From Ignavibacteriales bacterium (lineage in GTDB: Bacteria > Bacteroidota > Ignavibacteria > Ignavibacteriales > Melioribacteraceae), in the NCBI GenBank assembly GCA_003599395.1, contig QZJX01000102.1, positions 1 through 64,000 of the forward strand: a stretch of DNA of 64,000 nt, in the 5' to 3' direction. The notes under the pieces are model-generated. The model searched no databases and was not told where the DNA came from. It saw nothing but the letters and a program-made list of their open reading frames with translations. Position numbers and translations under genes: made by a program. Positions 1 to 64,000 of the stretch are shown piece by piece. Position 1 is the stretch's first letter, and every line of letters begins with the position of its first letter.

Positions 1-896
1 TTAGCCGGTTTTACAATTATACGCGGGCTAATTGGTTTCATTACTCTTTGTTTGATAGTAGCTTCAACTGTATCGAATAAAATTCTTCCAAAACCAGCTA
101 CTCCGCCGCCGATAATAACTTTAGGGATATCCAGCACATTAATAATGGAAGCCAAAGCAGCACCAAGTTTTTGAGCAAGGTCAACAATTATCATCTCGGC
201 ATACGAATCATTTAACAAGTAAGCATCATGAATTAATTTCGGATTAAGTTCATTGCCTTCACTTATCAATTGATGGAGTTTAGAATCCTTGTGATTGGGA
301 AGTTCTTTTTTGACTTGTTCAATTAAATAATTATTACCCGCATAAGTTTCTATACATCCGCGTGAACCGCACTTACATTGTTTACCTTTTTCGTTAATTG
401 AAACATGACCAATTTCACCGGCACCACCTGATTCACCTCGATATATTTTGCGATTAATAATAATACCGCCACCAACTCCCGTTCCAAGCGTAATCATAAT
501 AAAATTTTTATACTTTTTACCCGAACCAAATATCATCTCACCAATTGCTGCTGCATTTGCGTCATTTTCAACAAAAACTTTTTTCTTAAACTCTGTTTTA
601 AGAATACTGCCTAAAGAAATTCTTTCCCAACCGGGAAAGTTTGGCGGATTTTCAACCGTGCCTTTTTTCTTTGTAACTACACCGGGAGTTCCGATTCCTA
701 TCCCAATTATTTTGTGTTTCGAATCATTTAGTTTAGCAATACCTTTAATTATTTGATCGATTACCGCTTGAGGTCCTTTAGCGGCATTTGTTTCGAGAGA
801 AAATTTGTTTTTAATTTTTCCTAGCTCGTTAACTAATCCAAATTTTATAGAAGTTCCCCCAAGATCAACCCCAATTGCATAACGTTGCGTGCCCAT
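1..896 (-). CDS. ROK family sugar kinase (glucokinase-like), C-terminus cut by window edge
   Basis: About 298 codons are visible and the frame stays open to base 1, so the C-terminus lies outside the window. Translation from the ATG at 896 gives the ROK hallmarks in order: phosphate-binding DLGGT near residue 10, the sugar-site stretch ENDANAAA near residue 105, GTGVGGG about 25 residues later, and the zinc motif CKCGSRGC followed by IET. ROK kinases phosphorylate glucose or a related hexose or N-acetylhexosamine with ATP in the cytoplasm; some ROK proteins are repressors, but no N-terminal DNA-binding domain is present here, so a kinase is favoured. The start lies 11 bases after the stop of the upstream lipoprotein gene on the same strand, suggesting cotranscription. 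Exact sugar cannot be told. Confidence 0.9.
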   Translation of the reverse strand, partial: MGTQRYAIGVDLGGTSIKFGLVNELGKIKNKFSLETNAAKGPQAVIDQIIKGIAKLNDSKHKIIGIGIGTPGVVTKKKGTVENPPNFPGWERISLGSILKTEFKKKVFVENDANAAAIGEMIFGSGKKYKNFIMITLGTGVGGGIIINRKIYRGESGGAGEIGHVSINEKGKQCKCGSRGCIETYAGNNYLIEQVKKELPNHKDSKLHQLISEGNELNPKLIHDAYLLNDSYAEMIIVDLAQKLGAALASIINVLDIPKVIIGGGVAGFGRILFDTVEATIKQRVMKPISPRIIVKPA

Positions 897-907
897 TTTA
901 TATTTTC

Positions 908-1513
908 CTAATTAAACTCGTGACTAATTTTTATTTCATCCGGATACTCAATCTTTCCAACCGGAGTTCCGAGTACCGGTTTTGCAAAAAGTGATATTCG
1001 TGATCTTGACCCGTCTTTGCCGCCAATCGCTAAAACAAAATTTGCGAGTTCTTCAAAACTTTTGTCCTTAAAAAACTTTATAAGATCAACTTCAACAGCG
1101 ATTGGGATAATTCTATTCTCACCAACACCGGGGACAACAAGAGGATTTTCAATATTCCCTGAAAGAACTTGCTTGTCATCCAATTGAACTCGAAATGGGA
1201 AAGATTCGAGAGTAATATTCGTTGCCGGGAATCCACCGCTTCCATCATTAGGGTTATTAGCTTCGACATTAATTATAAAACTAAATGGAAGTTCCCCTTT
1301 TATAAATGCTCCGGTTAATTTAACATAATCCATCGCTGCAAAATCATCGAGATCCTCTTTCCCTTCCAAAGCAACATTAGCAACTCTAAAATTGTTGTAA
1401 GAATCTACTTTGAATTTTAGCCGGGTTAAATTTGTAACGGTTTCATAAACTCCGCATGAGACAATAAATAAAGTTATGAATGAAACAATAATCAGATTGC
1501 GATTTAGCTTCAT
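908..1513 (-). CDS. Putative lipoprotein with LEA14/WHy-like domain
   Basis: This 201-residue protein starts with a short basic and hydrophobic leader ending in a lipobox (FIVSCG), so the mature protein should be lipid-anchored at Cys20. The remainder is beta-rich, with the segment around FIINVEANNPN resembling LEA14/WHy (water stress and hypersensitive response) domains, where an Asn-Pro pair is typical. LEA14-like lipoproteins are common in Bacteroidota and their role is not established. Its ATG overlaps the TGA of the oxidoreductase gene by four bases (ATGA), which indicates translational coupling. The domain call is from motif resemblance only. Confidence 0.65.
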   Translation of the reverse strand: MKLNRNLIIVSFITLFIVSCGVYETVTNLTRLKFKVDSYNNFRVANVALEGKEDLDDFAAMDYVKLTGAFIKGELPFSFIINVEANNPNDGSGGFPATNITLESFPFRVQLDDKQVLSGNIENPLVVPGVGENRIIPIAVEVDLIKFFKDKSFEELANFVLAIGGKDGSRSRISLFAKPVLGTPVGKIEYPDEIKISHEFN

Positions 1514-2499
1514 AATATTCTTGACTCCTCAATTTTCTTGATAATTTCGTCGGCAACTTTTAGAGCTTTCAAACCATCACTTCCGCTGACAACAGGTTTT
1601 GTTTTTGTGTTAATCGCATTTACAAAAAGTTCAAGTTCATGTTTCAGTGCATTAACTTGTATTATTTCCGGTTGTTCATAAACGACAAATTTCTTTTTAT
1701 CACCAACTCCCATTTCGCCAAATGATAAGAAATGATTTTCATCCATTTCTTTTTGATTTATCAATCTATAAACTTCTGCTACACCTGTAATAAAATCCAA
1801 GGCAATGTATCCGCTTTGCTGGAACATACGCATCTTGCGCATTTTCTTTTGTGATATTCTACTAGCTGTCACATTTGCAACAGCTCCGTTTACGAATTCT
1901 AATCTTGCATTTGCTATGTCAATATTATCGGATACAACTGCTACACCGCTTGCCTTAATTTCTTTTACATCACTCCTAACTAAACTTAAAATTATATCGA
2001 TATCATGGATCATTAAATCAAGAACAACGGCGACGTCGGTTCCGCGCGGATTAAATTGTGCAAGCCGATCAGTTTGAATGAATTTTGGATTGAGGTCATA
2101 TTTTTCCAAAGACAGGAGTGCGGGATTAAATCTTTCAATATGTCCGACTTGTAAAATAAGATTTTTCTCATCCGCGATTTTTACTAATTCTTCTGCTTGT
2201 TCTATTGTCGCTGTAATAGGTTTTTCAACAAGCACATGAACATTTTTCTCGAAGGCTTTTTTCGCCAACTCATAATGTGCACTTGTCGTGGCTACAATGG
2301 AAACACCATCGACTTCATTTAATAAATCATCTAGTTTCGAGAAAGACTTAGTGTTAAATTCTTTTGCTGCTTGTGATGCTTTTGATTCATCGATATCGTA
2401 AATACCAATTAACTCAGCACTATCTACTTCATTAAATAATTTTGTATGAATCTTTCCGAGATGCCCGGTTCCTATGACTCCGACTTTCAATTTGCTCAT
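1510..2499 (-). CDS. Gfo/Idh/MocA family NAD(P)-dependent oxidoreductase
   Basis: The protein has an N-terminal Rossmann fold with the dinucleotide motif VGVIGTGHLG at residues 5-14, and the family signature VEKPI near residue 93 whose Lys acts in catalysis. The central part keeps the usual substrate-domain region, including H-D-I-D-I near residue 170. Family members oxidise or reduce sugars, sugar nucleotides or inositols; the substrate cannot be read from the sequence. I chose the ATG at 2499 (329 residues) rather than the TTG one codon earlier: the ATG shares one base with the TGA of the upstream Plug gene (TGATG), a typical coupling arrangement. It sits inside a same-strand run with T9SS Plug and a lipoprotein. 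Confidence 0.88.
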   Translation of the reverse strand: MSKLKVGVIGTGHLGKIHTKLFNEVDSAELIGIYDIDESKASQAAKEFNTKSFSKLDDLLNEVDGVSIVATTSAHYELAKKAFEKNVHVLVEKPITATIEQAEELVKIADEKNLILQVGHIERFNPALLSLEKYDLNPKFIQTDRLAQFNPRGTDVAVVLDLMIHDIDIILSLVRSDVKEIKASGVAVVSDNIDIANARLEFVNGAVANVTASRISQKKMRKMRMFQQSGYIALDFITGVAEVYRLINQKEMDENHFLSFGEMGVGDKKKFVVYEQPEIIQVNALKHELELFVNAINTKTKPVVSGSDGLKALKVADEIIKKIEESRIL

Positions 2500-3707
2500 C
2501 AATTTCTTCCGCTTTTTATTCGTGTGTAACCAATTATCTGATCGTATCCACCGTGATTTAGTGATTTATAATAAACGAAAATGTAATACTCGTTTGTTGT
2601 TTCCCAGAAGTTGCCCTCAAGTTCGTACCAGTCTATATCATCTATAACATTGCCATTATCATACCCGGTTACATATTGGTAATCATAAATTCCACGTTTT
2701 AGGTCCGTTGTAACTTTATAAATATTACCGTCCTGTGAAAGTTTAAATTGCGGAAGCAATTTCCAATTATTAAATGCTCCGACAAGAAATATATCTTTCT
2801 CAATAAATCCACCCGGTGAATATTCAAACTCGACCATCATATAGTCCGCGTAACTATCATTAAACGGAACAAGTTCAAATCCACCGTTTAAATCGGGATA
2901 GCCAAATTGTTGAAATCGATTATAATCAAAACCGTCGTAGTGTGCTGTTGTGATTGGAGGTTGATATCGGTTTCTATCATTTAGATCAACTTGTCGATAT
3001 TCGTTACCCGGTCTTATATCCAGCGCAACAAAAGTAAAATCACGAGCACCGTTGGTTTCATAATATCTTAATCCACGACGGGCAGTTTTACTAATAATGA
3101 TCGGGTAATCAACTTTTTTGTTTTCAACAACTTCAACATGGCTTAAGTCCATTGCATACATTGAATCTTGCAATACAAAATCCACTTTTAGTTCTAATGA
3201 TCTTTGAAGTTCATTAATTCGTTCTTCGCTGCTGTTTAATCTGTATGTATCTAATTGGGAGTAAACATTCACTTGAGGTTTTATCACATAAAACTTTCCC
3301 TCGGTAAAAATTATGTCGGGATTATTTGAATCGGTAACAAAAAATTTCCATTTACCAGAAAACGGGAATGTTACATCGACATTTGGAAATTGACCTTTGT
3401 AATGATATCTAACATTGCTACTTTGATTTGGGATTTGTTCAAACCATAAGTTGTATGCTGTATTATAACTTTGATTTTGAAGAAAAGTATTCTCGTAGGG
3501 TTTCCAATCTTTATCGCAAAAAGCAAAACGTATTAATAAGTTTGGTTCATAATCCGAAGCAATATCAAACTTGATATTGAGTTTCTCGTTCCCTATCAAA
3601 ATTGGAAGTTCATTATTAGTAGTAGAATAAACTTGAAGACTCTTAATCTCAACTTGTTGAGAAAAAATGGAAATTGAAAGTAGAAGAAAGACTATAATTT
3701 TTTTCAT
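2499..3707 (-). CDS. Type IX secretion system Plug protein (DUF5103 family)
   Basis: A 402-residue exported protein (signal peptide MKKIIVFLLLSISIFSQQ). It matches the DUF5103/T9SS plug family by overall sequence: beta-sandwich N-terminal half (FAFCDKDWKPYENTFLQ region), the central R-G-L-R-Y-Y-E-T-N-G stretch, and a C-terminal domain with FLVGAFNNWK, which looks like a carbohydrate-binding/Ig-type fold. In the known T9SS, Plug closes the periplasmic side of the giant SprA outer-membrane pore until cargo-loaded PorV arrives. The presence of T9SS cargo genes elsewhere in the window supports the assignment. I chose the ATG at 3707 because it begins a proper signal peptide and leaves four bases after the preceding stop; an upstream TTG/ATG in frame would add seven residues ahead of the signal and overlap that gene. 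Confidence 0.82.
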   Translation of the reverse strand: MKKIIVFLLLSISIFSQQVEIKSLQVYSTTNNELPILIGNEKLNIKFDIASDYEPNLLIRFAFCDKDWKPYENTFLQNQSYNTAYNLWFEQIPNQSSNVRYHYKGQFPNVDVTFPFSGKWKFFVTDSNNPDIIFTEGKFYVIKPQVNVYSQLDTYRLNSSEERINELQRSLELKVDFVLQDSMYAMDLSHVEVVENKKVDYPIIISKTARRGLRYYETNGARDFTFVALDIRPGNEYRQVDLNDRNRYQPPITTAHYDGFDYNRFQQFGYPDLNGGFELVPFNDSYADYMMVEFEYSPGGFIEKDIFLVGAFNNWKLLPQFKLSQDGNIYKVTTDLKRGIYDYQYVTGYDNGNVIDDIDWYELEGNFWETTNEYYIFVYYKSLNHGGYDQIIGYTRIKSGRN

Positions 3708-3711
3708 ATTT

Positions 3712-3942
3712 TTAGAATATCTCAACACATTTAATAGATGAATACGGAATAAAAACCATCACCATGTTTTTATCACGAACGGATTCAATTAAAAGCCCAT
3801 CTTCAAAAACTTCGCGAAGTTTACCGGTTTTAAAGACAATTTCGTAAAAATTTGATTGCTCTTTTTTTTCACCGTAAACAACCCCGTAATTTTCGTTCAT
3901 GGTTACATTTATTGTTCTGTCTAAATATTTTTCCCAATCCAT
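3712..3942 (-). CDS. Small protein of unknown function upstream of T9SS Plug
   Basis: A 76-residue soluble, probably mostly beta-strand protein without signal peptide, membrane segment or cysteine cluster. I do not recognise the family; the alternation of hydrophobic and charged residues and the ending IPYSSIKCVEIF loosely recall small Sm/SH3-like barrels, but this is only an impression. The ATG at 3942 is preceded 11 bases upstream by GGAGG; an in-frame TTG at 3960 overlaps that ribosome-binding site and is less likely. It is the first gene of a same-strand run leading into the Plug gene, four bases away, so it may be expressed with it. Confidence 0.6.
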   Translation of the reverse strand: MDWEKYLDRTINVTMNENYGVVYGEKKEQSNFYEIVFKTGKLREVFEDGLLIESVRDKNMVMVFIPYSSIKCVEIF

Positions 3943-4030
3943 ACTCAAATTATCCTCCAATTTGGATAAATATTAAGTATTAAAAGTACCCAAAAAACGC
4001 TTCTTTTCCAATACGGAAGGAATTAAGGAA

Positions 4031-4090
4031 TTAGCGGATTTATGGATTAGCGGATTAACGGATTAACGGATTTTGGATTGGCGAATTAAC
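4031..4090. repeat. Degenerate 8-bp tandem repeat (TTARCGGA-like)
   Basis: Seven consecutive octamers can be lined up here: ttagcgga, tttatgga, ttagcgga, ttaacgga, ttaacgga, a 7-base ttttgga and ttggcgaa, then ttaac. The array lies in the noncoding stretch between the small upstream gene (start 3942) and the DUF4097 gene. No function is evident; the copies are imperfect, as in decaying slippage repeats. Confidence 0.7.
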
Positions 4091-4130
4091 AATTGTTGAT
4101 TTTTTTCAATTATTGCTTGGATGGGGTATT

Positions 4131-4167
4131 AAAAAAAAAGATGACTACTAAATAAATAGTAGCCATC
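4131..4167 (-). terminator. Rho-independent terminator after DUF4097 gene
   Basis: An 11-bp stem (4140-4150 with 4157-4167, one G-U pair in the minus-strand RNA) with a 6-base loop is followed on the minus strand by nine U residues (4139-4131). It lies about 50 bases past the stop of the minus-strand gene ending at 4219. Confidence 0.85.
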
Positions 4168-4218
4168 TTCAATTTTATTTTCGACAATTCGTCAAATTCG
4201 AAAATTCGCTAAATTACA

Positions 4219-5058
4219 TTAGAATGTTCTTACAGTGATATCCCCACCGGAAGTTCTACAAGATAAATCCGTTCCACCGCCATTCATTATCCCGATGAAT
4301 TTGCTTCTTGTAACTTCCTTAACTCTTGCTTCAAGATCACATTCAATATCACCACCACTGGTTTTTAAGTTCAAATCAGCTTTCAAATTGTCCGGAATTA
4401 AAACCGTAATATCTCCACCGCTGGTTCCGAGATCAATACCAAAATTTTCACCGTAATACTCGAGTGTGACATCACCACCAGAAGTTGAAGCGGAAACTTT
4501 CCCATCCTTAGATTTAATATCTATATCGCCTCCGGATGTAGAAGATCTGACACTACCGACAGCTTTCACGATTTTAACATCACCACCCGATGTGGTCGCA
4601 GATATTTCTCCGTTAATATTTTCAAAATCAATATCGCCTCCCGATGTTTTAGCAATTATTTCTCCGATTAAATCCAGAACTATTACATCACCTCCGCCGG
4701 TTCTCAAATCCAAATTAAAAGTTTTCGGAACATTTATTTCGTACTTTACTTTCACTCCGCTAAACCAATTCCAACTACCGTCTTTATCAGCATCAATTAG
4801 AACACCTTTAGAAGTTTTTTCAAAATGAAAATCTACGTCTTCCTCGGCTTTACGATTACCAAAAACTTTTATGTGAACGGTATTCTCATCCCAAGTTTTT
4901 ATTTTGATGTCTCCAACATCAGATTGAATTTCCAGAAGTTCGCCGGAATTCACATCAAAAGATTTTTCATGAATAGTTCTTAAACTTTGCGAGAAGGAAA
5001 CGCTTGAAAGTAACAACACAAAAAGAAAGATTGTTAAATTTCTTATAAATAATTTCAT
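4219..5058 (-). CDS. Exported DUF4097-family beta-solenoid protein
   Basis: A 279-residue protein with a clear signal peptide (MKLFIRNLTIFLFVLLLSSVSFSQ) and no lipobox, so it is exported. Eight copies of the turn (T/S)-x-G-G-D-(V/I) occur from about residue 121 to the end. The first four follow each other at an exact 18-residue period, then spacing loosens to 20-21 and more. This is the DUF4097 (adhesin-like) pattern and predicts a stacked beta-solenoid with Gly-Asp at every corner. Function of the family is unclear; structural or binding roles on the cell surface are proposed. It has its own terminator downstream and stands alone. The antisense reading of the repeat creates long open frames rich in SPPDV, which are artefacts. 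Confidence 0.85.
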   Translation of the reverse strand: MKLFIRNLTIFLFVLLLSSVSFSQSLRTIHEKSFDVNSGELLEIQSDVGDIKIKTWDENTVHIKVFGNRKAEEDVDFHFEKTSKGVLIDADKDGSWNWFSGVKVKYEINVPKTFNLDLRTGGGDVIVLDLIGEIIAKTSGGDIDFENINGEISATTSGGDVKIVKAVGSVRSSTSGGDIDIKSKDGKVSASTSGGDVTLEYYGENFGIDLGTSGGDITVLIPDNLKADLNLKTSGGDIECDLEARVKEVTRSKFIGIMNGGGTDLSCRTSGGDITVRTF

Positions 5059-5169
5059 TTTTACCCTCTATTTTATTTATTATTTTGACTATCGAATTAC
5101 TTAAATGGTTACATTAACATAAATTTAGACTCATCTTTTATAAAAAAGTTGTAAAAATTCCGGTAGTTT

Positions 5170-5535
5170 ATGAATATTCTAATTGTTTTTTTCGGTGCCG
5201 GTTTGGGAGGCGCACTTCGATATTTAATTTCGGACTATACATCTCGTAATCTTCCGATTTATTATCCGTTTGGAACATTGATAGTAAACTTGGTCGGAAG
5301 TTTATTGCTAGGATTTATGATCTTTGGTTTAGACGAAAAAGGATTGATTAACGAGAAATTAAAGTTATTCCTGGGTATAGGGTTCTGCGGAGGATTGACA
5401 ACATTCTCAACTTTCTCTTATGAAACTTTTTATCTACTAAAAGACGCACAGTTTTTTCTCGCTTCATTAAATATTATGCTAAATGTTGTAACAACAATTC
5501 TTGGAATTTATTTAGCTTACATAATTGTGAGATAA
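5170..5535 (+). CDS. crcB: Fluoride-specific ion channel FluC/CrcB
   Basis: A 121-residue protein with four hydrophobic segments and the Fluc family landmarks: GGALRYLISD at residues 14-23, PFGTLIVNLVGSLLLG at about residues 36-51 (the Asn lines the pore), and GFCGGLTTFSTFSYE at about 71-85, whose Phe residues form the fluoride track. Fluc channels act as antiparallel dimers in the inner membrane and let fluoride leak out of the cytoplasm. The gene is followed two bases later by a DUF190 gene, a frequent partner of crcB. I looked upstream for a fluoride riboswitch and did not see one. Confidence 0.95.
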   Translation: MNILIVFFGAGLGGALRYLISDYTSRNLPIYYPFGTLIVNLVGSLLLGFMIFGLDEKGLINEKLKLFLGIGFCGGLTTFSTFSYETFYLLKDAQFFLASLNIMLNVVTTILGIYLAYIIVR

Positions 5536-5537
5536 AA

Positions 5538-5885
5538 ATGAAAACAAATAGCAAAGCAAAATTATTAAGAATTTTTGTCGGTGAAACCGATAAGCATGGT
5601 CATGTCTCCTTATATGAAAAGATTGTTGTCGAAGCCCGAAAAATTAATCTCGCCGGAGCAACTGTTTATAAAGGGATAATGGGTTTTGGGAGCAATAGCA
5701 GAATACATACCGCAAAAGTATTAAGACTTTCCGAAGACTTACCTTTAGTCATAGAAATTGTTGATACCGAAGAAAAAATTAATTCGTTTATTCCGATAGT
5801 TGAGAAAATAATTAAAGAGTCAAATGCCGGCGGCTTGATTACAATTGAAGCAGCAGAGATAATTAAATATACATCAACTACTTAA
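5538..5885 (+). CDS. DUF190 (PII-like) protein
   Basis: This 115-residue soluble protein matches the DUF190 family: a KLLRIFVGE strand at the start, the HGHVSLYEKIVVEARK segment, GATVYKGIMGFG near residue 43, and P-L-V-I-E-I-V-D near residue 75. The family has a ferredoxin-like fold related to PII signalling proteins and often lies beside crcB, which is the case here (two bases apart). A regulatory or auxiliary role in fluoride export is inferred from this neighbourhood, not shown. Confidence 0.88.
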   Translation: MKTNSKAKLLRIFVGETDKHGHVSLYEKIVVEARKINLAGATVYKGIMGFGSNSRIHTAKVLRLSEDLPLVIEIVDTEEKINSFIPIVEKIIKESNAGGLITIEAAEIIKYTSTT

Positions 5886-5892
5886 TTTTACT

Positions 5893-6657
5893 ATGACAAA
5901 AAAGGTTTTACTTCTCTTAACATTTTTATTCGTACAGACGTTAGCTCAAAATAAATATGATTTTAATCAATTTGTTGATGAAGGAAAGGAATATTTTAGT
6001 TCACCGTTAAGCTGGCAGGCAAAAGATTTTTTATATCTCGGGCTAACAGTTGGAGTAACCTTCGGCGCTATGCAGTTTGATAATACCATTAAAGATTTTA
6101 CACAATCAGATAAGCTTCAAGATTCACCACCACATATATTAATCGGAAGAATTTATGGCGAACCTGTTACACCTCTAGTGCTAAGTTCATATTTTATTAT
6201 TAACGGAAATTCTACCGGAAATCGTTATCAAAAAAAACTGGGTTTTGAAATAATACAATCTACATTGTTTGCGGCGGCAACAACTCAAATTCTTAAGTCA
6301 CTTTTAGGTAGAGAACGACCGAGATCAACTGATGATAAATATAATTTTACCGGACCGATTTTATACAATAACGATTTCTTTTCTTTACCATCGGGTCATA
6401 CTACAATTGCATTTGCCATTTCAACCGTATTATCAGCTAACAGCAGTTCGGATTTACTTAAAATAGCATCTTTTATTCCGGCAATTCTCACGGCATATTC
6501 GAGGATTTATGAAAACCAACATTGGTTTTCAGACGTTGTTTTAGGTGGTATAATCGGATTTACTGCCGCAAAGTTTTTTGTTGATCAGCATAGTGAAAAG
6601 GAATTTATAGGAAATTCAACTCCATCACCCATCTTTTCACTTTCCATCCCATTATAA
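5893..6657 (+). CDS. PAP2-family membrane phosphatase
   Basis: The 254-residue protein has an N-terminal signal peptide ending near LAQ and several hydrophobic segments. The three-part acid phosphatase signature is intact: K-S-L-L-G-R-E-R-P near residue 136, P-S-G-H near residue 167, and S-R-I-Y-E-N-Q-H-W-F-S-D near residue 204, giving the nucleophile His and its helper Asp. PAP2 enzymes dephosphorylate lipid phosphates such as undecaprenyl pyrophosphate or phosphatidate at the periplasmic side. The gene starts seven bases after the DUF190 gene, so the three may be one transcript, though a functional link to fluoride is not known. Confidence 0.9.
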   Translation: MTKKVLLLLTFLFVQTLAQNKYDFNQFVDEGKEYFSSPLSWQAKDFLYLGLTVGVTFGAMQFDNTIKDFTQSDKLQDSPPHILIGRIYGEPVTPLVLSSYFIINGNSTGNRYQKKLGFEIIQSTLFAAATTQILKSLLGRERPRSTDDKYNFTGPILYNNDFFSLPSGHTTIAFAISTVLSANSSSDLLKIASFIPAILTAYSRIYENQHWFSDVVLGGIIGFTAAKFFVDQHSEKEFIGNSTPSPIFSLSIPL

Positions 6658-7030
6658 TTAATTCTTGATAACACACTTCGGTCGAATGAATTTTTGGACT
6701 ACCGTTCACGTTAGTGTATGTGGCATAACTGTGATTCTGAATGTAGCGGAACGGAATGAATGCAAAAGGTATAGCTATGCAAGAATCTCATTAGGGATAA
6801 ATTGATATTCACAGTAATGTTCAAATGAGATTCCTCACTTACCACAAAACGGTGCGTTCGGAATGACAGTTTATGAGTTTTGCATCAATGTCAAAAAGTC
6901 GGGGCAAAAAAACTTAAGCATGAGAGTCCTTATAATAAAGTAATTTGGTTTACAAACATCTTTATCGGCTCGATAATCCCCTTGCTTCAACAAAATTATC
7001 TGATTAGATTGTATCAAAAAGGAGGATGAA
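6658..7030. other. Gene-free stretch holding a palindromic repeat
   Basis: No gene is supported in this 373-base interval. Its middle (6729-6869) is an imperfect long palindrome listed separately. A Shine-Dalgarno sequence AAGGAGG ahead of the stress-protein gene sits at 7019-7025. Confidence 0.7.
6729..6869. repeat. 141-bp imperfect palindromic intergenic element
   Basis: Outer arms: ctgtgattctgaa (6729-6741) pairs with ttcggaatgacag (6857-6869) at 11 of 13 positions. Inner arms: aagaatctcatt (6781-6792) pairs with aatgagattcct (6824-6835) at 11 of 12. There is no open frame inside. The build resembles the palindromic repeats that recur between genes of many Bacteroidota; a non-autonomous mobile or processing unit is plausible but not shown. 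Confidence 0.65.
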
Positions 7031-7471
7031 ATGAGACGGATATTAGTCCCAATTGATTTTTCCGATGCAACAAAAAAAATAATTGAACAAGCAATAAAAT
7101 ATGCAAAATCTTTAGGTGGTGAAATAAGATTGCTGCATGTTGCAGCTCCTGAACCGGAATTTATTGGTGATGAAGTCGGCCCCAAAGTTTTGAGAGATCA
7201 AAAAGCAAAAAGATTGCGAGATCAGCATAAGAAAATTCAAAAGTTAGCCGGAAACATTGAAAAGGAAGGAATAAAAACCACACCATTACTTGTTCAGGGA
7301 GTTACGGTCGATGAGATTATAAAAGAAAGTAAAAAATTTAACGCAAGCATTATAATAATGGGAAGTCATGGACATGGCGCGATGTACAATTTATTGATGG
7401 GTTCTGTTATTGAAGGAGTTATTCGCACAAGTAAAATTCCGGTACTTGTCATTCCGGTGAAGTCAAAATAA
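7031..7471 (+). CDS. Universal stress protein (UspA family)
   Basis: A single 146-residue Usp domain. It opens with RRILVPIDFSDA, where the Asp contacts nucleotide. It ends with the ATP-binding loop G-S-H-G-H-G and, nine residues on, M-G-S-V-I-E-G, then the family tail IPVLVIPVK. These match the ATP-binding subclass of universal stress proteins. Such cytoplasmic dimers help cells survive starvation and oxidative or respiratory stress. The start has a near-perfect ribosome-binding site (AAGGAGG, 7019-7025). Its stop is only three bases from the stop of the convergent lipase gene. Confidence 0.93.
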   Translation: MRRILVPIDFSDATKKIIEQAIKYAKSLGGEIRLLHVAAPEPEFIGDEVGPKVLRDQKAKRLRDQHKKIQKLAGNIEKEGIKTTPLLVQGVTVDEIIKESKKFNASIIIMGSHGHGAMYNLLMGSVIEGVIRTSKIPVLVIPVKSK

Positions 7472-7474
7472 TCG

Positions 7475-8698
7475 CTAGTAATTGATAGCTATTCTTAAAT
7501 CGCTCCTATAATTTTCGAAAAAATTAATAGCATGCATAATTGCGGGTAATACCGATGAATAATGATTACCGCCATCAATTGTAATTAGTTGAACATTTGT
7601 TGCACCGTTTGCTTCCCAATTTTCTTTAGCAGTGATTGCGTTTTGATAGGGTACAAAAGTATCTGCATTTCCATGAACAATTAACACCGGTGCTTGAGGT
7701 CCCCAGTTCAATAAACTATTATTTATTAACACAGTTGTCATTAAACTTTCAGTACCATTTTTAATTGCATCCAATAAACTAGGAGTAAACAATTCCGAAA
7801 GTTTACCCGGTAAATGATCATCTATTTCATCTGTTGTAAGTGATCCGTTGAATAAATCCGGAATTGTAAGGTGATAAGGAGCTTGGAAAAAATCCGAAAG
7901 ATTATTCCAACCATAAACAGTAGAATACGCATGCGTTAAAAATGCGAGGAATGACGGCTTATCATAATTATCATTCGACACAATATATTGAGCGGTACCC
8001 ATCAAATCATGTGCACCGGCCATCGGTGCCGAAGCAGTAACTTTAAATTCATTAAATAATTCCGTTTCCATTTTTTTATGAACCGCCATTGTTGTGTAAC
8101 CACCCTGTGAATAACCACCCAAAAATAGATCACCATTTAAGGCAATTGATTTTTCATTTGCAAATTTCTTCACAGCTCGAATAAAATCAATAACCGTGTT
8201 GGCATTTACATCAGCAATGTGGTAAGGATGAACTAAGGCAGAGTATCCAAGTCCAAGCATATCGGCAGAGACAGCCACGTATCCAAGTGCACCGGATAGT
8301 AATGCATCAAAACTTGAAAGCGGGTTTATAGATCCTACGTTATTCTTTTTTGATTGTGTACCATGATGAAGACTTATCAGCGGGAAAAAATTGCCGCTAG
8401 TAGAAGGAATAACAAATAATCCGGAAGCATCGGTTGGATTGCCAGTATGATCTATAGTTCTATATAAAACAGAGTAATACTTAATGTCATTTTTTAATTC
8501 AATATCAAAGTCATTTGAGCCGGCAAATGTGGATATCAAATTTTCTAATTCTTCTAAACTGACTTCTTTTTCAGAAATGATTTCAACTATCTCTCCACGT
8601 TCGTATGTCTCAATTGGATCAGTTTCGACCGAATTATTATTGCAAGATAGAAGAAATAGTGATATAAAAATTAAGAGGATCGTTGTAATAGATTTCAT
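7475..8698 (-). CDS. Lipoprotein alpha/beta-hydrolase, secretory lipase-like
   Basis: The 407-residue protein begins with a lipoprotein signal (LLSC, Cys at 19). The alpha/beta-hydrolase triad is visible: nucleophile Ser in GGYSQGG near residue 195, Asp in HGNADTFVPY near residue 346, and His in GGNHYSS near residue 378. The region around LISLHHGTQS looks like the oxyanion-hole strand. It resembles secretory lipases and acyl-peptide hydrolases. It should hydrolyse an ester at the cell envelope; substrate unknown. It converges with the stress-protein gene, with no room for a terminator between them. Confidence 0.82.
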   Translation of the reverse strand: MKSITTILLIFISLFLLSCNNNSVETDPIETYERGEIVEIISEKEVSLEELENLISTFAGSNDFDIELKNDIKYYSVLYRTIDHTGNPTDASGLFVIPSTSGNFFPLISLHHGTQSKKNNVGSINPLSSFDALLSGALGYVAVSADMLGLGYSALVHPYHIADVNANTVIDFIRAVKKFANEKSIALNGDLFLGGYSQGGYTTMAVHKKMETELFNEFKVTASAPMAGAHDLMGTAQYIVSNDNYDKPSFLAFLTHAYSTVYGWNNLSDFFQAPYHLTIPDLFNGSLTTDEIDDHLPGKLSELFTPSLLDAIKNGTESLMTTVLINNSLLNWGPQAPVLIVHGNADTFVPYQNAITAKENWEANGATNVQLITIDGGNHYSSVLPAIMHAINFFENYRSDLRIAINY

Positions 8699-8767
8699 TT
8701 TATACTTTCATTTAATTTCATGGCAAGTATAAGAAAAAGTAAAAACAAAGCAATGCAAGGTACATAC

Positions 8768-8796
8768 AAAAAAATCCCGCTAAACAGCGGGATTTT
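8768..8796 (-). terminator. Terminator downstream of pntB
   Basis: A perfect 11-bp stem (8771-8781 with 8786-8796, core CCCGCT/AGCGGG) around a four-base loop has A/T runs on both sides. On the minus strand the stem is followed by a U run, ending the transhydrogenase transcript whose last gene stops at 8824. Confidence 0.88.
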
Positions 8797-8823
8797 TATA
8801 ATTCACATTTCTCTTAATACGTC

Positions 8824-10206
8824 TTATAATTCTTTCAACTCATTAACTAATTTAACAACTGCATTTTTTGCATCACCAAAATACATTAATGTGTTATCAA
8901 GATAGAATAATTCATTATCAATACCGGCATAACCAACGTTCATAGATCGTTTATTAACAATCACTGTCTTAGCATAGTCAACATTTAATATTGGCATACC
9001 GAAAATCGGTGAATTTTTATCATGACGGGCGGCTGGGTTAACAACATCGTTAGCGCCAATAACCAAAACAACATCTGTATTTGGGAAGTCATCATTAATA
9101 TCTTCAAGTGCATAAAGTTTATCATACGAAACTTGAGCTTCAGCAAGAAGTACGTTCATATGACCGGGCATTCTACCGGCAACAGGGTGAATTGCAAATC
9201 TGACGTTAATTCCTTTTGCTTCTAAAGCATTTGCGAGATCACGAATCGCGTGTTGTGCTTGGGCGACTGCCATTCCATATCCGGGTACAATAACTACATT
9301 ACTAGCAGAATCAAACAACATTGCAAGTTCTTCCGAATCAATTGATTTATGTGGTTTTTGTGTGCCGTCACCTACCGCAGCTCCACCACTTCCGGCAGAT
9401 TCCCAACCACCAAGAACAACGTTCATTAAGGAACGATTCATTCCTTTACACATAATTATAGTAAGAATAATTCCGGAAGCACCGACTAACGCACCGGCAA
9501 TAATTAACATGTTATTGTTAATTACAAATCCGGTCATAGATGCTGCAATACCGGAGTATGAATTCAGTAATGAAATTGCGACCGGCATATCGGCACCACC
9601 GATAGGTAACACAAGTAATACTCCGAGAATTAATGATACAGCAACAATTCCAATTAACAATTCAACACTCGATTGATCGATTACAAGGAAGACACCGGCA
9701 ACAATTACGGCAACAAAGAGAAGAACGTTTATTGGATTCTGCAAAGGATACTTAACAACTTTACCCGTTACAATACCTTGTAATTTTCCGAATGCAATAA
9801 ACGAACCGGTGAAAGTAACTGCACCGATTAATATGGAAAGTACAATTGTTATTATAATATTGATTTCGAAATTTGGTGTCTCAACTTTGTAATATTCACC
9901 AAGTGCAACAACAGCTGATGCACCGCCACCAAATCCGTTTAGTAAACCAACCATCTGAGGCATACCAGTCATCTGAACTTTTGTAGCCATAACTGAACCG
10001 ATTAGAGAACCTACACCTAGGCCTGCGATAATCCACTCATAAGTTATAATCATATGATCGAAAAGTGTAATCACAACGGCGAGAAGCATGCCAATTGAAG
10101 AGAGCATGTTTCCTTGTCGTGCTGTCTTAGGAGATCCTAGTTTTTTAATACCGAAAATAAACAGTATTGAAGCAATCAAATAAATTATATAAGATACTAT
10201 TAGCAT
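8824..10206 (-). CDS. pntB: NAD(P) transhydrogenase subunit beta
   Basis: The 460-residue protein has the beta-subunit layout. Residues 1-270 are hydrophobic helices (domain II) and include GLLNGFGGGASA near residue 87. The soluble NADP(H)-binding domain III follows from about residue 290: IVPGYGMAVAQAQHA, then HPVAGRMPGHMNVLLAEA, VLVIGANDVVNPAA and KRSMNVGYAGIDNELF. The enzyme couples hydride transfer from NADH to NADP+ to inward proton flow, supplying NADPH. It is third in the order pntAA-pntAB-pntB on the minus strand, with an 11-base gap to the preceding gene. Confidence 0.97.
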   Translation of the reverse strand: MLIVSYIIYLIASILFIFGIKKLGSPKTARQGNMLSSIGMLLAVVITLFDHMIITYEWIIAGLGVGSLIGSVMATKVQMTGMPQMVGLLNGFGGGASAVVALGEYYKVETPNFEINIIITIVLSILIGAVTFTGSFIAFGKLQGIVTGKVVKYPLQNPINVLLFVAVIVAGVFLVIDQSSVELLIGIVAVSLILGVLLVLPIGGADMPVAISLLNSYSGIAASMTGFVINNNMLIIAGALVGASGIILTIIMCKGMNRSLMNVVLGGWESAGSGGAAVGDGTQKPHKSIDSEELAMLFDSASNVVIVPGYGMAVAQAQHAIRDLANALEAKGINVRFAIHPVAGRMPGHMNVLLAEAQVSYDKLYALEDINDDFPNTDVVLVIGANDVVNPAARHDKNSPIFGMPILNVDYAKTVIVNKRSMNVGYAGIDNELFYLDNTLMYFGDAKNAVVKLVNELKEL

Positions 10207-10216
10207 GTGATATCTC

Positions 10217-10501
10217 TCATTTCTTTTTGAACATTTTGAGCATTCTATCGGTTACTAGGTAGCCTCCAACAACGTTGATAGTAGCAAAAATGAGAGCAAC
10301 CAAACCGAGTATTGTGCTTAACATATTTTGTCCCTCACCTGCAACTATTAACGCACCCACAATAGTGATACCGGAAATAGCATTTGAACCGGACATCAGA
10401 GGTGTGTGTAATGTTGGGGGAACTTTTGTTATCAACTCAAACCCGACAAATATTGCAAGCACAAAAACATAAATCTGCATTATCAGAGCGAGTAAATCCA
10501 T
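10217..10501 (-). CDS. pntAB: NAD(P) transhydrogenase membrane subunit alpha-2
   Basis: This 94-residue protein is three hydrophobic helices with the typical H-T-P-L-M-S-G-S-N-A-I-S-G-I stretch near residue 32. It is the membrane part of the alpha subunit, encoded as a separate gene as in Rhodospirillum rubrum, whereas in E. coli it is fused to the NAD-binding part. It forms the proton channel with PntB. Confidence 0.96.
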   Translation of the reverse strand: MDLLALIMQIYVFVLAIFVGFELITKVPPTLHTPLMSGSNAISGITIVGALIVAGEGQNMLSTILGLVALIFATINVVGGYLVTDRMLKMFKKK

Positions 10502-10541
10502 TGTCTATTCCTTCTATTTAATTCAATTTTTTATCAATCAA

Positions 10542-11687
10542 TTACTGTAAAAGCGCTTTCGTTCTTTCTTGAACAACTTCACCATTATATGATATAACCG
10601 AACCTTGAACTATTTCGTCTTCGAAGTTAAGCTCAACATTACCTTCTTTGCTGATGTGTTCCAGCAATGCTTGTATATTTTTTGCATAAACATCACTCGA
10701 ATGTGTAGGAACTAAGCTTGGTAAGTTAGGTTCACCAATAATTATTACACCATGCTTTTTAACTGTTTTACCTTTTTCACTTACCTCACAATTACCACCA
10801 AATTCAACAGCCATATCAAGAACCACTGAACCGGGTCGCATATTTTTAACCATGTCTTCGGTAACAAGCACAGGAGCTTTTTTGCCGGGAACCAGTGCAG
10901 TTGTAATAACTATGTCAGCATTAGTAACATGCTTAAAGATCAGGTCTTTTTGTTTTTGAAGAAATTCAGCAGAAGCTTCTTTAGCATAACCACCGGCATC
11001 CTGCATATCCTCTGCGCCTTCAACTTCTATAAATTTACCGCCAAGTGATTGAACTTCTTCTTTAACTGCTGCACGTATATCAGATACTTCGACAACAGCA
11101 CCGAGACGTTTTGCCGTTCCGAGTGCTTGAAGTCCGGCGACACCAGCACCCATGATAACTACTTTTGCCGGGGAGATAGTACCAGCGGCTGTCATCATCA
11201 GTGGGAAAATTTTACCGAGTGAATTTGCGCACATAATAACGGCTTTGTATCCGGCTATGTTCGCTTGTGAACTTAACGCGTCCATTTTTTGCGCAAGTGT
11301 TGTTCGCGGAATTGCATCCATTGAGATCGTGTTAATTTTTTTCTCCGCACATTTCTTTGCTAATTCCGGGTAGTTCAATGAATAAAGGAATGTTATTAAT
11401 ATTGTTCCTTCTTTCATTAAGTCGAGTTCATGTTTTCCTTCTTCGGGATGATCCATTGGTCTCTGAACCTTTGCTATGATATCCGCAGAAGCATACAACT
11501 CGGTTAACTTATCATACAATTTAGCCCCGGCTTTTTCATACTGATCATCAGTATAACCGGCATTTAATCCGGCACCTTTTTGAACATGTACTTGAAAATT
11601 TTTTTTGATCAGTTTTGAAGCGACATCGGGTGTAATCCCGACACGATTTTCACCGGGGAGGATTTCTTTAGGAACTGCTATAACCAC
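10542..11687 (-). CDS. pntAA: NAD(P) transhydrogenase NAD-binding subunit alpha-1
   Basis: The 381-residue soluble domain I belongs to the alanine dehydrogenase/PntA fold. It has VPKEILPGENRVGITP at the start, GAGVAGLQALGTAKRLGA (dinucleotide motif) near residue 180, and GVIIIGEPNLPSLVPTHSSDVYAKN near residue 310, with the Ser-Asp pair typical of PntA. The start is a GTG at 11687 with AAGGAG upstream (within 11691-11702). It is the first gene of the pnt operon; about 200 bases of noncoding sequence separate it from the GH13 gene upstream. Confidence 0.96.
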   Translation of the reverse strand: MVIAVPKEILPGENRVGITPDVASKLIKKNFQVHVQKGAGLNAGYTDDQYEKAGAKLYDKLTELYASADIIAKVQRPMDHPEEGKHELDLMKEGTILITFLYSLNYPELAKKCAEKKINTISMDAIPRTTLAQKMDALSSQANIAGYKAVIMCANSLGKIFPLMMTAAGTISPAKVVIMGAGVAGLQALGTAKRLGAVVEVSDIRAAVKEEVQSLGGKFIEVEGAEDMQDAGGYAKEASAEFLQKQKDLIFKHVTNADIVITTALVPGKKAPVLVTEDMVKNMRPGSVVLDMAVEFGGNCEVSEKGKTVKKHGVIIIGEPNLPSLVPTHSSDVYAKNIQALLEHISKEGNVELNFEDEIVQGSVISYNGEVVQERTKALLQ

Positions 11688-11895
11688 AACACCTCTCCTT
11701 TTGTATTTTGATTTATTTTATAAATTTACGAATAATCGCACCTTTTTGTCAAATTAAAATAAGATTATGTGGTTTTATCGATCATTATTTTAATTGCTGA
11801 ATTCAATAAGCCTATTAAAACTTTGGGAATAGATAAGAATTAAAAGAATTTCAAGATAAAGAAGATATTTCTATTCTTTCTTTATGTCGTCAGTA

Positions 11896-14800
11896 TCAAT
11901 TTTTTACATCGCGAGTTTCTACATTAATCATCTGCTCAAATTCTTCTAATTTGTAGCCTGATTTTATGGAAATTTCCTTTAAATATTGGTTCACGTAAAA
12001 AATATTTCTTGTTCTAATCAAAATCTCATCAGATGAGAGCTTTGATTTATTAAAAGATATTAATTCAATTGAGGAACACCAATCGATTAATTCTTCAAAA
12101 TTTTCCTTGCTGTAGTACCAAATACCTTCATGAAAATTAACTCCCAGATAAGTTTTAACATAATCATCATTCAAAAATTTAGTAAACTCTTTCGCTTTAT
12201 GTTTCTTTAAGAATTCTTTAAGCTCTGTATTCTCTTTTGTGATTTCAAATTCTTGCGGCGCCTCATCTGATTGGAATACATTGCAGCAATGGTCTGTTAG
12301 AATATTTAATAATGTCATCTCGGAAAATATCTCATGTTCTCCCCTTCCTAAATGTTGAAGAATATCATGCAGAGGAATATCAAGTAAGAGCGCATGCTCA
12401 AAATTATCTTTATTAACTTCACCGGTTTCACTAAAAAATTCCTTAACAGAAATTATTACCGCATATAGCAAATAGATAACTGAAGTTTCGTTATAATTTG
12501 ACGAATCAGATAGCCGGAATACTTCTTTGAAACCTTTGTATTTGATGCTCTCTTTTACGGATAAAAATTCTGCTAATAATTGATTAATTGTTTTTACATT
12601 TATTATTGATTTTTCAAATTTTGTGATAGATTTATCATCCTTATCAATATTGTAAAATTGTCTTATCTCATTGATCAGTTTTTCAAACTCGGAAGTAACT
12701 TTTGCTTTTTCCTCGGATTCAAAAAGAATATTCACATTGACAAATTCTTTAACCATCTCAGACGTAAAAATATTTCTCATGGCAGAATGAATCGGATTGA
12801 ATCTAAGCTCGTTTAATTTTCTATTAATATTAGGAACTCCTTTGTTCCCTATTACTTCATAAAGTTTTCGATATTCACCTGCTGTGTCATATACCTCTAC
12901 AAAATTCATGAATACTTTATACTTGAATGCACCAAGCTCAACTCGCCATCCGTTATATACAATTTCATGTCCCGATATTATATACTCGAGATTAGCAATG
13001 CAATCCTTGTAAATATAGAAGTAATTCTGTTCAGCCTTAATGGCAAGTACCTCATAAATTTTTCTGGTCTCCGGATTTTTGTTTCCACCCTTACTCACAA
13101 GTTTTGGAGCAGAGTCATAAATTACCCCGGCAGCATTTTCAAATTTATTATTAAACAACACTAACGCTTTCTCATCACTAGTAGAATTTACATATGCAAA
13201 TACGTTTTCGTTAATTCCACCGTGAGGTTTATGTAAATCAAAAATCCAGAAATTTTCTACTTCACTAAAAACATATCTTTTCCTCATTAATGAAAAAATT
13301 TCTCTTTCATGTCTATCAACCAACCATTGATTCGGAGTTTCATTATAATAAGCACGTTTATATTCCATACCGTATTTTTCCGTGTAACCTTCAACTTGTC
13401 CGTGACCGAACATTGGTAATCCAGGCAAAGTTATCATTAATGTCAGCACACCGAAATATTTATCATCTGTCCCGAATTGTTTAATTGCAGTTTCTTCATC
13501 GGGATTGCTCATAAAATTTACATAACGTTTCAGAATCTCAGGTTCAAACTCTAAAGTATTTGTTATTAAATCACGGTATTTATCATTCTCTTCTTTCATC
13601 ATCATGTGCATAAACGCAGAGTTATAGACTCGATGCATACCAAGCGAACGAACAAAATATCCTTCCATCAACCAAAATGCTTCCGCAAGAAGAAGCGTTT
13701 CCGGCATTTCTTTATTAAACCGTTCAACAACCTCTCGCCAAAATTCATTAGGAAATTGTTTATCGAATTCGGCACGCGTCATAGCATGATCAGCACGGGA
13801 AGGAATATCTCCTCCGGTGCCTGGCTGCGGAAACCATAGTCTTTGATAATGTTTTTTCGTAAGAGTCATCGCCGCATCAAAACGAATGATTGAAAACTTT
13901 CTTGCGACATCAAATATTTTTTGAATTACTGCTTCGCGTACTTCAGGTTTCATCATATTTAATTGAGCAGTATCATTCCATGGCATACTAGTTCCATCAT
14001 TACCATGATATAAATAACTCACTTTTCCATTTCTGTTATCTATTCTTTGAAACACAACAGATGCGTCACGACGTTCATAGTAACCATCTTCAATTCTTAT
14101 TTGGTAATCCTGATCTTCGGAAAGATTTGGTCCGTTGAAAGTATAATTTGGGAAAGGTGGTTGATCCGATTGGATAAAATAATCGGGACGATGTTTTACC
14201 CAATCACTTACAATTCCGGTATGATTTGGCACCATGTCACTTGCAAGTCTAAGTCCTCTTGCTTTTGCTCTTTCATTTAAATTATTGTAGGCGTCATCAC
14301 CACCAAGGTCATAAGCAATATGGTAATCATAAAGTGAATATGCTGAAGCTACAGCATCAATATTTCCCATTATGTGTTTTATCTTTTTAGAAGCGGGACT
14401 TCTTTCCCAAATTCCGATAAGCCAAAGACCATTAAAATTCCAGCGTGCTAGTTGATCAAGTTCTTCATCCGGTACTTGATCCAAACGTTTAATTTCTTTC
14501 TTATATTTTTTAGAAAGCTGGTCGAGCCAGACAAATGCATTCTTTGCCATCAAAATTACATTTGGCATCCAAGGGATATCCTTAGTGAAATTTTCCGGCT
14601 CTTCATAAAAATTATCCACATCCTTAGCATATTGATATTTAGATTTCCCAATCATCAAAAAATCTGCATCATCCATTCCACCTTTATATTTTGGAACAAC
14701 GGTTGGCGCTCCACCACCACCTCCAAAACTTTCAAAGCGGATATCTTCCTTCATTAGATCTTTACTTGAAAGAACACGGTTGGTAAATTTCTCTTTTAGA

Positions 14801-15534
14801 ATGACTCCCCATTTTTGTATTACAAAATCAAGTTGAGCTTCTAAATTTTCCGGGTTGTTATCAATAGGTGTTTTAAATAATGTAAAGATATCTTGGTTAT
14901 CGGGACCGAAAGGTTTTTCATTTTTGAAAAACTTATGCAATTCGAAAATTGTTTTATAAAATAAATCTTTATTTGAGAAATAATTTGAATCGAAGAATTC
15001 TTTCAACTTTTTGTTTGCGGGGTTATAATCAGCAAAATAAAGAATGAACATTTCTTCTAAAGCAATCTCAGCATTCGATCTCTCTTCAGTAAATGTATTC
15101 AGGTATTCATGAACTGTTGATTTACCTTTATAAACATCCGTCGGTGGGAATAATGAGACAAATTCGGATAAAATTTTATTGAACGATTCTTCGCTTAAGT
15201 TTTTGTTCAATTCGACTAAAGCTTTCTTAAATACACCGGGATTTACATTTACTTCATATTCTCTCAGGATAAAGTGATAAATCTCATCAAGTAAACCCAT
15301 TGCGTTTATATAACCGGGAGTAATTTTATCTTTGTCTAATCTTCTTAGATTAATCTTCTGAACTAGGCTTCGAACATCGGCAAAGTTTGCAATTATGATA
15401 TTGCCGTTGGTTGAAAAAAGTGAATCTTCAATAGCATATTTCTTTCGGATTTCTTTTGCAATGTGAAACTCGTAGATAACATTGTTAACAATATTACAAT
15501 TCATCAATCTTAATTTCTCGATTAATATCTGCAT
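11896..15534 (-). CDS. Very large GH13 (alpha-amylase family) protein, 1212 residues
   Basis: There is no signal peptide, so a cytoplasmic role in glycogen or maltodextrin metabolism is likely. A TIM barrel occupies roughly residues 310-800. Conserved region I is DMVPNH (Asp433), region II has IRFDAA with nucleophile Asp553, and region III has the acid/base Glu618 in LLAEAFW. Region IV reads S-N-P-D-E-E with Asp679, where the usual His of NHD is replaced by Pro. About 300 residues before the barrel and 350 after it do not match anything I know; the C-terminal part looks helical. The ATG at 15534 has GGAG a few bases upstream and is preferred over a TTG one codon earlier. Hydrolase or transferase action on alpha-glucan is expected from the family; exact specificity is open. 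Confidence 0.88.
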   Translation of the reverse strand: MQILIEKLRLMNCNIVNNVIYEFHIAKEIRKKYAIEDSLFSTNGNIIIANFADVRSLVQKINLRRLDKDKITPGYINAMGLLDEIYHFILREYEVNVNPGVFKKALVELNKNLSEESFNKILSEFVSLFPPTDVYKGKSTVHEYLNTFTEERSNAEIALEEMFILYFADYNPANKKLKEFFDSNYFSNKDLFYKTIFELHKFFKNEKPFGPDNQDIFTLFKTPIDNNPENLEAQLDFVIQKWGVILKEKFTNRVLSSKDLMKEDIRFESFGGGGGAPTVVPKYKGGMDDADFLMIGKSKYQYAKDVDNFYEEPENFTKDIPWMPNVILMAKNAFVWLDQLSKKYKKEIKRLDQVPDEELDQLARWNFNGLWLIGIWERSPASKKIKHIMGNIDAVASAYSLYDYHIAYDLGGDDAYNNLNERAKARGLRLASDMVPNHTGIVSDWVKHRPDYFIQSDQPPFPNYTFNGPNLSEDQDYQIRIEDGYYERRDASVVFQRIDNRNGKVSYLYHGNDGTSMPWNDTAQLNMMKPEVREAVIQKIFDVARKFSIIRFDAAMTLTKKHYQRLWFPQPGTGGDIPSRADHAMTRAEFDKQFPNEFWREVVERFNKEMPETLLLAEAFWLMEGYFVRSLGMHRVYNSAFMHMMMKEENDKYRDLITNTLEFEPEILKRYVNFMSNPDEETAIKQFGTDDKYFGVLTLMITLPGLPMFGHGQVEGYTEKYGMEYKRAYYNETPNQWLVDRHEREIFSLMRKRYVFSEVENFWIFDLHKPHGGINENVFAYVNSTSDEKALVLFNNKFENAAGVIYDSAPKLVSKGGNKNPETRKIYEVLAIKAEQNYFYIYKDCIANLEYIISGHEIVYNGWRVELGAFKYKVFMNFVEVYDTAGEYRKLYEVIGNKGVPNINRKLNELRFNPIHSAMRNIFTSEMVKEFVNVNILFESEEKAKVTSEFEKLINEIRQFYNIDKDDKSITKFEKSIINVKTINQLLAEFLSVKESIKYKGFKEVFRLSDSSNYNETSVIYLLYAVIISVKEFFSETGEVNKDNFEHALLLDIPLHDILQHLGRGEHEIFSEMTLLNILTDHCCNVFQSDEAPQEFEITKENTELKEFLKKHKAKEFTKFLNDDYVKTYLGVNFHEGIWYYSKENFEELIDWCSSIELISFNKSKLSSDEILIRTRNIFYVNQYLKEISIKSGYKLEEFEQMINVETRDVKN

Positions 15535-15537
15535 CAA

Positions 15538-15846
15538 AATCTCCGGTTAAGAATTTTTGTTTCGATAGTTCAATATAGTTAAATAAGAGAATTAATTGAA
15601 TTAGTCAAATTAATAACTCTTAATCGTGATCTTACTTTTAATTAGAAACCGATAAATCGGTTATGGGTGTTTGGTTGGTTGTCAAAAACCCACGGATAAA
15701 TCCGTGGGTTAATGATATAATTAACACATACTTACCATTAACCAATGGCTTTAGCCATTGGTGGTAATAAATCCAACCACCAAAACTCATCTAACGGTTT
15801 CAACCGTTTTAGTTTTTACTTATATTAAAATAAAAAGGGTGAACTT
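15538..15846. other. Gene-free stretch: GH13 upstream region plus left hairpin array
   Basis: 15538-15640 is AT-rich and should hold the promoter of the minus-strand GH13 gene, but I cannot place it. From 15647 to 15808 lies the four-hairpin array described separately, followed by the leader of the transposase gene. Confidence 0.6.
15647..15808 (+). repeat. Left four-hairpin REP-like array
   Basis: Four inverted repeats: H1 15647-15662 (AACCGAT, loop AA, ATCGGTT); H2 15687-15710 (11-bp perfect stem, core CCCACGGAT); H3 15741-15762 (10-bp perfect stem, core CCAATGGCT, loop TT), with flanking ttacc/ggtaa that could extend it; H4 15793-15808 (AACGGTT, loop TC, AACCGTT). Confidence 0.9.
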
Positions 15847-16286
15847 ATGTCTGTCCGCTCATACACAAAAGTCTGGTTGCATCTAATTTGGGGAACACAG
15901 AAAAGGGAAAAATCTCTCGTCGGTAAAGAATTAAGAAAAAATCTATCAAATTTCTTTCATAACTATTCGAAAGAAAAAGAAATCTATATGAAGGTAAACT
16001 ATGTTAACTCCGACCACGTTCACGCATTAATTGATCTGCCTACCGATAAAAAACAATTGCAGATACGTTGCATCTCCTAAAAGGTGCTTCATCAAATTGG
16101 ATAAATAAGCAAATCAACTTCAAATTTGCTTGGGCTAAGGGATATGCGGCTTTCTCGGTCTCGGAATCCAATCTTAAGAAAGTGGTTGATTACATCTTGA
16201 ATCAAGAAGAACATCACAGAGTTAAGAGTTTTGCAGAAGAGTATGAGGAGTTTCTGCAGAAACACAATGTTGTGGTAAACCGATGA
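15847..16286 (+). pseudogene. REP-associated tyrosine transposase (RAYT), split by a frameshift
   Basis: Two overlapping frames together make one Y1 (HUH) transposase. The first (15847-16080) runs from MSVRSYTKVWLHLIWGT to the catalytic HUH motif in SDHVHALIDLPT and then stops. The second reading resumes around 16050 and contains HLLKGASSNWINKQ, AKGYAAFSVSESNL and the nucleophilic Tyr in VVDYILNQEEHH, ending at 16286. The break falls at a run of six A (16048-16053); stepping back one base there restores a continuous protein of family length. Ribosomal or transcriptional slippage on the A run could still make active enzyme, but a decayed copy is simpler. The stop codon lies inside the first hairpin of the right array. 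Such transposases cut and move REP-like hairpins in single-stranded DNA. Confidence 0.85.
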
Positions 16287-16436
16287 ATCGGTTTTGGGAA
16301 TATCGAGGTAATTGCTCCTGTCCCACGAATTAATTCGTGGGTTAATAAAAAATCTTCAGTCCACCTTCCCATTAACCAATGGCTTTAGCCATTGGGGCAA
16401 GATAACCCTAAATCCGCCATAACGGTTTTAATCGTT
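16278..16436 (+). repeat. Right four-hairpin REP-like array
   Basis: Four inverted repeats in the same order as on the left: H1 16278-16293 (AACCGAT, GA, ATCGGTT); H2 16322-16341 (perfect 20-bp palindrome, core CCCACGAATT); H3 16376-16395 (identical to the left H3 core); H4 16421-16436 (AACGGTT/AATCGTT, one G-U pair). Spacers between hairpins differ from the left side, so stems are conserved more than linkers. Confidence 0.9.
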
Positions 16437-16511
16437 TTTCTATTCCAAAACACAAATTGAAATTCCCTATCTATTAAGGTATATTTTTGGTTTGAATTTA
16501 TTTGAAGCGTT

Positions 16512-19124
16512 ATGTCCGTAACTCCATTAATGACTCAATATTACAAGATTAAGGAGAAGAATCCCGATACTATTTTGCTTTTTCGTGTCGGAGATTTTTT
16601 TGAAACATTTGAAGAAGATGCAAAGCTAGCTTCAAAAGTATTGGGCATAACCTTAACCAAAAGAGCAAACGGTGCTGCCGGAGAAGTTCCTCTTGCCGGG
16701 TTTCCCCATCATGCAATTGATACTTACTTACCCAAACTTGTCAGATCGGGTTACAGAGTTGCGGTTTGTGAACAAGTTGAAGATCCGAAATTTGCTAAAG
16801 GAATAGTTAGGCGTGATGTTGTGGAAGTCGTTACACCCGGAGTCGCTCTTTCGGATAAATTACTCGATCACAAAAAAAATAATTATCTGCTTGCCATATA
16901 CTTAAAAAGCGATATCGTCGGACTTTCATTCTGCGATATTTCCACAGGAGAATTTTTTGCTTATGAAGTTCATCAACGAGAACTTGTTAATCAATTTGGT
17001 TTAATAAGTCCCGCAGAAATTTTGATTTCAAAGAAACAAAAAACAATTATCGAACCGATTATAGAAAAAGCTACTAACTCGGTCAGAGTAACCAAAATTG
17101 ACGATTGGATTTTTAATTACGATTATGCAAATGACATTTTACGAGATCAATTCAACACGAAAACGTTAAAAGGATTCGGAATTGAAAATCTTGATGCCGG
17201 TTTAATTGCTGCCGGCGGAGTTCTTAATTATTTGCGCGATACACAACGAGCAAATTTAACTCATATCAATAAAATTGCTCTCTATAATCCTTCCGATTAT
17301 ATGCAATTGGATTATTCCACAAAGCGAAATCTCGAAATAACTTTCACTATGCAGGAAGGAACCCGCGAAGGTTCTTTAATATCTATTCTTGATAAAACCG
17401 AAACGGCAATGGGCGGAAGAATGTTGAAGAAGTGGATATCCGCTCCACTAAGAAGACTTGAACCAATATTACAAAGACAAGAATGCGTCACTGAATTTTT
17501 TGAAAATAAAACTTTGAGAAAAAATCTACAGAATGAATTCAAAGAAATCGGAGATTTGGAAAGACTCATTTCAAGAATTTGTACCGGTAGAGCAACTCCA
17601 AGAGAAATCGTACACGTAAAACTTTCTCTTAAAAAAATCCCATTAGTAAAGCAGCTTTTAGATCAAGCCGGCTCAAAAACGATTAAAGCGATAAATGAGA
17701 AGCTGATTGATTTAGAAAACCTCATCGAAAAAATTGAAACATCAATAAATGACGAACCACCATTAAGTATCGTGGACGGTGGTGTTATTCGTAAAGGTTT
17801 TTCGCTTGAACTTGATGAACTTCGTGATCTTTCGACAAATGCAAAAAGTTGGATTGCAAATCTTCAAAAAACCGAACGAGAAAGAACCGGAATTTCTTCT
17901 CTGAAAGTTAGTTTCAATAAAGTATTTGGTTATTACATTGAGATAAGCAACGCACACAAGGATAAGATTCCGGATAATTATATAAGAAAGCAAACGTTGG
18001 TAAACAGTGAGCGTTATATAACTCCGGACTTAAAGGATTACGAAGATAGAGTACTTAACGCGCAAGAAAATATATTAAAATTAGAATCAACCCTTTTTGA
18101 TCAGATCAGGAAAGAAGTTGCACTTGAGACTGAGAGAATCCAATTAAACGCAAATTTAATTGCAATGCTTGATTGCTATTTATCATTTGCCGAGTGCGCA
18201 GAGCAGTATAATTATGTAAAACCCACTATTTATGATTCGGATGAATTAGATATTAAAAATGGTAGGCATCCGGTTGTTGAAAGAATTTTACCTCCGGGTG
18301 AAAAATTCACACCAAATAATTGTCGCTTGAGTAATAGCGATAACCAGATTATTATTTTAACCGGGCCCAATATGGCGGGCAAATCGGTATATCTTCGTCA
18401 AGTTGGATTAATAGTATTGTTAGCCCAGATTGGCTCGTACATTCCGGCAAAAGAAGCTAAAATTGGTTTGGTTGATAGAATTTTTACACGTGTAGGAGCT
18501 AGTGATAATATAGCTGCCGGAGAAAGTACATTCCTTGTAGAAATGCAAGAAGCAGCAAATATTCTTAACCATGCAACCGATAAAAGTTTAATTTTATTAG
18601 ATGAGATCGGACGAGGGACCAGCACATTTGATGGAATTTCCATCGCATGGGCAATAACTGAATACATTCATGAAAATCCAAATGTATCCGCAAAAACTTT
18701 ATTCGCTACACATTACCATGAATTGAATGAAATGGCATCGATTTTCCCTCGAATAAAAAATTATAAAGTTGAAGTAAGAGAATACGACGATAAAGTAATC
18801 TTCCTACATAAAGTTTCTCAAGGCGGAGCAGATCATAGTTACGGAATACAAGTAGCACAAATGGCGGGACTTCCGGAATTTGTTACAAAACGGGCAAAAG
18901 AAATTTTATTCAATTTGGAAGACAAAGAATTAACTCCTTATGAAATTAAGAAAGCAAAACTTGCAAAATTTAAAAATCATGACGAAATGCAAATAAGCAT
19001 GTTTGAAGTAAAAGATGATAAACTTCGGCAAGAAATTTCGAATATGCAGCTTGAAGGACTTACTCCCCTTGACGCATTAAACAAATTAAACGAACTACAG
19101 AAAAAAATTAAGGATAATAAATAA
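16512..19124 (+). CDS. mutS: DNA mismatch repair protein MutS
   Basis: The 870-residue length is typical of bacterial MutS1. The mismatch-reading Phe-X-Glu is in GDFFETFEEDA (Phe29, Glu31). The connector, lever and clamp domains follow. The ATPase domain carries the Walker A GPNMAGKS near residue 622, Walker B DEIGRGTSTFDG near residue 697, and the conserved TLFATHYHEL. The C-terminal helix-turn-helix dimerisation part (LEGLTPLDALNKLNELQ) is complete. MutS binds mispaired bases and recruits MutL. The gene is intact despite the transposase relic ending about 75 bases upstream. Confidence 0.98.
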   Translation: MSVTPLMTQYYKIKEKNPDTILLFRVGDFFETFEEDAKLASKVLGITLTKRANGAAGEVPLAGFPHHAIDTYLPKLVRSGYRVAVCEQVEDPKFAKGIVRRDVVEVVTPGVALSDKLLDHKKNNYLLAIYLKSDIVGLSFCDISTGEFFAYEVHQRELVNQFGLISPAEILISKKQKTIIEPIIEKATNSVRVTKIDDWIFNYDYANDILRDQFNTKTLKGFGIENLDAGLIAAGGVLNYLRDTQRANLTHINKIALYNPSDYMQLDYSTKRNLEITFTMQEGTREGSLISILDKTETAMGGRMLKKWISAPLRRLEPILQRQECVTEFFENKTLRKNLQNEFKEIGDLERLISRICTGRATPREIVHVKLSLKKIPLVKQLLDQAGSKTIKAINEKLIDLENLIEKIETSINDEPPLSIVDGGVIRKGFSLELDELRDLSTNAKSWIANLQKTERERTGISSLKVSFNKVFGYYIEISNAHKDKIPDNYIRKQTLVNSERYITPDLKDYEDRVLNAQENILKLESTLFDQIRKEVALETERIQLNANLIAMLDCYLSFAECAEQYNYVKPTIYDSDELDIKNGRHPVVERILPPGEKFTPNNCRLSNSDNQIIILTGPNMAGKSVYLRQVGLIVLLAQIGSYIPAKEAKIGLVDRIFTRVGASDNIAAGESTFLVEMQEAANILNHATDKSLILLDEIGRGTSTFDGISIAWAITEYIHENPNVSAKTLFATHYHELNEMASIFPRIKNYKVEVREYDDKVIFLHKVSQGGADHSYGIQVAQMAGLPEFVTKRAKEILFNLEDKELTPYEIKKAKLAKFKNHDEMQISMFEVKDDKLRQEISNMQLEGLTPLDALNKLNELQKKIKDNK

Positions 19125-19127
19125 CGT

Positions 19128-19760
19128 ATGAAAATCTTAAGCAAAATTGTTTTACTTGTAACAGTATTATTAATAATCTCTGCTTGTAAGGAAGAAGAAA
19201 AACGAGTGCTGACACCGGAAGAAATAAAGTACAGTGAACAAATCGCTCATATTAGAGAGCAGCACAATATCTATATGAAAACAAATCCAAATTCACCTTT
19301 TAATTACAAAGGTAAAGTTGAATTTTATCCTTTAAATTATTTCGAACCGGATATGCGCTATATTTATAATAGCAAACTTTATCAGTATGATACTAAAGAT
19401 ACAGTCGTTGTCTTTGGAACAAAAGGTGAAGAAAGAGAATTTGTTAGATACGGTTATTTCAATATTGAACACGAAAATGAAGTTTATAAATTGAATGTGT
19501 ATCAAGGTTATGAAGAAGAGATCGGTGTTTATTATAGTGTTTGGTTCACCGATGAGACTACCAATGACGAAACATATGGTGTAGGTCGTTATTTAAATGT
19601 GAGAATTGTTAACGATCCGGAGAATACTTATACGATAGATTTTAATGCTGCGTATAATCCGTATTGTGCTTATAGTAAAGAGTATTCATGTGCAATACCT
19701 CGTAAGGAAGATCATATTGGTTTCGCTATTAAAGCGGGCGAGAAAAAATTTCATGATTAA
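19128..19760 (+). CDS. DUF1684-family lipoprotein
   Basis: A 210-residue protein with a lipobox (IISAC, Cys near residue 20). It carries the DUF1684 hallmarks: FKxxxFFP-like KVEFYPLNYFEP, the TDETTNDETYGVGRYL segment near residue 140, DFNAAYNPYCAYSKEYSCAIP near 170, and IKAGEKKF at the end. The Asn-Pro-Tyr-Cys and second Cys are characteristic. The family is widespread and its biochemical role is not known. It starts three bases after mutS and is probably cotranscribed with it. Confidence 0.85.
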   Translation: MKILSKIVLLVTVLLIISACKEEEKRVLTPEEIKYSEQIAHIREQHNIYMKTNPNSPFNYKGKVEFYPLNYFEPDMRYIYNSKLYQYDTKDTVVVFGTKGEEREFVRYGYFNIEHENEVYKLNVYQGYEEEIGVYYSVWFTDETTNDETYGVGRYLNVRIVNDPENTYTIDFNAAYNPYCAYSKEYSCAIPRKEDHIGFAIKAGEKKFHD

Positions 19761-19775
19761 TTTTGGAGAATTAAA

Positions 19776-20792
19776 GTGGTAGTAATTATAGAACCTAATG
19801 CAACCGAAGAACAAATTCAGAATGTAATTTCACATTTAGAAGAGTATGGATTTCAAATTCATAAGTCAGTCGGTGTTCAAAGCACAATAATTGGTGCGAT
19901 CGGTGTAAAACCAGATTTCGATACACGTAAAATAAAAATACTAGATGGTGTTGCGGATGTTTATCGTGTTACTGCTCCATTCAAGTTAGCTAGTAGAAAT
20001 TTTCGTGAAGTTGATACCGTCATTGATATCAAGGGTATCAAAATCGGGGGAAACAATTTAGCGATAATGGCGGGACCCTGTTCAATCGAAAGTGAAGAAC
20101 AGATGTTTAAACTTGCCGAAATAGTAGCAAAATCAGGTGCAAAAATTTTGCGCGGCGGTGCCTTTAAACCAAGAACATCGCCATACTCTTTTCAAGGAAT
20201 GGGAGAAGAAGGGTTAAAACTTATTCGTAAAGCTGCAGACGAATTCGGTCTTCTTGTTATAACCGAAGTAATGGAAATTGCACAAATTGATATTATCGGA
20301 AAATACACTGACATCTATCAAGTTGGTGCAAGAAACATGCAGAACTTTCCGTTATTAAGAGAACTTGGTGCAACCAAAATTCCAATAATGTTGAAACGCG
20401 GTTTATCGGCAACAATAGAAGAATGGTTAATGTCCGCTGAATACATTTTGGCAAACGGAAATCCAAATGTAATACTATGTGAGCGCGGGATCAGAACTTT
20501 TGAAACTTATACACGCAATACATTTGATTTATCAGCAATCCCCGTTGTTCATAAAAAAAGTCATTTACCGGTAATTGCCGATCCCTCCCATGCAACAGGT
20601 TATCGTGATCAAGTGCCGCCAATGGCTAGAGCCGCCGTTGCTGCCGGGGCAGATGGACTAATGATTGAAATTCATCATGATCCGGAACATGCTTTTTCAG
20701 ATGGACCGCAAGCGCTATTACCGGATACATACTTAAAATTAATTGATGAATTGAAAACTATTGCAAACGCAATCGGAAGGGATATTAACTAA
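19776..20792 (+). CDS. aroF: 3-deoxy-7-phosphoheptulonate (DAHP) synthase
   Basis: This catalyses the first step of aromatic amino acid synthesis, joining phosphoenolpyruvate and erythrose 4-phosphate. The 338-residue protein is the type I-beta form with an N-terminal ACT-like/ferredoxin-like domain (residues 1-70), as in Thermotoga, which allows feedback by tyrosine or phenylalanine. The barrel shows AIMAGPCSIES near residue 90, RGGAFKPRTSPYSFQG near 127, QVGARNMQNF near 185, LKRGLSATIEEWL near 208 and DPSHATGYR near 268, the metal- and phosphate-binding landmarks. It starts with GTG at 19776, preceded by GGAG. The next gene, prephenate dehydrogenase, is in the same pathway. Confidence 0.95.
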   Translation: MVVIIEPNATEEQIQNVISHLEEYGFQIHKSVGVQSTIIGAIGVKPDFDTRKIKILDGVADVYRVTAPFKLASRNFREVDTVIDIKGIKIGGNNLAIMAGPCSIESEEQMFKLAEIVAKSGAKILRGGAFKPRTSPYSFQGMGEEGLKLIRKAADEFGLLVITEVMEIAQIDIIGKYTDIYQVGARNMQNFPLLRELGATKIPIMLKRGLSATIEEWLMSAEYILANGNPNVILCERGIRTFETYTRNTFDLSAIPVVHKKSHLPVIADPSHATGYRDQVPPMARAAVAAGADGLMIEIHHDPEHAFSDGPQALLPDTYLKLIDELKTIANAIGRDIN

Positions 20793-20801
20793 ATTTTAAA
20801 C

Positions 20802-20870
20802 TGTCACTTCCGCGAAAGTGGGAGTTTTCTTTCCACACTAGATTCACAGTTAAATTATGCGAGAATGACA
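20802..20870. repeat. Short inverted intergenic element between aroF and tyrA
   Basis: Begins tgtcac and ends gaatgaca, giving TGTCA/TGACA termini, and contains an imperfect palindrome acttccgcgaaagt (20807-20820). Its ends resemble the outer arm of the palindrome at 6729-6869 (gaatgaca), so it may be a shortened relative. Confidence 0.4.
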
Positions 20871-20879
20871 TTTTGTTAG

Positions 20880-21965
20880 ATGGAAAAGACAATAAATAAA
20901 ATATCTATTATAGGCTTGGGACTTATCGGCGGATCGATAGCAAAAGCATTGAAGAAAAGTAACCTTCAATTGCAACTATATGCTTTCGATAAGAAGGATG
21001 TTCTTGATGCAGCATTAGAAGAAAAAGTTATCGACAAGCAGCATTCTTCAATAAAGGATTCAGTTGAATCTGATTTAATTTTTTTGTGCTTACCGGTTGA
21101 ACTCTCTTTAGAATATCTTATTCAACTAGCACCACTTTTAATAACCGGACAAATTATCACTGATGTTTCAGGTGTAAAAGGGATTTTCCAAGAAGAATGG
21201 AGTAAACTCAATTCTAAAGGACTCTACATCGGTGGACATCCAATGACCGGCAAAGAAAAAGGCGGTTATGAAAATTCTGATCCACTTCTTTTTGAAAATT
21301 CAGTTTACATTTTATCAAATAAGGAAATAGAAAATTCACAATTCACAAGATTTACAAGAGTAATTAAATCTCTTGGAGCAAGTATTACTCTTCTCGATCC
21401 GTTTCTTCATGATAAAGTTGTTGCATACGTTAGTCATTTGCCGCAGTTATTATCAATTTCTTTAGTTAATACTTCGGCAAAAAAAGAAGACGATATTAAC
21501 TTTAGTAATTTTGCCGCCGGTGGTTTTCGGGATATGACTAGGATTGCCGCAAGTGATTTTTCAATTTGGGAAAAGATTATTCAATTCAATAAAAAAGAAA
21601 TTACAAATGCAATTGAATCTCTTAAAAATGAGTTGAATACCTTAGAGGAATTTGTAATCAAAGATAATTATTCATTACTCGCTGATAAATTCGAAGCATC
21701 AAGAAAAAAACGAGATGAGATCCCGAAAAACACAAAAGGTTTTTTAACTCCGCTTCATGATTTATTTGTTTTTGTAAGAGATGAGCCCGGAGTTATAAGT
21801 AAAATTTCTACAGCACTTTTCAATAATAGCATTAACATAAAAGATATCGAACTTCTGAAAATAAGAGAAGGAACCGGTGGTACTTTTCGATTATCTTTTA
21901 ATTCTATAGAAGATGTAAAAAGAGCCGGAGAAATTATTAAACGAGAAGGATTTGAGATAAAGTAA
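20880..21965 (+). CDS. tyrA: Prephenate dehydrogenase with C-terminal ACT domain
   Basis: It oxidatively decarboxylates prephenate to 4-hydroxyphenylpyruvate for tyrosine synthesis. The N-terminal Rossmann fold starts ISIIGLGLIGGSIAKALK. The catalytic region has GGHPMTGKEKGGYENSDPLLFENSVYIL near residue 118 and YVSHLPQLLS near residue 183 (active-site His). The final 75 residues form an ACT domain (VFVRDEPGVISKISTALFNNSINI), so feedback by an amino acid, probably tyrosine, is expected. It is 361 residues long, normal for the ACT-containing form. Confidence 0.95.
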   Translation: MEKTINKISIIGLGLIGGSIAKALKKSNLQLQLYAFDKKDVLDAALEEKVIDKQHSSIKDSVESDLIFLCLPVELSLEYLIQLAPLLITGQIITDVSGVKGIFQEEWSKLNSKGLYIGGHPMTGKEKGGYENSDPLLFENSVYILSNKEIENSQFTRFTRVIKSLGASITLLDPFLHDKVVAYVSHLPQLLSISLVNTSAKKEDDINFSNFAAGGFRDMTRIAASDFSIWEKIIQFNKKEITNAIESLKNELNTLEEFVIKDNYSLLADKFEASRKKRDEIPKNTKGFLTPLHDLFVFVRDEPGVISKISTALFNNSINIKDIELLKIREGTGGTFRLSFNSIEDVKRAGEIIKREGFEIK

Positions 21966-21969
21966 AAAA

Positions 21970-22000
21970 GATTCCCGCAATTCTTAAAATTGCGGGAATC
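21970..22000. terminator. Shared terminator between tyrA and the S9 peptidase gene
   Basis: A perfect 12-bp stem (21970-21981 with 21989-22000, core TTCCCGCAA) and 7-base loop between convergent genes. The minus-strand side has a run of six U directly after the stem, so it serves the peptidase gene well; the plus side has only a mixed AU tail. Confidence 0.85.
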
Positions 22001-22006
22001 TCAATA

Positions 22007-24571
22007 TTATTTATACAAGTTACTCCACCACTCCGATTGTCCTTTCAGATACTTATCAAAGTACGCAAGAATTGTTTTTGTCCATTTTGTTCGTTTATCG
22101 TAATCTAAAATCCAATGTTCTTGTTTATCAACTTCGATTAGTTCAACATCTTTCCCTAAAAGTTTTAATGCGACATACATCTGCATACTTTCACCCGGCG
22201 GCACGTTTGGATCTATGCTGCCATGCAGCAATAATAAAGGAGTTGTAATTTTATCAGCATTGAACAATGGACTTTTATCGACGTATTCCCCTCTTGCATT
22301 CCAAGGGAAACTCTCGGCCCCAGCAACTGCGTTATACAAATATCCCCAGTGACCAACTCCCCAATAACTCGTTAAATTACTAATTCCGGCGTGAGAAATA
22401 GCAGCAGAAAAAATATCTGTTTTGGTAATAATATTCATGGTAAGAAATCCGCCGTAGGAAGCGCCAATACAACCAACTCTATCGGGATCAACAAATTTAT
22501 GTTCTGTCAAGAATTTTTGAGTTCCTTCGATAACTTCTTGCGCGGTTGTTGCTCCCCAATCATTAACATGTTTTGCAGAGAATTCCGCACCAAATCCTGT
22601 TGCACCGCTTGGCTGCAAAATGTAAACGATGTATCCATTAGCTGTATAAATATTTTTGGGATAACGACCACCAAAATCTCTTCCGACCGGACTTGTCCCG
22701 CCATAGTAGTTAACAATCATTGGATATTTTTTATTTGAATCAAAGTTTGGCGGAAAATAAACTCTTCCTTTGATTTTTTGTCCTGAACTAGCAGTAAAAT
22801 CCCAATCTTTGATTTCACCGAGTTTAATATTTACATATTCCGTTTCTTCAGGGAACATAAATAAATCTATCTCCCCAGTTAAGAGATCCATCTTATAGAC
22901 TTTTTCAGGAATCACAGAACTTGATGCTCTAAAAATCGCTGTCTTAAAATTTTCCGAATAATCAATTTCGGCAATTGATTCAACATTAAGATCAATCATT
23001 TCATAATTACTTGAAGTAATATCATATCTATATAGATGTTCATAAGATTCATCCGTTGTGACGAAATAAATTACATTATTTTTGCCATCCCATTCGGCAC
23101 TACTAATCTGAGGTTTGAAATTTTTTGTGATAGCATCTACTTTTTTCGATTCAATATTATATATATATGCTTGCGTATCATAATCATTCGGGATAATCTC
23201 TTTCGATAGAGAATTGCCGACTTCACCAAATGTTGAAGAACCACCTAATATTAATAATTGCTTGCTGTCAGGTGACCACGCAACAGATGACGCAAAATAA
23301 AGTGACAAGATTGAATCGGCTTTCATTGTTTCAAGATCCAAAATATGATAATCGGTTCGGCTATATGGACGTTGAGATTCACCATAATATGTTTTGGAGA
23401 AAAGCAGTTTCTTGGAGTCAGGACTAATCTCAACAAAACTCTGATTCATATCTGCCGGAATTAAAAGTTCGCTCATTTTACTTTTTACGAACAATCTATA
23501 GATCGATGTCTTGTCTCTAAAACTGCTCCACCTGTCTTCGGGATATTCATATTTTTTGAAGTTAGGATCGGATTGTTTTGAAGATTCATTTACAGTATAA
23601 ATAATATAATCTCCGTTAGACGACCAAGTAAATCCGGATAGATTACTAACATCTTGTATTAATGCTTCAGTTGTTCCATTCGAGATGCTAATATTCCAAA
23701 TAGTTTTTTTATCGCCGTTAGTTGAAGTGTAGGCAAATGATTTTGAATCGGGAGCCCAATCAACTTCAGGAATACTTATACTACCTTTAAAAGTCCAAAC
23801 CAAACTTCCGTTATCAACATTTCTAAGTTCGATCCAATTTTCATACGCATCTTTTAGTTTATTCCTCTCTCTAACCTTTAGGGCAACGTATTTACCATCA
23901 GGTGAAAGGGAAATGTCGGTTACATTTATATTATTAAGTAAATCGGAAATTGTAGTTGTACGAATCGGGTCTAAAGTTATGTTGACATTTTCTTTGTACT
24001 TTTTGTCAAAAATCAACTTACTATTTATTGACCAATCGGAATTGATGGTTGGGTCGATCAAAGTTTTTATCAATATAAAATGCTTGCCATTTTCAAGTTG
24101 AAGTGTTGTCTTAGATTTACCTGGTTCACATTTCCCATCTTTATTCTCATCGAATGTAGTTTTATCAGATATTTTATTTCCGTCCAAATAAATTGAGAAC
24201 ATATTACAAGAGTTGACTTCCAATTCAGTTTCTACGAAACGATCTGTTTCAACATAAAATCCCGAATAATAAATTGAAGCTGAATTTGATTTATCGAATG
24301 TTAGCTGTTCACCACTTTTTACTTTCCATTCTAAAGTTGAGTTTGCGTAAACGAATAATTTTTCATTTGCTTTAGGCCACCATTTAGCAACATCCATCTC
24401 CTGATAAAGTAATTTTTCGCTTGTAACTTTTTCTTCACCGGATGTTAACGTAACTTTAATAGGTCCAAATGTAAGAAAGCTGTCAATACTTAAGGTAAAT
24501 TTTGAATCTTCGGCAAAAAGAATTGAAACTAGAAATAAGAACATAATAAATCGATTTTTTCTCACTAACAT
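22007..24571 (-). CDS. Secreted S9-family serine peptidase (DPP IV/acyl-peptidase type)
   Basis: The 854-residue protein starts with a signal peptide ending at LFAED. Residues 25-190 form an N-terminal beta domain specific to some S9 members, and 200-590 a beta-propeller with repeated PDSKSFAY/SPDSKQLL-type blades. The C-terminal alpha/beta-hydrolase domain carries nucleophile Ser in GASYGGF near residue 707, Asp in HGSIDPNVPPGES near residue 790 and His in EHWILD near residue 825. These enzymes remove dipeptides or acylated residues from peptides, often Pro-containing, in the periplasm. It stands alone with its own terminator. An acyl-aminoacyl peptidase cannot be excluded. Confidence 0.9.
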   Translation of the reverse strand: MLVRKNRFIMFLFLVSILFAEDSKFTLSIDSFLTFGPIKVTLTSGEEKVTSEKLLYQEMDVAKWWPKANEKLFVYANSTLEWKVKSGEQLTFDKSNSASIYYSGFYVETDRFVETELEVNSCNMFSIYLDGNKISDKTTFDENKDGKCEPGKSKTTLQLENGKHFILIKTLIDPTINSDWSINSKLIFDKKYKENVNITLDPIRTTTISDLLNNINVTDISLSPDGKYVALKVRERNKLKDAYENWIELRNVDNGSLVWTFKGSISIPEVDWAPDSKSFAYTSTNGDKKTIWNISISNGTTEALIQDVSNLSGFTWSSNGDYIIYTVNESSKQSDPNFKKYEYPEDRWSSFRDKTSIYRLFVKSKMSELLIPADMNQSFVEISPDSKKLLFSKTYYGESQRPYSRTDYHILDLETMKADSILSLYFASSVAWSPDSKQLLILGGSSTFGEVGNSLSKEIIPNDYDTQAYIYNIESKKVDAITKNFKPQISSAEWDGKNNVIYFVTTDESYEHLYRYDITSSNYEMIDLNVESIAEIDYSENFKTAIFRASSSVIPEKVYKMDLLTGEIDLFMFPEETEYVNIKLGEIKDWDFTASSGQKIKGRVYFPPNFDSNKKYPMIVNYYGGTSPVGRDFGGRYPKNIYTANGYIVYILQPSGATGFGAEFSAKHVNDWGATTAQEVIEGTQKFLTEHKFVDPDRVGCIGASYGGFLTMNIITKTDIFSAAISHAGISNLTSYWGVGHWGYLYNAVAGAESFPWNARGEYVDKSPLFNADKITTPLLLLHGSIDPNVPPGESMQMYVALKLLGKDVELIEVDKQEHWILDYDKRTKWTKTILAYFDKYLKGQSEWWSNLYK

Positions 24572-24677
24572 TACTACCTCATATTGATTATAATTGAGTC
24601 AAAACTAATTATTTTTTGTATTATAGAAAAATTCGATAAAAAGACATAATGCCTTAATTTATAATATCTTAGATATC

Positions 24678-24706
24678 TTGACATTAGAACATGGTTATAC
24701 TATTTT
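24678..24706 (+). promoter_or_regulatory. Putative promoter of the nuo operon
   Basis: TTGACA at 24678-24683 is followed after 17 bases by TATTTT at 24701-24706, which also fits the Bacteroidota TAnnTTT pattern. nuoA starts 23 bases downstream. The call rests on spacing and consensus only. Confidence 0.45.
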
Positions 24707-24728
24707 CAACATCAAAATTTATTAATAT

Positions 24729-25172
24729 ATGCTCACAGAATTCGGAAAAATATTCATCTTCATTTTGCTCGCGGTTGGATTCGTTGGAATTGCACTTTTT
24801 GCCGCAAAATTGATTAGACCTGCCCGACCTACAAAAGAAAAGCTTCTTATTTATGAATGCGGTGAAAACATCGAAGGTTCACCTTGGGTAAAATTCAATA
24901 TTAGATTTTATGTTGTGGCATTAATCTTTTTGATATTCGATGTTGAAGTTGTGCTTTTGTTCCCCTGGGCATTAGTCTATAAAGAATTTGGATTTTTTGG
25001 TTTCTGGGTTGGAATAATATTCTTATTAATCCTTACCCTCGGAATGGCTTATGAGTGGCGGAAAGGTGACTTGAACTGGGACCGCTCCAAACCTAACATT
25101 CCTGAACTTTCCAAAATTTTATCAAACAAAAAACAACAAGCAGAAGAACAAGTAAAGAAAGTAATAAGCTAA
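24729..25172 (+). CDS. nuoA: NADH-quinone oxidoreductase subunit A
   Basis: A 147-residue membrane subunit with three helices. The conserved [40 protein letters not shown] block at about residues 47-87 contains the loop Cys near the quinone channel. NuoA sits at the junction of the peripheral and membrane arms of complex I. It opens the eleven-gene operon nuoABCDHIJKLMN; nuoB follows two bases later. The C-terminus has an extra charged tail ([12 protein letters not shown]). Confidence 0.97.
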
Positions 25173-25174
25173 AT

Positions 25175-25666
25175 ATGGGTTTACTAGATCAAGAATTTTC
25201 AGATAGCAATATTGTAATTACTAAAGCAGAAGACTTGTTAAATTGGGCTCGTCTTTCATCTTTGTGGCAACTTGGATTCGGTTTAGCTTGCTGCGCAATT
25301 GAAATGATGGCAACATCTGCTTCTCATTATGATTTTGACAGATTTGGTGTAATTCCCCGCCCTTCCCCGCGTCAAAGTGATATCATTATTATTTCAGGTA
25401 CAGTAACTTTAAAAATGGCTTTAAGAATCAAGCGTTTGTATGAACAAATGCCTGATCCTAAATATATTATTTCTATGGGAAGCTGTTCTAATTGCGGCGG
25501 ACCATATTGGGAGCACGGCTATCATGTGTTAAAAGGAGTTGATAGAGTAATTCCGGTAGATGTTTACGTGCCCGGTTGTCCTCCTCGTCCCGAAGCTTTA
25601 CTAGAAGGATTATTAAAATTACAAGAAAAAATTAGGACCGAATCTTTAAGCAAAAAATCTGCATGA
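25175..25666 (+). CDS. nuoB: NADH-quinone oxidoreductase subunit B
   Basis: The 163-residue subunit holds the terminal iron-sulfur cluster N2. All ligands are present: the tandem Cys in LACCAIEMM near residue 38, Cys in GSCSNCGG near residue 103 and Cys in PGCPPRPEA near residue 133. N2 passes electrons to quinone next to NuoD. It overlaps nuoC by four bases. Confidence 0.98.
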
Positions 25667-26193
25667 AAAAAGCTGACGAAATTTTAGAATTACTAAAGAG
25701 TAACTTCCCTGATCTCCCAATAGAGATGGATTCAGAAACTCCAACCGAACCCATAATTTCCGTTCCACCTAAAGAAATTGATAAAATTGGCCTGTTCTTG
25801 AGAGATAATGAAGAACTATTATTTGATAGCTTAATGTGTCTCTCAGGTGTTGATGATGCTAATGGTGAAAAAATCAAAGAAGCAGATGAATCGGAATCAA
25901 TTAAGGGCGGAACACTAAGTGTTTACTATCATTTACATTCAACTTCTTTGAAGCATAAAATCACCCTCAAAGTATCAACTGAAAGAGAAAGTCCGGAAGT
26001 TGAATCAGTTGAAGGAGTTTGGAAAACCGCTGATTGGCATGAACGCGAAGCTTATGATATGTTTGGGATAATATTCCTCAACCATCCGAATTTACAAAGA
26101 ATTCTTATGCCGTATGATTGGGATGCAGGTTATCCACTTAGAAAAGATTACAAAAATCCTGAGTTTTATAAAGGTATGAAGGTTCCGTATTAA
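25663..26193 (+). CDS. nuoC: NADH-quinone oxidoreductase subunit C
   Basis: The 176-residue peripheral-arm subunit shows the family block [42 protein letters not shown] at residues 124-165. Ahead of it, residues 63-85 ([17 protein letters not shown]) form a charged stretch that appears to be an insertion before the usual VYYHLHS strand. Its start overlaps the nuoB stop (ATGA) and its stop shares one base with the nuoD start, so the three are translationally coupled. Confidence 0.96.
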
Positions 26194-27308
26194 TGGCTCT
26201 TAAAACTGAAGAAATGATATTAAATATGGGTCCTCAGCACCCTTCTACTCACGGTGTGTTGAGACTCGAGTTAATACTTAATGGCGAAGTTATCGTCGAT
26301 GTCAAACCTCACGTTGGGTATTTGCACAGATGCTTCGAAAAACATTGTGAAGCAATGACATATCCTCAAGTTGTTCCCTATACCGATAGAATGGATTATC
26401 TTTCATCGATGTATAATAATTTTGGTTATGCAGTTGCAGTTGAAAGATTATTAGGAATTGAAGTCCCCGAACGCGTCGAGTATATTAGAGTGATAATGGG
26501 AGAACTTCAAAGAATTGCTTCTCACCTGGTTGCGGTTGGTACTTACGGTCTTGATATCGGTGCATTCACACCGTTCTTATATACCTTTAGAGATAGAGAA
26601 AGAATACTTAGTTTGTTTGAAATGACTTGCGGAGCTCGTTTACTTTACAATTACATTTGGGTCGGCGGCTTATCTCATGACCTGCATCCCGACTTTGTGA
26701 GATTGACTAGAGACTTTCTACAATACTTTAAGCCGAACATAAAAGAATTAAATAACTTACTTAGTTACAATAAAATTTTTATTGAAAGAACTGCTAATGT
26801 CGGAATTCTGCCACTCGATACGGCAATCAATTATGGAATGACTGGTCCAAACTTACGAGCCAGTGGTTTAGCATTCGATTTAAGAAGAGAAGACCCATAT
26901 TCAATATATGATAGATTCGACTTTGATATTCCGGTCGGTAAAGGTACTCATGGCACTGTTGGTGATTGCTGGGACAGATATTATGTCCGCGTTCTTGAGA
27001 TGGAACAAAGTATAAGAATAATTGAACAAGCATTAGACCAGTTACCCGAAGGAGACGTCACTTCTGCAATTCCTAAAAGAATTAAACCGCCAAAAGGAAC
27101 AATTTATACAAGAGTTGAAAACCCCAGAGGTGAATTAGGATATTTTATTATAAGTGATGGTTCATTAAATCCTTTCCGCGTAAAAGTCAGAGGACCCTCT
27201 TTTGTCAGTTTAGAATTAATGGGAGAACTCTGCAAAGGTCATTTGGTTTCGGATGTGGTTGCGGTTCTTGGAAGCATTGATATAGTTCTTGGTGAGGTCG
27301 ATCGATAA
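26193..27308 (+). CDS. nuoD: NADH-quinone oxidoreductase subunit D
   Basis: A 371-residue 49-kDa-type subunit related to the large subunit of [NiFe]-hydrogenases. It has NMGPQHPSTHGVLRLEL at the start, GYLHRCFEKHCE near residue 42 and GELGYFIISDGS near residue 310. It forms the quinone-binding pocket with NuoB. The start and stop are joined to nuoC and nuoH by one-base overlaps (TAATG). Confidence 0.97.
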   Translation: MALKTEEMILNMGPQHPSTHGVLRLELILNGEVIVDVKPHVGYLHRCFEKHCEAMTYPQVVPYTDRMDYLSSMYNNFGYAVAVERLLGIEVPERVEYIRVIMGELQRIASHLVAVGTYGLDIGAFTPFLYTFRDRERILSLFEMTCGARLLYNYIWVGGLSHDLHPDFVRLTRDFLQYFKPNIKELNNLLSYNKIFIERTANVGILPLDTAINYGMTGPNLRASGLAFDLRREDPYSIYDRFDFDIPVGKGTHGTVGDCWDRYYVRVLEMEQSIRIIEQALDQLPEGDVTSAIPKRIKPPKGTIYTRVENPRGELGYFIISDGSLNPFRVKVRGPSFVSLELMGELCKGHLVSDVVAVLGSIDIVLGEVDR

Positions 27309-28378
27309 TGTATGAACTATTAAAAAATATCTTTGGCAATGATGTTATTGCCTATATTATTGGCGGGGCATTACCACTGTTCGTTTTTATTCTCCCCTTT
27401 GCTCTTTTTGCAGTTTATCTTGAAAGAAAAGTCTCCGGATTTATGCAAGACCGTCTCGGACCAATGAGAACAGGTCCCTATGGTGTATTACAAACTATTG
27501 CAGATATTTTAAAACTCATTCAAAAAGAAGATATCACGGCTTCGGACACTGACAAAAAGTTTTTTAATCTAGCACCATATTTAACATTTGCCGGTAGTTA
27601 TGCTGCCTTTGCAGCAATTCCTTTTTCCGGTATGTATATTGGCACCGGAGCAGAAGTAGGAATATTCTTCATTGTTGCAATTTCATCACTTGTTGTAGCC
27701 GGATTATTGATGGCAGGTTGGTCATCCAATAATAAATACTCATTACTCGGCGCAATGAGATCAGCTGCTCAGATAATCAGTTATGAAATCCCAACCGCAC
27801 TAGTGATATTAACGATCGTAATGATTACCGGAACATTGAGCTTACATGAAATGACCGAAATGCAAACAGCATATTTCTGGAATTGGATGATCTTTGGTGG
27901 TGCAGGTTGGAGTGTTACAAAGTTTTTACTAATCCCGTTCATGTTAGTAGCATTTATAATTTTCTATATAAGTTCACTCGCAGAAGTTAACAGAACACCT
28001 TTTGATATTCCCGAAGCCGAGTCTGAGTTAGTTGCCGGTTATCATACAGAATATTCGGGCATGAAATTCGCAATGTTTTTCTTAGCGGAATATGCAAATA
28101 TGTTTGCCGTTTCCGCAATTGCTGTAACAATTTTTCTGGGTGGTTATCAATCACCATTTGGTTATTTAGGCAATACACTAGGCTTAACATGGTTAGTTCC
28201 AATTGAACAACTTTTCTGGTTTACGTCAAAAGGGATTTTCTTTGTGTTTGTTCAGATGTGGCTTAGATGGACTTTGCCACGACTAAGAGTAGATCAATTA
28301 ATGGCACTTTGCTGGAAATATTTAATACCATATGCTATTCTTAATTTAATAATTGTAGGAATCATCACGTTAATTTAA
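27308..28378 (+). CDS. nuoH: NADH-quinone oxidoreductase subunit H
   Basis: A 356-residue membrane subunit with eight or nine helices. Conserved loops include ERKVSGFMQDRLGPMRTGPYGVLQTIADILKLIQKEDI at residues 40-77, QIISYEIP near 157, and the acidic NRTPFDIPEAESELVAGYHTEYSGMKFA loop near 227. NuoH links quinone reduction to the proton-pumping modules. It ends one base before nuoI. Confidence 0.97.
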   Translation: MYELLKNIFGNDVIAYIIGGALPLFVFILPFALFAVYLERKVSGFMQDRLGPMRTGPYGVLQTIADILKLIQKEDITASDTDKKFFNLAPYLTFAGSYAAFAAIPFSGMYIGTGAEVGIFFIVAISSLVVAGLLMAGWSSNNKYSLLGAMRSAAQIISYEIPTALVILTIVMITGTLSLHEMTEMQTAYFWNWMIFGGAGWSVTKFLLIPFMLVAFIIFYISSLAEVNRTPFDIPEAESELVAGYHTEYSGMKFAMFFLAEYANMFAVSAIAVTIFLGGYQSPFGYLGNTLGLTWLVPIEQLFWFTSKGIFFVFVQMWLRWTLPRLRVDQLMALCWKYLIPYAILNLIIVGIITLI

Positions 28379-28379
28379 T

Positions 28380-28997
28380 ATGAAGCAATACCTAAAAAAT
28401 ACATGGGAAGGACTTTACACAGTTTTTGTGGGAATGAAAATTACATTCATGCATATGTTCACTCCTGCAGTAACAATTCAATATCCCGATGTTAAAGTTC
28501 CACTTCCCGAAAGAGTTAGAAATCGTTTGTATGTTAATATGGATGATTGCATAGGATGCGATCAATGCGCTCGTGCATGTCCGGTTGATTGTATAACAAT
28601 CGAAACTGTAAAGTCACTTCCGGAAGAAGATCTCGGTAAAACATCCAACGGTAAAAAGAAAGCACTTTGGGTTACTCAATTTGATATTGATATAGCTAAA
28701 TGCTGCTACTGTCAACTTTGTGTTTTTCCATGTCCTACTGAATGCATTTACATGACTGATGTTTATGAATTTGCCGAATTTGAACGATCAAGTTTAGTGT
28801 TTAATTTTGCTACTCTAACAGCTGCCGAAGCCGAAGAGAAAAAAGCAAATTATGAAAAAATGATGGCAGAAAAAGAAGCTGCAAAAGCAGCAGCGGTAAA
28901 AGCTAAAGCTGAAACTGCAGCAAAGGAAAAGAAAGATGATTCTCCGAAGAAAGAATCATCAGGTAAAAAAGACGAAAACGAAAAAGGTTCAGAATAA
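28380..28997 (+). CDS. nuoI: NADH-quinone oxidoreductase subunit I
   Basis: The 205-residue ferredoxin-like subunit carries two complete 4Fe-4S motifs, CIGCDQCARACPVDC near residue 57 and CCYCQLCVFPCPTEC near residue 105, which bind clusters N6a and N6b. After about residue 145 there is an unusually long tail of roughly 60 residues made almost only of Ala, Lys, Glu and Ser, likely helical and then disordered. In an enzyme without NuoEFG these clusters are the probable entry point for electrons from a soluble donor such as ferredoxin. Confidence 0.96.
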   Translation: MKQYLKNTWEGLYTVFVGMKITFMHMFTPAVTIQYPDVKVPLPERVRNRLYVNMDDCIGCDQCARACPVDCITIETVKSLPEEDLGKTSNGKKKALWVTQFDIDIAKCCYCQLCVFPCPTECIYMTDVYEFAEFERSSLVFNFATLTAAEAEEKKANYEKMMAEKEAAKAAAVKAKAETAAKEKKDDSPKKESSGKKDENEKGSE

Positions 28998-29002
28998 ATT
29001 AG

Positions 29003-29500
29003 ATGTCAATTTACGATATAATATTTTATCTCTTTGCTATCCTAACCCTTGGTTCGGGATATTTGGTTGTAACCAGCAAGAATATTGTTCATGCTGCGTT
29101 TTATTTACTGTTCACATTTTTCGGAGTCGCCGGAATTTATGTCTTACTTGGTGCTGATTTCTTAGCAATCGTTCAACTTATGGTTTATGTCGGCGGTATC
29201 TTGATCTTACTTTTATTTGGTGTCATGTTGACAAATAGAATAACCGATGTAAAAATTCGTACCGGAACTGTTCATATAATTCCCGCTGTAGTCGGGACCG
29301 GACTTTTTATGGGAGTCATCGTTTCTATGATGTTAAGAACTAATTGGAAATCTGAGCCAGCTGAATTACCCATATCAACCATGTACGGCTTAGGAAGAAT
29401 TTTACTGGTGGATTACGTATTAGTTTTTGAACTGCTTGCAATCTTATTGTTAATTGCACTTATAGGTGCTGCATCAATTGCAAGAAGAGATACAGAATAA
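29003..29500 (+). CDS. nuoJ: NADH-quinone oxidoreductase subunit J
   Basis: A 165-residue membrane protein with five helices. The marks are NIVHAAFYLLFTFFGVAGIYVLLGADFLAIVQLMVYVGGILILLLFGVML (residues 27-76), including the pi-bulge helix region typical of NuoJ. It lies between NuoH and NuoK in the membrane arm. nuoK follows 14 bases later. Confidence 0.96.
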   Translation: MSIYDIIFYLFAILTLGSGYLVVTSKNIVHAAFYLLFTFFGVAGIYVLLGADFLAIVQLMVYVGGILILLLFGVMLTNRITDVKIRTGTVHIIPAVVGTGLFMGVIVSMMLRTNWKSEPAELPISTMYGLGRILLVDYVLVFELLAILLLIALIGAASIARRDTE

Positions 29501-29514
29501 CTAGGAGTTTTTAA

Positions 29515-29826
29515 TTGATAGAAGTTGGATTAAATCATTTCCTTGTCATTAGTTCGATTTTATTCTCGTTGGGAATTTACGGTGTTGTTACTAGAAAAAA
29601 TGCCGTTATGGTCTTAATGGGCATTGAGCTAATCCTAAATGCGGCAAATATTAATTTTGTTGCATTTGCTAAGTACGGAAATTTTGGTTTAGGCGGACAA
29701 GTAATGGCGCTATTCGTAATTATCCTTGCCGCAGCGGAAGCCGCAATTGCATTGGCAATAGTTCTCAATTTATATAAGACATTTACAAACGTAAACGTTG
29801 ACGAAATCAATAATCTAAAAGAATAA
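29515..29826 (+). CDS. nuoK: NADH-quinone oxidoreductase subunit K
   Basis: A 103-residue protein with three helices, the MRP-related small subunit. It contains the buried acidic residues of the pumping chain (Glu in MGIELILNAANINFVAF and in AAAEAAIALAIV). The start is a TTG at 29515 supported by AGGAG at 29503-29507; there is no in-frame ATG close enough to give a full first helix. Confidence 0.96.
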   Translation: MIEVGLNHFLVISSILFSLGIYGVVTRKNAVMVLMGIELILNAANINFVAFAKYGNFGLGGQVMALFVIILAAAEAAIALAIVLNLYKTFTNVNVDEINNLKE

Positions 29827-29829
29827 AGT

Positions 29830-31929
29830 ATGTCGGAAATTTCAATTATAAATAGCTCGATCGCAATTTTATTACTTCCTTTGATAAGTTTTATCATACT
29901 TATCTTTTTCGGCAAGAAGTTTCCGAAATTATATTTACTCGGTACCGGGATTTTATTTGCAACCTTAGCTCTTTCAATTGCTGTTGCATATTCAATGTTA
30001 TCTTCTTATTCCGGAGAGACAATCGGTTTTTCATTTACATGGATTGATTTTGGTGAAGTTGCTAATATCGGTCCCCTTTCAATCGACCTCGGTATAGAAA
30101 TAACAAACATCACAGCACTGATGTTAATTGTTGTAAATCTTATCAGCGCCTTAGTACACCTATACTCAATTGAATACATGCATGGCGATATAAGATATAC
30201 AAGATACTTCGCTTATTTAGGAATTTTTACATTTTCGATGTTGGGAATTGTCCTCACCGATAACATTTTAATGATGTATATATTTTGGGAACTCGTTGGA
30301 CTTTCTTCATACTTATTAATTGGTTTTTGGTTTGAGAAAGATTCTGCAGCGGATGCTGGTAAAAAAGCTTTCCTTGTCAACCGTGTTGGTGATATTGGAA
30401 TGTTCATCGGAATTCTGATTTTATTCACCAGTTACGAAACATTCAAATTCTCCGAAATATTTGAACAAATTTCACTTGGTAATCTTCCATTTGATAGTAC
30501 TACTATCTTAACTGCGGCCGGCATTTTAATTTTTATGGGAGCCATAGGAAAATCAGCTCAATTTCCATTGCATGTTTGGTTGCCTGATGCTATGGAAGGC
30601 CCGACTCCGGTTAGTGCTTTAATCCATGCTGCCACAATGGTTGCCGCCGGTGTTTATCTTATTGTTAAGATTTTTGTAATGCTTACTGCAGATGCAATGT
30701 TAGTTATTGCTGTCGTCGGTGGAGTAACTGCATTTGTTGCAGCAACAATCGCATTAACACAAAATGATATCAAAAAGGTTTTAGCTTATTCTACTGTAAG
30801 TCAGCTTGGTTATATGGTTCTTGCAATAGGTGTTGGCGCTTATGCGTTCGCATTCTTTCATTTAGTCACTCACGCATTCTTTAAAGCATGCTTATTCCTT
30901 GGTTCCGGTTCTGTAATTCATGCTATGCATCATGAACAAGATATTCGCCATATGGGTGGTTTAAGAAAGAAAATGCCTTTGACTTATTATACTTTTCTAA
31001 TTTCCACTCTTGCAATTTCCGGTGTTCCATTATTTTCAGGTTTTTTAAGTAAAGATGGAATTCTAGCAGGAACACTTGCATTCGGTAATTTAACAGGACA
31101 TTGGCTATTACCAATAATTGGATTCACAGTCGCTGCAATGACTGCTTTCTACATGTTTAGATTGGTAATCATTACCTTCCATGGTGAACCCAGGAATAAA
31201 GAAAAATATGATCACGTGCATGAAAGTAAATGGGTAATGACAGCCCCGCTTGCAGTACTTAGTTTACTTTCTATTTTTATTTTTTATACGCCTAATCCAC
31301 TTTCCTCCGATGCCGGTTGGTTTTTAAGTGACTGGGTACAAACACCACAGACTGTCGTTCCTGCTTCAGCAAGTTTTGATTTTATGCAATCAGGTATGAA
31401 TTCACATGAAGCCGGTTTAGCACAGGAAGCTGGGATTACTCATTCGGTTCAATATACAGAAGCAATGCATCACGCACACTATCCGGCAATGATTCTCTCT
31501 TTGGTTTTAGCCGGATTAGGTATTTTGATGGCATTTACCTTCTATCAATGGAAAAAAGTCGATACGGATAAATTAGCGACAAAACTAAATTCACTATATA
31601 AATTTTCGCTTAATAAATGGTACGTTGATGAATTTTATCATGCTACATTTATTGGAGGAACGTTAAAAGGCGCCGGATTATTATCCTGGTTTGACTATTA
31701 CATAGTCGACGGAATAGTAAACGCAAGTGCTTCAGCAACAAGATTTATATCACGTATCAGTGGTTGGTTTGATACTTTCGTAGTAGATGGATTTGTTAAC
31801 TTTACTGCGTTATTCAGCGGATTTGTGGGATTAACATTCCGCAGGTTACAAACAGGAAAAGTTCAGACATATGTAGTTTTTGTAGTATTCGCGGTCTTAA
31901 TTCTATTATTGTTATTTAGACCGTTCTAA
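29830..31929 (+). CDS. nuoL: NADH-quinone oxidoreductase subunit L
   Basis: The 699-residue distal proton-pump subunit of the antiporter type. Conserved blocks are LMYIFWELVGLSSYLLIGFW near residue 147, KSAQFPLHVWLPDAMEGPTPVSALIHAATMVAAGVY near 240 (pump Lys and His) and HLVTHAFFKACLFLGSGSVIH near 345. The C-terminus has the long lateral helix region. It is longer than NuoM and NuoN, as expected. Confidence 0.97.
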   Translation: MSEISIINSSIAILLLPLISFIILIFFGKKFPKLYLLGTGILFATLALSIAVAYSMLSSYSGETIGFSFTWIDFGEVANIGPLSIDLGIEITNITALMLIVVNLISALVHLYSIEYMHGDIRYTRYFAYLGIFTFSMLGIVLTDNILMMYIFWELVGLSSYLLIGFWFEKDSAADAGKKAFLVNRVGDIGMFIGILILFTSYETFKFSEIFEQISLGNLPFDSTTILTAAGILIFMGAIGKSAQFPLHVWLPDAMEGPTPVSALIHAATMVAAGVYLIVKIFVMLTADAMLVIAVVGGVTAFVAATIALTQNDIKKVLAYSTVSQLGYMVLAIGVGAYAFAFFHLVTHAFFKACLFLGSGSVIHAMHHEQDIRHMGGLRKKMPLTYYTFLISTLAISGVPLFSGFLSKDGILAGTLAFGNLTGHWLLPIIGFTVAAMTAFYMFRLVIITFHGEPRNKEKYDHVHESKWVMTAPLAVLSLLSIFIFYTPNPLSSDAGWFLSDWVQTPQTVVPASASFDFMQSGMNSHEAGLAQEAGITHSVQYTEAMHHAHYPAMILSLVLAGLGILMAFTFYQWKKVDTDKLATKLNSLYKFSLNKWYVDEFYHATFIGGTLKGAGLLSWFDYYIVDGIVNASASATRFISRISGWFDTFVVDGFVNFTALFSGFVGLTFRRLQTGKVQTYVVFVVFAVLILLLLFRPF

Positions 31930-31962
31930 AAGAAATTAATAAAAATAGGTATTTATAAAATC

Positions 31963-33564
31963 ATGATTGGATTCCCAATTTTATCGTTGATCACATTCTT
32001 ACCGGTAATAGGGATGATCATAATCCTTGCTTTACCAAAAGAAAAAACTCTTTGGGTAAAGTACACAGCTTTAGCTGCAACAGGGCTTCAAGTTGTACTT
32101 GCAGTTATACTTTTAGGTAATTATGATTATTCGGCAGCCGGTGTATTTCAAGAAGAGAGTTTTCAGTTCATCGAAAAATTTAGATGGATCGAAATTACCG
32201 GACTATCTTGGTTAGGAACTGTTAAAGTAGATTACTTCCTAGGCATTGACGGCTTAAGCATGCCGATGGTACTTTTAACAGCCCTAGTAAGTTTTATTGC
32301 GACCATTTCTTCTTGGAATATCAATAAATCACTGAAAGGTTATTTTGCACTCTTCTTGCTTTTGGATACCGGTATGATGGGTGTTTTCGTTGCATTAGAC
32401 CTTTTCTTATTCTACGTATTTTGGGAATTAATGTTATTACCGATGTATTTCTTGATCGGTATTTGGGGTGGACCAAGAAAAGAATATGCTGCAATTAAGT
32501 TTTTCATCTATACTTTATTCGGATCGATTTTTATTCTTTTAGTAATGATCGGACTTTACTTCTCGGCTACCGAAGTTATCAACGGCGGTGATAGAGTTTT
32601 CACTTTCAATATACTTGCATTGATGGACCAAGCGAATTACAGTGCAGATGGAATACTTTCCCCGTTCAATCCGCATAATTTGAGATTAATCGCATACATT
32701 GCATTATTTGTCGGCTTTGCAATAAAGATTCCAATGTTTCCTTTTCATACATGGCTTCCCGATGCACACGTTGAGGCGCCGACACCAATTTCAGTAATTC
32801 TTGCCGGAGTGCTCTTGAAAATGGGTACTTATGGAATTCTTAGAATCAGTTATCCAATCTTCCCAGATATTACTCGCGATTTAATGTGGTACATTGCTCT
32901 TTTCGGAATGGTAAATATAATTTACGGAGCTCTTGTTGCGTTAGCACAAAAAGATTTCAAAAAACTCATCGCTTATTCTTCTATCTCTCATATGGGTTAT
33001 GTTCTTCTTGGAATGGCATCACTATCTACTACAGGTATTAACGGAGCGATTTTCCAAATGTTTAACCATGGAACGATTACCGCAATGCTCTTCTTGATTG
33101 TGGGTGTTGTTTATGATAGAGCACATACAAGAGGAATTAATGATTTTGGCGGTCTTGCTGCTCAAATGCCCGTTTATACCGGATTTGTGACAGTAGCATT
33201 TTTTGCAGCAATAGGATTACCAAGTTTAAGCGGATTCATATCTGAAGCTCTTGTATTTGTTGGTGCTTTCGGTGAAAGTAGCATAAGAATTTTAGCAATC
33301 ATTTCTACACTTGGTATTTTATTGGGTGCCGGTTATATGCTATGGACTCTACAAAGAATTTTCTTTGGTAAATTGAATGAGAAATGGGCACAGTTAACCG
33401 ATATCGATTCGAGAGAATATATTATGTTTATTCCTCTAACAATAATCATAATATTCCTAGGTATATATCCTTCAGCAATGTTGGATATTATGAATACATC
33501 TGTTAATGCTCTTGTTGAGTTTATGATTAATGGTGCAGCTAATATTTCAATTAGTGGTTTATAA
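31963..33564 (+). CDS. nuoM: NADH-quinone oxidoreductase subunit M
   Basis: The 533-residue antiporter-like subunit shows VDYFLGIDGLSMPMVLLTAL near residue 90, FYVFWELMLLPMYFLIGIWGG near 148 (Glu of the pump), KIPMFPFHTWLPDAHVEAPTPISVILAGVLLKMGTYG near 255 and SISHMGYVLLG near 340. It lies 33 bases after nuoL. Confidence 0.97.
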   Translation: MIGFPILSLITFLPVIGMIIILALPKEKTLWVKYTALAATGLQVVLAVILLGNYDYSAAGVFQEESFQFIEKFRWIEITGLSWLGTVKVDYFLGIDGLSMPMVLLTALVSFIATISSWNINKSLKGYFALFLLLDTGMMGVFVALDLFLFYVFWELMLLPMYFLIGIWGGPRKEYAAIKFFIYTLFGSIFILLVMIGLYFSATEVINGGDRVFTFNILALMDQANYSADGILSPFNPHNLRLIAYIALFVGFAIKIPMFPFHTWLPDAHVEAPTPISVILAGVLLKMGTYGILRISYPIFPDITRDLMWYIALFGMVNIIYGALVALAQKDFKKLIAYSSISHMGYVLLGMASLSTTGINGAIFQMFNHGTITAMLFLIVGVVYDRAHTRGINDFGGLAAQMPVYTGFVTVAFFAAIGLPSLSGFISEALVFVGAFGESSIRILAIISTLGILLGAGYMLWTLQRIFFGKLNEKWAQLTDIDSREYIMFIPLTIIIIFLGIYPSAMLDIMNTSVNALVEFMINGAANISISGL

Positions 33565-33576
33565 TTTGGATAAAGA

Positions 33577-35088
33577 ATGACAGCGGATATATTAAATTCT
33601 ATAGGCTTTATTTTACCGGAAATTGCAATTTCAGTTTTCTTATTACTCATTGTAACTTTCGATTTAATTTTTCATCTGAATAAAAAAATCATCCCCTACA
33701 TTGCTGTAGTCGGTTTAGTGATTACAGGCATTTTATCACTCGATCAACTTGGCGTAACCACATTAGCTTTTACTCCACAATTGTCGGGTGCTCAAAAATT
33801 TGGGATGATCGCTGTTGATCCTTTCGGTTCATTCTTTAAATTACTTGTTATTGTTACCTCAATTTTAATTGTCTTCTTTGCTCAAGCTTCCGATGAAATT
33901 ATAAAAATCAAAGACAGATTAGGTGAGTTTTATGCGTTAGTCTACGGCATGGTTCTCGGAATGATGGTAATGATTTCCGCAACAGATCTAATTTTGATAT
34001 ACCTTTCTCTCGAGTTATTATCTCTTTCATCATATGTTTTAGCCGGATTCACAAAATTACGTGATCGAAATAGTGAAGCAGCCCTGAAATACTTAATATA
34101 TGGTTCTGTTTCTTCTGGATTAATGTTATTCGGAATTTCTATTGTTTATGGAATAACCGGAAGTACAAATCTATATATAATCAATTCGTTGATACAAGGT
34201 CCGCAGATTAATTTATTTACTCTATCTTTTGCTGCGATTTTAATCTTTGTCGGAATTGGTTATAAAATATCTGCCGCACCTTTTCATTTTTGGACGCCGG
34301 ATGTTTATGAAGGCGCTCCAATATCAATTACAGCATATTTATCTGTAGCTAGTAAAGCCGCTGGATTCGCTTTGTTGGTTAGATTTATTCAAACCGGTTT
34401 TACTGCATTTATTGATGATCAGGGTAATTGGACGCTTATAAATGTATTTGATTGGCAAGCATTATTAATTGCCATATCAATATTAACCATGACTCTCGGT
34501 AATTTTTCGGCACTTTGGCAGGACAATCTTAAACGAATGCTGGCTTATTCAAGTATAGCTCATGCCGGTTATATTTTACTTGGAGTTGCTGTACTTTCCA
34601 ATCAAGGATTAATTGCTGTCTTGATTTATTTCTTCGTTTATATGCTAATGAATCTAGGCGCATTTTATGTGGTTATGCTAATCGCAAATAAAACCGGTTC
34701 GGAAAATATTGATGATTATGACGGCCTCGGAGCAAAGGCTCCGTTTCTTGGAGTTGCACTTGCAATATTTTTAATTTCACTAACCGGTCTTCCTCCAACC
34801 GCAGGCTTTATAGCCAAACTTTATTTATTTATTGCACTTGTTGATGCCAACATGATTGGTGTTGCAATTATTGCTTTATTAAATACGGTAGTTTCACTTT
34901 ATTATTATGTTAGAGTTCTCAAGCATATGTACCTAACCAATTCAGAACGCGAGCAAGAGAACATCTCTCCTACTCTAGGCGGATTTGCGTACGTCTTGGT
35001 TTTACTTATACCAATTCTAGTATTTGGTATTTATTTCACACCAATAGTAAATTTTGCAAAAGACTGCATAACTCTTTTAGGAATCTAA
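33577..35088 (+). CDS. nuoN: NADH-quinone oxidoreductase subunit N
   Basis: The 503-residue antiporter-like subunit has LIYLSLELLSLSSYVLAGF near residue 138, KISAAPFHFWTPDVYEGAPISITAYLSVASKAAGFALL near 228, and AYSSIAHAGYILLGVAVLS near 325. It closes the operon. No nuoE, nuoF or nuoG lies before or after, so this is the eleven-subunit form of complex I. Confidence 0.97.
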   Translation: MTADILNSIGFILPEIAISVFLLLIVTFDLIFHLNKKIIPYIAVVGLVITGILSLDQLGVTTLAFTPQLSGAQKFGMIAVDPFGSFFKLLVIVTSILIVFFAQASDEIIKIKDRLGEFYALVYGMVLGMMVMISATDLILIYLSLELLSLSSYVLAGFTKLRDRNSEAALKYLIYGSVSSGLMLFGISIVYGITGSTNLYIINSLIQGPQINLFTLSFAAILIFVGIGYKISAAPFHFWTPDVYEGAPISITAYLSVASKAAGFALLVRFIQTGFTAFIDDQGNWTLINVFDWQALLIAISILTMTLGNFSALWQDNLKRMLAYSSIAHAGYILLGVAVLSNQGLIAVLIYFFVYMLMNLGAFYVVMLIANKTGSENIDDYDGLGAKAPFLGVALAIFLISLTGLPPTAGFIAKLYLFIALVDANMIGVAIIALLNTVVSLYYYVRVLKHMYLTNSEREQENISPTLGGFAYVLVLLIPILVFGIYFTPIVNFAKDCITLLGI

Positions 35089-35099
35089 TTTATTTTTAT

Positions 35100-35128
35100 T
35101 TGACATTTTTGCTTAACTTTCTTAGTTT
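35100..35128 (+). promoter_or_regulatory. Putative promoter of the Rrf2/SOD operon
   Basis: TTGACA at 35100-35105, a 17-base spacer, then TAGTTT at 35123-35128. This is the same architecture as proposed for nuo. It is directly followed by the operator-like palindrome, so a bound repressor would block it. Confidence 0.5.
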
Positions 35129-35153
35129 TATATCGGACTAAATAAGTCGTATT
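35129..35153 (+). promoter_or_regulatory. IscR/Rrf2-type operator
   Basis: An inverted repeat GACT-AAATA-AGTC at 35136-35148 with flanks tatcg and gtat. It matches 12 of 13 positions of the core GACTRWWWYAGTC known for [2Fe-2S]-IscR type 1 sites. It lies six bases before the start codon of an Rrf2-family regulator, suggesting autoregulation. Confidence 0.6.
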
Positions 35154-35154
35154 T

Positions 35155-35565
35155 ATGTTAAAAATTGCAAAATCAGTTGAATATTCGATATTAGCTTTGA
35201 GATTTATCGCTAACAATCAATCTTTAGAATGCATTAGTACGAAGGAAATATCAATACGTGAGAATATTCCGTATGATTTATTAGCGAAGTTGATGCAAAA
35301 AATGGTAAGAAATAAAATAATAATCTCTAAGCAAGGTAAGTTAGGCGGTTATGCATTAAACATTTCACCGGAAAATCTTTCAATAAATGATGTTATTTTA
35401 GCACTGGATGAAAAAGTTCAGTTAACTGATTGCATGGTTTTGAATCCAACAGAACATGATTGCGGAAGAGTAACAAATTGCTGTTTGAGAAGTCCGCTAA
35501 GTAAAATGCAAGAAAAAATAATTGATCTTTTTAAGCAGACAACACTAAAAGAAATTCTAAACTAA
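35155..35565 (+). CDS. Rrf2-family Fe-S-sensing transcriptional regulator
   Basis: A 136-residue winged-helix protein of the IscR/Rrf2 family. It starts MLKIAKSVEYSILALRFIA, followed by the recognition region around IPYDLLAKLMQKM and the wing KQGKLGGYAL near residue 64. Cysteines that could bind a 2Fe-2S cluster lie at Cys91, Cys101 and Cys107-108 in the segment DCMVLNPTEHDCGRVTNCC. No Shine-Dalgarno is visible, since the operator occupies that space. Position ahead of an A-type carrier and a superoxide dismutase suggests control of Fe-S repair and oxidative defence. The protein may be closer to SufR/IscR than to NsrR, but this cannot be settled here. Confidence 0.88.
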   Translation: MLKIAKSVEYSILALRFIANNQSLECISTKEISIRENIPYDLLAKLMQKMVRNKIIISKQGKLGGYALNISPENLSINDVILALDEKVQLTDCMVLNPTEHDCGRVTNCCLRSPLSKMQEKIIDLFKQTTLKEILN

Positions 35566-35580
35566 AATCGGAATAGAGTA

Positions 35581-35883
35581 ATGAACCACTTTGAGGAACT
35601 TCAAAAAAATCAAGAAATGTTTTTCAATTTCATGAAAGAAAAGTACAAAATTTTTTACAACTCAAATATTTTTTCTAGAGATCTGCAATATGCAATTAAA
35701 CATTATTTTGAAAAGAAAGACATTCATCTTACGTATCCTGTCGCAGAGGAGTTAATGCAAAAATTCACTACTTATCTTGAGGGAAAAGGTGATCTCTCTA
35801 AATTAACATCAAACTCGTGGAAAGTGAATTTTTTTAAACCAAATATTGTTGTAGAAGAAAAGACAGTTGAAGAAAAGGTATAA
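35581..35883 (+). CDS. Unknown 100-residue protein in the Fe-S operon
   Basis: I do not recognise this family. The sequence is acidic to neutral and mostly helical, with many Phe, Tyr and Lys residues (MFFNFMKEKYKIFYNSN, YAIKHYFEKKD) and no Cys, so it is not an Fe-S scaffold itself. It has no signal peptide or membrane segment. It begins 15 bases after the Rrf2 gene and ends two bases before the A-type carrier gene, so it is almost certainly in their operon. A helper in Fe-S assembly or stress response is an inference from position only. Confidence 0.7.
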   Translation: MNHFEELQKNQEMFFNFMKEKYKIFYNSNIFSRDLQYAIKHYFEKKDIHLTYPVAEELMQKFTTYLEGKGDLSKLTSNSWKVNFFKPNIVVEEKTVEEKV

Positions 35884-35885
35884 TT

Positions 35886-36236
35886 ATGAGTGAAAAAACA
35901 TTAATGCAAGAAATAACAATTACAGAAAAAGCGGCAAAACAAGTACAAAAAGTTATGGAAGAAAATAGTATCGATTCAGAATTTGGATTACGTGTAGGCG
36001 TTAAAGGTGGCGGATGCTCGGGTTTAACATACCAGCTCGGCTTCGATGGCGAAAAAAAAGATGGCGATACAATAATTGAACAGCACGGCATTAAACTTTT
36101 TGTTGACGGTAAAAGTTTATTTTACCTGACCGGCACAACGTTAGACTTTAGCGATGGTTTAAACGGAAAGGGTTTTGTTTTTAATAATCCCAATGCGGCA
36201 AAGACTTGTGGTTGCGGAGAATCATTCGGCGTTTAG
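35886..36236 (+). CDS. A-type iron-sulfur carrier (IscA/SufA/ErpA family)
   Basis: A 116-residue protein with the HesB fold. The three cluster-binding cysteines are present: Cys in KGGGCSGLTYQ near residue 40 and the C-terminal CGCGESF pair near 109 and 111. A-type carriers receive Fe-S clusters from the scaffold and hand them to target enzymes such as those in complex I. The start is preceded closely by the stop of the unknown protein. It cannot be separated into IscA, SufA or ErpA from sequence alone. Confidence 0.93.
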   Translation: MSEKTLMQEITITEKAAKQVQKVMEENSIDSEFGLRVGVKGGGCSGLTYQLGFDGEKKDGDTIIEQHGIKLFVDGKSLFYLTGTTLDFSDGLNGKGFVFNNPNAAKTCGCGESFGV

Positions 36237-36257
36237 AATTAATAATTAGAGGAAAAA

Positions 36258-36992
36258 ATGGATAGAAGAAAATTTATTTATTCACTTGGACTTGCATCGG
36301 CTGCAATGTCTTTTAACAATATTAGTGGTTTTACAAAATTTAATACAATCAATAATAAAAACGTAAGGAGTAACGATACAATGGCTAAATTCGAATTACC
36401 AGCATTACCATATGCTTTTGATGCATTAGAACCGCATGTTGATGCGAGAACAATGGAAATTCATCATGGTAAACACCATGCCGGATATGTTAACAATTTA
36501 AATAAAGCTGTAGAAGGAACCGAAGCTGAAGGAAAATCTCTTGAAGAGTTGATGCAAAATATGTCAAAATACTCAACTGCCGTAAGAAATAACGGCGGTG
36601 GTCATTATAATCATTCATTGTTTTGGTCAGTAATGGGGCCGAATAAAGGTGGAAATCCTTCCGGTGAATTATCAGACTCTATAAATAAGCAGTTTGGTTC
36701 TTTTGATAAATTCAAAGAAGAATTCGCAACTGCCGCAGCAACAAGATTCGGTTCAGGCTGGGCTTGGTTGATTGTTAAAGCTGATGGTTCTCTGGCTGTA
36801 ACTTCAACTCCAAATCAAGATAATCCTGTTATGGATCTCGCCGAAGTAAAAGGTACACCGGTACTGGGCATTGATGTTTGGGAACATGCATACTATCTAA
36901 ATTATCAAAACAGAAGACCTGATTATATTGCTGCTTTCTGGAATGTAATTAATTGGGACGAAGTAGCTAAAAGATATTCTGAAGCAAAATAA
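36258..36992 (+). CDS. Fe/Mn superoxide dismutase with twin-arginine leader
   Basis: It converts superoxide to oxygen and hydrogen peroxide. The full 244-residue frame begins with [17 protein letters not shown], a twin-arginine type signal, then a linker up to residue 41. The SOD fold starts at Met42 ([18 protein letters not shown]). Metal ligands are His69 in EIHHGKHH, His119 in NHSLFW, and the Asp and His of [11 protein letters not shown] second start at 36381 has its own AAGGAG ribosome-binding site, so a cytoplasmic form lacking the leader may also be made. The first start also has a fair site (GAGG about ten bases upstream). Iron versus manganese use cannot be told. It is the last gene of the Rrf2 operon and has a terminator. 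Confidence 0.92.
36365..36383 (+). promoter_or_regulatory. Internal ribosome-binding site and second start in the SOD gene
   Basis: AAGGAG at 36365-36370 precedes an in-frame ATG at 36381 by ten bases. The ATG is codon 42 of the long frame and matches the usual N-terminus of cytoplasmic Fe/Mn-SODs. Confidence 0.65.
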
Positions 36993-37015
36993 TTTTTTCA
37001 CCTCAATTGTAAATT

Positions 37016-37047
37016 GCCCGGAGTTGTAAAAACTTCCGGGCTTTTTT
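37016..37047 (+). terminator. Terminator of the Rrf2/SOD operon
   Basis: A GC-rich stem (GCCCGGAGTT with AACTTCCGGGC, one bulged base) and five-base loop are followed by six U at 37042-37047, 24 bases after the SOD stop codon. Confidence 0.92.
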
Positions 37048-37075
37048 ATATTTTAGAAATTAAACTTGATTAAAA

Positions 37076-37702
37076 ATGAATTCCACAATACCAATATTTC
37101 CATTAAACTTAGTAATGTATCCGGGAGCAGTATATCCACTTCATATTTTTGAAGAACGTTATAAAAAATTAATTCACTGGTGTAAAAGTAATGATACCGG
37201 ATTCGGGATAGTTTCGAAAATTGACACTACGATCTCAACAATCGGTTGTTACGTAGAAGTGATAGAAGTAATTAATATATTTGAAAACGGAAGTATGGAT
37301 ATTCTTATTAGAAGTAGAGAAAGATTCCAGACAGTTTCAACTAACTTGCATGAACATGGTTACATTACTGCAAATGTTGTCCCCTATTTGGATGACGTAC
37401 AATACATACAGCCTACAGCTTTAGAAGGTGAAACTGTATCTAAATTCAAGGGAATATTAGAAAGGACAGAGATTCAGTTCGATAATAAATATTGGACTAA
37501 CTTTGATCGCTCAACATTCAAGTCATTCAAGATTGCTGAAAAATCCGGCATGAATTTAAAACAACAACAGAGTCTCTTATCTCTTCGTAGTGAATCGGAT
37601 AGATTGAAATTTTTATTTGAACACTTTAGAAAACTTGAAGAATATTTAGACCGAACAGAGGTATTAAAGGATATAATTTCAGGTGATGGTTATATAAACT
37701 AA
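37076..37702 (+). CDS. Stand-alone LON substrate-binding domain protein
   Basis: The 208-residue protein corresponds to the N-terminal domain of Lon protease without ATPase or peptidase parts. It has IPIFPLNLVMYPGAVYPLHIFEERYK at residues 4-29, GFGIVS near 42, GCYVEVIEV near 57 and ILIRSRERF near 78, followed by a helical tail. Single-domain LON proteins occur widely in bacteria and their role is uncertain; substrate recognition for proteolysis is a guess. It is monocistronic, convergent with atpC. Confidence 0.9.
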   Translation: MNSTIPIFPLNLVMYPGAVYPLHIFEERYKKLIHWCKSNDTGFGIVSKIDTTISTIGCYVEVIEVINIFENGSMDILIRSRERFQTVSTNLHEHGYITANVVPYLDDVQYIQPTALEGETVSKFKGILERTEIQFDNKYWTNFDRSTFKSFKIAEKSGMNLKQQQSLLSLRSESDRLKFLFEHFRKLEEYLDRTEVLKDIISGDGYIN

Positions 37703-37734
37703 AAAAGGGATCATGAATAATCACAATCCCTTTT
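37703..37734. terminator. Bidirectional terminator between the LON-domain gene and atpC
   Basis: The inverted repeat AAAAGGGAT (37703-37711) and ATCCCTTTT (37726-37734), with a 14-base loop, lies between convergent stop codons and gives a U-rich end on either strand. Confidence 0.65.
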
Positions 37735-37753
37735 CAATAAAATAAAATCTTCA

Positions 37754-38161
37754 TTAAAAATATTTCTTCTTCACATTCAATCTATTAATTGCCCGTTTCA
37801 AAGCCACTTCAGCTCTTAAATCATCAACTTCATGGCTATGAGATTTTAGTCGTTCTTTAGCTCTTTCTCTGGCAGCTTCAGCTCTTTTATCATCAATATC
37901 GGCAGGATCTTCAAAACTTTCGGCAAGAACTAAAACATTGTTATCAAAAACTTCTACGGTTCCGCCACCAACAGCATAATGCGAAACGTTCGAAGATGAG
38001 TCAACAATTTTTATTTCACCGATTTCCAAAGAACTCAAAATAGGTGCGTGATTGAATAAAACTTGGAAAGAACCCAGTGTTCCGGGTAATGTAATACTTT
38101 GTATTTTACCGGAATAAGCTTTTTTTGATGGTGTTATAACTTCTAAATTAAGTTCTTTCAT
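37754..38161 (-). CDS. atpC: ATP synthase F1 epsilon subunit
   Basis: A 135-residue protein with the beta-sandwich start LNLEVITPSKKAYSGKIQSITLPGTLGSFQVLFNHAPILSSL and GGGTVEVFDNNVLVLAES near residue 66, followed by the helical C-terminal hairpin that can inhibit ATP hydrolysis. It follows atpD by seven bases. Confidence 0.95.
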   Translation of the reverse strand: MKELNLEVITPSKKAYSGKIQSITLPGTLGSFQVLFNHAPILSSLEIGEIKIVDSSSNVSHYAVGGGTVEVFDNNVLVLAESFEDPADIDDKRAEAARERAKERLKSHSHEVDDLRAEVALKRAINRLNVKKKYF

Positions 38162-38168
38162 TACTTCC

Positions 38169-39587
<1,419 letters not shown>

Positions 39588-39671
39588 TTATCTAAATAAA
39601 ATATAGAATACAAAATTAGACAATAACACTAAATATTTCAATCAAATTTACTTGCAAATATCTATTTGTTA

Positions 39672-39706
39672 ATAAAAAAGCCCGCCATAAAGGACATGAC
39701 GGGCTT
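39672..39706 (-). terminator. Terminator of the 2-oxoacid:ferredoxin oxidoreductase operon
   Basis: A stem with core GCCCG/CGGGC (39680-39688 with 39696-39704, one mismatch) is followed on the minus strand by a U run. It lies about 25 bases past the stop of the gamma-subunit gene. Confidence 0.88.
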
Positions 39707-39729
39707 CTTTACTAAATTAATATTATAAT

Positions 39730-40278
39730 TTACGCTGTTACTTCTTCTACAATCTCCATACCTCTTCTAAGAGCTTTTTCATTAAGAGGAAGTAAATGAT
39801 GATATCTTTCAGGAAGTACTTTCTTTAATCCCGCAAGTACATTATCAAAGTCCAGTATTGGTTTCTTTTTAAGGAATGCACCAAGGATTATCATATTCAT
39901 AACTTTTGGATTTTCCAGTTTTGTTGCTTCATTTGCAGCTTCTATCGGTATAATATCAATATCTGATCTTGTTGGCGGATGTAGAGCTGTACTACTTTCA
40001 TATATCATTAATCCACCAGGCTTAACAGCTTTTTCGAATTTGTCAATTGATGGTTGATTAAGTGCAATTACCGTATCAAATTTTGTAAGAATGGGTGAAC
40101 TGATTTTTTGATCACTAATAATTGCAATACAATTTGCCGTTCCACCACGCATTTCCGGACCATATGAAGGCATCCAGCTAACTTCTTTATTTTCAACCAC
40201 ACCGGAGTAACAGAGAATTTGCCCCATTGATAGAACACCCTGACCTCCAAATCCGGATATAATTATTTCTTCAGTCAT
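39730..40278 (-). CDS. korC: 2-oxoacid:ferredoxin oxidoreductase gamma subunit
   Basis: The 182-residue subunit has IISGFGGQGVLSMGQILCYSG at residues 6-26 and SYGPEMRGGTANCIAIIS near residue 39, the usual gamma-subunit motifs that touch coenzyme A. It completes the alpha-beta-gamma-delta complex. It is the last gene of the four-gene run and its start shares one base with the beta-subunit stop. Assignment to 2-oxoglutarate (Kor) or branched-chain (Vor) specificity is open. Confidence 0.9.
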   Translation of the reverse strand: MTEEIIISGFGGQGVLSMGQILCYSGVVENKEVSWMPSYGPEMRGGTANCIAIISDQKISSPILTKFDTVIALNQPSIDKFEKAVKPGGLMIYESSTALHPPTRSDIDIIPIEAANEATKLENPKVMNMIILGAFLKKKPILDFDNVLAGLKKVLPERYHHLLPLNEKALRRGMEIVEEVTA

Positions 40279-41102
40279 TATTCATCCTCCTTTTCCGGTA
40301 CTTTCAAATCACCAAGTTGATAAAACGGGAACATATTTTCTTCCATCCATTTATTGGATTCAAGTGGTGTCATTTTCCAATTTGAAGGACAGTTCGAAAC
40401 TATTTCAACAAAGGAAAGTCCTTTTTCTCTTTTCTGATATTGGAAACCGTTCATTATAGCTTTTTTTGCTTTTCGAACATTTTTAGGATTGTTGACCGCT
40501 GTCCGAGTACAATAGTAAACCCCGGGAAGTTGTGCAATAAGTTCTGTAATCTTCAATGGATTTCCCATTAATTTTGTATCACGTCCGTAAGGTGTTGTGG
40601 TAGATTTCATGCCTGGCAATGTTGTGGGTGCCATTTGTCCACCCGTCATACCATAAATACCGTTATTGATAAATATGATTAGTATGTTTTCTCCACGATT
40701 ACAAGTATGAAGTGTTTCGCCTGTACCAATTGCAGCTAGATCACCATCGCCTTGATACGAAAAAACATATTTATCGGGAAGTACTCTTTTAATGCCGGTT
40801 GCAACAGCAGAGGCTCTGCCGTGAGCAGCTTCAGACATATCGATATCTAAGTAATTATAAGCAAATACTGAACATCCTACGGGTGCGACACCTATTGTTT
40901 CCTCTTGAATTCCGAGTTCATCAATTACCTCTGCAATTAAGCGGTGTGCAACACCGTGTCCACATCCCGGACAGTAGTGCATTGGTGTGTCAAGAAGTGT
41001 AGCCGGTTTTTCATAAACAAGGTTGTCATTTATGCAAACACTTTCTTCGGCAATTACTTCTTCAAAATGTTTTTCTTCTTCAATCATTCTTTTCTCATTC
41101 AT
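40278..41102 (-). CDS. korB: 2-oxoacid:ferredoxin oxidoreductase beta subunit (TPP-binding)
   Basis: A 274-residue protein. It has HYCPGCGHGVAHRLIAEVIDEL at residues 42-63, APVGCSVFAYNYLDIDMSEAAHGRASAVATGIKR near residue 76 and the thiamine pyrophosphate motif GDGDLAAIGTGETLHTCNRGENILIIFINNGIYGMTGGQMAPTT near 118. The first 30 residues are an extra N-terminal stretch. It cleaves 2-oxoacids with CoA and passes electrons to ferredoxin. It overlaps the alpha subunit by four bases. Confidence 0.93.
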   Translation of the reverse strand: MNEKRMIEEEKHFEEVIAEESVCINDNLVYEKPATLLDTPMHYCPGCGHGVAHRLIAEVIDELGIQEETIGVAPVGCSVFAYNYLDIDMSEAAHGRASAVATGIKRVLPDKYVFSYQGDGDLAAIGTGETLHTCNRGENILIIFINNGIYGMTGGQMAPTTLPGMKSTTTPYGRDTKLMGNPLKITELIAQLPGVYYCTRTAVNNPKNVRKAKKAIMNGFQYQKREKGLSFVEIVSNCPSNWKMTPLESNKWMEENMFPFYQLGDLKVPEKEDE

Positions 41103-42178
41103 GCCGGAACTCCTACAAATTTTTCTTCAATTTTCTCTAATATTTCTTCCGGTGAAGGAACAATTCCACCCATTCTTCCATGAAATTCAACTAGCACTTT
41201 ACCGTTAACAGCTAGTCGAACATCTTCTACCATTTGACCGGCACTCATCTCAACATCAAGGATTCCTTTCACTCTATCTGTATAACTTGCAATCTGCTTA
41301 TATGGGAATGGAGATACAGTCTGAGGTCTAAATACTCCAACCTTAATCCCTTTTTCACGAGCCAACGTAGCAGCTTTCTGACAAATTCTCGCGACTAAAC
41401 CATATGCGGTAATTATATATTCTGCATCTTCCATCATAAATTCTTCAAAACGAATTTCTTCATCTTCGATTTTTTTATATTTAGCTTGAAGATGAAGGTT
41501 TATTTCTTCCATCTTATCCGGTTGGATGTGAAGTGAAGTAATTACATTTCTTTCACGATTTTTCTTCTTACCGATTGTCGCCCATTTTTCTATATCCGCA
41601 GCATCGCTTCGTTGAACTTGTTCAAAAAGTTCGACCTTTTCCATCATCTGACCAAGTGCACCATCAGTAAGCATCATAACAGGATTTCTCCACTTAAATG
41701 CTAAATCAAAACCGAGTTTTACAAAATCTACCATTTCTTGAACAGTTGAAGGTGCAAGAACTATCATTTTATAATCACCGTGTCCGCCACCTTTTACTGA
41801 TTGGAAATAATCACCTTGTGAAGGTTGAATAGTTCCAAGACCCGGACCGCCTCTTACAACATTAACTAATAAACAAGGAAGTTCTGCACATGCGATATAA
41901 GAAATACCTTCTTGCATTAAACTAACACCCGGAGAAGAGGAAGATGTCATAACTTTTTTACCGGTTCCGGCTGCACCGTATATCATATTGATTGCAGCAA
42001 TTTCACTTTCTGCTTGTAAAATTACCATTCCGGTTCTTCTTTCTGCTTCTGCAGCGAGATACTCTAATACTTCTGATTGCGGTGTTATCGGATAGCCAAA
42101 ATAAGCATCGGCACCTGCACGAATTGCAGCTTCTGCCATTGCTTCGTTACCCTTCATTAATCTAAGTTCTTTTTTCAT
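41099..42178 (-). CDS. korA: 2-oxoacid:ferredoxin oxidoreductase alpha subunit
   Basis: The 359-residue subunit starts with LRLMKGNEAMAEAAIRAGADAYFGYPITPQSEV, the usual VorB/KorA beginning, and holds GTGKKVMTSSSSPGVSLMQEGISYIACAELPCLLVNVVRGGPGLG at about residues 70-114 and the C-terminal transketolase-like part. Complexes of this layout (small ferredoxin, alpha about 360, beta about 270, gamma about 180) are annotated either as 2-oxoglutarate or as 3-methyl-2-oxobutanoate oxidoreductases. In relatives running a reductive TCA cycle the Kor form is central. It overlaps the delta gene by four bases. Confidence 0.9.
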   Translation of the reverse strand: MKKELRLMKGNEAMAEAAIRAGADAYFGYPITPQSEVLEYLAAEAERRTGMVILQAESEIAAINMIYGAAGTGKKVMTSSSSPGVSLMQEGISYIACAELPCLLVNVVRGGPGLGTIQPSQGDYFQSVKGGGHGDYKMIVLAPSTVQEMVDFVKLGFDLAFKWRNPVMMLTDGALGQMMEKVELFEQVQRSDAADIEKWATIGKKKNRERNVITSLHIQPDKMEEINLHLQAKYKKIEDEEIRFEEFMMEDAEYIITAYGLVARICQKAATLAREKGIKVGVFRPQTVSPFPYKQIASYTDRVKGILDVEMSAGQMVEDVRLAVNGKVLVEFHGRMGGIVPSPEEILEKIEEKFVGVPA

Positions 42179-42462
42179 TCGCTCACCGTAATATTAATAT
42201 CTTTGGACACATTTGAAATTGTTGCAAGGTGTTCTTTCTTCTTTTCAACCTTGCGATAAACTTTAATAACACCTTCGGGACAAACAAGCGCACAGTTTGT
42301 ACACCCTGTACAATTATCCTCAATTTTAACAATGTAATGATAACCTTTACTGTTTATTTTGCGTGATGCTTCTAACGATTCTTGAGGACAGGCTGCAACA
42401 CATAATTCACACCCTTTACATTTCTCGATGTCAATTAAAATATCCCCTTTTACTTTTGCCAT
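42175..42462 (-). CDS. korD: 2-oxoacid:ferredoxin oxidoreductase delta (ferredoxin) subunit
   Basis: A 95-residue protein with two 4Fe-4S motifs, CKGCELCVAACP and CTGCTNCALVCP, that carries electrons out of the complex. It is the first gene of the transcript korD-A-B-C. The last 25 residues form a basic tail without known role. Confidence 0.93.
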   Translation of the reverse strand: MAKVKGDILIDIEKCKGCELCVAACPQESLEASRKINSKGYHYIVKIEDNCTGCTNCALVCPEGVIKVYRKVEKKKEHLATISNVSKDINITVSE

Positions 42463-42691
42463 AGCTACCTCATTTGGTAAATAGTAGTTGTAGTCTTATT
42501 TTATTTAAGATACTGAACACTTATTTATAAGCAGAGAACGTACCAAAAAAATCAATAATTAAATAGGTTTTAAGTCACCCTAATCGATAATTTTAATTTG
42601 AAACAAGAATTCTTTTTCATTATTGAGAAGAATACTTCCCGTGAAAGGAAATTGGCGTCTAAAACTTATATTTATTCAAAATTATCCCTTT

Positions 42692-42725
42692 AAAACAAAA
42701 CAAGCAACCACTGATGGGTTGCTTG
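42692..42725 (-). terminator. Terminator of the Asp-box T9SS protein gene
   Basis: A nine-bp stem (42701-42709 with 42717-42725, core AAGCAACC) is followed on the minus strand by a U-rich stretch. It lies about 25 bases past the stop at 42751. Confidence 0.85.
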
Positions 42726-42750
42726 TCCATAGAATGTTAAAAAGTATATT

Positions 42751-45741
42751 TTATTTAGTGAATATCATTTTACGAGTAGCCGAAAATGACTGTTCACCAT
42801 TTAATGGTTCCGCTTGCATTTTATAAATGTATATACCTGAACTAAATTTCTCAGCATTCCATATTGCTTCATGTTTACCGGCCGGTTTAACTTCTGCAAC
42901 CAGTTGCGATATTACCTGACCCAGAACGTCCACAATAGTAATTTTAACATTACTCTCAGTTGGAATTGTGTATTCGATTCGAGTAGCCGGGTTAAATGGG
43001 TTTGGATAGTTTTGTGCTAAAGAGAAAATTAATTTCTTACTTTCATCTTCCACACCGGTTATTGTTGAAATATCTACTTTCACTGTTTTTGAATAGCTGG
43101 TCTGCCCATCATTATCAATTTGTTTCAAGCGATACCAGACTTCTATTACTTCGGGTAAATCAGAATCTGTGTATTCATAAGCATGAGCAATATTGGAAGT
43201 ACCATGACCCATTTCAAAATGAATTTTCAAAAAATTATCACCATCTTCGCTTCGTTCAACATCGAATCCATAATTATTAGTTTCGGTGGCTGTTTCCCAT
43301 GTCAGCAGAACGGATTCTTCAACTAATTCTGCATTAAAAAAAGTAAGTTCAACCGGAAGGGGACTATCAATATTTAATTCGTAGACTCCACGACCATGAG
43401 AGGCTGCCCGTAAATATCTATTTGAACCATCATCGTAAAAATCAAAGTCGATTACCGGTAAGAATGGCATACCGTTGCTTAGTTTGGTATAAGTCGAACC
43501 ACCGTCCGATGACCAATAAACACCAAAGTCATTTGCAACATAAATATGATTGGTATTATCAGGATCAATGAAGATATCGTTTGTGGGCACAGAAGGCAAA
43601 TCACCACTAAAATCAGTCCAATCTGTACCTAGATTAGTTGTTTTTAAAATTTGCCCAGATCCGTATGATGCCCTGCATACATAAAAAGTATTCCCGTCAC
43701 CAAAATCTGCAACTATACGGAGAATAGGGACACTGTTGGGCTTATCAGAATTATAGCTTGCCGTAACATCCGTCCATGAAGTACCACCATCAGTTGATGA
43801 AAATAATTCTGGAGACGTTGTAAATCGACTTTCAGCGGCCATCATATTACTCGTATTAACTTCGGATTGGGCTGCTGCAGTAATTCCATCACCATCTGTT
43901 GTAATATCAGAAGAAATCGCAGTCCAACTTGCTCCTTTATCTGTGGATTTCCACAATCGATTTGAAAAAACATAAATACTGTTATGATCACCTGGGTCCT
44001 GCCAAAAAGGAGCCGTCCAAGCTCTACTTGTTGCATAAGATGGAGAAATACTAAACCAACTTGAACCACTGTTTGTGCTTTTGCTTAGCGACCCGAACTG
44101 TGTACTCATAAAGACATTTGTAGATGTATTATAATCAACAAAACATTCCATTCCATCACCCGTTAATTCAAATTCCCAATCAGTTGCTCCTTTATCGGTT
44201 GTACTAAAATTTCCATTATCTTGGGCACCACCAAAAAGTATAGAAGCATCTGTAGGATGTGAAGCAACTCTATAAAATTGAATTGTTCTTACACCATTAT
44301 TCAGTGAAGTCCAACTTGTTCCTCCATTGGTCGTTCTATGAATTCCGCCATCAGAGGCCACATATATGTAATTTGAATTTGATGGTGCATATACAATTTT
44401 ATGATAATCAACATGCATTGGACTGTCCCACGCTGTCGTCCCACTGAATGGTCCAGTAGCATCTCTAACAAAAGAAAACGATGAGCCATCAGAAGTCATA
44501 CTAATTTCAACATTGCCAATATAAACAATATCTTCATCCGTAGGATTGACGGCAATGCACAGATCATAACTACCTTGGTCATCAATTGAAGCTCCGGTAT
44601 ACGAACCAGCAATATTTGATCCTGAACTTATTTGTGACCACGTAGCACCTCCGTCACTAGATTTAAAAGCGGCAGTTGATTGAGATCCTGGGAATTGTCC
44701 ATGGGAATCATAGATTAACATATAAAATATATTTGATTTTGAAGGAGATTGAACGAACTGCGCTCTGCCCATTGATGTATCAGCGTCGAAGCTTCCAAAA
44801 GTTGTAACCTGAGTTGGAAAAGATACTCCTGAATTAGTTGAAATGTAAAAACCACTGCTAGAATTTTCACCTCCAATTACCGCGTAGGCTGAATCTGCGC
44901 TAGTTGGACTAAATGCAACATCAAAAGCTTCACCAGCTGTTATTACTTCCGCCCAAGAAGATCCTCCATCTGTAGATAACCACACACCTTCATTAGCATA
45001 GCTTCCTAGGTTCCAATTCCCTGAACCCATAGAAACTAACACATAATTTGAGTTGTGCGGACTAACAGCAATATCGGAAAATTGTGTGATACTCCAAGAA
45101 GGGTCAGAAATTTCAGTCCAATTCGCACCTCCATCTGTACTTTTATAGAGTCCATCTCCTTCATATGTTTGTTGATTAAAGAAATATCTTGCTTCACCAG
45201 TACCAGCATAAACTGTATTGGGATTATTCGGGTCAATAGCTATAGCCCCAAAAGTTAAAAGTGTGAAATCATCACTTACATCTGCCCAAGATGTACCGCC
45301 ATCAGTTGTTTTCCAAATACCTCCGGCTGCGGCACCTATATAAACAATATCTGGATCTGTTGGATGAACAGCAACCCCTCTAACTCTACCACTTACATTC
45401 CCCCAATGACCAACAAAACCACCACCGGCAGTCATATCAACAGCTGTGGGCCCAAGATTTGTCCATAGATCTGAAGTTCCAGTAATTTCAAAAAACTTGG
45501 AATTACCTTTACTTAACTTAAGTTTTTCCATTGACATCTCTTCCCTAAACTTTTCAAGTGGGAGTTTACCTGTCTCATCTGTCCGCGGTCTATAAAAAGC
45601 CTCATATCTAAGAAATGAATTTTTATTTCTTATTTGATCTGGAACACTATCCCACCAATTTGAATACTGAGCATAAACTTCCGGGCTGAAAAACATTAAT
45701 GCAGAAGTAATAAGAAATATAGATTTATTAAAAAGTCTCAT
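42751..45741 (-). CDS. Secreted sortilin-like Asp-box protein with T9SS sorting domain
   Basis: The 996-residue protein has a signal peptide ending near VYAQ. About eleven Asp-box motifs of the type S-x-D-G-G-x-x-W (for example TTDGGTSW, STDGGANW, SSDGGATW) run from about residue 145 to 790, predicting VPS10/sortilin-like beta-propellers. The C-terminal 85 residues form a type A T9SS sorting domain (QNYPNPFNPATRIEYTIP, then IVDVLGQ and SSGIYIYKMQA). It should pass through the outer membrane by T9SS and be released or anchored on the surface. Similar proteins include glycosidase-like and BNR-repeat exoproteins; no catalytic motif is recognised. Confidence 0.9.
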   Translation of the reverse strand: MRLFNKSIFLITSALMFFSPEVYAQYSNWWDSVPDQIRNKNSFLRYEAFYRPRTDETGKLPLEKFREEMSMEKLKLSKGNSKFFEITGTSDLWTNLGPTAVDMTAGGGFVGHWGNVSGRVRGVAVHPTDPDIVYIGAAAGGIWKTTDGGTSWADVSDDFTLLTFGAIAIDPNNPNTVYAGTGEARYFFNQQTYEGDGLYKSTDGGANWTEISDPSWSITQFSDIAVSPHNSNYVLVSMGSGNWNLGSYANEGVWLSTDGGSSWAEVITAGEAFDVAFSPTSADSAYAVIGGENSSSGFYISTNSGVSFPTQVTTFGSFDADTSMGRAQFVQSPSKSNIFYMLIYDSHGQFPGSQSTAAFKSSDGGATWSQISSGSNIAGSYTGASIDDQGSYDLCIAVNPTDEDIVYIGNVEISMTSDGSSFSFVRDATGPFSGTTAWDSPMHVDYHKIVYAPSNSNYIYVASDGGIHRTTNGGTSWTSLNNGVRTIQFYRVASHPTDASILFGGAQDNGNFSTTDKGATDWEFELTGDGMECFVDYNTSTNVFMSTQFGSLSKSTNSGSSWFSISPSYATSRAWTAPFWQDPGDHNSIYVFSNRLWKSTDKGASWTAISSDITTDGDGITAAAQSEVNTSNMMAAESRFTTSPELFSSTDGGTSWTDVTASYNSDKPNSVPILRIVADFGDGNTFYVCRASYGSGQILKTTNLGTDWTDFSGDLPSVPTNDIFIDPDNTNHIYVANDFGVYWSSDGGSTYTKLSNGMPFLPVIDFDFYDDGSNRYLRAASHGRGVYELNIDSPLPVELTFFNAELVEESVLLTWETATETNNYGFDVERSEDGDNFLKIHFEMGHGTSNIAHAYEYTDSDLPEVIEVWYRLKQIDNDGQTSYSKTVKVDISTITGVEDESKKLIFSLAQNYPNPFNPATRIEYTIPTESNVKITIVDVLGQVISQLVAEVKPAGKHEAIWNAEKFSSGIYIYKMQAEPLNGEQSFSATRKMIFTK

Positions 45742-45826
45742 TGGCTACCCCGTTTAATTTTTTATCAGATCAACCGTCTAATTATATAGAAAATATGAGA
45801 ATAAATATTTAGTTGCAATAGAAGAA

Positions 45827-45852
45827 GAGGATTAACACATTTGTTAATCCTC
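45827..45852 (-). terminator. Probable terminator after lipA
   Basis: A perfect 10-bp stem GAGGATTAAC (45827-45836) with GTTAATCCTC (45843-45852) and a six-base loop lies 18 bases past the lipA stop. The following minus-strand tail is U-rich but interrupted. Confidence 0.6.
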
Positions 45853-45869
45853 AAATTAATTTCGAGTGA

Positions 45870-46775
45870 TTAGAGCAATCTTGCATGCTTATCTGCGTGG
45901 TAGGAACTTCTAACGAGTGGTGATGATTCGACCGCTTTGAATCCTAATTCCATTCCGAAATCTTTGTATTCTTTGAATTCATCTAAAGTTACAAATCTGT
46001 CAACCGGTAAATGATTTTTGGTTGGCTGTAAGTATTGACCTATTGTCATTATATCACAACCGCTGTTGTAAAGGTCTTTCATCAATTCAAATACTTCTTC
46101 TTTCTTCTCACCTATTCCAACCATTATTCCGCTTTTAGTTCGTAATCCTTTTTCCTTAAACCATGTTATTAATTCCAAACTTCTGGAATATTTTGCTTGG
46201 GGACGAACAGCGTGGTACAATCGGTTTACCGTTTCTAAATTGTGATTCAAAATATCAGGCGGGTTTTGCATTATTATTTCAAACGCGTGCTTCTCCCCTT
46301 TGAAATCCGGTATTAATATTTCGATAGTAGTCTCAGGCATTTTTTCTCTAATCAATCGATTAGTTTCAGCAAAGATAGATGCACCGCCGTCTTTCAATTC
46401 ATCTCTGTTAACGGATGTAATAACAACATGTCTTAATTTTAATTGCTCGACAGATTCGGCGACTCTGCGTGGTTCATCTAAATCCAATTCGTTCGGCATT
46501 CCGAGTTTTACATTACAAAATCCACAACTTCGTGTGCATGTATCTCCAAGTATCATAAATGTTGCAGTACGTGCGTTCCAGCATTCGGCAATATTTGGGC
46601 ATCGTGCTTCTTCGCAGACTGTATTCAACTTTGAATTGCGTATCAAACTGTGAACATCTTTATAATTTTGTCCACTTGGTAATCTTACTTTTAACCACTC
46701 CGGTCTTTTACCTAAAGGAATTTGTTCTTTCTCTAAGGTTTCCGCATATTTTTTTTGATGTTGATTAATCTTCAT
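45870..46775 (-). CDS. lipA: Lipoyl synthase
   Basis: A 301-residue radical SAM enzyme that inserts two sulfurs into octanoyl groups on lipoyl domains. The auxiliary cluster is bound by Cys54, Cys59 and Cys65 (CEEARCPNIAEC) and the SAM cluster by Cys80, Cys84 and Cys87 (CTRSCGFC). The C-terminal SSYHADKH supplies the Ser ligand of the auxiliary cluster. It lies 130 bases downstream of the E2 gene, whose lipoyl domains are its substrate. Confidence 0.97.
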   Translation of the reverse strand: MKINQHQKKYAETLEKEQIPLGKRPEWLKVRLPSGQNYKDVHSLIRNSKLNTVCEEARCPNIAECWNARTATFMILGDTCTRSCGFCNVKLGMPNELDLDEPRRVAESVEQLKLRHVVITSVNRDELKDGGASIFAETNRLIREKMPETTIEILIPDFKGEKHAFEIIMQNPPDILNHNLETVNRLYHAVRPQAKYSRSLELITWFKEKGLRTKSGIMVGIGEKKEEVFELMKDLYNSGCDIMTIGQYLQPTKNHLPVDRFVTLDEFKEYKDFGMELGFKAVESSPLVRSSYHADKHARLL

Positions 46776-46788
46776 AAATTTCCTTTAC

Positions 46789-46880
46789 ATTCTTAATCTT
46801 AATACTACTTTTAATCTTACTCTTAATTGCTTTTCTAATTTTTAAATCAGATTAAGATTATGATTAAGAGCAAGAATAAG
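46789..46880. repeat. AATCTTA-rich inverted repeat between E2 and lipA
   Basis: The interval repeats ttaatctta/ttaatcttac on the left and gattaagattatgattaagag on the right, which are roughly reverse complements, so a long weak hairpin can form. It has no open frame. It may be a short mobile repeat or a low-complexity relic. Confidence 0.4.
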
Positions 46881-46905
46881 ACCACCGCTTGAAAAAAGTG
46901 TCATT

Positions 46906-48555
46906 TTAAAAAATAGTTGTATCAAAATTTTCTAAAGTATCTTTAATTGACTTTAAGAATTTACCGCCAAGCATTCCGTCAACTAATCTATGATCATGGC
47001 TTAGTGATAAATACATCATCGGTTTTATTGCAATCGTATCAGTGCCGTCAACTTCAACAACGACAGGTTTTTTAGTTACCGATCCAATTCCTAAAATTCC
47101 GACTTCAGGTTGATTAATAATAGGTGTCCCAAATAATGAACCGAACACTCCATAATTCGTAATAGTAAATGTTCCATTCATGATATCATCCGGAGTTAAT
47201 TTTTTTGTTCGCGATTTTTCACTTAATTCCATAATAGATTTTGTGAGTCCACGAATATTTTTTTCGTCCGCTTTTTTAATATTCGGGACAATTAGTCCAT
47301 TTGGTTCTACTGCAACTGCGATACCAAGATTTATATACTTTTTAACTGCAATGTTATTCCCATCGATTGATGCATTCAAAAACGGATATTCTTTCAAAGC
47401 TTTAATGACCGCATAAGATATGAAAGGCATATAAGTTAATTTTATTCTTTCGCTTTCTAAAAACTTCTGCTTATTCTTTTGAATAAAATTATGCACTTTG
47501 GTCATATCCGTTTCAATTACTGCCGTGACGTGAACCGACGTATCTCGACTGTTAACCATGTGATACATAATTCTTTGACGAATATTATCCATCGGTATCA
47601 ATTCAACACCTTCACCGGCTTCCCAGGTTGGTTGTGCAGTTTCTTTTGGAACTGATGGTTTTTGACTAGTGGTTGTTTGCTGAGATTGTTGAGGTTTCTT
47701 AGGTGCAGAAGTCTTTCCGCTTTTTCTATCTTCAATATATTTTAGTATATCATTCTTAGAAACACGTCCGTTTATTCCGGTTCCTTCGATAGTTTCTAAT
47801 TCATCATAGGAAACGTTTTCGGTGTTGGCAATTTTCATAACTAACGGTGAATAAAATCTATCCGAAGAAGATGTATCTACTTTTTGTTCAGATTGTTTTT
47901 CTCGTGTTTCGGTCTTTGTTTCTTCATCAACTTTTTCTTCTTTAGCTTTTTCTGGTTTGGAACTACTTGAAATACTTTCTTTCTTTCTTGCAATTCCCGA
48001 ACCTGATGATACTCTTGCAACTGTTTGTCCGACTTCAACAGTTTCATTTTCCCCGGTTATGATTTCAACCAGAGTTCCTTCAACCGGTGAAGGGACTTCC
48101 GTATCAACTTTATCTGTGCTTATTTCAAATAGTATTTCATCTCTCTCAACTTTATCACCTTCTTTTTTATGCCACTTGATAATTGTTCCTTCCATAACGG
48201 ATTCACCCATTTTGGGCATTGGTATATCAACTAACTCACCGCCAACTTGAGTGGTTGAAGGTTCCTCTTTTGCTTTTGTCTCTTCTTCTCTTTTCGAATC
48301 TTCAACTGCAGCTTCGCCATTTGTCTCGATAACTGCAACAACCGCTCCTACTTCAACTGTTTCGTTTTCAAAAGCTTTTATGTCGGATAAAATTCCGTTT
48401 TCGGGACTTGGAATTTCAGTATCAACTTTATCGGTACTTATCTCAAAAATAATTTCATCCTTTTCAACTTTATCGCCTTTTTTCTTATGCCATTTAATAA
48501 TTGTTCCTTCGTTAACACTTTCGCCCATTTTTGGCATTACAACATCAACTTTCAT
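46906..48555 (-). CDS. 2-oxoacid dehydrogenase E2 (dihydrolipoyl acyltransferase), two lipoyl domains
   Basis: The 549-residue protein has two lipoyl domains (about residues 2-75 and 112-186), each with the lipoylation Lys in EISTDKVDTE(I/V)PSP. A peripheral-subunit-binding domain follows at about 232-272 (SPLVMKIANTENVSYDELETIEGTGINGRVSKNDIL), then a catalytic domain ending with the active-site SHDHRLVDG. Flexible Ala/Glu/Lys/Ser linkers join the domains. E2 forms the core of the complex and moves the acyl group to CoA. With the fused E1 next door it resembles branched-chain or mixed 2-oxoacid dehydrogenases more than the PDH of E. coli. Substrate remains uncertain. Confidence 0.93.
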   Translation of the reverse strand: MKVDVVMPKMGESVNEGTIIKWHKKKGDKVEKDEIIFEISTDKVDTEIPSPENGILSDIKAFENETVEVGAVVAVIETNGEAAVEDSKREEETKAKEEPSTTQVGGELVDIPMPKMGESVMEGTIIKWHKKEGDKVERDEILFEISTDKVDTEVPSPVEGTLVEIITGENETVEVGQTVARVSSGSGIARKKESISSSSKPEKAKEEKVDEETKTETREKQSEQKVDTSSSDRFYSPLVMKIANTENVSYDELETIEGTGINGRVSKNDILKYIEDRKSGKTSAPKKPQQSQQTTTSQKPSVPKETAQPTWEAGEGVELIPMDNIRQRIMYHMVNSRDTSVHVTAVIETDMTKVHNFIQKNKQKFLESERIKLTYMPFISYAVIKALKEYPFLNASIDGNNIAVKKYINLGIAVAVEPNGLIVPNIKKADEKNIRGLTKSIMELSEKSRTKKLTPDDIMNGTFTITNYGVFGSLFGTPIINQPEVGILGIGSVTKKPVVVEVDGTDTIAIKPMMYLSLSHDHRLVDGMLGGKFLKSIKDTLENFDTTIF

Positions 48556-48579
48556 TTTATTTTCCTTTTGAGTTCAGTT

Positions 48580-50688
48580 TTAATAACGAATTATATTTCT
48601 GATTGATTCAACAATATTATTTCTTGTAGGAAGTATATAACTTTCAAGATTTGGATGATAAGGAATCGGTGTATCTTTTGCACCAACTCTCATAATCGGT
48701 CCATCTAAACTTTCAAAACAATTTGCGGAAATTCTAGCAGCAATTTCGGCACCAAATCCGGAGGTAAGTGTATCTTCATGCATGATAATTGCTTTACCGG
48801 TTTTTCGTACCGATTTGTAAATAGTTTCTTCATCGAGCGGATGAATAGTTCTGATGTCAATTACTTCAATTGAACAACCTTCTTCCTCTTCAACTTTTTT
48901 TACCGCAAACTTAGCTTCATGAACGATTGCGCCCCATGTGATAATTGTTAAGTCAGTTCCTTCTTTTACAACATTAGCTTTACCAAAAGGCAATAAATAT
49001 TCTGCTGAAGGTTCAGGTGCGGTTGAGTGACTCTGTCTATATAATCCTTTGTGTTCCAAGAAGAGTACCGGGTCATTCAATCGTAATGCAGTTTTTAATA
49101 ATCCTTTTGCATCAGCTGCATTTGAAGGATAAGCAATTAATATTCCGGGCATATGTGAGAAAAATCCTTCAATATTCTGACTATGATAAAGTCCGCCATG
49201 AATATAACCACCGACGGCAACTCTTGTAACAACCGGAGCTTCAAACAAATTATTTGAACGATATCTATACATTACAAGTTCATCACGCATCTGCATGAAT
49301 GCAGGCCAAATGTAATCGCCGAATTGAATTTCAACACAAGGTTTTAATCCCGTTAAAGCCATACCAATCGCAACACCCATAATGCTTGCTTCGGCAAGAG
49401 GCGAATTAAAAACACGATCGTTACCAAATTGAGTCGATAATCCTTTTGTTGCAGTAAATACTCCACCTTTTCCATCAGCGACATCTTCACCAAACACATA
49501 AATTTTTTCGTTTCGCTCCATTTCTTCACGAAGTGCATGATTAATAGCATCAACCATTACAGCCGGTTTACCATCGAGTTTACCTTTTTCATATTCAAGT
49601 TTATCACGTTTGCCGCTTTCATCTAATACATATTTAATAGCTGATTCCGGTTCGGGATCAGATTGATTTAATGCCCAATCGGCAGCTTCATCAATGTGAT
49701 TTTTAATTTCTTTTTGGAATTCTTTATACGCTAATTCAGTAAGGATTCCCTTCTCAATTAATTTATTAGCGAACTGTTCAATAGGATCTTTTTTGAGATC
49801 TTCTTCAAGCGAATCTTGTGGTCTATATTTTTTTTGATCATCAGAAGATGAATGAGAAAGAAGTCTAACAACATGAGCTTCAATTAAAGCAGGTCCTTTT
49901 CCTTGTCTCGCATACTTAAATGCGGATTGAGCTGCAGCATTCACTTTGAAAAAATCAGTTCCATCAACTTCCATTCGCAATAAATTTTCGTGACCTTTCA
50001 TCATCTCTGCAACTGAGTTATTTCTTCCTGAATTCTGACCTTGTACAGGAACAGAAATTGCCCATTTATTATTTTGAATTACAAATACAACCGGAAGTTT
50101 TTCACGAGCCGCCCAATTGACTGCTTCATAGAATTCACCTTCACTCGTTGTACCTTCGCCGGCACTTACATAAACTACTGTATCATCACCTTTTTTTCTT
50201 CCGGCTAAAGCAGCACCGACAGCTTGTAAGAATTGAGTACCGGTAGGACTTGATTGCGTTGGTACATTAAACTCCTTTGATGCCCAATGACAAGGCATTT
50301 GTCTACCACCGGTCATTGGATCATCGGCTTTACCCATTTGGGCGAGGAACACATCTTCAATTTTTGTCCCAAGTGCTAACATAAATGCCATGTCTCGATA
50401 ATAAGGGAATGCCCAATCTTTTTTAGGTTTCATTGCGAGTCCGAATGCAACTTGAGTTGCTTCATGACCAGAACCGGCAATGTGGAAAAAGACTTTACCT
50501 TGTTTGAGAAGATTCATAATTTTATTATCCATTTGACGTCCGAGCGACATCAAACGAAGAATATTCATTAATTCTTCTTTAGTCATTCCCCCAAAGTGAT
50601 CTATCTTACCGGTAGGAGCTTTGCCATTTTTTTTATTGGAAGTATTTTGTTCTTCCGTTATTATTTCTTCTTTATTCTCTTTTGCCAT
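48580..50688 (-). CDS. 2-oxoacid dehydrogenase E1, alpha and beta parts fused
   Basis: The 702-residue protein joins the alpha component (about residues 35-350) and the beta component (about 375-702), which are separate genes in many bacteria. The alpha part has HIAGSGHEATQVA near residue 68, YYRD near 95 and the TPP motif GEGTTSEGEFYEAVNWAAREKLPVVFVIQNN at about 180-210. The beta part begins MVDAINHALREEMERNEKIYVFGEDVADGKGGVF and includes FNSPLAEASIMGVAIGMAL. The order and SHSSSDDQKKYR phosphorylation-loop-like segment resemble branched-chain E1. It decarboxylates a 2-oxoacid and loads the lipoyl arm of E2, encoded 24 bases downstream. Confidence 0.93.
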   Translation of the reverse strand: MAKENKEEIITEEQNTSNKKNGKAPTGKIDHFGGMTKEELMNILRLMSLGRQMDNKIMNLLKQGKVFFHIAGSGHEATQVAFGLAMKPKKDWAFPYYRDMAFMLALGTKIEDVFLAQMGKADDPMTGGRQMPCHWASKEFNVPTQSSPTGTQFLQAVGAALAGRKKGDDTVVYVSAGEGTTSEGEFYEAVNWAAREKLPVVFVIQNNKWAISVPVQGQNSGRNNSVAEMMKGHENLLRMEVDGTDFFKVNAAAQSAFKYARQGKGPALIEAHVVRLLSHSSSDDQKKYRPQDSLEEDLKKDPIEQFANKLIEKGILTELAYKEFQKEIKNHIDEAADWALNQSDPEPESAIKYVLDESGKRDKLEYEKGKLDGKPAVMVDAINHALREEMERNEKIYVFGEDVADGKGGVFTATKGLSTQFGNDRVFNSPLAEASIMGVAIGMALTGLKPCVEIQFGDYIWPAFMQMRDELVMYRYRSNNLFEAPVVTRVAVGGYIHGGLYHSQNIEGFFSHMPGILIAYPSNAADAKGLLKTALRLNDPVLFLEHKGLYRQSHSTAPEPSAEYLLPFGKANVVKEGTDLTIITWGAIVHEAKFAVKKVEEEEGCSIEVIDIRTIHPLDEETIYKSVRKTGKAIIMHEDTLTSGFGAEIAARISANCFESLDGPIMRVGAKDTPIPYHPNLESYILPTRNNIVESIRNIIRY

Positions 50689-50709
50689 TAGAAAATCCTT
50701 TATCTAATT

Positions 50710-51408
50710 TCAATTTACTTTTTCAAATGAATCTTTTAAAACAACCTTATAAGTATCATAACTAAATGCATGTTTAAACTTTTCTACTAATTTCTCTTTC
50801 ACTTCATTTATACCTACTTCTTTACCGAGTTCATGTTGTAACGATGTTACTTTTTTATTCGTAATACCGCAAGGAATAATTCCATTAAATAAATTCAAAT
50901 CCGTATTTATATTAAATGCAAAGCCATGCATAGTTACCCATCGTGAAACTTTAATACCGATTGCCGCAATTTTACGATCTTCAATCCAGACCCCGGTTAG
51001 ACCATCAATTCTTCCGGTTTGAAGTCCATAATCCGAGCAAACATCAATAATAATTTGCTCTAAGTTACGAAGGTAAAGATGAGTATCTTCTTTCCATTCA
51101 CTTAATTTTATTATGGGATAACCAACAATTTGTCCCGGACCGTGATAAGTTATGTCACCTCCACGATCAATATCGTATACCTTAATGCCATACTTATTTA
51201 AGAAAGCCTCATTGCTTATTAAATTTTTCTTATCCGCTGTTTTACCAAGAGTATAAGTATGAGGATGTTCTAACAAAAAAAATGTATCGTTTATTTCATC
51301 GGTAGTTCTTAATTTAAATATCTCTTTCTGCAAATCCCATGCTTTATCGTAATCAATGAAATCAAGATCAATATAATCAAAAGTTCTATATGTGGATTGC
51401 TTCGCCAT
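50710..51408 (-). CDS. lipB: Octanoyltransferase
   Basis: A 232-residue protein that transfers octanoyl from acyl-carrier protein to lipoyl domains. The marks are RGGDITYHGPGQIVGYPII near residue 79 and the catalytic pair Cys and Lys in PCGITNKKVTSL near residue 175. It overlaps the end of lpdA by 23 bases and precedes E1 by 21 bases, which places cofactor attachment and complex in one operon. Confidence 0.96.
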   Translation of the reverse strand: MAKQSTYRTFDYIDLDFIDYDKAWDLQKEIFKLRTTDEINDTFFLLEHPHTYTLGKTADKKNLISNEAFLNKYGIKVYDIDRGGDITYHGPGQIVGYPIIKLSEWKEDTHLYLRNLEQIIIDVCSDYGLQTGRIDGLTGVWIEDRKIAAIGIKVSRWVTMHGFAFNINTDLNLFNGIIPCGITNKKVTSLQHELGKEVGINEVKEKLVEKFKHAFSYDTYKVVLKDSFEKVN

Positions 51409-52789
51409 AAGCTTGTCCTGCAGCTTCCATCACCATCTCGGATAATGTTGGATGAGCGTGTACCGTTCCTAATATTGTTTCGTAAGTTGCTTCAAGTGAT
51501 TTAGCAATTCCAATCTCAGCAATTAATTCAGTTGCTTCCGCACCGATAATATGAGCACCTAATATTTCTCCGTATTTAGAATCAAAAATAATTTTAACAA
51601 ATCCCTCGCGTTCACCAATTGCACCTGCTTTACCACTTGCAGAGTAAGGGAATTTACCAACCTTGTATTCGTATCCTTTTTCTTTTGCTTTAGCTTCGGT
51701 TAATCCGATACTTGCAACTTGAGGTTGACAATAAGTACATCCAGGTATTGAGTTGTAATCAATGGAGCCGTGATTTATGCCATGAATTTTTTCTATACAA
51801 TGAACACCTTCGTGTGAAGCGACATGAGCAAGCCATGGAGCACCGATAACATCGCCAATAGCATAAACTCCATCGATATTGGTTTTGTAAGTATGCTTAT
51901 CTACTTTTATATGGCCCTTTTCAATTTCTACACCTATCTCTTCCAATCCGATTCCTTCAACGTTTCCTTGAACACCAATGGCGCTAAGAACTTTCTCGGC
52001 TTTCAGTTCTTCCTTTTTCCCATTCTTTTCAATTGTTACAACAACACTTTTACCTTTAGTTTCAGCTTTTTCTACTTTTGTTCCAGTATGAATTTTTATA
52101 CCACGTTTTTTGAAACTTCGAGCTAAAGTGTCGGACACTTCTTTATCCTCAATTGGTAAAATGTTATCCATCATTTCAATAATAGTTACTTCAGTACCAA
52201 GCACATTGTAGAAATACGCAAACTCAACACCGATTGCACCAGCACCAATTACTACTAGATCTTTTGGTTGTTTATCTAAACTCATTGCTTCGGTACTAGT
52301 AATAATATTTTTATGATCGATTGGAATTGCATCTATTGAACGTGGTCTTGCGCCGGTTGCAACGATGATATGTTTACCTTCAACTTCCTCAATCTTTTTT
52401 TTATTTGAATCAAGAACTTCTAATTTATTTTTTGAAATGAATTTTCCGAATCCTTGAATGTGATCAATTTTATTTTTTTTAATCAAGAATTGAACACCTT
52501 TTACAATTTTTTCAGAAACTCCCCGGCTTCTTTGGATAATTTTTGCGAAATCGAATTTTAAGTCGGTAAATGATAGTCCATATTCATCAGAATGATTCTT
52601 TGCCAAATCATACAGCTCCGCATTTTTTAGCAGTGATTTCGTTGGGATACAACCCCAATTCAGACAAACACCGCCTAAATTATCTTTTTCAATAATAGCA
52701 GTTTTGTACCCAAGTTGAGCGGCTCTAATTGCGGCAACATATCCGCCGGGTCCACCGCCTAAAACTACAATATCATAACTTTTACTCAT
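51386..52789 (-). CDS. lpdA: Dihydrolipoyl dehydrogenase (E3)
   Basis: A 467-residue flavoenzyme that reoxidises dihydrolipoamide with NAD+. The FAD motif VVLGGGPGGYVAAIRAAQLG is at the start, the redox disulfide is GGVCLNWGCIPTKSL near residue 40, the NAD motif VVIGAGAIGVEFA is near 176, and the active-site His is in HAHPTLSE near 447. I chose the ATG at 52789 because MSKSYDIVVLGGG is the usual family start and an AAGGAA site precedes it; a longer frame from 52816 adds nine residues that overlap this site. It is first in the lpdA-lipB-E1-E2-lipA run. Confidence 0.96.
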   Translation of the reverse strand: MSKSYDIVVLGGGPGGYVAAIRAAQLGYKTAIIEKDNLGGVCLNWGCIPTKSLLKNAELYDLAKNHSDEYGLSFTDLKFDFAKIIQRSRGVSEKIVKGVQFLIKKNKIDHIQGFGKFISKNKLEVLDSNKKKIEEVEGKHIIVATGARPRSIDAIPIDHKNIITSTEAMSLDKQPKDLVVIGAGAIGVEFAYFYNVLGTEVTIIEMMDNILPIEDKEVSDTLARSFKKRGIKIHTGTKVEKAETKGKSVVVTIEKNGKKEELKAEKVLSAIGVQGNVEGIGLEEIGVEIEKGHIKVDKHTYKTNIDGVYAIGDVIGAPWLAHVASHEGVHCIEKIHGINHGSIDYNSIPGCTYCQPQVASIGLTEAKAKEKGYEYKVGKFPYSASGKAGAIGEREGFVKIIFDSKYGEILGAHIIGAEATELIAEIGIAKSLEATYETILGTVHAHPTLSEMVMEAAGQAYGEAIHI

Positions 52790-53002
52790 GAATTTTTGTT
52801 CCTTTCGATTGCCCAAAACGATTAGATGAAGATTTTAAATATAGTGAAGATACCACTCAAAATAAAACAATGAATCTGATTATAAAGTGTCAAATTCGAC
52901 CGTTTTATTCGATTTTACGATTTATAGTTTGTTGAGAATTTGTATTGAATTGATAACCATAGAGCTAAGCTTTAGTTATTATGACTATTGCATGAATAAT
53001 AT

Positions 53003-53719
53003 CTATACGTGATCGAGCAGCATAAAATCATTTTTTTTGTATGAACCTTTTAATAGCATGTTTTTTCCTTCGTAATTACAAATTTTATTAAGCGGACAGA
53101 TTCCACAACTTGGATTTTTCGGTTTACATATTTCTCTTCCTAATCGAATAAGATTTGTGTGAAATGAATGAGCAATTTTCGGCGGGAAATCCTTATTTAA
53201 TTGTTCAAAAGTTTTGTCGGGAGTTTTTGCCGAGACAATGCCAATCCTATTTACCGTTCGATGCACATGTGTATCAACAGGGCAAATATTTCTATCCATC
53301 GCAAAAAGTAAAACACAACTAGCGGTTTTAACTCCAACTCCGTTATAACTTGTTAATTCTTCAATTGCTTTATGTTCGCTTATATCTTTAAGATATTCCA
53401 AAGAAATTTTATTTTCCTTTTTAACTATTTCACTTAAGAAATTTTTTATAGCATGAGATTTTTGCTTTCCTAATCCCGCAATTTTTATAACAGATTCAAT
53501 TGAAATCCTTTTTGCTCTGGCTGCTTCTTCCCATGTCGGATATTTTTGTTTTAATTTTTGAAAAGCTTTGTACGAATTATTATCATTTGTATTCTGGGAG
53601 AGAATCGTGGCTATCAGCATATCAACAGGATTCGGCAGTTTTGATGCACGTTTTGGAATTCCAAAATGTTTTACCAGAAGTGCATCTACTTTTTTAATTA
53701 GTTTATTTTTTTCATTCAT
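53003..53719 (-). CDS. nth: Endonuclease III-like DNA glycosylase
   Basis: A 238-residue base-excision repair enzyme removing oxidised pyrimidines. The helix-hairpin-helix GVGVKTAS near residue 122 includes the catalytic Lys, and the active Asp follows in CPVDTHVHR near residue 139. The 4Fe-4S cluster motif C-x6-C-x2-C-x5-C is at the end (CKPKNPSCGICPLNKIC). The N-terminal extension and C-terminal tail are slightly longer than in E. coli Nth. Confidence 0.92.
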   Translation of the reverse strand: MNEKNKLIKKVDALLVKHFGIPKRASKLPNPVDMLIATILSQNTNDNNSYKAFQKLKQKYPTWEEAARAKRISIESVIKIAGLGKQKSHAIKNFLSEIVKKENKISLEYLKDISEHKAIEELTSYNGVGVKTASCVLLFAMDRNICPVDTHVHRTVNRIGIVSAKTPDKTFEQLNKDFPPKIAHSFHTNLIRLGREICKPKNPSCGICPLNKICNYEGKNMLLKGSYKKNDFMLLDHV

Positions 53720-53804
53720 AAGTAAGTAGATTTTTGTTATTCATTAAGATAATTGATACAATCAATAAGACCAACTTCTTTTAAACTAAAGTCCATTTGT
53801 GTTA

Positions 53805-53812
53805 TCTTTGTT
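53805..53812 (+). promoter_or_regulatory. Bacteroidota-type -7 element upstream of the phosphohexomutase gene
   Basis: TATCTTTG fits TAnnTTTG exactly and lies 24 bases before the ATG. A clear -33 TTG is not visible at the expected distance. Confidence 0.4.
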
Positions 53813-53836
53813 CAATTAAAATAATATTATGGAGTA

Positions 53837-55192
53837 ATGATGCCGACATTGATGGTTAGTGTATCCGGAATACGAGGAATTGTTGGTGATGGATTAGATC
53901 CCGAAACAATTGTAAAATATACTCAAGCATATGCCGATTTTTGCGGAAGAGGAAAAATTGTAATTGGTTCCGATGGCAGAATCACCGGAACAATGGTAAA
54001 GAATTTAATTGTCGGTACACTTTTAGCAAAAGGGAATGATGTTGTTGATATTGGCATTACTCCTACTCCTACAGTTTTATATAACGTAAAAAAACTTAAT
54101 TGTATTGGCGGAATTCAAATATCCGCGAGTCATAATCCGAATGAATGGAATGCACTAAAACTATTAAATAGTGAAGGCGAGTTTATGACTCCCGAACAAA
54201 ATAAAGAGATGTTACATTTGTTAGAAAAGCCCGGTAAGCTAGCTAGTTGGAATGAATTAGGAAAACTTACAGTTTCTGATGAAGCATTAAAAAATCATTT
54301 AGAAGATGTACTTATATCAAAGTATATAGATGTTGATGCAATTCGCAAAAGAAAATTTAAAGTGTTACTCGATTGTGTAAATGGTGCAGGAAGTTATATA
54401 ATGCCGCAGTTATTGGAAGAACTTGGTTGTGATATTGTAAAACTAAACTGCGATAAAAGTGGCATATTTCCTCGACTCCCAGAACCAATTCCCGAAAATT
54501 TAACCGAAACTTTGCAAGCCGTAAAAGAAAGTAATTCAGATATTGGAATTGTCGTTGATCCGGATGTTGACAGGCTTGTTTTAATAACAGAAAATGGTGA
54601 GCCGTTTATTGAAGAAAATACAATCACTCAAGCAGTAAAATTTGTTTTAGGAAAAGCTAAAGGTGATGTAGTTATTAATCTATCGACAACTCGCGCTGTT
54701 GACGATATTGCAAATCAATTTGCTGTGAAAGTTCATCGTTCAGCTGTTGGTGAAGCTAATGTTGTTAAAAGGATGAAGGAAGTCAATGCAATTATCGGAG
54801 GTGAAGGAAGCGGTGGTGTAATTTTACCCGAGTTACATTATGGAAGAGATGCATTAATCGGAACTGTTCTCACTCTCCAACATTTATTAGAATTCGGCGG
54901 AAGTATGAGCGAGTTGAAAAATGGTCTACCTCAGTATTACATTGTAAAAGGAAAAGTCGAGACAGGCAACAGGAAACCGGATGAGATTGTTGACAAGTTA
55001 ATTGATATATATAAAGAAGACAATATTAACACAGAAGACGGATTAAGAATAGATTTCGAAGATCATTGGGTGCATTTCCGTAAATCAAATACGGAACCAA
55101 TTATCAGATGTATAGTTGAAGCAAATACTGAAGTTAAAGCGAAAGAGTTAATGAAAAATTATTTTAATGTTTTGAGTGAGTTGATGAATTAG
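53837..55192 (+). CDS. glmM: Phosphoglucosamine mutase / phosphohexomutase
   Basis: A 451-residue alpha-D-phosphohexomutase. The phosphoserine loop is QISASHNPNEWNA near residue 96, the Mg2+ loop DPDVDRL near residue 239, the sugar-binding GEGSGGV near residue 322 and the phosphate-binding FRKSNTEPIIR near residue 415. GlmM interconverts glucosamine 6- and 1-phosphate for peptidoglycan; family members acting on mannose or glucose phosphates look similar, so the symbol is the most likely rather than certain. Start: two adjacent ATG codons at 53837 and 53840; GGAG at 53831-53834 is close to both. Confidence 0.85.
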   Translation: MMPTLMVSVSGIRGIVGDGLDPETIVKYTQAYADFCGRGKIVIGSDGRITGTMVKNLIVGTLLAKGNDVVDIGITPTPTVLYNVKKLNCIGGIQISASHNPNEWNALKLLNSEGEFMTPEQNKEMLHLLEKPGKLASWNELGKLTVSDEALKNHLEDVLISKYIDVDAIRKRKFKVLLDCVNGAGSYIMPQLLEELGCDIVKLNCDKSGIFPRLPEPIPENLTETLQAVKESNSDIGIVVDPDVDRLVLITENGEPFIEENTITQAVKFVLGKAKGDVVINLSTTRAVDDIANQFAVKVHRSAVGEANVVKRMKEVNAIIGGEGSGGVILPELHYGRDALIGTVLTLQHLLEFGGSMSELKNGLPQYYIVKGKVETGNRKPDEIVDKLIDIYKEDNINTEDGLRIDFEDHWVHFRKSNTEPIIRCIVEANTEVKAKELMKNYFNVLSELMN

Positions 55193-55204
55193 ATAGACTC
55201 TCTT

Positions 55205-55284
55205 TTAACCACAACGTTCACCAAGGAGGCACGAAGTTCACTAAGTTTTATTCTTGCACCTTCTTTGTGTCCATTGTTGTTTTG
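55205..55284. repeat. 80-bp repeat, copy 1, flanking the GxxExxY gene
   Basis: This copy matches 55717-55796 at about 70 of 80 positions in the same orientation. Its start (aaccacaacgttcacc) and end (tttgtgtccattgttgtttt) are roughly reverse complementary, so each copy can fold on itself. Confidence 0.85.
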
Positions 55285-55292
55285 ATTTAAGT

Positions 55293-55673
55293 CTACAATG
55301 TCCCGTTAATTACTCTTCGGACACCATTTTTTAATAAAACAACGTTAAAATTGATTAACATACCAAGTTTACTTTCGCTTAATCGAAGATAAGTCAATAT
55401 TTGGGCTAAATGAACATCATTTAAGGCATCAACTGACTTAATTTCGACAACAAATTTATCTTCAATAAATAAGTCTATTCTGTACCCTACATCAAGGTGG
55501 ACATCTTCGTATTTTAAAGGCAGCGGTTTTTGCTTTTCGACTTTTAGATTATACTTTCTTAACTCGTATGCAAAACATTCTTCATAAGCACTTTCTAATA
55601 AACCTGGACCGAGAACTTTATGAACCTTTAAAGCAGCATCAAAAACAATCTTTGCAATTTCATTTTCATGCAT
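55293..55673 (-). CDS. GxxExxY protein (PD-(D/E)XK nuclease-like)
   Basis: A 126-residue protein with the name-giving motif G-L-L-E-S-A-Y near residue 23, then the restriction-endonuclease-like core: YRIDLFIEDKFVVEIKSVDAL at about residues 65-85 (Asp, Glu-x-Lys) and QILTYLRLSESKLGMLINF near 91. The family is widespread in environmental bacteria; function is unknown, a nuclease or repair role being suggested by the fold. Two 80-bp direct repeats flank the gene within 9 bases on one side and 45 on the other, suggesting it moves as a unit. Confidence 0.9.
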   Translation of the reverse strand: MHENEIAKIVFDAALKVHKVLGPGLLESAYEECFAYELRKYNLKVEKQKPLPLKYEDVHLDVGYRIDLFIEDKFVVEIKSVDALNDVHLAQILTYLRLSESKLGMLINFNVVLLKNGVRRVINGTL

Positions 55674-55716
55674 TATATACCTTGTATGTTTATTGTAAGA
55701 TTGATTTTACTTTTTC

Positions 55717-55796
55717 TTAACCACAACGTTCACCAAGGAGGTACGAAGTTCATTAAGTTTTACTCTTGTGATTTCTTTGTGTCCGTCGTGGTTTTG
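55717..55796. repeat. 80-bp repeat, copy 2, flanking the GxxExxY gene
   Basis: Second copy of the repeat at 55205-55284. The most conserved part is the first 25 bases, with differences clustered in the second half, as expected if the stem is under constraint or the copies are old. Confidence 0.85.
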
Positions 55797-55863
55797 CTTT
55801 ATGCTAATTATTTCATGAAAATTTATAAGCTGTAATAAATTTAAAAAAATTCAAGAAATAATT

Positions 55864-56772
55864 TTAGAGAAGTTTACTTCTGCGTTTAATAAAACTCAAT
55901 AAAGCTGTATCAAATGGTTCGTTGGTATTTATAAGATTGTATTCAATTCCGAAACTTAAGCATTCCTTTTTAAGTTTTGTTAAATATTCAATGAAAGCCT
56001 CACGATAAGAAGCTTTAATCTGCAATGGTTGTGTTGTCATCTCCTCACCACTTTCTAAATCTACGAATACTCCGCTCCGATCAAATGCAAAACTTTGTTC
56101 AATCGGATCGAGTATTTGGAAAAGAATTACATCATTTTTTTTGTAATGGAGTTTCTTTAATGCGGATAGAACTTTCGCAATGTCATCAAAAAAATCTGAA
56201 ATTAAAATTACCATTCCCCTTCTTTTAATTTTCTCACTTACTTGGCTCAAACAGTCAGCAGTATTTGTTTTATTCGAAGAAGTAACGTTGTTTATCTCCG
56301 TTAAAATATTTTTCAAATAAATTCTTGATGATTTTGGAGGAAGATAAGTTTCCAATCTATCGGAGAATAGACCTAGACCTACCGAGTCTTGCTGCTGTAT
56401 TAACATATACGATAATGATGCTGCCAATATTTTTGCGTATTCCAGCTTTGTTATACTGCCTTGGTTTTTAAAATCCATTGACTTGCTTACATCTAAAAAT
56501 ATATGAGCAATTAGATTGGTCTCTTCTTCATATTGTTTGATATAGTAACGATCACTTTTTGCGTAAACCTTCCAATCAATATCTTTTAATTGATCGCCTT
56601 GCATATAGGGACGGTGTTCGGAAAATTCAACAGAAAAACCATGGTAGGGACTTTTATGAAGTCCCACCATAAAACCTTCAACAACATTACGTGCTTTTAG
56701 TTCGAGAGAGGCTAATTTTGATATGAGTGCCGGCTCTAAATAACTACGATATTGCGATTTATCTAGTGCCAC
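55864..56772 (-). CDS. DUF58 domain protein
   Basis: A 302-residue cytoplasmic protein of the DUF58 family, related to von Willebrand factor A domains. The marks are GFMVGLHKSPYHGFSVEFSEHRPYMQGDQLKDIDWKVYAKSDRYYIKQYEEETN at about residues 33-86 and the VWA-like LDVSKSMD near 94. Such proteins usually work with a MoxR AAA+ ATPase, but none is next to it here. The start is a GTG overlapping the upstream lipoprotein stop by one base. Confidence 0.9.
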   Translation of the reverse strand: MALDKSQYRSYLEPALISKLASLELKARNVVEGFMVGLHKSPYHGFSVEFSEHRPYMQGDQLKDIDWKVYAKSDRYYIKQYEEETNLIAHIFLDVSKSMDFKNQGSITKLEYAKILAASLSYMLIQQQDSVGLGLFSDRLETYLPPKSSRIYLKNILTEINNVTSSNKTNTADCLSQVSEKIKRRGMVILISDFFDDIAKVLSALKKLHYKKNDVILFQILDPIEQSFAFDRSGVFVDLESGEEMTTQPLQIKASYREAFIEYLTKLKKECLSFGIEYNLINTNEPFDTALLSFIKRRSKLL

Positions 56773-57278
56773 TATTTAGGCTGTGCAACTGCTCTTTCTA
56801 GGATTTCTTCGGGGGTCAAACCTAGATTATCCAATTCACTTTGTGCAGATGGTGCTAACTCATGCTCGGGATATTTTGAAAGAAAAGATTCATAAGCTAA
56901 TTTCGCATTATCTAAATCATGAATTTCATTCGCTAATAAAAATCCACTCATAAATAATGCACCAGGGGCTTCCTCAATGTGAGAGTATTCGTTACTAACA
57001 ACTTGATAATATTCAACAGCCTTTATATATGATTCTTTTTCACTCAAGGTCTTAATCGCTCTACCTTGATATAGTTTTGCCATTTCTAAAAAAGCTAGAC
57101 CCGCTTCATCCGTTTCGGGGAAATCGTTCACTATTTTTTCAAAATCTACTAATGCCTCTGCGTACAACTGATCTTGAATTTTAGTCTTTGCCGAATTCAT
57201 CAAATCTTTTTCATTTTCACCTGAACATGCGACAAATATTATACTAAACATTACCATTAATACAATAATTTTTCTCAT
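56772..57278 (-). CDS. TPR-like lipoprotein
   Basis: A 168-residue lipoprotein (lipobox FVAC near residue 17-20 of the chosen frame) with two or three tetratricopeptide-like helix pairs (AEALVDFEKIVNDFPETDEAGLAFLEMAKLY and AKLAYESFLSKYPEHELAPSAQSELDNLG). It resembles the outer-membrane assembly lipoprotein BamD/YbgF group but is shorter. The ATG at 57278 has AAGGA five bases upstream and replaces a TTG four codons earlier. It is coupled to the DUF58 gene. Confidence 0.75.
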   Translation of the reverse strand: MRKIIVLMVMFSIIFVACSGENEKDLMNSAKTKIQDQLYAEALVDFEKIVNDFPETDEAGLAFLEMAKLYQGRAIKTLSEKESYIKAVEYYQVVSNEYSHIEEAPGALFMSGFLLANEIHDLDNAKLAYESFLSKYPEHELAPSAQSELDNLGLTPEEILERAVAQPK

Positions 57279-57396
57279 TTTCCTTACCAATTTTAATTAA
57301 AGAATTAAGATAACTATATTTCGTTTGGCTTCAAAAATACCTCCAAAGAAATACAAATTCCAGAGTTAAATGTTCCCTAAATTTTGCAGAAATGAT

Positions 57397-58446
57397 CTAA
57401 ATATTAACTGAATTTTTTAATGAATCACCGCGAGAAAAGGATATTTGACGACCGAGTTTTTCAATTCTTTGACGCAAATTTCTATGAGAAGAAATGGGAT
57501 CAGATTCGGAATATCTTCGTTGGGGATACAACAAATACTTCTCCCGGTATGGCTGCGGAGTGAAATCCGGCATGACAACATTAGCGCCGCAATTTAGCCC
57601 CTTTTCCCTTCCCTCAAAGTCAAGTGAATCAAGAGATGTAGTAGCCGGGATATGTGTATTCTTTAATACCAAGCGGGCAACTGCGATAGCTTTTAACGTA
57701 GTTAGAACATCGCCAGCCGGTCTATTTTCATAGGGTGTATGTGGCGTTGGTATAAATGGTGCAAATGAAGCAATATCGACATCTAATTGTTTCATCAATA
57801 GAATATCATCAATTATATCATCGATAGTCTGCAGGGGCAGTCCAATTAAGCTACCGGTTCCGACTTGGTACCCTAATCTTTTAAGATATTTTAAATGTTG
57901 AACACGGTTTATGAAAGATTGCTTATTCGTGTATAGTGAATACTTCTTTTTATCGCAAGTTTCGTGTCTAAGTATATATCGATCAGCTCCGGCGATTTTC
58001 CATGATTTATATTCATCGAAACCTCTTTCGCCTAAACTGAGCATTATTGCTAAATTGGTATGGCTTTTAATAGAGTAGATTAGATAGGAAATAAAATCTA
58101 AATCTAATTTTTCATCTTCACCGGATTTAAGAACAATTGTATAAATACCAAGTTTGGCAATCTGAGAGGCAATTTCGATTATCTCATCAGGCTCCATTCT
58201 GTAGCGTTTAATAGTGTAATTTTCATCACGTAAACCGCAGTAATTACAATTCTTTCTACAATAATTAGAGATTTCAATGACTCCACGTAAATGAATTTCA
58301 TCTCCGAAATAGTTTTTCCTTAGCAAGTCCGCACGATTAAATAGCATCTCAACTTGATGCTTTTCACCAAGTTCTAGGAGGGACTTAAGCTCATCACTAC
58401 TGAAATTGTCTTTGTCTAGGATTTCATTTAAAATCTTGTCATTCAT
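57397..58446 (-). CDS. hydE: [FeFe]-hydrogenase maturase HydE
   Basis: A 349-residue radical SAM protein. The SAM cluster is bound by Cys63, Cys67 and Cys70 (YCRKNCNYCGLR), preceded by the HydE signature RADLLRKNYFGDEIHLRGVIEISN at residues 38-61. RHETCDKK near residue 160 and PFIPTPHTPYENRPAGD near 235 are also typical. HydE helps build the dithiomethylamine-bridged diiron site of [FeFe]-hydrogenase. No hydF, hydG or hydrogenase gene is in the window, so they must lie elsewhere if functional. A related PylB-type mutase is less likely given the signature. Confidence 0.88.
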   Translation of the reverse strand: MNDKILNEILDKDNFSSDELKSLLELGEKHQVEMLFNRADLLRKNYFGDEIHLRGVIEISNYCRKNCNYCGLRDENYTIKRYRMEPDEIIEIASQIAKLGIYTIVLKSGEDEKLDLDFISYLIYSIKSHTNLAIMLSLGERGFDEYKSWKIAGADRYILRHETCDKKKYSLYTNKQSFINRVQHLKYLKRLGYQVGTGSLIGLPLQTIDDIIDDILLMKQLDVDIASFAPFIPTPHTPYENRPAGDVLTTLKAIAVARLVLKNTHIPATTSLDSLDFEGREKGLNCGANVVMPDFTPQPYREKYLLYPQRRYSESDPISSHRNLRQRIEKLGRQISFSRGDSLKNSVNI

Positions 58447-58654
58447 TCGGAAATCTGCTTTAGCCAGTAAAGAATATATTTATGAAGAAAAGCTCACAAT
58501 CACATGAACAATAAACATACCAAGCTATCCACAAACAAAGAAGTGCTATTTTTATTCAGAATTTCACAAAAATTCTTAAAGGAGAGAACTAATCTAGATA
58601 TTTATTCTAAGTGTTAAGCAATATGGGATAAGATGTGAGGGTTAAAAAGTGCAT

Positions 58655-58687
58655 AAAAAAAGCCGGACTTATACAGTCCGGCTTTTT
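58655..58687. terminator. Terminator after the 897-residue T9SS protein gene
   Basis: A perfect nine-bp stem AGCCGGACT (58661-58669) with AGTCCGGCT (58675-58683) and five-base loop, A run before and T run after. It lies about 20 bases past the minus-strand stop at 58704 and can work in both directions. Confidence 0.9.
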
Positions 58688-58703
58688 ATCAGTAAGAAAA
58701 ATC

Positions 58704-61397
58704 TTACTTAACAAGCAACATTTTCTTAACGTCTGTGAAGTTAGAGCCGTCAACACCGTTTGCTTGGATTCTGTAGATGTACATACCAGAAATCAAGTTA
58801 GAAGCGTCGAAGTTAACTGTATGGAAACCAGCAGCTAAGTTTCTGTTCATTAATGTTTTTACTTCTTGTCCTAAGATGTCATAGATCTTAACAGTAACGT
58901 CTGCAGCTTGAGGAATACCGAACTTAATAGTAGTAGATGGGTTGAATGGGTTCGGGTAGTTTTGTGATAAGCTGTAAACAGTTGGAACTGCTTCGTCTGT
59001 AACATTTGTAGTTGTATTAACTTCTTTAGAGTAAACTTTGTTACCACCATCATCAACAACTTGAATTACATAGTAGAATTCATCATTACCATCGTAATCT
59101 TGGTCATTGTAACGGATTGAAAGTGCACTTGTTTCAAGTGTAGCAATCATGTTAGCAGCAGCAGGTGTGAAACCAGCTTCAGTTCCTCTGTAGATGTTGT
59201 AGAATCTGATATCAGAAACACCATTATTTCCACCACCGTAATCTACTTCAGCGCCAACGTCAATACCTGTACCTGATTGAGCAGCAGCAGTGTATTCAGC
59301 GTCAAATCTAGGAGCAATATTGTCATATGATTGACCTAAAGCAGTAGCACTAACTGTAACAAATTCACCTTGTCTGTCTTCGTTACCACCGGCAGTTCTA
59401 ATTCTGAATGATGTACTTGTGCTATCAAATACTGTATTAGCTTCGACGATGTATGAAGCACCAGCTTTACCTGAAGCTAAAACGTCACGTACATATTCCC
59501 AATCGTTAGAAATAGGATTCTTTCTTCTTTCAACTTGGTAGAAATCAACATCAGCACCCCAGTAGTCGAAATCAGCATCATCTTTAGTATCTAATTGAGG
59601 AGCAGAGAATTGAATTTTAACGTTCTTACCTTGATCACCAGGAACATCAGCAATACTTGTAATAGTAGCTGTAGATGTTAATTGATCGAGATACATTACA
59701 TAACCACCTGTGTTACCAAAACCGTAAACTTCTATGAAGTAACCACCTGTGTAAGGTAATCTCCAGATAACTCTATCATAGAAATAGCCGTCATGATATG
59801 AATATAATGGACAGCAAGGAGCACCAGCTACCATAGGTGAACCGCAAACATAAGTTCCAACTTCTGGTAACAATGAAACCATAGCATCAACGAATGAGTT
59901 ATCGACATAAATATCAACCCAATCTCCAGCTTCGCCTTCGAAATAATAGTAATCTATGTCAGATACATCCCATAGATTAGCAAATTCAGTTACAAAGCCA
60001 TATTCAGCGATTGTAGCTGTATCACATTCATCATTATATTCGTAAGGATCATTTTTTTGAATAACTTTTAAATCGTCAACATATAATTGGCCCGCATCAA
60101 ATGCACAGCCGCCATTAGAGAAATAAAGAATACCGAAATCAACATACCCACCGATAAATGCAGAAACATCAATGTAACCGAAGTTATCGGAGAAATTAAC
60201 GAATTTATCACCATCTCTAAAAGGACCAACATAGACAGAAGATGTTAGAGTATAAAGGCCTGTCGTTACATTCGGGTTACCATATACATAAGCAACAGGT
60301 CTCCAATAAGTGAAAGCACCACCAGGAGCATTTTGATCGTAAGGAATGTTTGACCAAACTTTAAAATCGTACCACAATGGAGCAACATCATTACCACCTA
60401 AATTTGCTAAAGTCAAATCAGCAGCTTCAATGAAGAATGATCTGAATTCACCAGGTTGATAATTTTTGTGGCCCATAGATGTGTCCGCACTGTTGTAACG
60501 AGTTCCGGTTAAGAACCAGTCATTGATCGCGCCAACATTATAGAAAGGTAAAAATTCATACTTATTGTCGCCACCATCAGAAATTAATTCAGGTACGTTG
60601 TTTCTTCTTAATTTCAAGTTATCAAAGAAGAAGCCACCAGGATTATTGAAACCGCCAACTTCACCGTCTTGACTATCATATGAACTTTCAGAAACAAGAA
60701 CGAATCTGAATTTAACCCATTTTGCAGGAGAAGCAATATAGCTAGAAATATTAACTTGAACGTTTTCTAACCATTGACCGCCTGTATCTCCGGTATAGCA
60801 AGATACATATGCCCAGTTAGTAAAAGGACCTGCAGAAGTTGCTGCAGACGCAACCTGAAGGTGAACACCATCCCAACCTTCTTCAAGATTATAGAAAGCA
60901 TCAAATTCAACAACAGCAGAAGTTAAGCTTGATTGAATTTGGAATGATTGAGTTGTTTCAAGAGCAACTCTCCAATTGTGACCGTAACCAGGTTGTAAAA
61001 ATAACGGATTGTTTGAGCCAATCCACCATGAATATTCTCCACCTTCGCCTTTAAAAGCATTGAAAGTAGTAGTATCGGCAACACCTGCATTAGCTCTATG
61101 ATTTCCTAACCAAACATCAGCAGCAGCGCCATTTTCAAAGTTTTCAGAATAAACTGTAACGTCATTATTCTGTGGACCGTGAGGAACTTGAGTTTGGTCA
61201 GCTAATTTACCAAGCTCTTTCTTTTTGTTGAAAAGCAAATGATTCATTGTACGTACATCAACGTCACCTGCTTTAACTTCTTGCGCTGTCTTATTTGCAA
61301 ATTCTTCTAAACCAGGTACATCTTTGGTTTTAGCTTCTTGTGCAAAAAATGTAGAAGCAAAAAGTAAAATAACTACTAAAGTGAGTAGTTTTTTCAT
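58704..61397 (-). CDS. Secreted multidomain protein with T9SS sorting domain
   Basis: The 897-residue protein starts with a signal peptide (MKKLLTLVVILLFASTFFAQE). Residues about 80-250 form a jelly-roll-like domain (VYSENFENGAAADVWLG, then LEEGWDGVHLQVA) of the kind found next to immune inhibitor A-type peptidases, but no HExxH zinc motif is present. The middle has FnIII-like and beta-sandwich stretches. The final 85 residues are the T9SS type A sorting domain (QNYPNPFNPSTTIKFGIP, IYDILGQEV, ISGMYIYRIQANG). The start has a strong AAGGAGG. It is probably an abundant surface or extracellular protein; function unknown. Confidence 0.88.
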   Translation of the reverse strand: MKKLLTLVVILLFASTFFAQEAKTKDVPGLEEFANKTAQEVKAGDVDVRTMNHLLFNKKKELGKLADQTQVPHGPQNNDVTVYSENFENGAAADVWLGNHRANAGVADTTTFNAFKGEGGEYSWWIGSNNPLFLQPGYGHNWRVALETTQSFQIQSSLTSAVVEFDAFYNLEEGWDGVHLQVASAATSAGPFTNWAYVSCYTGDTGGQWLENVQVNISSYIASPAKWVKFRFVLVSESSYDSQDGEVGGFNNPGGFFFDNLKLRRNNVPELISDGGDNKYEFLPFYNVGAINDWFLTGTRYNSADTSMGHKNYQPGEFRSFFIEAADLTLANLGGNDVAPLWYDFKVWSNIPYDQNAPGGAFTYWRPVAYVYGNPNVTTGLYTLTSSVYVGPFRDGDKFVNFSDNFGYIDVSAFIGGYVDFGILYFSNGGCAFDAGQLYVDDLKVIQKNDPYEYNDECDTATIAEYGFVTEFANLWDVSDIDYYYFEGEAGDWVDIYVDNSFVDAMVSLLPEVGTYVCGSPMVAGAPCCPLYSYHDGYFYDRVIWRLPYTGGYFIEVYGFGNTGGYVMYLDQLTSTATITSIADVPGDQGKNVKIQFSAPQLDTKDDADFDYWGADVDFYQVERRKNPISNDWEYVRDVLASGKAGASYIVEANTVFDSTSTSFRIRTAGGNEDRQGEFVTVSATALGQSYDNIAPRFDAEYTAAAQSGTGIDVGAEVDYGGGNNGVSDIRFYNIYRGTEAGFTPAAANMIATLETSALSIRYNDQDYDGNDEFYYVIQVVDDGGNKVYSKEVNTTTNVTDEAVPTVYSLSQNYPNPFNPSTTIKFGIPQAADVTVKIYDILGQEVKTLMNRNLAAGFHTVNFDASNLISGMYIYRIQANGVDGSNFTDVKKMLLVK

Positions 61398-61449
61398 GTA
61401 ACCTCCTTAAGGTTATTGTTAATTAATTAATTTGTTTTCTGATAGTTTT

Positions 61450-62391
61450 TTATAATACTCCGGTTTCTGCTATTTCAATAAAACCTTTTGATGCATTTAA
61501 CTTTGTATTTATACCTATCGGTAAAGTGATAAGATCACTAATGTGCCCATGTTGAACGTTGTAAATTACAGGAATTTTTAGATTTTTGAAATAGTCCACA
61601 ATAATTTCGTTTAAAGAGAGTGTATTTTTAGATTTGTCAGTTTCATAACAATCAACAAATCTTCCAAGAATTATTCCTTTTACACTGTTAAATATATTTG
61701 CTAATCTAAGTTGATTAAACATACGATCAATTTTGTAAGGGGGTTCATTTATTTCTTCTAACATTAAAATCGAATTCCTAAAAGATGGGAAGAATTTAGA
61801 ACCCATAATTGATATGATTGTTGATAAATTACCGCCAAGAAGTTTGCCCTCACCTCTACCGTTATTCAACACGAAAAATTTTTCCTCATTCGGATTTTTC
61901 AACTTTCCTATTTTACGATTTTTTGTAATCAAATCCCAAAAAAATTCTTCAGAAAATGAATTTATTTCAGCGGAAAAATTTGTCGCTACCATTGGTCCTG
62001 CAAATGTAATGATTCCGGCTTTATGATAAAGTGCTAATTGCAATGCCGTGATATCGCTAAAACCTACAAAAATTTTATTGTTCTTACGAATCAAGTTATA
62101 GTCTAATTTATCTAATAATCTAGCCGAGCCGTAACCTCCGCGCAAAGAAAAAACAGCTTTAATATTTTTATTGCGGAACATTGAATGAATATCATTAAGA
62201 CGTTCAGCATCACTGCCGGCCAAATATCCTAACACTTTACCAACAGATTTACCAATTTCGACTTTATAACCAAGACGTTCTAAATAACTAGTACCTTTCT
62301 CGATTAAAGAAGAATCTAAAGGAGAAGAAGCGGGAGAAATAATCCCGATTACATCACCTTTTTGTAACCTTTTGGGTTTTAGTATTTTCAT
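61450..62391 (-). CDS. LD-carboxypeptidase (S66 family)
   Basis: A 313-residue cytoplasmic peptidase that trims the terminal D-Ala from muropeptide tetrapeptides during cell-wall recycling. Family marks are GDVIGIISPASS at the start, VFSLRGGYGSARLLDKLDY near residue 85, the nucleophile Ser in GFSDITALQ near residue 109, Glu in LMLEEINEPPYKIDRMF near residue 205, and His in NVQHGHISDLITLPIG near residue 280. The order and spacing are normal. It precedes the T9SS gene by about 50 bases but each has its own ribosome-binding site. Confidence 0.93.
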   Translation of the reverse strand: MKILKPKRLQKGDVIGIISPASSPLDSSLIEKGTSYLERLGYKVEIGKSVGKVLGYLAGSDAERLNDIHSMFRNKNIKAVFSLRGGYGSARLLDKLDYNLIRKNNKIFVGFSDITALQLALYHKAGIITFAGPMVATNFSAEINSFSEEFFWDLITKNRKIGKLKNPNEEKFFVLNNGRGEGKLLGGNLSTIISIMGSKFFPSFRNSILMLEEINEPPYKIDRMFNQLRLANIFNSVKGIILGRFVDCYETDKSKNTLSLNEIIVDYFKNLKIPVIYNVQHGHISDLITLPIGINTKLNASKGFIEIAETGVL

Positions 62392-62703
62392 TAATTTATA
62401 AAAACAAGTGATTAATAATCAGCAAAGTTTAAAAATCTTTTACAAATCGGAATTAATATATAACTAAAGGTTAAATAAAACAAGAAAAATTATAATTTTT
62501 TTCCCCATAACAACTTAGTGTGATTTATATTACATCTTACTTCATGTATTCAGATAATCAGGTGGAAATTATTTCTTTATGTTCAAATTAGTACAAATAA
62601 AGAGGGACACCCTAAAGTGCCCCATCAACCACAATACAGGAAGGAGAGAGATTTTTGTACACCACAATGGCAGCTAGAGTACCATCGTGATAGTTTGTTA
62701 AGC
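62392..62703. other. Gene-free stretch with weak hairpin
   Basis: 312 bases without a supported gene. It holds the upstream region of the LD-carboxypeptidase gene and the 3' region of the next minus-strand gene. A weak hairpin GGGaCAC/GTGcCCC (62604-62623), U-rich after it on the minus strand, could end the T9SS gene at 62704. Confidence 0.5.
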
Positions 62704-64000
62704 TTATTTTAATAAAGTCATTTTCTTTGTAATGATATTTGCACCGGCTTCTAGTCTATATATATACATGCCGGATGATAAATTCTGTGCAATCCAATCG
62801 ACTGTATAAGTTCCTGCAGCCTTGAAGTCATTAATCAATTCAGCAACTTGCTGACCCAGCACGTTGTAAACTCTTAACTTTACATTATCTGCTTGCGGTA
62901 AAGAAAACTGAATTTTAGTCGTTGGGTTAAATGGATTCGGATAGTTTTGTGATAGTTCAAAATTGTTTGGGATTGAACTTTCGTATTCGGTTTCTACCCC
63001 AACAACTGTTGTTGTAGTGATTCCATAGGAAGATGCTGCTGTCCATCCCTCAGTCCACAAACCATTATCAGGATCAAATGCACCGTGATAATTCACATTT
63101 GTGAAAAATTGATCTTCTAATTCGACTGGAGTTGAATTTAATTGTGGTCTAGGATCTAATCCTCGATCAGTTGTTCTGCTTATTCCTCTTAATTGTGGAT
63201 CAACTATTTGATTTCCGTTTACAGCCAAATGATCTGCCGCCCATTGGTCACCTGATGCTATTGTCAATAAATCATTACCTGCTCCAAAGCCATACCAAAT
63301 ATTATTTGATAACACTAAGTTACCGTTTTCCATCTGTGTTCTACTGTCTTGACCATCTATATCTTCTATCTTCAAACCTACGCCAACATAATCGGTGAAT
63401 ATACTATTGTAATATTTTCCACCTGCATTATCTCTGAAATAGATTGCTCTGTCATTTCCGTCACCACCAACCCCAACTGAACTTGCACCAGAACCAATGT
63501 ATGTTGCATTTGATATCATCGGGATTGCATATGGCTCACATGTTTCACAGTCATCCCCACCGTCGTGTTCTCCGCCTCTTCCGGCTTCATCTTCACCTTG
63601 GAGTGCAAACCAAAACTGGTTTTTGCCTCTCCAACCTTGATCATAATCAAATGCATCATCCCCGCACATGATTGCCGCTAAGTATCTTGTATTTACTGTT
63701 CCGCCAAACCATTCATAGCCGTCATCAAAGTTTGCTATTACTTCTATATATTCTATCGTTGTGCCGCTTCCTACTGCGCCCATCGTTAATCCGTTTATTT
63801 CATCCCCGGGAACTCCACTTATTGAAAATCCTCCGTGACGGATTGATACATATCTTAATACTCCAGAGTTATCGCTATCGTCATTTCCACCGTATCTTGC
63901 GTTAAATTCTCCCGGAATTCCTTCTATTTGATTTTGGGTTGTTGGTTGGTTTGTTGTTGCTTCACCTAATACTATCAATCCTCCCCACAATCCTCTATCT
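62704..64000 (-). CDS. T9SS-sorted secreted protein, N-terminus beyond window
   Basis: The frame stays open through base 64000, so this is the C-terminal 432 residues or so of a longer protein. The visible part has G-L-W-G-G-L-I-V-L-G, EGIPGEFNARYGGNDDSDNSGVLRYVSIRHGGFS, GLTMGAVGSGTTIEYIEVIANFDDGYEWFGGTVN and GDDAFDYDQGWRGKNQFWFALQG, then a C-terminal T9SS type A domain (QNYPNPFNPTTKIQFSLP, VYNVLGQQVAEL, SSGMYIYRLEAG). These Gly/Asp-rich blocks suggest a right-handed beta-helix surface protein. An internal TTG at 63990 is not a real start, since the reading continues upstream of it. Confidence 0.88.
   Translation of the reverse strand, partial: DRGLWGGLIVLGEATTNQPTTQNQIEGIPGEFNARYGGNDDSDNSGVLRYVSIRHGGFSISGVPGDEINGLTMGAVGSGTTIEYIEVIANFDDGYEWFGGTVNTRYLAAIMCGDDAFDYDQGWRGKNQFWFALQGEDEAGRGGEHDGGDDCETCEPYAIPMISNATYIGSGASSVGVGGDGNDRAIYFRDNAGGKYYNSIFTDYVGVGLKIEDIDGQDSRTQMENGNLVLSNNIWYGFGAGNDLLTIASGDQWAADHLAVNGNQIVDPQLRGISRTTDRGLDPRPQLNSTPVELEDQFFTNVNYHGAFDPDNGLWTEGWTAASSYGITTTTVVGVETEYESSIPNNFELSQNYPNPFNPTTKIQFSLPQADNVKLRVYNVLGQQVAELINDFKAAGTYTVDWIAQNLSSGMYIYRLEAGANIITKKMTLLK

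Follow-up and report, generated by a model that had tools for sequence, protein, structure and literature searches.

A Y1/HUH transposase gene of an Ignavibacteriales bacterium lies between two copies of a four-hairpin module, and modules built from the same hairpin type occur without the gene in related genomes. We regard this arrangement as probably a system of the REPtron/BIME type in which an IS200-like Y1 transposase (subclass 1.2) is the acting enzyme. Since the module is dispersed without the gene in related genomes, it looks like an overlooked partnership of enzyme and repeat, as with the REP of E. coli, but based on another branch of the enzyme family. The window analyzed is a stretch of 64,000 nucleotides of contig QZJX01000102.1.

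The transposase gene and its two hairpin modules

Four hairpins, H1 to H4, precede the transposase gene (15646–15808), and H1 to H4 follow it again in the same order and orientation (16277–16436; Table 1), as a first-pass annotation made from the sequence had described. This annotation had further reported conserved stems with diverged linkers and a stop codon within the right H1. Both hold: the left and right H3, foot included, differ at 1/26 positions while the H3–H4 linkers are 45% identical, and a TGA is located in the right H1. The pairing is perfect or near-perfect as claimed, with the correction that right H4 requires one G.T pair. Both modules were folded as single-stranded DNA (z values in Table 1). 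Sequences resembling H2 and H3 are confined to the two modules within the 64 kb window (chance expectation about 0), and no Rfam family was found in the window.

Table 1 Coordinates of the transposase gene, hairpins and modules in the window (contig QZJX01000102.1).
Feature	Position	Strand	Description
Y1/HUH transposase gene, IS200-like subclass 1.2	15847..16286	+	Frameshifted; intact in same-species genome G113
Left H1	15646..15663	-	Reverse-oriented hairpin AAACCGATAAATCGGTTA, short stem, TTTA apex on minus strand; matches H1 of orphan modules
Left H2	15687..15710	-	Reverse-oriented, 11-bp stem; 3'-side foot reads GTTAAT (to 15713); covariance-model match 36.5 bits
Left H3	15737..15762 with foot (hairpin 15741–15762)	+	Forward, foot ATTAAC, TTTA apex; 34.5 bits
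Left H4	15793..15808	+	Forward, short hairpin, TTCA apex; TAAC-like foot just before
Left module H1–H4	15646..15808	.	R R F F; fold z -7.85
Right H1	16277..16294	-	Reverse-oriented; stop codon 16284–16286 inside
Right H2	16322..16346 with foot (hairpin 16322–16341)	-	Foot GTTAAT; one compensated pair change relative to left H2
Right H3	16371..16395 with foot (hairpin 16376–16395)	+	Foot ATTAAC; 32.9 bits
Right H4	16421..16436	+	Forward; one G.T pair
Right module H1–H4	16277..16436	.	R R F F; fold z -3.39
Inner unit F F - gene - R R, feet outward	15737..16346	+	Predicted from the orientation rule in relatives

In the window, the gene is split over two overlapping frames (15847–16080 and 16068–16286) encoding Pfam Y1_Tnp, and near 16045 a short run of A has changed in length, breaking the frame; the change is either biological or an assembly error. 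In a complete genome of the same species (G113), the corresponding place next to mutS harbors the gene unbroken. Its protein scores 59.8 bits with the NCBIfam IS200/IS605 model, above the cut-off of 55, and 31.9 bits with the RAYT model NF047646, below the cut-off of 80. Its nearest solved proteins are the TnpA enzymes of ISDra2 and IS608; likewise, a Foldseek search with an AlphaFold2 model (pLDDT 89.5) gave ISDra2 TnpA as the best match (E 2.9e-9), with the RAYT 4er8 appearing first at rank 30. Residues H57, H59, Y115, Q119, H122 and H123 are invariant among 35 relatives and constitute the Y---Q--HH signature, represented in the enzyme by the motif YILNQEEHH. By motif, curated cut-offs and fold, the enzyme is an IS200-like TnpA of TnpA_Y1 subclass 1.2. 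A canonical class 2 RAYT (TnpA_REP) was rejected, as the Y---NP signature is missing and the model score lies below its cut-off, and the designation "RAYT transposase" of the first-pass annotation is replaced accordingly. One window-type gene is present in G113, a low copy number as in subclass 1.2. No second near-identical copy was found in the own or the same-species genome, and the paralogues are strongly diverged in most of the relatives listed.

Besides that, the window's genome and its relatives contain a second, distinct Y1 enzyme with the same signature (G000:C53:9343-9687, L001, L007; also L231, L234, L235). It is flanked by hairpins with a 7-bp stem and a 3-nt loop (CAACCGCAACGCGGTTG and similar), spaced about 50 nt apart and bearing a GTTC-like foot, and forms with them a parallel hairpin system.

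Orientation of the hairpins and their association with the enzyme

Around the genes of relatives, hairpins carry the apex TTTA or TTCA, or the reverse complements TAAA/TGAA, with few exceptions. When oriented by this apex, they display a foot T-A/T-A/G-C on the 5' side, with 1.09 bits at the T and 1.20 bits at the C, compared to 0.12–0.27 bits across the first four bases outside the stem on the mirrored 3' side. The orientation rule was set on a first sample and then tried on ten untouched loci. The foot was present in 90/109 hairpins of the larger first sample (20/109 mirrored) and on the 5' side of 34/37 hairpins in the held-out loci (2/37 mirrored), where 40 hairpins were detected against 0 in shuffles. 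There are 125 such hairpins around 51 related genes, whereas shuffled flanks gave 0.15. An assignment to RAYT by foot was also rejected: the class 2 foot GT[AG]G does not apply, the foot of the held-out hairpins being T[AT][AG]C.

The position of forward (F) and reverse (R) hairpins relative to the gene is part of this rule. The nearest downstream hairpin is reverse in 8/9 held-out loci and the nearest upstream one forward in 6/10 (2 reverse, 2 undefined); over both samples, the nearest upstream hairpin is forward in 32 and reverse in 7 cases, and the nearest downstream hairpin reverse in 31 and forward in 6. Among neighboring pairs, R-to-F occurs 28 times, F-to-R 10 times and the same orientation 21 times. 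Written in these letters, the arrangement in the window becomes R R F F - gene - R R F F, and relatives show shorter or longer versions of the scheme, for example RFRFRF-gene-RFRF at L125 as well as L121, L010 and L128. All four stems belong to a single hairpin type that occurs in two orientations, with a TTYA apex and, on the 5' side, the foot T[AT][AG]C; they do not represent four unrelated kinds, as had been assumed. Nor are four distinct stems specially needed: related loci contain two, three, four or more hairpins of this type, and many orphan modules have three.

The hairpins also track the enzyme. They are located beside 49/67 proteins, in one broad part of the enzyme tree, which takes 3 changes on the tree versus 15.9 with shuffled labels. 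Foot types within a locus agree in 195/203 pairs, and the distribution of foot types over the tree takes 9 changes versus 18.3 when shuffled (minimum 14). In 21/34 loci, one or more pairs of left and right arms are identical; swapping partners between loci lowers this to 2%. As a separate observation, three loci of the window's species (L162, L163, L169) contain orphan hairpins with a TTGC foot (CCCCGACTTTTAAGTCGGGG, CCGTCGGTTGAAACCGACGG); these fit another enzyme lineage, of which none was found in the genome of this species.

Modules without the gene

Near mutS, where the window has module, gene and module, the sister species G029 carries a single solo H1–H4 and lacks the gene; no window-type gene was found anywhere in this genome (99% complete). 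A second H1–H4 orphan of G029 is located away from this site (L114). In addition, nine orphans in G113, G029 and G321 consist of H1, a double-foot palindrome and H4, the two inner hairpins being merged into one palindrome, and orphans overall keep the order H1-(H2,H3)-H4. The window-type gene was not found in G321, where the contig ends inside the module. Most orphans were located via the centre alone. Within the nine three-hairpin orphans, 97.4% of the pair cells are standard, and two-sided changes occur at 5/26 pairs, in the centre and also once in H1 and once in H4, the latter two outside the search pattern. The covariation of the hairpins used to build the covariance model was left out of the evidence, because these had been chosen for perfect pairing. 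In eight of the nine orphans, conservation stops with the outer arms of H1 and H4: information is about 1.7 bits within the module and about 0.2 bits beyond it.

Orphans differ in presence between strains and between species. Two G113 orphans are absent at the orthologous places of the window's genome (G000), one of them in G029 too; one G029 orphan is absent in G113 and G000, and another orphan is common to G113 and G029. The orthologous unoccupied places in other strains carry unrelated sequence, so that occupied and unoccupied sites do not define a target site, and no clean empty site was found among the small number of same-genus genomes (MAGs and drafts). Genome-wide, the covariance model matched at least 10–22 times per genome in the genus, some of these matches being weak and probably due to chance; several relatives have at least 10–82 matches per genome, the highest count of at least 82 coming from one relative. 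These counts are lower bounds, obtained with patterns and the covariance model scoring 150 candidates per genome. The orphans in the window's genus are few, about 5–10 per genome and not hundreds.

The first-pass annotation had proposed the multi-stem module as a unit, and the gene-free copies with retained order and orientation, both the G029 solo module and the orphans elsewhere, support this proposal. Modules occur both with and without the gene, in relatives standing in tandem with it, and across the orphans paired bases have changed together in H1, in the centre and in H4. Neither hairpins occurring independently in random order nor a single stem type associated with the transposase, the two outcomes it had named as contrary, was seen in the genus. 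Its further idea that module, gene and module together form the mobile unit finds no support here: no such unit was seen moving, and the module itself looks like the repeating unit.

Several individual loci deserve mention. One G113 orphan (L110:663-787; G113:C1 about 2111862-2111986) lies in frame within the 5' end of an ORF resembling a putative outer-membrane efflux protein, whose G000 and G029 orthologues are devoid of the module and have a different N-terminus. At L216 (G321:C13:7700-9700), another Y1 gene, accompanied by hairpins of its own (CCGTCGGTTTCAACCGACGG, GGGCTTTAGCCC), occupies the place where G029 (C19) has an orphan module, a common insertion hot spot downstream of one gene. 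L115 and L117 (G029 C10, C19) have 30–35 bp of flanking sequence in common on either side of the module (CAAGTTGACC..., inverted), which other orphans do not. In G211 (L238-L251), this hairpin type is found within longer repeats that are nearly identical and have other inverted ends (AGAGGCTGTGTGAA..., AACCCGAATTATGCA...); therefore, another enzyme may have moved those.

Proposed mechanism and relation to known systems

In the most probable scenario, the hairpins would be the oriented single-strand recognition sites cognate to the enzyme, each consisting of a T[AT][AG]C foot and a roughly 9-bp stem topped by a TTYA apex. The enzyme would most likely recognize all three elements in single-stranded DNA and cut next to the foot, as TnpA_REP enzymes do. 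What is dispersed would be the module, accompanied by the gene or alone, with its inner two hairpins placed foot to foot (R R F F here, R F at other loci); its spread or turnover would probably proceed by TnpA cutting and rejoining single-stranded DNA close to the feet. The gene would reside in the gap between two neighboring modules, which accounts for the forward hairpins before it and the reverse hairpins after it, and recombination between direct module copies could delete the gene and leave a solo module. The G029 solo module suits such recombination, since it mixes left-like and right-like segments: H1–H2 resemble the left module (88%), the spacer the right (79%), the H3–H4 linker the left (90%) and the downstream flank the right (92%). 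Architecture, orientation rule, agreement of foot and enzyme, orphan and solo modules and differences in presence are observations, whereas binding and cutting of the hairpins by the enzyme, the cut position, movement of modules by the enzyme, excision and the exact ends of the mobile unit are inferred.

One alternative is site-specific homing, in which a circle of the gene plus one module entered a pre-existing solo module and thereby doubled it. This would be compatible with the REPtron-like reading, and both the solo module that G029 has at this site and genes occupying one gap of an R F array, as at L125, are in its favor. Nevertheless, a simple insertion predicts one switch between left-like and right-like sequence, whereas the solo mosaic has three, and patchy recombination between two modules with loss of the gene fits equally well or better; we therefore consider homing rather unlikely. 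It is more improbable still that the locus represents a small IS200/IS605-type insertion sequence transposing as a unit, F F-gene-R R (about 15737–16346) with double hairpins at each end, and that the outer hairpins are leftovers of neighboring copies. The enzyme exceeds the NCBIfam IS200/IS605 cut-off and is closest in fold to ISDra2/IS608 TnpA, the gene is flanked by forward and then reverse hairpins, and G019, G180 and G211 contain short repeats arranged F F R R, as an internal deletion would leave them. However, a second near-identical gene is lacking in the own and the same-species genome, the paralogues of most relatives listed being strongly diverged, and known IS200/IS605 ends are not inverted repeats (PMC2817692), while those observed here are inverted. 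The genus orphans run R..F, opposite to the F..R of an internally deleted element, and their interpretation as internal-deletion MITEs is ruled out by this hairpin order.

The F F R R repeats themselves (L252-L257; G019, G180, G211) are about 140 bp long with outward feet (ATTGCC...GGCAAT) and have the order expected of an internally deleted element, the window's genus having R..F instead. By far the least probable reading is that of ordinary transcription terminators or mRNA stabilisers unconnected to the activity of the enzyme. Although the hairpins are intergenic and fold well, it was rejected because of their strict orientation marks, foot and apex. The stems are also not followed by a T-tract, the foot agrees with the enzyme tree, left and right arms match, and orphans have a fixed order and sharp ends.

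The sole survey we found that defines subclass 1.2 gave no substrate or repeat for it; the present result supplies a likely substrate together with an orientation code made of foot plus apex. It suggests that partnership of the REP type reaches into the IS200-like enzyme class or originated there, and that a TTNA apex is common to subclass 1.2 hairpins and a biochemically tested RAYT. More tentatively, with slightly less than an even chance in our estimation, subclass 1.2 Y1 enzymes may represent an independent REP-mobilising system, in which an IS200-like enzyme keeps and spreads multi-hairpin modules, its gene is housed between two module copies, and copies within a locus are kept alike by the enzyme.

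For TnpA_Y1 subclass 1.2, Quentin et al. (2018) reported no REPs and, as a rule, a lack of typical terminal structures (PMC6006769), and the papers we found in openly accessible literature contained no description of this subclass with REP-like modules. The enzyme corresponds to the subclass in its Y---Q--HH signature, short core, length of about 145 aa, low copy number, diverged paralogues and Bacteroidetes-related hosts. In contrast to the survey, hairpins accompany nearly all genes of one large part of the subclass. With IS200/IS605 elements such as IS608 and ISDra2, the locus shares enzyme sequence and fold, including HUH, the single catalytic Tyr and the family model match of a class 1 TnpA, as well as subterminal hairpins with a guide sequence 5' of the foot. 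It differs in its inverted, multiple and perfect stems and its orphan modules. Several near-identical copies of a whole element are not present (one gene in G113, none in G029), and instead of asymmetric, non-inverted ends, forward hairpins lie upstream and reverse ones downstream. The double-foot REPs of subclass 2.4 (PMC6006769) resemble the orphans in being palindromes footed on both sides and in occurring in frame within genes, but they belong to another enzyme class and foot, and the double foot here is the centre of a three-hairpin orphan.

The closest parallel is with the REPtrons of E. coli, Stenotrophomonas and Marinomonas, in which a Y1 gene also lies between inverted palindromes with a 5' tetranucleotide foot (PMC2817692, PMC8266576). 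RAYT genes invariably lie between two inverted REPs (PMC2817692), and TnpA_Mb of the Marinomonas REPtron Mb requires the loop T-T-N-A, whose outer T and A act as part of the stem (PMC8266576), matching the TTYA apex described here. Further common traits are related palindromes dispersed in the genome, co-variation of palindrome and enzyme, and arrays of alternating orientation in which the gene is embedded. As in RAYT systems, the gene is flanked by inverted palindromes that are also dispersed in the genome, and as in BIMEs and REPINs, alternating or inverted palindromes form short repeated units. The differences concern the enzyme, which is class 1 (Y---Q--HH) rather than class 2 (Y---NP), the foot, T[AT][AG]C rather than GT[AG]G, and the modules, which comprise three to four hairpins, R(R F)F, at low copy number in the genus. 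The system works like a REPtron with BIME-like arrays, yet it is a RAYT by neither signature nor foot, and both its copy number and its end symmetry set it apart from a typical IS200/IS605 element.
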